IMG/VR virus record: IMGVR_UViG_3300046534_000990
Location: 1 to 25,695 of that record
DNA from: a virus
Length of the DNA: 25,695 nucleotides
Direction: 5' to 3' (one strand)
A program made the position numbers and the translations under genes. Below the pieces are notes generated by a model. It searched no databases and was not told the DNA's origin. It worked only from the letters and a program-made list of their open reading frames with translations. Below, piece after piece: positions 1-25,695 of the stretch (position 1 is the first letter of the stretch; each line of letters begins with the position of its first letter).

Positions 1-341
1 ATAAGCGCCTTGAGGATTGCGATTAGCCATGCGCGGGCGTCATTGCCGAATTTGACCCGTGAAGTCTGTCCCGTTCTCCAGCTATGCGGACTAGAAACCC
101 ATGCCGTTCTGTACCAGTATTCTTCTGGTGATCCGTCCCCATACTTATCATCAAAACGCCAACGCCAATCCGGCAACACCGCCTCATGCAGCGCCTTGGC
201 CGCGTTTAAGTTGCCGTTGTATGCGTCATATGAATGGCACCAGTCCGCACCAAATACCCTATACATAGAGCCGTCATTTGAGCATGACCCCGCCTTAACC
301 TTAGCCAGCAACTCAATTAGGTCGTCTCTGCGCGCGCTCAC
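1..341 (-). CDS. Partial conserved phage protein of unknown function (3' end outside window)
   Basis: An open frame on the minus strand runs from a GTG at 341-339 to the window edge (113 codons, no stop). The GTG overlaps the TGA stop of the upstream gene (338-340) and has a strong purine-rich ribosome site, GGGGAGGGG, at 358-350, 8 nt upstream. The protein begins VSARRDDLIELLAK and contains AAKALHEAVLPDW and, near the edge, NDARAWLIAILKAL. From memory this pattern (LIELL, ALHEAVLPGW, ARAWLLAILRAL) is a recurrent small phage family of unknown function, and a few more C-terminal residues are expected. It is the third gene of the YqaJ unit. Reality as a gene is fairly sure; the function is unknown. 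Confidence 0.75.
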   Translation of the reverse strand, partial: MSARRDDLIELLAKVKAGSCSNDGSMYRVFGADWCHSYDAYNGNLNAAKALHEAVLPDWRWRFDDKYGDGSPEEYWYRTAWVSSPHSWRTGQTSRVKFGNDARAWLIAILKAL

Positions 342-946
342 ATCGGCGGCCCCTCCCCGCTATCCGGCAATTGCGCCTTTTCAAACTCATTGGCCAAGCG
401 CTTGCACTCTTCCTTGACCGGGCCAACAGACGCGCGGTTTGCCACACCGTAATCACTCTGCCACCATGCGGTAAACGACGCCACGCCCTGCGCTGCAGCG
501 GCAAGGGCTGCGGCCTCTACGGCGGGGTCTCGCACAGGCGCGGCGGGTGCTTCGACCTTCAGCATTCTGACAGTTAGCGGCGTGCGTTTTTTCTTGCTTT
601 CCGTAATCGCAAGCGTGGTGTCGCGCTCCATATGGGACATGTGGCTGATGCGAATGCCGCCCACCGCCATGCCGGCCCATGTAACGCTAGGGTCGCGCCA
701 AATCGTCATAGACTTCCCCGCATACGTTGACCCGTCATTGCCCCAAATTGCCATCATAACCCGGCGCACGCCCTTGCATGGGCGAAACGGTTTGCCCCCG
801 TCGCCCTCAAAAAACACGTTAATTGGCTGCTCGCCGCCTTCGTTGGCTGACACGCGCGTTACGGTAATTGTGCGAGGCCCACCGATCAGGTCGTCGCTGT
901 TAAGCTGGTCGCTCTTGGCTTCGGTCGTTTTGCTAATATCAATCAT
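338..946 (-). CDS. Conserved phage protein next to YqaJ exonuclease (function unknown)
   Basis: A 202-aa protein beginning MIDISKTTEAKSDQLN. The start ATG (946) overlaps the stop of the YqaJ gene by 4 nt (ATGA), with AGAGGAAA just upstream as ribosome site. The N-terminal part (about 20-125) is rich in beta-type segments with TITVTRVSA, GKPFRPCKGVRR and KSMTIWRDPSVTWAG; the C-terminal part (130-202) is Ala-rich and probably helical. There is no signal peptide or membrane segment. It looks like a conserved phage protein that I associate with recombination loci, but I know of no assigned activity. Tight coupling to a phage exonuclease suggests an accessory role in annealing or ssDNA handling, which is inference from context only. 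Confidence 0.85.
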   Translation of the reverse strand: MIDISKTTEAKSDQLNSDDLIGGPRTITVTRVSANEGGEQPINVFFEGDGGKPFRPCKGVRRVMMAIWGNDGSTYAGKSMTIWRDPSVTWAGMAVGGIRISHMSHMERDTTLAITESKKKRTPLTVRMLKVEAPAAPVRDPAVEAAALAAAAQGVASFTAWWQSDYGVANRASVGPVKEECKRLANEFEKAQLPDSGEGPPM

Positions 947-1674
947 ACCATTATTTCCTCTTCTACGTCTCTTTCGGTTTCAATTAGCACGGGCATTGCT
1001 GCCAGCGCGGCTGTGTAGGCGGTCATATTCTCGGCCAGCTTTATCTCGAATGCTGTTGCTGCGTCAATGATTGCCGCTTGGATCTCCGCGTCAGGATAAA
1101 CTCGTTTGACGTACATAGGCAACCCGCCGGAGTAGCTAATGAAGTCAATCCACTTGCGTTCAGTTACGAGCAACCCTGTTTGCAGTTGCATCATAAACTC
1201 GCTGGGAACTTTGTCCTCAACAATAGTCTGAATTTGATACTTTTGCAGGCGGCTTTTGCCCTCCCATAGGCCGTCATTGCCCACCAAGCCGTCAGGCGAA
1301 TATCCAAGCGTGAATCCCCATTTGTCATTGGTGATAAACCCGGTCTCAGTCACCGGTGCATGGTGCTTTGAATAGAGGTCGCGCGCGGTGATCTCGTCCG
1401 TCCAGCCGCGCAACATAGCGTCACCAATATAGCCTGGCTCCACGTATTTTGAAATGCGCTGCGCCAACAACTCCCACATATGCGCGCGGGTTTTGTCGTT
1501 GTCAGCGTAGGACATGCTGCGTTGTTTGTATGGCGTGCCGTCTTTTTTGATCCGCGTTTCTGGCTCGGGGATGTTAACCAGCAGCTTAACCTCGGATGCG
1601 GTAATCAGCCCGCACCGTGCCGCGTGCCATTCGTCGCTGCCCTGCACCATGTCGCCGTGGTATTTGATGGTCAT
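943..1674 (-). CDS. YqaJ-type phage recombination exonuclease
   Basis: A 243-aa protein with the lambda exonuclease/YqaJ fold signature (PD-(D/E)XK nuclease). Visible motifs are W16..R20 and GLITASE (22-28), SPDG with D128, and WEGKS with E138 and K140, the metal-binding D...ExK set; MMQLQTGLLVT (161-171) is the helix with the conserved Q. Such enzymes resect dsDNA 5' to 3' to feed single-strand annealing, in the cytoplasm. The frame is open to 1818, but the ATG at 1674 is chosen because AAGGGGGA lies 7 nt upstream and the upstream extension (LHFTPSPYAP) is not YqaJ-like. It heads the leftward unit and is coupled by ATGA to the next gene. No RecT or ERF annealase is recognisable in the window. 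Confidence 0.93.
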   Translation of the reverse strand: MTIKYHGDMVQGSDEWHAARCGLITASEVKLLVNIPEPETRIKKDGTPYKQRSMSYADNDKTRAHMWELLAQRISKYVEPGYIGDAMLRGWTDEITARDLYSKHHAPVTETGFITNDKWGFTLGYSPDGLVGNDGLWEGKSRLQKYQIQTIVEDKVPSEFMMQLQTGLLVTERKWIDFISYSGGLPMYVKRVYPDAEIQAAIIDAATAFEIKLAENMTAYTAALAAMPVLIETERDVEEEIMV

Positions 1675-1702
1675 TTGAGTGTCCCCCTTATTAACATGCA
1701 GC

Positions 1703-1778
1703 CACCCTACCCCCCAAACGCCCCACCGCGCAACCGCTAAATGAGGCCTTGCGTAAAATAGGCGGGGCGCGTAGGGTG
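1703..1778. repeat. Three-block inverted repeat in the divergent intergenic region
   Basis: The 157-nt gap between the divergent starts at 1674 and 1832 holds nested inverted segments: CACCCTAC (1703-1710) with GTAGGGTG (1771-1778), CGCCCC (1719-1724) with GGGGCG (1764-1769), and CGCAA (1729-1733) with TTGCG (1749-1753). Together these are 19 pairs around a centre near 1741. There is no T-run, so a terminator is unlikely; a cruciform, operator or leader structure is possible. No convincing -35/-10 pair was found in either direction. Confidence 0.5.
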
Positions 1779-1831
1779 AGGGTGTAAAATGGAGGGCCGC
1801 GTGACGGCTCGAAAGCAAAGGAGGATAAGGG

Positions 1832-2080
1832 ATGACCGACTTAGTTGACCGTTTGCGCGAACAGCAATCGAAATTTATGACGCCAATTCTAGGTCAGGCG
1901 GCTAACGAGATTGAGCGGCTTAGCGCGGCGCTTGTAATTATCGCAAACCCATTGGCAGATTTCAAAAGGCAGGCGGAAAAAGACGGCGACCACCTTTCAC
2001 CGCTTGCTATTTCGATAGCAAACGATACTGAATATTTGAAAGAAGTGGCCCGCACAGCGTTAAAGGAGCCTAAGCCATGA
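1832..2080 (+). CDS. Small phage protein, helical (function unknown)
   Basis: An 82-aa protein beginning MTDLVDRLREQQ, with AKGAG-type ribosome site AAGGAGGATAAGGG directly upstream. The start MTDLVDRLR and the segment AANEIERLSAAL (23-34) resemble the N-terminal region of many small phage accessory proteins (Ea22/ead-like set) that are helical and often coiled coil. Function is unknown. It is the first of three plus-strand ORFs placed between two minus-strand units, transcribed away from YqaJ, and it overlaps the next ORF by ATGA at 2077-2080. Confidence 0.8.
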   Translation: MTDLVDRLREQQSKFMTPILGQAANEIERLSAALVIIANPLADFKRQAEKDGDHLSPLAISIANDTEYLKEVARTALKEPKP

Positions 2081-2238
2081 CCACCCCGCCGTTAAACCGA
2101 GACGAACAAATCCACTTCATGTCTAACGCCCTCAATCGGCGCGCGCGAACTCTTGAACGCTGGGCCAGCAACAAGGAATTGCAACGCTCGTTGCGCATGA
2201 CCGCCGACGAACACAAAGCACAGGAGGATAAGTCATGA
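2077..2238 (+). CDS. Tiny phage ORF, 53 aa, function unknown
   Basis: An ORF of 53 residues starting MTTPPLNRDEQIHF and ending HKAQEDKS. It begins in an ATGA overlap with the stop of the preceding gene and ends in an ATGA overlap with the next start, so it fills the 154-nt gap exactly in a chain of translationally coupled genes. It is charged, Arg-rich and predicted helical (ALNRRARTLERWASNK). No family is recognised. The coupling at both ends is the main evidence that it is real. Confidence 0.65.
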   Translation: MTTPPLNRDEQIHFMSNALNRRARTLERWASNKELQRSLRMTADEHKAQEDKS

Positions 2239-2555
2239 GCGATAATGTCTTGAAAGAAATGCAGCAAGCGGCGGTATCCATCGGGCGCGTAGAGTGGGGG
2301 TCGACCGACGCACTTGATGCAAGCGGCCATGCCGCTCAAACAAAGTCCAGCGTCGAAATTACCACAGAGAAATTTGAGCAGGAAGGGCCGCAGGAAATGC
2401 ACGGCCTGTATTTGGCTGGCACCGAGACGGTGCTCTGTCATACGGGCACATCCCCAAACAGCCCTACCCATGCGCGCATAATGACTGCGCTCTGGAATCA
2501 CTTTGTTGAAAATGCCGAGGCCGCGGTGAGGGAGCCTAACCCCCCAACGCGATAG
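2235..2555 (+). CDS. Small phage protein, function unknown
   Basis: A 106-aa protein starting MSDNVLKEMQQAAV. CAGGAGGATAAGTC sits just before the ATG (2235), an excellent ribosome site that lies inside the end of the preceding ORF. The sequence is hydrophilic and without membrane segments; it includes SVEITTEKFEQEG and a C-terminal ARIMTALWNHFVENAEAAVRE helix. No family is recognised. Its last 20 nt overlap the 3' end of the VRR-NUC gene on the other strand, so transcription of the two converges here without an intergenic terminator. Confidence 0.75.
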   Translation: MSDNVLKEMQQAAVSIGRVEWGSTDALDASGHAAQTKSSVEITTEKFEQEGPQEMHGLYLAGTETVLCHTGTSPNSPTHARIMTALWNHFVENAEAAVREPNPPTR

Positions 2556-2859
2556 CCACAGCCTCATCACCAGACCGCGCAACGCCAGCCCGACCGCCCT
2601 GTTTTATTACAGCGGCGATAAAATTTAGCTGAACGGTTGTGGGCTGGCCTAGTGCGGCTTTGCACTCCACGGCGAAGAATACGCCGTCAGGGGCAATGCC
2701 GATCAGGTCGCTGCCACCATTGCCCCCAACGCCATAGCGCACCGGTCGGCCAGTTCGGTCAGGCAGGCATCCCACATTATTGCGCCAAATGAGACACCCC
2801 GCAGCGGACACCGCAAGCTGGCAGTCGTTTGATATATTGGCCTCGGATCGTTTGGTCAT
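2536..2859 (-). CDS. VRR-NUC domain nuclease
   Basis: A 107-aa single-domain protein of the VRR-NUC family, a PD-(D/E)XK-type nuclease (the fold of phage Holliday-junction-like or structure-specific nucleases). Motifs seen: IWRNNVG (24-30), GGSDLIGI with D51, FAVECK with E65 and K67, and TTVQLNF with Q77, then a C-terminal GGRAGVARSGDEA typical of the family. The frame extends to 2871, but the ATG at 2859 gives an ATGA overlap with the upstream stop, the rule throughout this operon, and is preferred. It is the last gene of the six-gene replication operon. Expected role: processing branched intermediates during replication or before packaging. Confidence 0.88.
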   Translation of the reverse strand: MTKRSEANISNDCQLAVSAAGCLIWRNNVGCLPDRTGRPVRYGVGGNGGSDLIGIAPDGVFFAVECKAALGQPTTVQLNFIAAVIKQGGRAGVARSGDEAVAIALGG

Positions 2860-3038
2860 TGGTTTTCCCATGGCACAGTATTAACCGGCCTTTTCGCAAT
2901 GACAAGCGCCTGCCCCTCACGCCGCACAAGCCGCACGTCTTCCCCCGTGTATGCCTGCGCCTTAATAAACGACCGCGCGTCTGACACGCCGTCGTCGCTG
3001 TCGTCTGTTGCCAGCATTATAGTGTTCGTGCAAATCAT
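2856..3038 (-). CDS. Small operon protein, 60 aa, function unknown
   Basis: A 60-aa ORF beginning MICTNTIMLATDDSDDG and ending RPVNTVPWENQ. It is bounded by ATGA overlaps with both the helicase gene (3035-3038) and the VRR-NUC gene (2856-2859). The middle (DVRLVRREGQALVIAKR) looks like a small beta-hairpin with Arg/Lys. No known family. Its strict coupling between helicase and nuclease genes supports expression and suggests a role in the same process, which is inference. Confidence 0.7.
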   Translation of the reverse strand: MICTNTIMLATDDSDDGVSDARSFIKAQAYTGEDVRLVRREGQALVIAKRPVNTVPWENQ

Positions 3039-4432
3039 GAGCTAGCCCTCTTTTTCTGCCGCGCCGCAAACACATGCCGCGCCCAACCTGGTTTCTTTCC
3101 CGTCCGCGCCGCAACCGCCAGCAGATCCTCAAGCGTCTCAGCGCGCCCTTGTTCCTGCCGCGCGTCAACCTTGCGTTGCCGTTCCATTACCTCGGCCAGA
3201 TCGCCCTCAACTTCCTCGACCATGCGGCTGTCAATCGGATACACAAACCCACAGCCTGGACGTAGACACGTTGGCGACGGACGATGAACGAAGTAGCAGC
3301 TTGGGCATTGGCGCAGCGGCTTCGTTGGCTCTCTGTTGCCGCCCTTCTTTTTCGCGCCCTCTAGAGACCATTCCCGATCATCATCCGGCAATCCGTGGCG
3401 GTCTACATTGCCCGCGTGGTCAAATATAATTGCAGGCTCAGCCTTCTTGCGCAAAACCCGGCCCCACTTCTGCATCTGCCAGGGCAGCGATTTGGTGGGT
3501 GCAAGGTCAGACATGCACTCGATTGTGACGTCCATCTGCGCCGCGCTCGCAAGGTCAAAGCCAAACGTCAACAGGCTGCAATTCGCCAAGACATGCAGCT
3601 CACGACGCGCAAACGCTTTGATGACCTGCGCCCGTTCGTCGTCCTTCATCTTGCCGCTAATTGCCGCCGCCGAAACGCCTTGCGCCCGAAACTCACCCGC
3701 AACAATCTCAGCGTGCTTTACGCTAGTGCAAAACGCAACATTTAGCTTGCCCCGCGCGTGCTGCACATAATGCCTCACCGCGTTGCCCGTCAAAACCATG
3801 TCGTCCTCCATTCGGGTCGACACCTCGCCTTTCGCATAGTCGCCCATGACTGTTTTGATGCCGGACAAGTCGGGTTTGTGCGGCGCAAACATCCGATATT
3901 GCGACAACCGAACCGCCGCCATCAACTCAGCAACGCTAGGGCCGCACACGAGCGCGTCATACCACTCGCCCATGCCCTTGCCGGACGTTTTGAGGGGGGT
4001 GGCGCTCAAACCTATGACCCATGCCCCCTGCGCCCTGTAGTGGGCTATGATGCGCTCCAATTCCGCCCCGCCGTGGTGTGCTTCGTCAATAAAGACCAAG
4101 CCCGCCCTCGGTGCCTCGTCCAGACGTCCCGCCAACGTGCCAGCCGTCGCAAGCTGCACCTGCGCCAAGCCGTTGCGACCGTATCCCGCGCTCACATAGC
4201 CAAACGAAATATCGTATCGCTCAAGCGTCTTGGCCGTCTGCCGCAACAACTCGCGCCGGGGCACCACAAAAATGCACCGCGTACCCTTCGCCACCGCCTT
4301 GCTAATCATGTAAGCGCCCATGATGGTCTTACCGCTGCCGGTAGCAGACTGGCACAAAATCGACTTACTGTGCCGCATTGCATCCCGCACCCGGTCAATC
4401 AAATCCTGCTGGTCGTCGTATAGCGAGATCAC
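3035..4432 (-). CDS. DEAD/DEAH-box (SF2) phage helicase with C-terminal zinc motif
   Basis: A 465-aa superfamily 2 helicase. Motif I SATGSGKT is at 29-36, motif Ia VVPRREL at 56-62, motif II DEAH at 116-119, motif III SATP at 143-146, and motif VI QKWGRVLRK at 321-329. A C-terminal CxxC...C...C cluster (C376, C379, C389, C394) likely binds zinc. A helical tail (MVEEVEGDLAEVMERQRK) follows. SF2 enzymes of this type unwind branched DNA or load at phage origins using ATP. It overlaps the primase-helicase gene and the 60-aa gene by ATGA. Residue Q8 in a YDDQQDLI segment stands where the Q motif is expected. Assignment to the family is firm; the substrate is unknown. Confidence 0.95.
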   Translation of the reverse strand: MISLYDDQQDLIDRVRDAMRHSKSILCQSATGSGKTIMGAYMISKAVAKGTRCIFVVPRRELLRQTAKTLERYDISFGYVSAGYGRNGLAQVQLATAGTLAGRLDEAPRAGLVFIDEAHHGGAELERIIAHYRAQGAWVIGLSATPLKTSGKGMGEWYDALVCGPSVAELMAAVRLSQYRMFAPHKPDLSGIKTVMGDYAKGEVSTRMEDDMVLTGNAVRHYVQHARGKLNVAFCTSVKHAEIVAGEFRAQGVSAAAISGKMKDDERAQVIKAFARRELHVLANCSLLTFGFDLASAAQMDVTIECMSDLAPTKSLPWQMQKWGRVLRKKAEPAIIFDHAGNVDRHGLPDDDREWSLEGAKKKGGNREPTKPLRQCPSCYFVHRPSPTCLRPGCGFVYPIDSRMVEEVEGDLAEVMERQRKVDARQEQGRAETLEDLLAVAARTGKKPGWARHVFAARQKKRASS

Positions 4433-7044
4433 CCCACATCCTCCAAATCAAACGGCAAGTCTTCATCCGCAGGCTCAGTGTCGCCCGTCACCGCAGACAA
4501 TGGGAAGCTGACCGCGCGCGAAATAAGGCCGACCATGAAATACACCGGCTTCTCTGCAACCGCGCCCGGTATTTCAGACAACCCGCGCGCCCACGGCACG
4601 TATGGCGTATCGGCCAATATCCGCCGCAACTGGGGCGCTGTGTTGCTGATGATCAACCGCCCGTCATCGACCTTGATACCATATGAGCGCAGGCCAGACA
4701 CCGCGCCCTCGTGGCCGATGCTGTGGGCCTCAGACGCAAGCGCAACCATGTCGCCAATCGTGCTTTCGCGCATCATGCCTGCGTGATCGTATCGAATCCG
4801 GCTCGTCATGATATGGGTTAGCAAGACCGCGCTGTCCTCGGTCTCGCGCGTCTGCGTGTGCCAATCCCAGTCTTGTTTCTGCATCCAGGCTGTTGCTGCC
4901 TCGTCGCTAATCTTGCTTGTGCTGGTCAGGCTAAAGGCCCCCGCAATCATTGGCCCAAGCTGGTCGCCTGCCCGCGCATCGCCAAACATCTTTGACGCAA
5001 CCCGCGTAAACGTGGCGATATTATCCAACAACGCGGGCAGGTTTTCCATCGTCCGAGCTTGCATGGCCTGGCAATACTCGGTTGTAAACACCTCGCGCAT
5101 GTCCGACAGTAGCGCGCCCCAAGTGTCAAGCCGGTCATGTTTGGAATCACGGGCAAGCTCAAGAATGCTGATCCGCGCCGTGTCCGCGAGTTGCTCCACG
5201 CTTGGGTTAATTGCCGCGAAACAGAAACACGACTGCGCCCGATAGCTGGCATTCGCGTTCGCCACGATCCCGCCGCTTGAGCATTTGCGGGCGAAGTTAA
5301 TCACCTTCTGGATCTCAAGCCGCGCCTGCGCCGTCTCGCTTTCCGCCTCGTCAAGAACCACAGGCCGCGTAGACTGCCCGATCATAGCGCGCACCTTGGC
5401 TTCCGTCGCGCCCTCAGTGCAAAGCCCAACGTCGCCCAGCATCTTCTTGACCACCTCAGTTATCACGCTCGATTTGCCCGCGCCCGACTTGCCAGTGATC
5501 CAAATATGCGGACGCCAGGTCAAAGCGCCGCCAACTGGCGCTAACACAAGCCAGCCCGCCAACAGATACGCATATTGAGGCCGCTTCCACTGCAGCCGGC
5601 GGATCAACGCCAAAGCCTTCGCAGCATCAGCGTTGCTCAGCGCAGCCGTGCCTGTATGAACAACGCGCGGGCCGCTTTCATAGACCGCCTCGCCCTCAAA
5701 CTCTGCCGGGTGGGTGCGGGTGTCGCCCTTTATCACCGCGTCACCGCAGTTAATCACAGGCACGCCCCCATCCATCCAAGCGCCGACCCCGCGCGTCGTC
5801 TCAGGCTGGAAGACCCCAACGCTGTGGCAAGCCTCCATCAAGTGCGCGCTCGCAAACGCACAAATCGCGCTGTCAGAAATCTTATCGCCGCCATACTGCC
5901 GCTCCCAAAACCCGCGCGGGGCCAGCATGTAGAGCGACTGCACCCGACCTAGCCCCGTGGCGGATAGCGTGACAATTTGCCCCGCCGCCCGTGGGAAAAA
6001 AGAATACAAGCCGCGATTGTGACCGAGTGGCCGGATCTTTGCCAGCGTGTCGTCTGCCACCTCTGGCATCTCGCCCATATAATCGCGCTCTTCATATTCG
6101 GGCTGGTCGTAGTCAGGTTCGGGCAGGGACATAAACGCCTCGCGCACAACATCCGCGCCCTCACTGCGCAAAATATCGTCCCAATCCGTCCGCTTTTCTG
6201 CGTCGTCGTCTGGAACAAACGGCTTAATGACCTGCGCGCCGCCGATTGCAACTGCCGCTTGATTGGCCTTTTCAACGCCGATATTGCCCTCGCTTCGCCA
6301 TTGGTCATTGTCCGCGCCGATAATGATCCGCGCATCTGGGTATTTCTTGCGCATCGCCACTGCTACGGGCTTGAGGTTGCCCGCGTCAAATGCCGCTACA
6401 ACAGGCCAACCGGTCGCGGTCCTAATTGCTGCCGCCGTCGCAAAGCCCTCGCAAATGACGATGGTAAACTTGGGTTCGTCCTTTGTCGTGATGGGGAAAT
6501 ATGAGCCCTCTTTCGCCATGCCCTTTAGGAACCGCTTGGAACCATCGCTCTGGATAAACTGCGCCCCAACAATGCCCGTGGCTGCATACATCGGCACCAC
6601 GACAAGGCCATTCCAAACCCGCGCGCCGTTTAGGCTGCAATTCTTGCGGGTTAGGTATTCGGTTTCGCCCGTCGTGCTGGCCCGCGCCCAGATGCTTTTC
6701 GCCTTGTCCGCTGCCGCACGGTTGAGCCTGATTGTATCAGCCTCGCGCAACAACTTGGCGTCGGCCGTCTTTTTCTTCCACGCTGCCCGCTCCTCAGGGT
6801 CGGCCTTGCGTGCGCTTTTCGTGTGCCAGGCGTGCGTCACGCCCTCGCGGAATGACAAAGCCCAGCCAACCGCGAAACCATCGGCCTCGATTTTCAGCTG
6901 GTAAGATCCGTTTTTGACCGTCGGCTTGTCACCGTCGAGGCGATACCGCCGCCGCTTGTCATCCGCGATGATCTCGGACGGGTCAGACGGCGCAATCTCA
7001 AACGCGCGCAGGTGGTCAAGGAAACTGTCTAGGGGGTCGGTCAT
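4429..7044 (-). CDS. TOPRIM primase / DUF927-like helicase fusion
   Basis: An 871-aa protein and the largest early gene. The N-terminal half ends with a TOPRIM domain at about 193-250: VICEGFATA contains the catalytic E199, and GADND has D245 and D247. The front part contains GYxW-like segments (DGFAVGWALSFREG) as in phage and plasmid primases. The C-terminal half is a DUF927/P4-type helicase-like ATPase: Walker A TGKSGAGKS (517-525), Walker B PVVLDEAE (561-568), and a following polar segment INPS (612-615). It would synthesise primers and drive the fork. It is preceded by an ATGA overlap. No DNA polymerase gene is visible, so the phage likely uses the host enzyme unless one lies outside the window. 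Confidence 0.92.
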   Translation of the reverse strand: MTDPLDSFLDHLRAFEIAPSDPSEIIADDKRRRYRLDGDKPTVKNGSYQLKIEADGFAVGWALSFREGVTHAWHTKSARKADPEERAAWKKKTADAKLLREADTIRLNRAAADKAKSIWARASTTGETEYLTRKNCSLNGARVWNGLVVVPMYAATGIVGAQFIQSDGSKRFLKGMAKEGSYFPITTKDEPKFTIVICEGFATAAAIRTATGWPVVAAFDAGNLKPVAVAMRKKYPDARIIIGADNDQWRSEGNIGVEKANQAAVAIGGAQVIKPFVPDDDAEKRTDWDDILRSEGADVVREAFMSLPEPDYDQPEYEERDYMGEMPEVADDTLAKIRPLGHNRGLYSFFPRAAGQIVTLSATGLGRVQSLYMLAPRGFWERQYGGDKISDSAICAFASAHLMEACHSVGVFQPETTRGVGAWMDGGVPVINCGDAVIKGDTRTHPAEFEGEAVYESGPRVVHTGTAALSNADAAKALALIRRLQWKRPQYAYLLAGWLVLAPVGGALTWRPHIWITGKSGAGKSSVITEVVKKMLGDVGLCTEGATEAKVRAMIGQSTRPVVLDEAESETAQARLEIQKVINFARKCSSGGIVANANASYRAQSCFCFAAINPSVEQLADTARISILELARDSKHDRLDTWGALLSDMREVFTTEYCQAMQARTMENLPALLDNIATFTRVASKMFGDARAGDQLGPMIAGAFSLTSTSKISDEAATAWMQKQDWDWHTQTRETEDSAVLLTHIMTSRIRYDHAGMMRESTIGDMVALASEAHSIGHEGAVSGLRSYGIKVDDGRLIISNTAPQLRRILADTPYVPWARGLSEIPGAVAEKPVYFMVGLISRAVSFPLSAVTGDTEPADEDLPFDLEDVG

Positions 7045-7448
7045 GTCTTAGGTTCCATTTCCGCGCGGATGAGGCGGGCCTTCACCGCACCAATTCGCGC
7101 GTATTCGGTCCAGTCGTTTCTAGGGTTGTTAGGTTCTACTATCTGCGCCGCCCGCTCCATGCCCCGGCGCTCTGCATCGGCTATCAGCTTATCAAGCGCG
7201 GCCTGGGCGTCGGCTGGGGTGAGTTGCAGAATCGCCTTCGCACCGTCTCGGACGGCCCCCGCAACCTCGTCCGGATACCACTGCCAGTTAAGGTGTTCGC
7301 CCGCCGCTTCGTAGGCCGCAGCGATCAGGGCTTGCGAATGGTCGGCGCGGGTGTATTGCACAGCCACGTCGATAGGTTCATCGCTAGCAACGATGAACCC
7401 AACTTCGGGGGTGTAGAGCGCCCATATCGTTTCTGGTGCATCGCTCAT
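7041..7448 (-). CDS. Small phage accessory protein, function unknown
   Basis: A 135-aa protein when started at the ATG at 7448 (MSDAPETIWALYTPEVG). That start is supported by GGAAGGGA about 7 nt upstream and by an ATGA overlap with the zinc-ribbon gene; the longer frame to 7499 would add 17 unlikely residues. The motif PETIWA and the later QYTRADHSQ are common to a loose family of phage Ea-type hypothetical proteins. The second half is helical (ADAQAALDKLIADAERRGMERAAQI). No enzymatic motif is visible. It is the second gene of the replication operon. Confidence 0.8.
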   Translation of the reverse strand: MSDAPETIWALYTPEVGFIVASDEPIDVAVQYTRADHSQALIAAAYEAAGEHLNWQWYPDEVAGAVRDGAKAILQLTPADAQAALDKLIADAERRGMERAAQIVEPNNPRNDWTEYARIGAVKARLIRAEMEPKT

Positions 7449-7783
7449 GTGTCTGTCCCTTCCAATACTGCTGCTGCAATAATGCGTGATGCTTGGCACC
7501 CGCTAGACGCCTCAACCCACCTTAAGGCGTTACGCAACAGCGCGTTCTCAGTGGTTAGGGTGGGCAGGTCCGTGCGGGTGTTCCATGCGCCAGCGATGCG
7601 GTCTTCGGCGGTGTTTCCGATCGGGCCATTGTATCTATTAAACCCAGCGCCGCATTCGGAACAACAGAGCGACCGCCCGTCCCGAATATATCTCCAATCC
7701 TGTTCGCCTCCACCACAGAACGGGCAGGGCTTGAGGTACGGCGCGTTTGCACCGGCAAGGTCTTTGGGTATAGAATGAGGCAT
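7445..7783 (-). CDS. Lar-like zinc-ribbon phage protein
   Basis: A 112-aa protein (start MPHSIPKDLAGAN at 7783; CAGGAG lies 9 nt upstream). It contains LKPCPFCGG (C20, C23), then CCSECGAGF (C41, C44) and AEDRIAGAWNTR (59-70). This is the signature of Lar-type restriction-alleviation-like zinc ribbons, which appear in many phages. In E. coli Lar modulates type I restriction; most phage versions are unproven. The tail (LTTENALLRNALRWVEASSG) is helical, as in phage Ea-like fusions. It is the first gene of the leftward operon, so it is transcribed first and early, which suits an anti-restriction role. The family call is good; the function is inferred. Confidence 0.8.
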   Translation of the reverse strand: MPHSIPKDLAGANAPYLKPCPFCGGGEQDWRYIRDGRSLCCSECGAGFNRYNGPIGNTAEDRIAGAWNTRTDLPTLTTENALLRNALRWVEASSGCQASRIIAAAVLEGTDT

Positions 7784-7813
7784 CGAAGCGGCTCCTGATA
7801 AGCTGGTTTGATT

Positions 7814-7845
7814 GGGCCGGTCGAGTGTTGATGCACTCCCGGCCC
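7814..7845. promoter_or_regulatory. 12-bp hairpin in the leader of the leftward operon
   Basis: GGGCCGG (7814-7820) and CCGGCCC (7839-7845) pair, and inside them GAGTG (7823-7827) pairs with CACTC (7834-7838), with a 2-nt TC bulge and a 6-nt loop. It lies 31-62 nt upstream of the first leftward start (7783), so it is either a leader RNA structure or a dyad operator. No T-run follows on either strand, so it is not a simple terminator. Confidence 0.55.
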
Positions 7846-7868
7846 GCAAACACTAGCGCAAAACCAAA

Positions 7869-7910
7869 GTGCAAAGCAAGCGTGCAAAAACGTGCAAACA
7901 CCCCGTGCAC
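7869..7910. repeat. GTGCAAA direct repeats (iteron- or operator-like)
   Basis: GTGCAAA occurs at 7869-7875, 7882-7888 and 7892-7898, followed by GTGCAC at 7905-7910. The starts are 13, 10 and 13 nt apart, close to a helical turn. Viewed on the minus strand these are TTTGCAC boxes upstream of the leftward operon. They may bind a regulator or an initiator protein; which is not decidable by eye. Confidence 0.45.
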
Positions 7911-8006
7911 GCCCAAAGCACCCACCCATGTTAGGGTTTGTTAGCGCTAAGTGCCTGATATGCCCCACAATAACACTAACGCAAATAAAAACAGTATGTG
8001 GGTCTA

Positions 8007-8018
8007 TACAGTACTGTA
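8007..8018. promoter_or_regulatory. Perfect 12-bp palindrome, possible operator
   Basis: TACAGTACTGTA at 8007-8018 is a perfect dyad in an AT-richer stretch of the gene-free control region, midway between the leftward and rightward operons. Phage repressor operators are often such dyads. No repressor gene is visible in the window and only one copy was found, so the call is weak. Confidence 0.3.
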
Positions 8019-8042
8019 GTGTCTACCCCTCTCAGTCAGAGG

Positions 8043-8100
8043 ACCCCCCCTTCTATATATATATTTCTAAAAGTAGTTATATATATATAGGGAGGGGGGT
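8043..8100. repeat. Large AT/GC inverted repeat, 22-nt arms
   Basis: The left arm (8043-8064: A, seven C, TTC, then alternating TA) and right arm (8079-8100) are inverted with 19 of 22 positions matching; two of the three mismatches would be G-U pairs in the rightward RNA. The loop is 14 nt (8065-8078). The alternating TA tract adjoins a G/C tract on each side. It could be a cruciform or DNA-unwinding element of an origin, or the 5' hairpin of a short RNA that ends at the terminator 23 nt downstream. Confidence 0.65.
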
Positions 8101-8122
8101 ATTCCGTTGCTAAAACAAGGCG

Positions 8123-8168
8123 CTAACGCCTAACACGGGGTGCTGTTAGGCCGCGTTAGGTTTTTTTT
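8123..8168 (+). terminator. Strong intrinsic terminator reading rightward
   Basis: CTAACGC (8123-8129) plus CTAACA (8130-8135) pair with TGTTAG (8144-8149) and GCGTTAG (8153-8159), giving 13 pairs with a 3-nt bulge (8150-8152) and an 8-nt loop. A G and then eight T (8161-8168) follow. It terminates a rightward transcript, yet no rightward gene lies upstream until beyond 2555. It therefore implies a promoter between about 7850 and 8120 that makes a short leader or small RNA, or an antitermination point. Confidence 0.75.
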
Positions 8169-8246
8169 GCGTTATCTTTGCCCAAACGTCGATTAGCGCT
8201 TGCTTGGGGCGGCGGGGGGCGCTAGACATGGGGTAGGAAACGAAAC

Positions 8247-8269
8247 GCAGACAAAGGAACGAAGACAAT
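8247..8269 (+). repeat. Leader/RBS repeat, copy 1 (before the ATT-start gene)
   Basis: A 23-nt stretch containing the ribosome site AAAGGAACG. It is identical to 8672-8694, which precedes the ATG of the next gene. In copy 1 the repeat ends in AT followed by T; in copy 2 it ends in AT followed by G, so the two start codons align as ATT versus ATG. Confidence 0.85.
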
Positions 8270-8654
8270 TACACAAAAACTCACACCCAACCAAGCCAAG
8301 TGGATCGCGGCGCTGCGCAGTGGTCGCTACGAGCAGACAACGGGCCGACTGCACGATTGCTACGGACATTGCTGTCTTGGCGTAGCAGCTCAAGAGTTTA
8401 TCAGTGATGAGGTGGTGGTAAGAAGGGACAGCCCTCTTCAAGGGAAAGACGCACGCAGTTACGACGGTGACTACGAGAATGCGCCGGCTTATGTGGTGAC
8501 AGCATTGGGGCTGCATACATCCGCCGGAAGCGGCATAGGTGCAGCCAGTGAGGGCCTTACCTTTCTAAATGACCGAGGCGTATCTTTCAAAAAGATAGCC
8601 GACCTGCTGGAAGCCAGCCCCGATGCGTATTTTAGGGCAGACCATACAGCTTAA
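8268..8654 (+). CDS. Conserved phage protein with apparent ATT start codon
   Basis: The frame is open from 8226 to TAA at 8654 with no in-frame ATG, GTG or TTG before ATT at 8268. Initiation at ATT gives 128 aa: QKLTPNQAKWIAALRSG follows the first residues, then CYGHCCLGVAA (C-rich, about 27-37), EGLTFLNDRGVSFKKIADLLE and a C-terminal ASPDAYF. I recognise this as a widespread small phage family (WIxALRSGxYxQ, CCLGV, LNDxGxSFxxIAD) of unknown function; the N-terminal motif is lost if the first in-frame ATG (8412) is used. The 23-nt leader with its ribosome site is an exact copy of that of the next gene. Either a true AUU start, giving weak or IF3-sensitive translation, or a point change or error in an ATG. 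Confidence 0.8.
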   Translation: MTQKLTPNQAKWIAALRSGRYEQTTGRLHDCYGHCCLGVAAQEFISDEVVVRRDSPLQGKDARSYDGDYENAPAYVVTALGLHTSAGSGIGAASEGLTFLNDRGVSFKKIADLLEASPDAYFRADHTA

Positions 8655-8671
8655 ACCAACCCCACCACCAA

Positions 8672-8694
8672 GCAGACAAAGGAACGAAGACAAT
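8672..8694 (+). repeat. Leader/RBS repeat, copy 2 (before the ATG-start gene)
   Basis: This is the second exact copy of the 23-nt leader at 8247-8269. It includes AAAGGAACG about 8 nt upstream of the ATG at 8693 and ends inside that codon. A CAC/ACC-rich stretch (8656-8670), similar to one at 9000-9032, precedes it. Confidence 0.85.
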
Positions 8695-8998
8695 GAACTT
8701 TCCAACACAAAAAGAGCTTACACAAATTTGGGACCGGCAAAAGAAAAACGGCGATGCCGCCCGCATGATGGCGGACACCTCAAGCGCGATGCCAAAACCC
8801 GGCAACTTTTACACAGTTTCGGCAGACTTTAAGCGTGGCGACCAAAGCTGGACCGAAGAATTTTGGGAAGTGCTTTCAATCAATGGCCCCAATGCGTTTG
8901 TCCGCATTCACCGGCGTCATGGTGACCCTGTGCAGATGTTTTTCGAGATTGCAGACCGCGCTTGGTATACCGCAAATGATGCTTGGGCGCTTAAGTAG
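8693..8998 (+). CDS. Small phage protein, function unknown
   Basis: A 101-aa protein starting MNFPTQKELTQIWDRQ behind the repeated leader. It contains KPGNFYTVSADFKRG, then EEFWEVLSINGPNAFVRIHRR and ends in DRAWYTANDAWALK. The alternating pattern in 40-90 suggests a small beta barrel or SH3-like fold, but no family is recognised. Hydrophilic, no signal. Its shared leader with the ATT-start gene suggests the two arose with, or were copied with, a common expression cassette. Confidence 0.75.
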   Translation: MNFPTQKELTQIWDRQKKNGDAARMMADTSSAMPKPGNFYTVSADFKRGDQSWTEEFWEVLSINGPNAFVRIHRRHGDPVQMFFEIADRAWYTANDAWALK

Positions 8999-9048
8999 CC
9001 CCACCGCCACCAACAACCCCACCACCACCCAAACGAAGGATAAACGAT

Positions 9049-9096
9049 ATGCAAGTATTATTTCCGCGGCTTACTAAGCCACGGGTGACGACATGA
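9049..9096 (+). CDS. Possible 15-aa leader peptide coupled to the next gene
   Basis: ATG at 9049 follows GAAGGATAAACGAT, a better ribosome site than the one before the next gene. It encodes 15 residues (MQVLFPRLTKPRVTT) and stops in an ATGA overlap with the start at 9093. It could be a translational coupler for the downstream gene. Evidence is only the site and the overlap; chance is not excluded. Confidence 0.4.
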   Translation: MQVLFPRLTKPRVTT

Positions 9097-9398
9097 GCTA
9101 CGCATCAACAACCTCCGAACCATGCTGCGCCGCGCGCGTAGAAGCGCTTATGCGCGACAACCGGCCACGCGTTCTTGATGACGTTGTGACCAGCCTAAAC
9201 AACATCTCAACGCCAAACGGCTACACCAAGCCAAACCCGGTGCAAACAACCCGCATTGCCGCTGCAGCCGCTCTTTCGCTGTTGTATCGCCAAAGCATTC
9301 TTTTTCACGCCGCGCGCACCATAGGCCGCAAAAAAAACGGGACTAATGGCGACATCATGGTATTCCAACACGTAAACGCAAGGGAATTAGGGCGATGA
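9093..9398 (+). CDS. Small phage protein, function unknown
   Basis: A 101-aa protein beginning MSYASTTSEPCCAARVEALM. It has a polar middle (TSLNNISTPNGYTKPNPVQ) and a helical, Ala/Leu-rich stretch (IAAAAALSLLYRQS, 55-68), too polar overall for a clear membrane span. No family is recognised. The stop overlaps the next start by ATGA (9395-9398). The overlap with the 15-codon ORF upstream may set its translation. Confidence 0.7.
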   Translation: MSYASTTSEPCCAARVEALMRDNRPRVLDDVVTSLNNISTPNGYTKPNPVQTTRIAAAAALSLLYRQSILFHAARTIGRKKNGTNGDIMVFQHVNARELGR

Positions 9399-9634
9399 CT
9401 GATAGCGAACTAGAGGGGCAGATCAAAAACACGTTGGCCGATTCCCCGTTGTTGTCATCCAGATTTTTGGCCGTGTCGATACGCGCCATGGGCCACCACA
9501 CAACCGAAACGCAAGTGGGCCGCACGCTAAAAGCCATGGAGATCCGTGGCAAGGTCATCCGACGCGCAAGCAACGGCGAAGGCTCACCAACTTGGCAACT
9601 GCGCCAAACACCGCAACATGAGACGACACGATGA
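9395..9634 (+). CDS. Small winged-helix-like DNA-binding protein (tentative)
   Basis: A 79-aa protein starting MTDSELEGQIKNTLADSP. The order helix, helix (SSRFLAVSIRAMG), helix (TETQVGRTLKAMEIRGKV) and strand (VIRRASNG...PTWQLR) matches a compact winged helix-turn-helix such as those used to bind phage DNA; the motif TQVGRTLKAMEIRGKV fits a recognition helix and wing. This is inference from secondary-structure pattern. ATGA overlaps link it to both neighbours. It is the only transcription-factor-like protein in the window. Confidence 0.7.
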   Translation: MTDSELEGQIKNTLADSPLLSSRFLAVSIRAMGHHTTETQVGRTLKAMEIRGKVIRRASNGEGSPTWQLRQTPQHETTR

Positions 9635-10023
9635 TTGGTGAATGCACATGCACAACTGACAGCGCACCTGAAGGGCACAGATGGATTAACCAGGAATGCA
9701 CGGAACATGGCCGTGCGCTTTTTCCAAGCAAACGAGGCATGAATATGGACGAAGTGAACGAAATCAAAGCCCAGCTCCAGCAGCTGCGAACGCAAACCGT
9801 GCAGCTAAACAAGCAGCTTGTCGGGGCAGGTCTGCGCGCGCTGGGTCTGAAAGTTGGCGACCGGATTATGGTCACAAGATACAGCAAGCAGTTTTGGGTT
9901 GAGGTAACAGGGTGCAATACTGCCCACAACCTGCGCCCTGAAGGCGTCAAGGTGAAAAGCGACGGATGTGCAGGGATGCAAGGCGCAGGATTCATTGACC
10001 AGTGGCGGAAGGTGCCGACATGA
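9631..10023 (+). CDS. Small phage protein with Cys-rich N-terminus and coiled-coil segment
   Basis: A 130-aa protein. Residues 1-30 hold a Cys/His cluster (C5, C7, C23, H26) around APEGHRWINQ, resembling a small phage zinc-like element. Residues 39-67 (DEVNEIKAQLQQLRTQTVQLNKQL) form a heptad-type helix, followed by a beta-rich domain (GLKVGDRIMVTRYSKQFWVEVTG). The internal ATG at 9739 could give a second product lacking the Cys part, which hints at a fusion of two phage modules. The function is unknown. Its start is fixed by an ATGA overlap with the preceding gene. Confidence 0.72.
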   Translation: MIGECTCTTDSAPEGHRWINQECTEHGRALFPSKRGMNMDEVNEIKAQLQQLRTQTVQLNKQLVGAGLRALGLKVGDRIMVTRYSKQFWVEVTGCNTAHNLRPEGVKVKSDGCAGMQGAGFIDQWRKVPT

Positions 10024-10259
10024 CTTGGCAACCGATTGAGACAGCGCCCAAGGAAGGTTTTTTTCTTGTGGGCGATGCGAATAGTGATGATTGGGACTGC
10101 ACGGTTTGCGTTTGCCACATGGAAAAGGGCGAACAACTTATAGCATACATGGACGGATTGGGGCGACTGCACCCATATTTGGATGGACTCGCCACCCACT
10201 GGATGCCCCTACCGCCGCCGCCCCAAGCAGCAGTAGACATCGAGGGCGCTGCGGTCTAG
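10020..10259 (+). CDS. DUF551-like small phage protein
   Basis: A 79-aa protein. Start MTWQPIETAPKEG is the classic N-terminus of the DUF551-type family (WQPIETAPKDG), and THWMPLPPPP (about 58-67) is its C-terminal motif. The frame extends to 10002, but the ATG at 10020 overlaps the previous stop by ATGA and matches the family start. Function is unknown in the family. It is the last gene of the rightward accessory run, followed by a hairpin and 590 nt without protein genes. Confidence 0.85.
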   Translation: MTWQPIETAPKEGFFLVGDANSDDWDCTVCVCHMEKGEQLIAYMDGLGRLHPYLDGLATHWMPLPPPPQAAVDIEGAAV

Positions 10260-10292
10260 CATAACTTAGCGCAGCGGGCGGTCGCGCGCCTC

Positions 10293-10316
10293 TCGGGGTT
10301 TCATAGTTTCCCCCGA
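10293..10316 (+). terminator. Weak terminator-like hairpin after the accessory run
   Basis: TCGGGG (10293-10298) pairs with CCCCGA (10311-10316) around a 12-nt loop, 34 nt past the DUF551-like gene. No T-run follows, so it may only stabilise the 3' end or act with a factor. Weak call. Confidence 0.3.
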
Positions 10317-10397
10317 TATCAGCACATACACCCGCAACAACGGCCAGGCCAATCCTTTCTCCCGGTTGAGTTGTCGATTAGCCCACGAGACGGGCAA

Positions 10398-10423
10398 GCC
10401 CGCGCATTTTGGAGTGCGCGGGC
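10398..10423. other. Stable 9-bp GC hairpin in the noncoding region
   Basis: GCCCGCGCA (10398-10406) pairs perfectly with TGCGCGGGC (10415-10423) around an 8-nt loop. It lies about 50 nt upstream of the structured element at 10475. There is no T-run on either side, and no reading frame explains it. Confidence 0.5.
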
Positions 10424-10474
10424 CGCTAACCCCAAGGCTTGCAACGTCGCGCGCAATGGGGCAAGGTGATTAAG

Positions 10475-10617
10475 AGCCGCTTTGTTGTGGTGTGACGCAA
10501 CCCAATGAATGACAGGCCAACCACTTGTGGCTAGTTGGGATTCATCGTCACACCTCATGAGCGCGGCTTAGTCCATTCACAGCGTTGACGTAAGCCTGTG
10601 ATGCCCATAAAGTGGGC
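10475..10617 (+). ncRNA. Candidate structured noncoding RNA, three hairpins
   Basis: The long hairpin pairs AGCCGC (10475-10480) with GCGGCT (10563-10568), GGTGTGACG (10489-10497) with CGTCACACC (10546-10554), ATGAAT (10505-10510) with ATTCAT (10540-10545), and CCAAC (10517-10521) with GTTGG (10534-10538): 26 pairs, with a symmetric 8+8 internal loop. Next TCACAG (10577-10582) pairs with CTGTGA (10596-10601), and GCCCA (10603-10607) with TGGGC (10613-10617). No protein frame is convincing here. It sits just upstream of the tRNA. No Rfam family is recognised. Strand is assumed from the flanking genes and tRNA. Confidence 0.5.
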
Positions 10618-10655
10618 GCGCTCAAACTAACGACAGAAGGCAGGGTGCGCTTTGC

Positions 10656-10728
10656 TTTCCACTGGCCCCAAGGTGGTGGCAAACGGCTGTTAACCGTTGA
10701 TTGCTTGGTTCGATTCCAAGGTGGAGAG
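10656..10728 (+). tRNA. tRNA-Asn (anticodon GUU)
   Basis: A full cloverleaf fits. Acceptor: TTTCCAC (10656-10662) with GTGGAGA (10721-10727), one G-U. D-arm 10665-10680 has a 3-bp GCC/GGC stem with GG in the loop. Anticodon arm AACGG-CTGTTAA-CCGTT (10682-10698) is perfect, with anticodon GTT at 10689-10691. Variable loop is 5 nt; T-arm CTTGG-TTCGATT-CCAAG (10704-10720) is perfect. Discriminator is G (10728), the base used by bacterial tRNA-Asn. The 3' CCA is not encoded (CTA follows). The D-arm is a little degenerate (T-G at positions 8-9 and no A14). It likely supplies Asn-tRNA for phage translation, or is a remnant of a host tRNA. Confidence 0.88.
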
Positions 10729-10742
10729 CTAAGCGCATTCTA

Positions 10743-10830
10743 AGCCGCTTTGATGTGGTGTGTTCCAAATTTCGCGTAGATGAAATACGTGAAAGACGGA
10801 AATGCTCTAGCGCGCTCAACCACACTAAGC
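10743..10830 (+). other. Second copy of the 20-nt repeat with its own hairpin
   Basis: AGCCGCTTTG then a variable base then TGTGGTGTG at 10743-10762 matches 10475-10494 in 19 of 20 positions. Downstream, TTCGCGTA (10771-10778) pairs with TACGTGAA (10786-10793) with a 7-nt loop, and TGTGGT (10754-10759) can pair with ACCACA (10819-10824). GCGCGCTCAA recurs in both units (near 10615 and 10812). It looks like a diverged partial duplication flanking the tRNA; no protein frame is seen. Confidence 0.4.
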
Positions 10831-10852
10831 ATCTAACCCCAAGGGGAGAGAC

Positions 10853-10993
10853 ATGAAGTTAAAACGCCGCAACCCGTTCGCCGCCGCTTGGATGACGTAT
10901 CCAAAGCTGCGCAGCCTCGGTTGCTTCGGGCGAAGGAGGTGCTTAATGCTGGCGCTGTCGCATTTTTACTCGCGCCCGCCATTTGACCCATGA
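10853..10993 (+). CDS. Tiny ORF (46 aa, or 15 aa from an internal start)
   Basis: ATG at 10853 follows AGGGGAGAGAC and opens a 46-codon frame, MKLKRRNPFAAAW, basic and Cys/Arg-containing. It stops in an ATGA overlap with the next ORF. An in-frame ATG at 10946 has a near-perfect site, AAGGAGG, 6 nt upstream and would give a 15-residue peptide (MLALSHFYSRPPFDP) that also ends in the overlap. Which start is used cannot be told. No family is recognised. It begins the late module, right after the noncoding region. Confidence 0.5.
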   Translation: MKLKRRNPFAAAWMTYPKLRSLGCFGRRRCLMLALSHFYSRPPFDP

Positions 10994-11148
10994 CCAAAGC
11001 CGAACGCAGCGCCCAAGCCCGCGACACACTCAAAGCAGACCTAGTGGACTGGATGCGGCAACGTATGCAGGAAGACGCGGCGCACATAGATGACGAGCAA
11101 TTCTACGACGTGGCTGTCATGGCGCTAAATCAAGCGGTGGACGGGTAG
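10990..11148 (+). CDS. Small ORF upstream of terminase, 52 aa, function unknown
   Basis: A 52-aa acidic helical protein starting MTKAERSAQARDTLKADLV and ending AVMALNQAVDG. Its ATG is coupled to the preceding ORF by ATGA, and a good ribosome site for the pair lies upstream. Sequence character (charged amphipathic helices) suits a small phage regulator or packaging accessory, but nothing is recognised. It ends 30 nt before the TTG start of the small terminase. Confidence 0.6.
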   Translation: MTKAERSAQARDTLKADLVDWMRQRMQEDAAHIDDEQFYDVAVMALNQAVDG

Positions 11149-11178
11149 GGCTATGCAACGCACGAAAAGGGGCCTATA

Positions 11179-11592
11179 TTGGCCGACATGACAGACAAGC
11201 CACCACGCGCAAAGACGGGAGCCGAGACTTACGAGGTCGGCAACTGTAAGCCGCCGAAACATACGCAGTTCAAGGTAGGCAACAACGCCAACCCTGGGGG
11301 CAAGACCTCTGCTCAGCGCAAAATGGAAATTGCCAACGCTGAAAAAGCAACGCTCATCCGGGGCCGATTGCTGGACGCGGTTATTAATGCCAGTGAGGCA
11401 GGCGGGGCCAGCACTATGGAGCTAATCGAAGCGGCCATGCTGAAGCTGTTAGCAGACTCTGAAAACCGTGGTCTTGGCACGCCTAAGCAGACAGTCGACA
11501 ACACGTCAAGCGACGGCAGCATGACGCCTATCAGCAAGATCGAGCTTATAGCCAAGCCCATTGTGGGCATCCCCGGCGATGACGACACTTAG
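11179..11592 (+). CDS. Terminase small subunit-like (DUF5681-type) protein
   Basis: A 137-aa protein. Residues 22-41 (GNCKPPKHTQFKVGN then NANPGG) are the DUF5681 signature (YxVGxxKPPxxxxFxxGxSGNPxGR), a family typical just before the large terminase in many phages. The remaining helical part (MEIANAEKATLIRGRLLDAV) fits a small-terminase oligomer. TTG at 11179 is favoured as start because AAGGGG lies 6 nt upstream; the ATG at 11188 is 15 nt from that site and is the alternative. It overlaps the large terminase gene by 14 nt. It would recognise the packaging site and regulate the motor. Confidence 0.75.
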   Translation: MADMTDKPPRAKTGAETYEVGNCKPPKHTQFKVGNNANPGGKTSAQRKMEIANAEKATLIRGRLLDAVINASEAGGASTMELIEAAMLKLLADSENRGLGTPKQTVDNTSSDGSMTPISKIELIAKPIVGIPGDDDT

Positions 11593-12802
11593 GGTCGAGC
11601 TGCCGCCAAAGCTAGTCGAAACATTCGCACGCCCTGCCCGCCACCGCGTCGTTAAGGGCGGTCGAGGTTCGGGCAAAACGCGCGGCCTAGCAAAAATGGC
11701 AGCGGTCGAGACATTCCGGCTCGCACAGAATGGCGCGGAGGGGATGTTCCTATGCAGCCGTGAACACCTCAACAGCCTAGACGAATCAAGCCTAGAAGAG
11801 CTAAAGGCCGCAATCCGGTCTGAGCCGGACCTGTTGCCGCACTTCGACATAGGCGAACGATACATACGCACGGCAGACCGGCGCGTCTCGTTTGCGTTTG
11901 CAGGGCTGCGCCACAACCTCGACAGCATCAAGTCTAAGGCCCGCATATTGCGCAACTGGACGGACGAGGCGGAAGGCGTTTCCGAAGCCGCATGGCGCAA
12001 GCTGTTGCCGACCATCCGAGAACATGAGTCTGAAAACTGGGTAAGCTACAACCCGGAGAGCAGCGAGAGCGCAACGCACAAGCGCTTTATAGCGGACACC
12101 CCCACAAGCTGCATCGTCACCGAGCTAAACTGGCGTGACAATCCGTGGTGGAATGAGGTTCTTAATCAGGAGCGGCTTGACGATAAACGGCTGCGGCCCG
12201 ACACCTACGACCACGTTTGGGAGGGCGCTTTCCTTACGCGCACCGACGCGCAGATATTCGCGGGCAAGGTTGAGGAAAAGGAGTTCGAGCCTAGTCACGC
12301 GTGGGAAGGCCCGTTTCAGGGCGGCGACTTCGGCTTTTCGCAAGATCCGACCGCCGCTATCCAGTGCTGGATCTATCAATGCGACCTTTACGTCTCGCAT
12401 GAGGCGTTTAAGAAGAAACTGGAGATTGACGACACGGCGGCGTTTGTCGAGGGCAAAATACCCGGCTGGAGCAATGACGTGTCACGCTGGGACAACGCCC
12501 GCCCTGAGAGTATCAGCTACCTAAAGCGGCACGGGATGGCCCGCGCGCAGTCGTGCGACAAGTGGCCGGGGTCGGTTGAGGACGGTATCGAACACCTCAA
12601 ATCCTACGGCAAGATATACGTGCATCCGCGCTGTCCTAGCATATCGCGCGAATTTCGGCTATATAGCTACAAAGTGGACCGCAACACCGAGGACATCACG
12701 TCTAAGATTGTTGACGACCACAACCACGGGATCGACGCCTTGCGCTATGCGATAGGGCCAATGATTAAACGGCGCAGTCAGCCGAGAATAAGGGCGCTTT
12801 GA
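11579..12802 (+). CDS. Terminase large subunit (PBSX-type packaging ATPase/nuclease)
   Basis: A 407-aa protein starting MTTLRVELPPKL (ATG 11579; the GTG at 11561 would add six residues). The ATPase domain has Walker A GGRGSGKT (27-34) and Walker B RNWTDEAEG (125-133) in the Terminase_3/PBSX style, then WVSYNPESSES (153-163). The C-terminal nuclease (RNase H fold) has GGDFGFSQDPTA with D250 and D256, and a late acidic segment (KIVDDHNHGIDALRY). It cuts and pumps concatemer DNA into the prohead through the portal encoded next. It overlaps the small subunit by 14 nt and the portal gene by 1 nt (TGATG). Confidence 0.95.
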   Translation: MTTLRVELPPKLVETFARPARHRVVKGGRGSGKTRGLAKMAAVETFRLAQNGAEGMFLCSREHLNSLDESSLEELKAAIRSEPDLLPHFDIGERYIRTADRRVSFAFAGLRHNLDSIKSKARILRNWTDEAEGVSEAAWRKLLPTIREHESENWVSYNPESSESATHKRFIADTPTSCIVTELNWRDNPWWNEVLNQERLDDKRLRPDTYDHVWEGAFLTRTDAQIFAGKVEEKEFEPSHAWEGPFQGGDFGFSQDPTAAIQCWIYQCDLYVSHEAFKKKLEIDDTAAFVEGKIPGWSNDVSRWDNARPESISYLKRHGMARAQSCDKWPGSVEDGIEHLKSYGKIYVHPRCPSISREFRLYSYKVDRNTEDITSKIVDDHNHGIDALRYAIGPMIKRRSQPRIRAL

Positions 12803-14073
12803 TGGGTTTTTTAGATAGGTTCCGGGCACCAGCCGAAACGAAGGAAAGCGCGGCGCACCGGTTGCACACGCAGCTTGTTAGCCTGGGTCAACCCGTATGG
12901 TCAAAGCGCGATTATTCCGCCTTCGCCAAGGAAGGCTATGTGCAGAACGTCGTTGCCTATCAGGCGATAAACAAGATTGCAGAGTCCATCGCCTCAGTTG
13001 AGTGGACCGCGTTCAACGGCGACACTGAAGTGACCGAAGCGCCTATGCTGGATCTCGTCCGCACGCCTAACCCGTTCCAAACGTCCGAGCAGTTCTTCAT
13101 GGAGTATGTCGGCTTCTTGATGATTAGCGGCAACGGATACCGCGAGACCATCAGCGTGGGCGACGACGTGCGCGAGATGTATGCGTTACGCCCTGACCGG
13201 ATGAAGATTATACCGAGCGCCAACGGTCGCCCCGCGAAGTATTGCTATGAAGTGAACGGGCGGAAAACGTTCTTTGATGCCGACCCAAAGACCGGCGCGT
13301 CTGATATCCAGCACCTCAAACTGTTCAACCCGGTAGGTGATTGGTACGGGCTGGCACCGACCGAAGCGGCGGCTTATTCTATTGACGTCCACAACGCCTC
13401 AATGGGCTGGATGCAAGCGCTACTGCAGAACAGCGCGCGCCCGTCTGGTGCGCTTGTGGTCGAGGGTGACGAGCAATTGTCAGACGAGCAGTTTGCGCGG
13501 CTCAAGGCGCAGACCGAGGACCAGTATTCCGGCGCTCAGAACGCAGGACGTCCCATGTTGCTAGAGGGCGGCATGAAGTGGCAACAGATGGGCCTTAGCC
13601 CGACGGACATGGGCATCATCGACAGCAAGAACGCATCGGCGCGCGACATCTGCCTTGCTTGGGGCGTTCCTCCGCAGTTGCTGGGCATCCCCGGCGATAA
13701 CACCTATTCTAACTATTCCGAGGCGCGTTTGTCGTTCTGGGAAGACACAGTTCTGCCGTTGCTAGGTTTGATTGCTGGCGACCTAAGCCGCAAGCTAGGC
13801 AACGGGCTAGATCTGCGGCCAGACCTTGAGAAGATCCCCGCTATTGTGGATCGCCGCGCCAAGCTGTGGGAGATGACCGAGGCGACGAACAGCTTGACCG
13901 TGAACGAAAAGCGCGAGGCAATGGGATATCCGCCGATTCAAGGCGGCGACGTGCTGCTAGTGCCGTCAATGCAGATCCCCTTGGGCGAGGCATCGGCTGG
14001 GCTTGGGTCTGAGCCTGAAATGTCCGAACCTGAGTTAAAGGCGCTTATCCGCGCGGCTGGGTACGAGGGCTAA
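12802..14073 (+). CDS. HK97-type portal protein
   Basis: A 423-aa portal of the HK97/phage_portal family, starting MGFLDRFRAPAETKESA at 12802 (an in-frame TTG one codon earlier, 12799, is ignored). It shows VAYQAINKIAESIASVEW (50-67), LLQNSARPSGALVV, SARDICLAWGVPPQLLGIPG and DNTYSNYSEARLSFWED, each characteristic of the family. It forms the 12-mer at the head vertex through which DNA enters. It is joined to its neighbours by TGATG and TAATG overlaps, and AAGGGCG serves as ribosome site. Confidence 0.95.
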   Translation: MGFLDRFRAPAETKESAAHRLHTQLVSLGQPVWSKRDYSAFAKEGYVQNVVAYQAINKIAESIASVEWTAFNGDTEVTEAPMLDLVRTPNPFQTSEQFFMEYVGFLMISGNGYRETISVGDDVREMYALRPDRMKIIPSANGRPAKYCYEVNGRKTFFDADPKTGASDIQHLKLFNPVGDWYGLAPTEAAAYSIDVHNASMGWMQALLQNSARPSGALVVEGDEQLSDEQFARLKAQTEDQYSGAQNAGRPMLLEGGMKWQQMGLSPTDMGIIDSKNASARDICLAWGVPPQLLGIPGDNTYSNYSEARLSFWEDTVLPLLGLIAGDLSRKLGNGLDLRPDLEKIPAIVDRRAKLWEMTEATNSLTVNEKREAMGYPPIQGGDVLLVPSMQIPLGEASAGLGSEPEMSEPELKALIRAAGYEG

Positions 14074-14876
14074 TGCGCCGCCTGACCGGCCTATCCCCTG
14101 CGCGCGAGCGTCGCATGCAAATGCGGCTGCTGAAGCTAATGGACCGCCGTTTCTCGGTGCGCTTTACGTCTGAGATTGGCAGGGCAACGCGCGCCATGCT
14201 TGCTGAGTATGAGGCAACGGGATCGGCCCCAGCGCTACCCCTCGACCATCAACAGACCCTTGCGCAAATATTCGAGGGCTTGGCATCAACAGCCGTTGCC
14301 ACATTTGGCGGGCGCATTGTTGACCAGGGCAAGGCTCGCGGTCTGGTGCTTGAGACAAAGGGCTTTGCCGAGTTTTTCCAACGCATCGCCCTAGAGTACA
14401 TCCAAGGCGAGGCAATCCGTCGGCGCATCACCTTGATAGCGGAAACCACACGCTCGCAGATTGTGCGGCAAATCACGCGCGGGCAGGAGGACGGCTTAGG
14501 CATTAACGAAATCGCCAAGGGCATCGCTGACAACACTGGCAGCATATCACGCGGGCGCGGGCGTCTAATTGCTCGGACGGAAACGCACGGCGCGGCCAAC
14601 GCGGGCGCAGACGCGGCAGCACGATCAACCGGGCTGACAATGCAGAAGGAATGGCTGAGTTCTGTGGACCTGCGCACGCGGCGGATTGGCGATGGTGACG
14701 AGTTCGGGCACCTATCAATGAACGGGCAGACCGTTGACATGGACCAGCCGTTTGCCATGCCCAAGAAGGACGGGACCACCATCCAAGCCATGTTTCCGGG
14801 GCATCCTGACTTGCCAGCAAGCGCGGTCATTAACTGCCGCTGTGCGGTGGCGCATATTGTTGACGACGGGTTTTAG
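14073..14876 (+). CDS. MuF-like (SPP1 gp7-type) minor head protein
   Basis: A 267-aa protein. The C-terminal half contains ARTETHGAANAG (167-178), KEWLSSVDLRTR (192-203), DEFGHLSMNGQ (209-219), PGHPDLPASAVINCRCA (242-258). This is the Phage_Mu_F/SPP1 gp7 signature, with the terminal HPxxxxNCRC. The N-terminal portion is helical. Such proteins bind the portal and are ejected with, or support, DNA delivery. Start overlaps the portal stop (TAATG). It closes the packaging transcript; a short intergenic region with a promoter follows. Confidence 0.92.
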   Translation: MRRLTGLSPARERRMQMRLLKLMDRRFSVRFTSEIGRATRAMLAEYEATGSAPALPLDHQQTLAQIFEGLASTAVATFGGRIVDQGKARGLVLETKGFAEFFQRIALEYIQGEAIRRRITLIAETTRSQIVRQITRGQEDGLGINEIAKGIADNTGSISRGRGRLIARTETHGAANAGADAAARSTGLTMQKEWLSSVDLRTRRIGDGDEFGHLSMNGQTVDMDQPFAMPKKDGTTIQAMFPGHPDLPASAVINCRCAVAHIVDDGF

Positions 14877-14913
14877 GCGGCTTGGCAGGCGGAGGCGTCT
14901 ACACCCCCACACT

Positions 14914-14941
14914 TTGCAACTTTGCAGCGCTGTGCTATAAG
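14914..14941 (+). promoter_or_regulatory. Sigma-70-like promoter before the capsid genes (extended -10)
   Basis: TTGCAA (14914-14919) is separated by 16 nt from TATAAG (14936-14941), and TG lies one base before the -10 (TGC then TATAAG). The start would be near 14948, giving a short leader to the protease ATG at 14969. The gap between genes (14877-14968) is otherwise empty. A very similar -10 recurs at 18564. Confidence 0.5.
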
Positions 14942-14968
14942 GTTGCAAATTCTAGCTAAGGCAGGTCC

Positions 14969-15616
14969 ATGCAGTACAAAGCCGCGACGTTTGAACTAAA
15001 GAAGCTACCGGACGAAGACGGCCTGTTTGAGGGCTACGCGTCTGTGTTCAATGTCGTTGACAACGGCATGGATGTAGTCGCACGCGGCGCGTTTATGAAG
15101 TCCCTCGGCAGTCGCAAGGTCAAGATGCTTTGGCAGCACGACACAACCAAAGTAATCGGCGTATGGGACGAAATTGCAGAGGACGAGCGGGGCTTGCGCG
15201 TCAAAGGCCGCATTCTGAAGGATGTGCAGCAAGGACGCGAGGCGATGGCATTGCTTAGGGCAGGCGCGCTAGACAGCATGTCGATTGGCTATTCTGTCAA
15301 AGCCGCTTCGGAGCAAGGCAACGGCTCAATCCGCCAACTGGACGAGATTGACCTGTTTGAGATTAGCCTAGTGACGTTCCCAATGCTGGACGCCGCCAAG
15401 GTTACGGACGTTAAGAGCGTCCAGACGATACGACAGTTTGAGAAGTTCCTGCGGGATGCAGGGCTATCTAAAGCAGAGGCCACCGCTGCGGCGGCGCACG
15501 GCTTCAAAGGTCTGACCGATCAGCGGGATGCTGTAGAGGACGAGACAGAAACGGAGGGTCTTGACGACCTTCTAGCAATGTTGAACCAGCTACAGGAGAA
15601 CATGACCAATGGCTGA
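14969..15616 (+). CDS. HK97-type prohead protease
   Basis: A 215-aa serine protease of the U35/HK97 family. Start MQYKAATFELKKLP. Catalytic His is in MLWQHDT (H57) and Ser in LDSMSIGY (S103 or S105); ISLVTFPML (132-140) follows with the acidic E131. GYASVFNVVDNGMDVVARGAF (22-42) is the family N-terminal motif. It matures the capsid by cutting scaffold-like delta domains. AGGCAGG is the ribosome site. The 3' end overlaps the capsid gene by 8 nt. Confidence 0.95.
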   Translation: MQYKAATFELKKLPDEDGLFEGYASVFNVVDNGMDVVARGAFMKSLGSRKVKMLWQHDTTKVIGVWDEIAEDERGLRVKGRILKDVQQGREAMALLRAGALDSMSIGYSVKAASEQGNGSIRQLDEIDLFEISLVTFPMLDAAKVTDVKSVQTIRQFEKFLRDAGLSKAEATAAAAHGFKGLTDQRDAVEDETETEGLDDLLAMLNQLQENMTNG

Positions 15617-16910
15617 CGAAATTAAAGACGCAATTACCGGCGTCAACAAGGCGTTTGAAGAGTTCAAGGCCGCAAACGATGCCCGGATTGTTGAAATCGA
15701 GACTAAGGGCGTTGCAGACCCTGTGACCGTCGACAAGCTTGCCAAGATTGAGGCAAAAATGGACGTGATGCAGAAGGTTGCGGACGAAGCTGTCCTGGCT
15801 TCCAAGCGTTCCAATCGCGTTGTGACCGACGAAAACGGCAACGCTGTGGACATCGACGCGATGCTTGAGCAAAAGGCCCGTCAGTTTGAGCGCGCGGCTA
15901 CCAGCTTCACCAACCGCCCAATGCACGGCACGGTCAAAGGCGAAGAGCTTGAGGCGTTCAAAGCCGCGCAGGAAGCCTATCTGCGCAAGGGCGAGGGCAG
16001 CTTGACCGATATCGAGCGCAAGACGCTTTCCGTTGGCGGTGATCCGACCGGCGGCTATGTCGTTCACCCGGATATGTCGGGCCAAATCGTCAAGCAGGTC
16101 TTTGAGACTTCGCCCATGCGCGCTTATGCGTCTATTCAAGTTATCTCGACCGACGCCTTGGAAGGTCTGTTCGACCTCAACGAAGCGGGCGCGGGCTGGG
16201 TCGCTGAGACTGCGGCGCGACCATCGACTACCACGCCGGATCTTGGCGCTTGGCGCATCCCAGTGCATGAGATGTATGGCAAGCCTTTGGCAACCCAGAA
16301 ATTGCTGGACGATGCCGAAATCAACATCGAACAATGGCTGGCGGGCAAGATTGCCGACCGGTTCATGCGCTTGGAAAATGCGGCGTTCGTCACTGGCGAC
16401 GGTGTTGGCAAGCCACGCGGCTTCCTGACCTATGCAGACGGCACCACACTTCCGGGCACCATCGACCAGACCAACTCAGGCGCAAACGGCGCGCTTGCTT
16501 CGGCACCTGCTGGCGGCGATGCACTTATCGGCGCTCTGTATGACCTCAAGGCGCAGTACCGGGCTAACGCGAGCTGGTTTATGAACCGGGGCACGTCTAA
16601 GATTGTGCGCCAGACCAAGGACAGCGACGGAGCCTACCTTTGGGCACCAGGCATTGCGGCGGGCCAGCCTGCAACATTGCTCGGCTATCCTGTTGCATCG
16701 TTTGAGGACATGCCAGACCCGGCAACTGGTTCGCTTTCTATCGCTGTCGGTGACATGCGCGCGGCCTACCAGATTGTTGACCGCATGGGTATTCGCACAC
16801 TGCGCGACCCGTACTCTGCCAAGCCATATGTTGAATTCTACTCGACAAAGCGGGTCGGCGGCGATGTGGTGAACTTTGAGGCGATTAAGATCCTCAAGCT
16901 TTCGGCCTAA
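15609..16910 (+). CDS. Major capsid protein (HK97 fold)
   Basis: A 433-aa HK97-fold capsid protein. Residues 1-120 form a charged helical delta-like domain (DAITGVNKAFEEFKAANDAR, coiled coil) that the neighbouring protease should remove. The fold region follows: LSVGGDPTGGYVVHPDMSG (139-157), MRAYASIQVIST, GWVAETAARP, GKPLATQKLLDDAEINIEQWLA, and the tail LRDPYSAKPYVEFYSTKRVGGDVVNFEAIKILK. These motifs match phage_capsid family HK97 gp5. It starts 8 nt before the protease stop (ATG at 15609) behind AGGAG. Mature protein would be about 310 residues if cut near 120; the site is not visible to me. Confidence 0.96.
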   Translation: MADEIKDAITGVNKAFEEFKAANDARIVEIETKGVADPVTVDKLAKIEAKMDVMQKVADEAVLASKRSNRVVTDENGNAVDIDAMLEQKARQFERAATSFTNRPMHGTVKGEELEAFKAAQEAYLRKGEGSLTDIERKTLSVGGDPTGGYVVHPDMSGQIVKQVFETSPMRAYASIQVISTDALEGLFDLNEAGAGWVAETAARPSTTTPDLGAWRIPVHEMYGKPLATQKLLDDAEINIEQWLAGKIADRFMRLENAAFVTGDGVGKPRGFLTYADGTTLPGTIDQTNSGANGALASAPAGGDALIGALYDLKAQYRANASWFMNRGTSKIVRQTKDSDGAYLWAPGIAAGQPATLLGYPVASFEDMPDPATGSLSIAVGDMRAAYQIVDRMGIRTLRDPYSAKPYVEFYSTKRVGGDVVNFEAIKILKLSA

Positions 16911-16914
16911 CTAA

Positions 16915-16942
16915 ATTGGGGCGGTGATCCTGCCGCCCCAAT
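16915..16942 (+). terminator. Perfect 10-bp hairpin after the capsid gene
   Basis: ATTGGGGCGG (16915-16924) pairs perfectly with CCGCCCCAAT (16933-16942), 8-nt loop. No T-run follows, so full termination is doubtful; it may protect the 3' end of the capsid mRNA or partially stop transcription and so raise capsid over downstream products. Confidence 0.5.
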
Positions 16943-16966
16943 CTCACACGCTCAAGGAGTAAACCC

Positions 16967-17410
16967 ATGCGTGATAATATTTCTAACGTCCAAACCGTAG
17001 ACCTTGGCAAAGACACACTTTCCGGCGTAACGCCCAACGCTTCGGCCTGGCTGGACACCCTCGGCTTCAGTTCTGCGGCTCTTGAGCTGTTGACTGATGC
17101 TGTGACTGATGCAGGCGCTGCTGGTGGCTTCACTTGCACAATGCAGCACAGCGACACGACTGCGGCGGCTGATGCGGCTGACGTTGTAGCGGCTGACACC
17201 ACCAACGGCACAATCTCGGTAACAATCACTGCCGATGGCGACGACAACATCGTCAAGGGCGTTGTTGGCTACAACGGCTCCAAGCGGTACATTCGTTTCA
17301 ATACGATTGGCACGACTGGCACAGATGCAGTCATCCGCACGCTGGGCCGCATGGCTAAGCCCGCTCAGGCTCCGACCACATACGTGGGGGCGTCTGTCGC
17401 GGCCACATAA
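16967..17410 (+). CDS. Putative head decoration/stabilising protein
   Basis: A 147-aa protein starting MRDNISNVQTVDLGK behind AAGGAGTAAACCC. It is rich in Thr, Ala and Gly and beta-type: FTCTMQHSDTTAA (54-66), ISVTITADGDDN, GVVGYNGSKRYIRFNT (97-112). The GYxGxxRYxR segment recurs in small phage structural proteins that follow the capsid gene and probably decorate or cement the capsid. That function is inferred from position and style. It lies between two hairpins (16915 and 17442) and is likely highly expressed with the capsid. Confidence 0.7.
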   Translation: MRDNISNVQTVDLGKDTLSGVTPNASAWLDTLGFSSAALELLTDAVTDAGAAGGFTCTMQHSDTTAAADAADVVAADTTNGTISVTITADGDDNIVKGVVGYNGSKRYIRFNTIGTTGTDAVIRTLGRMAKPAQAPTTYVGASVAAT

Positions 17411-17441
17411 GCGGCGCGCAGTTAGCACTTGCGAACAGGTG

Positions 17442-17463
17442 GGGCGTGGCTTAGGCTGCGCCC
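17442..17463 (+). terminator. Weak terminator-like hairpin
   Basis: GGGCGTGGC (17442-17450) pairs with GCTGCGCCC (17455-17463), two G-U pairs, 4-nt loop, followed by TATTCTTAT, a loose T-rich tail. It sits between the decoration-like gene and the 108-aa gene and may attenuate transcription. Confidence 0.4.
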
Positions 17464-17484
17464 TATTCTTATGGGAGAGTGACT

Positions 17485-17811
17485 ATGGATAAGTACCCAG
17501 ATCTTGACGAGGCATTTGCAGCAGCCCGCAAGGCTATGGAAAGCGCAGTAGACGAAGAACTCACTAGCCGTTTATGTGGTCTTTCTGGAAGGCTGACAGT
17601 TCAAGAAGGCCAAGTGTGCTTTCTGGCGGTGAACGAAGACGGCGATCAAGTGCAGTGCAACGTCGCAGGTTTGGTGCAAGATGTTGCATACGGCGTTAAT
17701 GCCGCAGTTATTGGCGACGAATGGCTTGTAGACGAGGCGCGAGCAATTTCTAAAGCATTACGCGCGGCGGCTGAACAGATAGACGCTGCGACAAGCGCCA
17801 AAGGAGAGTGA
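17485..17811 (+). CDS. Small acidic protein in the head operon, function unknown
   Basis: A 108-aa protein starting MDKYPDLDEAFAAARKAM at 17485 (GGGAGAG 6 nt upstream; an in-frame GTG two codons earlier is less well placed). It is acidic, with helical ends (AAARKAMESAVDEELT; DEARAISKALRAAAEQID) around a beta core (GRLTVQEGQVCFLAVNEDGD, about 38-57). No family is recognised. It is followed 2 nt later by the glycosyltransferase-like gene and may be its partner or a small morphogenetic protein. Confidence 0.7.
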   Translation: MDKYPDLDEAFAAARKAMESAVDEELTSRLCGLSGRLTVQEGQVCFLAVNEDGDQVQCNVAGLVQDVAYGVNAAVIGDEWLVDEARAISKALRAAAEQIDAATSAKGE

Positions 17812-17813
17812 AG

Positions 17814-18533
17814 ATGAAAAAGGGCTTCCTGAAGGGCCAGCACGTCACCATCTTAGGGCTAGGCCCATCGGTTGACGCATACACCAACCACGTCAAGAAG
17901 CTGGGCGGCGCGGCTGCATATTGCGACGAGGTTTGGGCGGTTAATGCGCTTGGCAACGTGTTTCGATGCGACCGCGTGTTTCATATGGACGATATCCGAG
18001 TGCAGGAAGCCCGCGCGGCTGATCGGCCCGATAGCAACGTCGCGGGAATGGTGGAATGGCTAAAGGTCCACCCCGGCCCCGTCGTCACCAGCTTTGCAGA
18101 CCCGCGCTTTCCCGGCCTTGTAGCGTTTCCGCTTGCTGATGTGGTGCGGGACACTGGGCACTTCTATTTCAACAGCACTGTTGCTTATGCGATGGCCCTA
18201 GCAGTCTGGGGCGGCGCTCAACAGGTCAGCTTGTTTGGTTGCGATTACACCTATGCCAACTCGCACCTTGCCGAGCGCGGGCGGGCATGTCTCGAATACT
18301 GGATTGCACTGGGTAAGGCGCAGGGGATGCACATTGCACTGCCTGACCACACGTCGCTACTTGATGCGTGCGAGGGCTTGCAAGGCATGTTCTATGGCTA
18401 TGACGGCTTTACGGTGTCAGTGGCCCGCGACGATGGCGGTTACAGCGTAGGGCTTGAGCCTTGCGACCTGCCGAGCGCCAAGGACGTCGAGGCGCGGTAT
18501 GACCACAGCAAGCACCCAAACAGCCTTGCATAA
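17814..18533 (+). CDS. Rossmann/glycosyltransferase-like protein (DUF115/GT42-like) in the head operon
   Basis: A 239-aa protein (ATG 17814; AAAGGAGAG 8 nt upstream; the in-frame GTG at 17808 lies too close to that site). The start has VTILGLGPSVDAY (11-23) with a GxGPS loop, then EVWAVNALGNVFRCDRVFHMDD (39-60), FNSTVAYAMALAVWGGAQQV (119-138) and SLFGCDYTYAN (139-149), AERGRACLEYWI. GxGPS plus FxNST...SLFGxDY resembles DUF115 and alpha-2,3-sialyltransferase-like folds, and homologues with this text recur in alphaproteobacterial phages. A role in glycosylating virion proteins is inference. An unusual enzyme-like gene among structural genes. Family assignment moderate. Confidence 0.72.
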   Translation: MKKGFLKGQHVTILGLGPSVDAYTNHVKKLGGAAAYCDEVWAVNALGNVFRCDRVFHMDDIRVQEARAADRPDSNVAGMVEWLKVHPGPVVTSFADPRFPGLVAFPLADVVRDTGHFYFNSTVAYAMALAVWGGAQQVSLFGCDYTYANSHLAERGRACLEYWIALGKAQGMHIALPDHTSLLDACEGLQGMFYGYDGFTVSVARDDGGYSVGLEPCDLPSAKDVEARYDHSKHPNSLA

Positions 18534-18540
18534 ATGGCAA

Positions 18541-18569
18541 GTGACGCGCCGCCCGTCCTGTGATATAAG
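18541..18569 (+). promoter_or_regulatory. Second extended -10 promoter candidate
   Basis: GTGACG (18541-18546), a 17-nt spacer, and TATAAG (18564-18569) preceded by TG-A. The -10 context TGTGATATAAG closely matches TGTGCTATAAG of the promoter at 14936. It would start near 18576, just before the RBS of the 105-aa gene, and so drive the connector and tail genes. Confidence 0.5.
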
Positions 18570-18594
18570 AACGAAAACGTAGGAGGCCGCACCC

Positions 18595-18912
18595 ATGCGC
18601 GCGAAGATTGTAAACCGCAACGGATACCGCTGTGCACCTGACGGCCACACTGTCCAGTTCTTCGCTTTGGGCGAGATAGTCACGGGTGAGGTTGCCGCGT
18701 GGTCTGTTGACGAGCGAAGCGCCATTCCTGTTGTCGAGATATCCCCCGCGCCGGCGCTTGAGGCTAAAGTTATTGTGCCGCAAGAGACGAAGCGCACGCC
18801 GCCCATCACTGAGGGCCGGGTAAAAAAGGGCGGACAGAACCGGTGGCCTTCGCAAGTTGCGATCCGACCGCCCGCGCCGACCCCAACCCGCCCTAAGAAG
18901 GACGCCCGCTAA
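18595..18912 (+). CDS. Small basic Pro-rich protein in the head operon, unknown
   Basis: A 105-aa protein beginning MRAKIVNRNGYRCAPDGHTV (RBS GTAGGAGG). The N-terminal half looks like a small beta module (VQFFALGEIVTGEVAAWSV, 20-38); the C-terminal half is basic and Pro-rich (GRVKKGGQNRW, PPAPTPTRPKKD), disordered in appearance. No family is recognised. It ends in a TAATG overlap with the connector gene. Such tails on small phage proteins can bind nucleic acid or other virion parts, which is speculation. Confidence 0.7.
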   Translation: MRAKIVNRNGYRCAPDGHTVQFFALGEIVTGEVAAWSVDERSAIPVVEISPAPALEAKVIVPQETKRTPPITEGRVKKGGQNRWPSQVAIRPPAPTPTRPKKDAR

Positions 18913-19595
18913 TGGCCTTGCGCGCACCCGTAGCACTTCACCAATTCCGCGCGAATGTGCAGACGACGGCCCCGGCTGTTGAGCCTGTCACGGCGGCAGA
19001 GCTTCGCACATTCCTGCGCGAGACGGCCACGGGCTTGCCCGATGCAGAGGCCAACGCATTCATTGCAGAGGCCCGCGAATACATCGAGGAAATGAGCGGG
19101 CTTGCCCTTATCACGCAAACATGGCTAGTCGCTCTGGATAGCTGGCCTGCTGGAAAATCCGAATGGTGGGACGGCGTGCGGCAGGGCTCCATTGTTGAGC
19201 TTTACGGCCCGTCTAGCTATTCTGACATTGCACTGCCCCGCTATCCGCTTCAAAGCATTGCGGGCGTGAACGTATACGACGAGGACGGCAACGCTACGGC
19301 GGTCACAGTGGCAAGCGTGTTTGATGTGGACACGTACAGCGCACCGGGGCGGATTGCCCTCAAGCGGGGCGCTACATGGCCCGTGGCATTGCGTGCGATC
19401 AACGCAATCGAGATTACATATGTCGCGGGATATGGTGACGCGGCGTCAGACGTCCCCGCCACGCTCAGGGGCGCGGTCAAAAAAATGGCCGGAAGCCTTT
19501 ACGCGCACCGGGGCGACGGCTGCGATGTGGCGGATGCTTACTCAATGTCCGGCGCGGCTGGAATGGTTGGCGCGTATCGAGTGAAGCGCGTCTGA
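18912..19595 (+). CDS. Head-tail connector (HK97 gp6 / phiE125 gp8-like)
   Basis: A 227-aa protein. Its opening VEPVTAAELRTFLRETA (24-40), then EANAFIAEAREYIEEMSGLALITQTW (46-71), LPRYPLQSIAGVNVYDEDG (107-125) and ITYVAGYGDAASDVPATLRGAVKKMAGSLY (148-177) match the phage head-tail connector family of the HK97 gp6 / phiE125 gp8 type. It docks on the portal and lengthens the DNA channel. The ATG overlaps the preceding stop (TAATG) and the next gene begins in a TGATG overlap. Confidence 0.9.
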   Translation: MALRAPVALHQFRANVQTTAPAVEPVTAAELRTFLRETATGLPDAEANAFIAEAREYIEEMSGLALITQTWLVALDSWPAGKSEWWDGVRQGSIVELYGPSSYSDIALPRYPLQSIAGVNVYDEDGNATAVTVASVFDVDTYSAPGRIALKRGATWPVALRAINAIEITYVAGYGDAASDVPATLRGAVKKMAGSLYAHRGDGCDVADAYSMSGAAGMVGAYRVKRV

Positions 19596-19852
19596 TGGTC
19601 ACATTCGAGCTAACCCTAAGCGACACTTGGCAGGAGGTGCTGCAAGGCGCGTCCCGCTTGGCGTTTGACGGGTTAGCGGCTTCCACGGCTTACATCTACT
19701 TATCTGAGACCGCAGACAATCCTGGCGCGGCGAAGGGCAACGCTGTGCATACATGGCCTAGCGATTGGGACTTTCAGGCTGTTGGAATGACTGACGCCGA
19801 TCAACGCATATGGGTAAAGGGCGCTGGCGATATACGGGGCATTCGCGGATGA
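19595..19852 (+). CDS. Small head-region protein, function unknown
   Basis: An 85-aa protein starting MVTFELTLSDTWQEVLQG. It is beta-type, with AYIYLSETADNPGAA (about 32-46) and a C-terminal MTDADQRIWVKGAGDIRGIRG. Small proteins with this kind of start and a VxGxG ending occur between connector and fibre genes in many phages; function is unknown. It is linked to both neighbours by TGATG and ATGA overlaps. Confidence 0.75.
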   Translation: MVTFELTLSDTWQEVLQGASRLAFDGLAASTAYIYLSETADNPGAAKGNAVHTWPSDWDFQAVGMTDADQRIWVKGAGDIRGIRG

Positions 19853-20145
19853 AGAGCATACTAGCAGACGCCAAGGCATCGGGCACAGTCACGCTAGACT
19901 TCGGGGCAAGCAACAAGACGGCGCAAACCGCTGTTACAGGGATAGGCTCAGCTAAGGCCGCGACGATTATCCTAGCATCAATGCGGATTGAGGCCACAGC
20001 CGACCACCCAACCGACGACCTGCTAGTTGACCCTATCCGCGTCATGGCGGGCGACATTAGCGCTGGGGTCGGTTTTACTGTATACGGTACAATGAAAAAC
20101 GCGCCCGCGAACGGCCTTTATCGGGTTGATTGGGCGTTTGCATAA
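19849..20145 (+). CDS. Small structural-region protein, function unknown
   Basis: A 98-aa protein (start MKSILADAKASGT at 19849, ATGA overlap; the longer frame to 19810 is unlikely). Ala/Thr-rich and beta-type: VTLDFGASNKT, AATIILASMRIEATADHPTD (35-54) and ISAGVGFTVYGTM. It resembles minor virion or fibre-associated proteins in composition, but no family is recognised. It is followed by a TAATG from which a 10-codon mini-frame overlaps the start of the fibre-like gene. Confidence 0.7.
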   Translation: MKSILADAKASGTVTLDFGASNKTAQTAVTGIGSAKAATIILASMRIEATADHPTDDLLVDPIRVMAGDISAGVGFTVYGTMKNAPANGLYRVDWAFA

Positions 20146-20166
20146 TGATTGAGGACAGGGCGAACC

Positions 20167-21045
20167 ATGGCAGTTGAAATCAAATCAGGCGCAGGCACAG
20201 ACCTCGCATCAGTCGATCCCGTATCAAAGGCGCTGCACGTCATTAACTACTCAAGCGACGGGCACGAGGGCATCCATGCCCTTCCCGTAACCGTGGCAAC
20301 CAACAACGCGACGGCGTTGAATGAGTTCGTTTTACCGAGCCTTAACGCTCAGGAATACGCGTTTATTTCAATGCAGCTTGTAGGCACTTGGGAAGCGACC
20401 GTTACTTTCGAGGGGTCAAACGACAACACTACATTCTATTCTATTGCGACAACAGACCCCGCTGCCAGCGCCACAGGCCAAACGACAGCGACAACTATCC
20501 GCGTCGTGAAAATTCCCGTTCTTACAAAGTACGTTCGCGCGAGGGTTTCCGCATACACGTCTGGCACCATCTCGGCGGTCGCATACGGTCACAGAGACGA
20601 GAACTCGTCTGGCTTGATTAGCTCGCTTGGCACGATTGAGTTGCAGGCTGAGACGACCAAGAAAATCGGCAACGTGGGCATTTCGTCGGGGGGCGCTACG
20701 CCAACGTATAAGAAATTCATCTCGGCCACGACCACCAACGCGACCGCCGTTTCCAGCGTCCCGGCCAACATCTCAATCCTGCATATGGAAAACAGTGGCG
20801 ACGGCGTGCGCTATGTCAAGTTCTACAACAAAGCTACCGCGCCTGTCGTCGGCACCGATGTGCCGCTCATCACAATCGGCATTCCCGCCGTATCAAGCTC
20901 CAGCTTTACGCTGCCCGCGCTGATTGGCATCGACTTTTCCATCGGAATTTCGTTTGCAATTACTTTGGGCGCGGCTGACAGCGACACGACGCCGCTCAGT
21001 GTTGTGGCAAACGTCACGGGCTTGATTGCCTACGCGGCTTTGTAA
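20167..21045 (+). CDS. Fibre-like or capsid-associated beta protein, two modules
   Basis: A 292-aa protein starting MAVEIKSGAGTDLASVD behind GAGGACAGGG (in-frame TTG at 20149 would add six residues). Module 1 (about 55-145) has LVGTWEATVTFEGSND and YVRARVSAYTSGTISAVAYG, a beta-sandwich often seen in phage head or tail decorations. Module 2 (about 180-292) has KFISATTTNATAVSS, RYVKFYNKATAPVVGTDVPL and IGISFAITLGAADSDTTP, likewise recurrent in phages. It lies between connector and head-closure genes, so it may be a head fibre rather than a tail fibre. A binding role is inference. Confidence 0.75.
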   Translation: MAVEIKSGAGTDLASVDPVSKALHVINYSSDGHEGIHALPVTVATNNATALNEFVLPSLNAQEYAFISMQLVGTWEATVTFEGSNDNTTFYSIATTDPAASATGQTTATTIRVVKIPVLTKYVRARVSAYTSGTISAVAYGHRDENSSGLISSLGTIELQAETTKKIGNVGISSGGATPTYKKFISATTTNATAVSSVPANISILHMENSGDGVRYVKFYNKATAPVVGTDVPLITIGIPAVSSSSFTLPALIGIDFSIGISFAITLGAADSDTTPLSVVANVTGLIAYAAL

Positions 21046-21076
21046 TGACTCATGCCAACGACATAAAGGCCACCAA

Positions 21077-21421
21077 ATGAAGTGCTGCGACATGAGCGCC
21101 GGGATGCTGCGCGAACCCATCACGATAGAGCGCGCGGCCCGTACAAGCGACGGCGCGGGCGGCTTTACTGTGGCATGGGCGGCGATTAGCGGGGCACCTG
21201 ACCGGGCGCACGTCAAAGCGCTGTCAGGCTCCGAGCGCTATGCGGCTGACCGCACCGAGGCCACGACACGCTGGCGTATCACGTTCCGATACTTTGACGG
21301 GCTACTTGAGAGTGACCGCGTGGTTATTCGCACGCGCGCTTACAATATCCGGTTCATCAACAATCTTGAGCTGCGCGACAAGTGGCTGACGCTGGATCTC
21401 GACGGCGGGGTGGCGACGTAA
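21077..21421 (+). CDS. Head-tail joining / head closure protein (HK97 gp7, SPP1 gp16-like)
   Basis: A 114-aa protein. LREPITIERAARTSDGAGGFTVAWA (11-35), then YAADRTEATTRWRITFRY and DRVVIRTRAYNIRFINNLELRDKWLTLDLDGG match the phage head-tail joining family, a small beta-barrel that seals the connector. The ATG at 21077 has AAAGG about 8 nt upstream; a longer frame begins at 21026 but its start does not look like the family. It ends in a TAATG overlap with the HK97 gp10-like gene. Confidence 0.9.
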   Translation: MKCCDMSAGMLREPITIERAARTSDGAGGFTVAWAAISGAPDRAHVKALSGSERYAADRTEATTRWRITFRYFDGLLESDRVVIRTRAYNIRFINNLELRDKWLTLDLDGGVAT

Positions 21422-21852
21422 TGGCAACCACGATCCGCCTTGATGGGCTTGCAAACCTGCAAAGCGCGCTCAACAGCTTGGGGCCGGAAATGGAAGCGGC
21501 GGCGGGCCGGGCGGTAAACGTGACCGGCTTGCAGCTTCAAGAAGACATCAAGAAGCGCTTCACCAACACGCCCCAAACCGGAAAGCGGTACAAGCGCGGC
21601 GGCAAGATCCATATTGCATCATCGCCAAAGAACGCGCCTGCGGTTGACACGGGGCGGCTTCGGTCAAGCGTCCTGTTTCGTAAGGCGGGCAAGATGTCGG
21701 TTGTGGTTTTGACCCGCATCAAATACGGATCGTGGCTTGAGTTCGGCACGTTCAAGATCCGGCCCAGGCCAGCATGGGAACCAGCGGTTGAGGCAATGCG
21801 CCCCCGATTCATAGCACGTATAACGGCAGTCATAGCAGGGACTTACAAATGA
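21421..21852 (+). CDS. HK97 gp10-family tail-joining protein
   Basis: A 143-aa protein (start MATTIRLDGLANLQSALNSLG at 21421, TAATG overlap). It has the HK97 gp10 family layout: an N-terminal helix, VNVTGLQLQEDIKKRF, GKIHIASSPKNAPAVDTGRLRSSV (62-85) and IKYGSWLEFGTFKIRPRPAWEPAV (100-123). Members connect head and tail; the GxLRxS pattern and EFGT are characteristic. It is coupled to the next gene by ATGA. Confidence 0.9.
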   Translation: MATTIRLDGLANLQSALNSLGPEMEAAAGRAVNVTGLQLQEDIKKRFTNTPQTGKRYKRGGKIHIASSPKNAPAVDTGRLRSSVLFRKAGKMSVVVLTRIKYGSWLEFGTFKIRPRPAWEPAVEAMRPRFIARITAVIAGTYK

Positions 21853-22268
21853 GCGGCGCAGACGACAATCTCCAGCGGGCACTTTACGCCAAGCTAACGG
21901 GCAACGCGCCGCTGATGGCGCTTATTCAAGGCGTATATGCCGACGTGGCACAGCCAGACCTGCCGGAAAGTGACAGCGCGTTTCCGTATCTCGTCATAGG
22001 CGAAAGCATTATCACGGCAAGCGACACCAAAACCGACGACGGGGGCAATGCGCTTTGCCAAATGGACGTTTGGTCGCGCAGCAACAACTTGCTCCAGGTC
22101 AAGCAAATTGGCGCTGCTGTTCGCACGGCGTTGCATCACCAATCGCTAACCATATCCGGCGCTAACCACATCGTCACACTGTTCGAGAGTGGAGATTATA
22201 GCCGCGACCCAGACGGGCACACAAAGCGCGGACTTCTGCGCGTGCGCGTGACGTTCGACCAGATTTAG
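21849..22268 (+). CDS. Tail terminator protein (DUF3168-like)
   Basis: A 139-aa protein. MSGADDNLQRALYAKLTGN, LMALIQGVYADV, FPYLVIGES, DTKTDDGG, QMDVWSRSNNLLQVKQIGAAV and the C-terminal LLRVRVTF are the DUF3168 pattern (RALxAxLxxxxxLxxLvgxrIyd, FPYvviGe, vWSrxxgxxxxxxi). This family caps the tail tube. It starts by ATGA from the gp10-like gene and precedes a 73-nt gap before the tail tube gene. Confidence 0.88.
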   Translation: MSGADDNLQRALYAKLTGNAPLMALIQGVYADVAQPDLPESDSAFPYLVIGESIITASDTKTDDGGNALCQMDVWSRSNNLLQVKQIGAAVRTALHHQSLTISGANHIVTLFESGDYSRDPDGHTKRGLLRVRVTFDQI

Positions 22269-22341
22269 GGGCGGGCTAGCACGCGCGCCGGATATATGCT
22301 AAAACAGCGCCAAGTATTGAAACTTTATAGGGCGCAGCATC

Positions 22342-22761
22342 ATGGCAGCACAGGCAGGCCGCAACTTGCGGATCAAATACGACCCGACCGGCGGCACCGC
22401 AACCGACGCGGCTGTCATTGCTGGGGCGCGCACCGAAAGCCTCACGATCAACAATACAGGAATCGACATCACAGACAAGGACGATTCTGGCGTCCGGACG
22501 ATGTTGAACGACGTGGGCACCAAAGGAATGTCTCTTTCCTGCGAGGGCGTCTTGACCGATAACACCCTCATGCAACTTGCAGCATCGGCAGCTTCCACCA
22601 CAGCGCTTCACACTTTCATTATCGAGATCCCCGGCTTGCGCAAGTATTCGGGGCTTTGGTTTATCGAGAGCTTTGAGGCTTCCGGCGCTGAAGGCGACGA
22701 GCCTGTGACGTTCTCCACGTCGCTCATCTCGGCAGGCGCTATCACAAGTGCGACCGCTTAA
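22342..22761 (+). CDS. Major tail (tube) protein, TP901-1-like
   Basis: A 139-aa protein starting MAAQAGRNLRIKYDPTGGT. ARTESLTINNTGIDITDKDDSGVR (28-51) is the signature of the TP901-1 / phage major tail family, followed by MSLSCEGVL and VTFSTSLISAGAITS. It polymerises to form the tube. The leader (22269-22341) contains TATATGCT (22291-22298) and TTTATAG (22323-22329) as possible promoter -10 regions, both weak. Its position between terminator and chaperone is canonical. Confidence 0.9.
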   Translation: MAAQAGRNLRIKYDPTGGTATDAAVIAGARTESLTINNTGIDITDKDDSGVRTMLNDVGTKGMSLSCEGVLTDNTLMQLAASAASTTALHTFIIEIPGLRKYSGLWFIESFEASGAEGDEPVTFSTSLISAGAITSATA

Positions 22762-22764
22762 CAG

Positions 22765-23106
22765 ATGGCGGTTTTCCGAGATATCGAGATTGAATTTGCG
22801 GGCGTGTCCTATCTGGTCACGCCTACAATGCGCTTACTGCGCCGTATCGAAAACGACGTATCAATCCCGCGTTTAGCTTGGGGCGTAAGCAACGGGCAAC
22901 CCCAGACATCCCACCTCGCCTTTGTGTTGGCCCTGCTCTTGCAGACTGCCGACAACGGGCGCGGCGTGACTGAGGAAACAGTCTATGCCGAGATCAACCA
23001 GATGAACGGCGAGACGCTTATCGCTATTTGGAACGCTGTTCTTGAGGCAGTTTCGCCGCAGCCCAAAAAAAAAGACGCGGCGAAACCTCTAAGCACGTCA
23101 GGCTAG
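22765..23106 (+). CDS. Tail assembly chaperone (gpG-like, 0-frame product)
   Basis: A 113-aa protein starting MAVFRDIEIEFAGVSYLVTPTMRLL. LRRIENDVSIPRLAWGV (25-41) and LAFVLALLLQTADNGRGV fit phage tail chaperones of the GTA gp10 / gpG type, which bind the tape measure during tail assembly. The 3' part holds CCC and nine A (23062-23073), a slip site that would give a longer -1 product. The 0-frame terminates at TAG 23104-23106 inside a hairpin. It has a weak ribosome site and follows the tail tube gene by 3 nt. Confidence 0.88.
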   Translation: MAVFRDIEIEFAGVSYLVTPTMRLLRRIENDVSIPRLAWGVSNGQPQTSHLAFVLALLLQTADNGRGVTEETVYAEINQMNGETLIAIWNAVLEAVSPQPKKKDAAKPLSTSG

Positions 23107-23109
23107 AGG
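23065..23109 (+). promoter_or_regulatory. Programmed -1 frameshift signal (slippery A9 and hairpin)
   Basis: Nine A (23065-23073) after CCC read as AAA AAA AAA in the chaperone frame. CCTCTA (23086-23091) pairs with TAGAGG (23104-23109) around a 12-nt loop, and the stem contains the 0-frame stop. Slipping back one base reads through the -1 frame with no stop until 23321. This is the classical lambda G/GT arrangement; the spacer of 12 nt is longer than usual. Confidence 0.8.
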
Positions 23110-23321
23110 ATGTGCCCGAAAAGCTCGGCTGGGACAACATGTTTATGGGCGCGCTGGCTTGGGACATAAGCCCCAGCGAGTTCTGGGCGATGACAATGGC
23201 GGAATGGTTCTTGATATATGAGACGCACAGGGACCGCGAGACAGTAGGCAAGACCAAACTGACACGACGCGATGCAGATGAACTACTAGAATGGACGCTC
23301 AATGGCCCTTCCTCCACTTAA
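23073..23321 (+). CDS. Tail chaperone extension (T part of a G-T frameshift fusion)
   Basis: The -1 frame from the slip site reads RRGETSKHVRLEDVPEKLGW, then FMGALAWDISPSEFWAMT, WFLIYETHRDRETVG and a C-terminal LTRRDADELLEWTL, 82 residues after 103 of the chaperone (about 185 in the fusion). DISPSEFWAMTMAEW resembles the small GTA-type tail chaperone partner (DPxxFWxMTPxEW). It has no ATG and no good ribosome site of its own (GTG 23112 is the only candidate), which supports frameshift expression. Its end overlaps the tape measure start by 20 nt. Confidence 0.82.
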   Translation, partial: RRGETSKHVRLEDVPEKLGWDNMFMGALAWDISPSEFWAMTMAEWFLIYETHRDRETVGKTKLTRRDADELLEWTLNGPSST

Positions 23322-24903
23322 CATCCGGGTATCTGCTACAACGTCCGACGCAGAGGCTGGACTAAGGCGCACCGAGACGCAGCTAAAGGCGACGGGTCGC
23401 GCGGCTCAGGTCGCAGGCGTTCAAATGCGCGGGGCGACGGCTCACACGGCGAACCTCGGCGCGCAGTTTAACGACATCGGCGTGATGCTTGCTGCAGGTC
23501 AGTCTCCGCTTATGCTTGCCATGCAACAGGGTACGCAAATCAACCAGGTGATGGCGCAAATGGGCGGGGGCAAGACTGCCTTGCGCGGCCTTGGCGCTGC
23601 GTTCCTCGGCATTATCAATCCTATGTCACTCGCCACCATTGGTATCATTGCCGGGGGTGCCGCGCTTGTTCAATGGGGCATGAAAGCGTTTGGCGCGTCT
23701 GAAGAGGCCAAGAAGATGGCCGAGCAGGTTGAGGCGCTTGCTGATGCCGTTGAGGACGCAGAGGAGCGCTTGCGGGCCGCGCGCATGGGCACAAGCTCGG
23801 CTGAGAATACTGCGATACAAGAACTTGCTGACAAGACTGCCGAGATCCTCGCAATGCGGGAGCGGATGAATGGTGCGACAGCGACGGGCGTTGCCTTGGG
23901 TGAAAATGCAATCCGAGTTCTTGAGGAAGAGCAAGCTGTTTTGCGGGCCAACCTGGACACAATCCAGCGCGCTAACACTCACGTTGGGTTATATGAAGAC
24001 GGCCTGAATGATGCAGCGATTGCAGCGCTTGAGCTTGCGGGCATTGATATCAACGAAAACATCAGCGATGCGGCAAAGTCTGCGGCAACGTTAGCAGCCA
24101 ACCTAGGCATTTCGTTTCAGAACGCATCATTGCTCCTGCTGGAGAACGAAAAACTAGCCGCACAATATGCGCAATATGGGGCGGGCCAGTTGGCGGCGCG
24201 GGCGCTTATAACGGAGCAGCGGCTATCCGCTGACGGTCGCGCGCCGGGAATCGCAGACCCAAACGCGCCTAAGCCAAGTAGCGGCGGCGGTGGTGGTGGT
24301 GGCGATGCTAGAGCGGGCCAAATTGACGCGCTTGTAAACAGCCTGCAAACCGAGCGCGAGACAATAGAAGAATGGTATGAGGAAAGCCTAGGATTGCTGC
24401 AAACAGCGTCGGAAGCCGAATTGGCGGAGATTGGCGGCAAGCACGCAGCGATGCAGCGCCTTGAGAAAGAGCATCAAGACCGAATGAGCGGACTAACCGA
24501 GGGCGGGATGTCTGGTGCGCTTGGCATATATCAACAGTATGGGTCTCAAATCCTTGGCGCTATGGGGGCAACGGGCAAGCAAATGGCATTGGTTAACGCC
24601 GCTATTGGCGCGTCTCAAGCCCTTGCAGATCCCACCATTCCATTTTGGGGTAAGTTCGCAGCCGTGGCGCAAGTTCTCGCCGCAGGTCGCAGCTTGTCCG
24701 AACAAGCCTCAACAGGTGCTGCAAGCGGTGGATCGGCAGCAAGCGCGGCACCGGTTGCGGCGGCGCAATCTATCACGCGCACGGTTGACGTTAACCTGTC
24801 CGGCGGGTCTGAGTCCTCTCAGGGGTCTATTCGCGGCTTGATTGCGCAGATTAACGACGCGATTGGCGACGGCGCAACGCTAAACGTGCGGGGGATGGCT
24901 TAA
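23302..24903 (+). CDS. Tape measure protein
   Basis: A 533-aa protein, Ala/Gly/Gln-rich. It shows LGAQFNDIGVMLAAGQSPL (52-70), MLAMQQGTQINQVMAQMGGG and a hydrophobic segment (98-126: GAAFLGIINPMSLATIGIIAGG), the usual phage tape-measure motifs, then coiled-coil helices (AKKMAEQVEALADAVEDAEERLRAA), a Gly7 linker near 325-332 and a second helical part (ADPTIPFWGKFAAVAQVLAAG). Length sets tail length; by the usual ~1.5 A per residue, about 80 nm. It overlaps the chaperone extension by 20 nt and the next gene by TAATG. Confidence 0.93.
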   Translation: MALPPLNIRVSATTSDAEAGLRRTETQLKATGRAAQVAGVQMRGATAHTANLGAQFNDIGVMLAAGQSPLMLAMQQGTQINQVMAQMGGGKTALRGLGAAFLGIINPMSLATIGIIAGGAALVQWGMKAFGASEEAKKMAEQVEALADAVEDAEERLRAARMGTSSAENTAIQELADKTAEILAMRERMNGATATGVALGENAIRVLEEEQAVLRANLDTIQRANTHVGLYEDGLNDAAIAALELAGIDINENISDAAKSAATLAANLGISFQNASLLLLENEKLAAQYAQYGAGQLAARALITEQRLSADGRAPGIADPNAPKPSSGGGGGGGDARAGQIDALVNSLQTERETIEEWYEESLGLLQTASEAELAEIGGKHAAMQRLEKEHQDRMSGLTEGGMSGALGIYQQYGSQILGAMGATGKQMALVNAAIGASQALADPTIPFWGKFAAVAQVLAAGRSLSEQASTGAASGGSAASAAPVAAAQSITRTVDVNLSGGSESSQGSIRGLIAQINDAIGDGATLNVRGMA

Positions 24904-25695
24904 TGGGCGTTATATTCGAGGCGGGCTATTCGCTACCGGGTGCAGACCAGCCGTTGACTAACGCGAGGATTGCGCACTCAGGGACGTGGTATGCGGGCAC
25001 CCCAGCGGCATCTAGCACCGCGACGGGTTACTTTGCCGAAGCGCCTAACAACTCGCTGACATACGAGCTGTGGAAGCCTAGCAGCGTGACCGCAACGTGG
25101 GAGCTTGATCTAGGTTCTGCGGTTGACGTTGATTATTGCTGCATCGCTGCGCACACGATGGGCACAAACGGCAACTCGGTGCAGGTGCAGTATTACACCG
25201 GGTCAGCATGGGCGGATCTTACGCCTGTGACTGCCGTATCTGACGACATGCCGATCATGTGCATTTTCAGCACCGAGAACGCGCAACGCTTTCGGATTAG
25301 CGTCACAGGAGGCACTGCCCCGACGATTGGCGTCATTCGCTTCGGTGAGGCGATGCAAATGGATGCCCCTATTTTTGGCGGGCACTCGCCGCTTGATTAT
25401 GGGCGCATTACAGAAAGCCGCGCCGCTTATTCCATGTCGGGCGCGTTTCTTGGCCGGTCAAAGAAGCGGCAATGGCTGGCAACGTCTTTTGAGTGGACGC
25501 ACCTCAACAAAACTTGGGTCGAGGCAAACTGGTCTGCGTTCCAAAAGGCCGGATACACTGAGCCATTCTTTATTGCATGGCGTCCTGATGATTTTAGCGA
25601 GGTTGGATATTGCCAAACCGAAAACGTGCCTGCGCCTCAGTTTATGGGCGTCAAAGCATACATGTCAGTGGGTCTGCAAGTGACGGCGCTCGGCT
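24903..25695 (+). CDS. Distal tail-type protein, partial (C-terminus beyond window)
   Basis: An open frame begins with ATG at 24903 (TAATG with the tape measure stop) and runs to the edge, 264 codons without a stop. It begins MGVIFEAGYSLPGADQP and has a discoidin-like beta region (YELWKPSSVTATWELDLGSA, 59-78; RFRISVTGG, about 128-136), then SGAFLGRSKKRQWLATSFEW and KAYMSVGLQV near the edge, a place where the stop may be close. Position after the tape measure fits a tail-tip protein; the family is not DUF2460-like by eye. A receptor- or sugar-binding role for the discoidin-like part is inference. Confidence 0.8.
   Translation, partial: MGVIFEAGYSLPGADQPLTNARIAHSGTWYAGTPAASSTATGYFAEAPNNSLTYELWKPSSVTATWELDLGSAVDVDYCCIAAHTMGTNGNSVQVQYYTGSAWADLTPVTAVSDDMPIMCIFSTENAQRFRISVTGGTAPTIGVIRFGEAMQMDAPIFGGHSPLDYGRITESRAAYSMSGAFLGRSKKRQWLATSFEWTHLNKTWVEANWSAFQKAGYTEPFFIAWRPDDFSEVGYCQTENVPAPQFMGVKAYMSVGLQVTALG

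Follow-up and report, generated by a model that had tools for sequence, protein, structure and literature searches.

What kind of RNA, if any, is encoded beside the tRNA gene of this phage, and what might it do? The window, meaning the whole 25,695-nt stretch of DNA analysed, is an IMG/VR phage fragment with replication genes on its left and large terminase, portal, head, and tail genes on its right. A first-pass annotation had proposed that positions 10475-10617, within a 593-nt stretch holding no convincing protein frame and just 5′ of a tRNA, form a candidate novel structured noncoding RNA with pairing too regular for chance. Shuffled controls bear out the pairing: the 143 nt fold at a minimum free energy (MFE) of -58.7 kcal/mol, as against -42.5 +/- 4.0 for shuffles (z -4.1; none of 200 as good). 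For the 593 nt at 10260-10852, z was -5.05 and none of 100 shuffles was as good, an excess partly explained by the tRNA-Asn(GTT) that the stretch includes; we agree that it contains no convincing open reading frame. The tRNA lies at 10656-10729 (ARAGORN). A search of relatives for compensatory changes found them, as described below, and together with the folding result and the lack of an Rfam 15 family they support the candidate.

The long hairpin region is therefore real and structured, but the pairing and boundaries drawn for it need correction. In place of 26 pairs with a symmetric 8+8 internal loop, the MFE fold has about 33 pairs interrupted by several small loops, and an end at 10617 severs the 3′ arm of a second conserved stem, P3 (GAGCGCG at 10559-10565 with CGCGCTC at 10617-10623). 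Inclusion of six more 3′ bases allows P3 to form; with these ends, the first conserved stem, P2 (10489-10497/10546-10554), and P3 together reach -59.9 kcal/mol, compared with -55.5 kcal/mol for the long hairpin closed by CCGC/GCGG pairs, which was set aside as less stable once the 3′ arm is counted. On these energies, the base of the hairpin as first drawn is probably wrong. The CCGC/GCGG pairing is invariant among members of the family described below and so carries no covariation information; across the family a CCGC/GYGG hairpin is 98.6% paired, yet it was rejected as lacking covariation and competing with P2. A switch between the two forms is conceivable, in which the invariant CCGC could exchange with the 3′ arm of P3. 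The main feature of the locus, a conserved scaffold with swapped tips, is not visible from a single sequence.

Organization of the Locus

All features of the locus lie on the plus strand. Module 1, a two-stem RNA module (10477-10627), begins with a conserved 5′ arm, CCGCTTTGTTGT (10477-10488), of which CCGC and the following TT are nearly invariant in 36 aligned members; the pairs TG.../CA... just under P2 are retained as a G-C replacement in one relative (L007). Stem-loop P2 (10489-10554) consists of a 9-bp stem, GGTGTGACG/CGTCACACC, that carries a 48-nt exchangeable tip (10498-10545) found in two relatives only (L004 and L086). The linker TCAT (10555-10558), whose bases 2 and 4 are invariant, leads to stem-loop P3 (10559-10623), the exchangeable tip of which is identical in L002 and L004, and the module ends in a conserved tail, AAAC (10624-10627; AAC in most members). 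A truncated copy, module 2 (10745-10820; E 0.014), is reduced to the 5′ arm and GGTGTG, one half of a P2 tip (10763-10801), and the final P3 arm, CGCGCTCAAC (10811-10820); its intact form is present in L002 and L004. The two copies share a 20-nt near-repeat, AGCCGCTTTGNTGTGGTGTG, at 10475 and 10743, which was the starting point for the family search.

Between the modules, an inverted repeat folds into a stem that prolongs the tRNA-Asn acceptor well past its normal end (10642-10741). The prolonged stem occurs in the window and in L091, where the changes are matched, and such paired flanks may hinder normal tRNA maturation. Upstream of module 1 are a GC-rich leader hairpin (10398-10423), also present in close relatives, and a weak promoter-like site (10234-10262), a 9/12 match from a consensus scan for which 0.8 matches are expected by chance. 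Downstream are a gene at the small-terminase position (11179-11592), called terS by position and belonging to a PHROG of unknown function, and the large terminase gene (11561-12802; PHROG 3717, E 1.2e-57). A terminator between the module and terS was looked for in the window, and none was found.

A Family of Two-Stem Modules in Rhodobacterales Phages

IMG/VR was scanned with the 20-nt repeat and its conserved partner, and paired blocks were then required. This yielded about 54 modules, among which 53 P2 stem-loops are distinct, from IMG/VR contigs (loci with L numbers) and named phages, in a constant order: CCGCWTTGATGY, P2 (GGTGTGA...TCACACC in the majority), YCAT, P3 (GAGCGCGG...CCGCGCTC), and AAC. 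The named phages are Octadecabacter Antarctic DB virus 2 (DB2), Sulfitobacter phage phiGT1, which has two copies, and Paracoccus phage Pkon1, whose module the model scores poorly and which was recognised by eye from its near-identity to the second L380 module. The hosts of all three belong to the Rhodobacterales, a bacterial order of ecological importance. Because complete isolate genomes carry modules, an assembly artefact is unlikely. Copy number per locus ranges from one to three, and tandem arrays of two or three modules occur in L209, L192, L082, L188, and L200. Joints in some arrays bear TTCTAAGC or similar sequences, which may be points of recombination between units.

Pattern matches in viral contigs were dismissed as chance when they lacked a paired P2; matches on the opposite strand are mirror images of true modules, the blocks being near-palindromic. 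Bacterial genome contigs yielded 24 pattern matches, about the estimated chance expectation. Among 385 alphaproteobacterial genomes there were three poor matches and one pattern match resembling coding sequence, and a scan of plasmids for the module gave nothing convincing.

Covariation and the Folding Strand

In 36 framework sequences, drawn from a collection for which the script required P2 pairing and in which P3 arms were part of the query for those modules that the P3 pattern retrieved, P2 and P3 are 94.1% paired, compared with 84.1% in shuffles. The corresponding pattern bias does not affect members obtained from the sequence pattern alone, by blastn (DB2 and phiGT1), or by way of a terminase (L012). 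Double-sided changes occupy 63 cells in these 36 sequences vs. 16 in shuffles, a level reached by none of 500 shuffles, and the signal is abolished when the pairing partner is slid out of register. Covariation supports P2 strongly, with compensatory changes in seven of its nine pairs. P3 is 94.8% paired and nearly invariant, and it is supported in few members: L012 and L144 swap one pair on both sides, and DB2 and a second L209 module have an extra base in both arms. G-U combinations fill 30 cells and A-C combinations only 2, which identifies the coding-sense strand, running in the direction of the genes, as the strand that folds. The holder is thus conserved as a structure on that strand.

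Exchangeable Tips

The tips on this scaffold fall into approximately 42 sequence classes for P2 and 35 for P3, mostly singletons. To the left of the modules, L090, L085, and L002 match the window at 86-92% identity, whereas their tips are unrelated to those of the window, except that L002 has one unrelated tip and one identical tip. The same P3 tip is found with differing P2 tips in L191, L192, and L196, and another in L145, L200, L202, and L305. Conversely, Pkon1 and L380 share a small P2 hairpin and have unrelated P3 tips. One tip has changed slots, the P2 tip of L305 matching the P3 tip of L086 at 82.5% over 40 nt, and the P3 slot of L010 appears by eye to be empty. Whole tips have therefore been exchanged from phage to phage, and in at least one case from one slot to the other. 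Taken together, P3 tips show no folding advantage over shuffles, and that of P2 tips is slight.

One recurrent tip, class A (L085, L128, L184, L007, DB2, L483, and L484), has unpaired stretches that are conserved and an inner hairpin maintained by compensatory changes. In L484 it is free-standing on a different stem (~2095-2195, minus strand), between tRNA-Trp and tRNA-Tyr and immediately ahead of a gene that looks by eye like a large terminase. L483 was reached solely through this tip, yet the scaffold is present there at E 4.1e-8.

Genomic Setting and Neighboring abiF Motifs

In most loci checked, the modules are oriented with the genes and stand immediately upstream of a terminase gene, the terminases belonging to several unrelated families. 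The L199 and L194 modules come before an exonuclease gene, in an early-type operon, and those of L184, L202, and L145 before other or unknown genes. tRNAs adjoin the modules of six loci in all: tRNA-Asn(GTT) in the window, L091, L424, and L483, and tRNA-Met in L365 and L380. Promoter-like sequences of the form TTGACN-N17/18-NATAGT stand before the leader in DB2 and, by eye, in L084 and L086-L088, all as consensus matches only; a strong promoter suspected by eye in L431 was dropped, its spacing being wrong. A terminator-like hairpin follows the divergent module of L431 (1063-1086) and precedes terS. By eye, similar hairpins flank the Pkon1 module (L486, ~1465-1497 and 1645-1670). In phiGT1, an annotated antitermination gene of the RfaH/NusG type (L324, 1337-1954) lies shortly upstream of the modules.

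Some modules also have abiF RNA motifs as neighbors. The abiF RNA is a trans-acting antitoxin that neutralises AbiF through direct contact (PMC12373285). In L189, the Rfam abiF RNA (RF03085) is matched between module and terS (3903-3939; 39.9 bits, cut-off 37). Exact abiF cores, each in a hairpin, occur a few bases before the module in L010 (~3952-3988), shortly after it in L395 (1389-1425), and 2.4 kb after it in L187 (8371-8407); these three are under the Rfam cut-off, with E from 1.5e-5 to 2.2e-4 per record. The record of L185 has a weak match, and in three relatives the motif is within ~215 nt of the module. Exact cores were counted in 4 of 65 module-bearing loci and 0 of 427 others, in a sample gathered around modules and with redundant contigs included. 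No Abi_2 gene was seen on the L189, L010, L395, or L187 contigs, all of which may be fragments; judged from sequence, the motifs may be orphan antitoxin RNAs.

Comparison with Known RNAs

The window gave no match to Rfam 15 at the gathering score, and at E up to 10 the region 10420-10860 gave only a weak tRNA-Sec match over the tRNA, along with chance matches. In DB2 there were chance matches only, and among 11 relatives abiF was matched beside, not inside, the L189 module. The module itself does not match RF03085. The family appears neither in Rfam nor in the open literature that was searched, subscription papers and preprints lying outside that scope. We regard the architecture of the module as new, although its function could still prove to be of a known kind. 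To our knowledge, phages have not been described to swap RNA domains on a common scaffold.

Several known RNAs nevertheless resemble the module in part. The T4 RNAs rnaC and rnaD are likewise structured RNAs in a phage tRNA neighborhood, and they are stable RNAs for which we know of no function; a search of the T4 tRNA cluster (L485) with the module model R1 found nothing, so that the scaffold is absent there. Phage tRNA genes share the neighborhood of the modules, and a few tips are tRNA-like, but modules have no general tRNA fold: ARAGORN calls no tRNA in them. The notion that all modules are tRNA-like was dropped, T-arms not being enriched. HK022 putL and putR are, like the module, short phage RNAs with two adjacent stem-loops at operon starts; put RNAs are ~70 nt and lie downstream of early promoters (PMC9378689). 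Modules likewise show two adjacent stem-loops near operon starts, but their tips are hypervariable and exchangeable, and the likeness is drawn from the published description of put. The C4 RNA of phages P1 and P7 (RF01695) is also phage-borne and combines a constant fold with variable loops, RNase P cutting it from a longer transcript (PMC5320573). Unlike C4, the module exchanges whole domains rather than loops only, and its antisense action on its own phage was discarded as an idea, since tips show no excess complementarity over shuffles to their own contig or the next 700 nt. The RNA antitoxins, namely abiF RNA (PMC12373285) and the phage mimic known for ToxIN, pseudo-ToxI of PhiTE (PMC3475682), are structured RNAs that neutralise an abortive-infection toxin. 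Modules differ in matching neither abiF nor any other Rfam family, with orphan abiF motifs only alongside and in few relatives.

Possible Functions

The structure of the modules is well supported. What they do is less certain, and our best reading, to which we assign a probability of roughly 40%, is that stable anti-defence RNAs are carried as an exchangeable array on a conserved holder. The module would be transcribed together with the tRNA/terminase leader; the holder (CCGCWTTGATGY arm, P2, YCAT, P3, and AAC) would serve maturation and stability; and the tips would work in trans, as decoys or RNA antitoxins that counter RNA-binding or RNA-cutting defences of the host. Differences in defence between hosts would drive the swapping of tips, through recombination at the conserved stems, and neighboring tRNAs and orphan abiF motifs would be further anti-defence cargo of the same locus. 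P2 covariation, the G-U excess, unrelated tips on similar flanks, mixed tip combinations, the tip seen in both slots, tip class A, the tRNAs adjoining six loci, the orphan abiF motifs, the trans action of abiF RNA, and the precedent of a phage RNA mimic for ToxIN all favor this reading. Against it, tips match no known antitoxin RNA in Rfam scans and fold little better than shuffles, if at all; abiF motifs occur in a minority of loci, mostly below the cut-off, on fragment contigs and in a module-centred sample; the position at operon starts fits a cis-acting role too; and a mere holder would not account for the conserved 5′ arm. In its widest form, which we put forward tentatively, the region would be an RNA cassette locus, where a two-slot holder receives swapped, unrelated domains and a hypervariable effector arsenal (antitoxins, decoys, and tRNAs) is directed against defences.

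The main rival, which we consider rather unlikely, is a put-like leader for processive antitermination, with the holder binding elongating RNA polymerase, read-through into the downstream operon, and tips that are tolerated and mostly neutral. The resemblance to the two stem-loops of HK022 put RNAs (PMC9378689), positions at operon starts that are mostly late and of early type in L199 and L194, tandem copies, the hairpins before terS in L431 and Pkon1, and the RfaH/NusG-type gene of phiGT1 all speak for such a leader. However, neutral tips should drift rather than recur as units in several phages with compensatory pairs, class A is also found without the holder, and the window revealed no terminator between the module and terS. 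A C4-like antisense regulator, whose variable loops would pair with phage mRNAs to control genes or superinfection, has in its favor that C4, which RNase P cuts from a longer transcript, likewise combines a constant fold with variable loops (PMC5320573), but the absence of a match to RF01695 in the stretches scanned (window, DB2, and 11 relatives) and of excess complementarity of tips to their own contig or the next 700 nt makes it improbable. Closeness to terminase genes and cassette-like exchange would suit a DNA element, either a packaging site or a recombination cassette that folds as a single strand with no RNA function. The strand-specific tolerance of G-U and the fact that modules precede terminases of several unrelated families, as well as an exonuclease gene, render this very improbable. 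We give still less weight to modules being relics of stem-held tRNAs, i.e., decaying phage tRNA genes: genuine tRNAs do adjoin them in six loci, and a few P3 tips look tRNA-derived (L201, L424, L185, and L209), but T-arm-like hairpins stand at the expected place in only 4 of 42 P3 tips vs. 2.8 in shuffles and in no P2 tip, and compensatory stems and a conserved 5′ arm are not products of decay.

If the tips are effectors, as in the anti-defence reading, the locus offers a ready-made catalogue of RNA counter-defences and a route to RNA-sensing defences not yet known; should the holder instead be an antiterminator, it would be a new control element for operons of Rhodobacterales phages. Either reading explains stretches annotated as proteins in published phages. 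Annotated protein genes overlap modules in phiGT1 (phiGT1_69, L324 2165-2611) and in DB2 (gp74, L323 2392-2916). The 5′ part of the gp74 gene looks misannotated, and its true start is probably the ATG near L323 2563, 3′ of the module.
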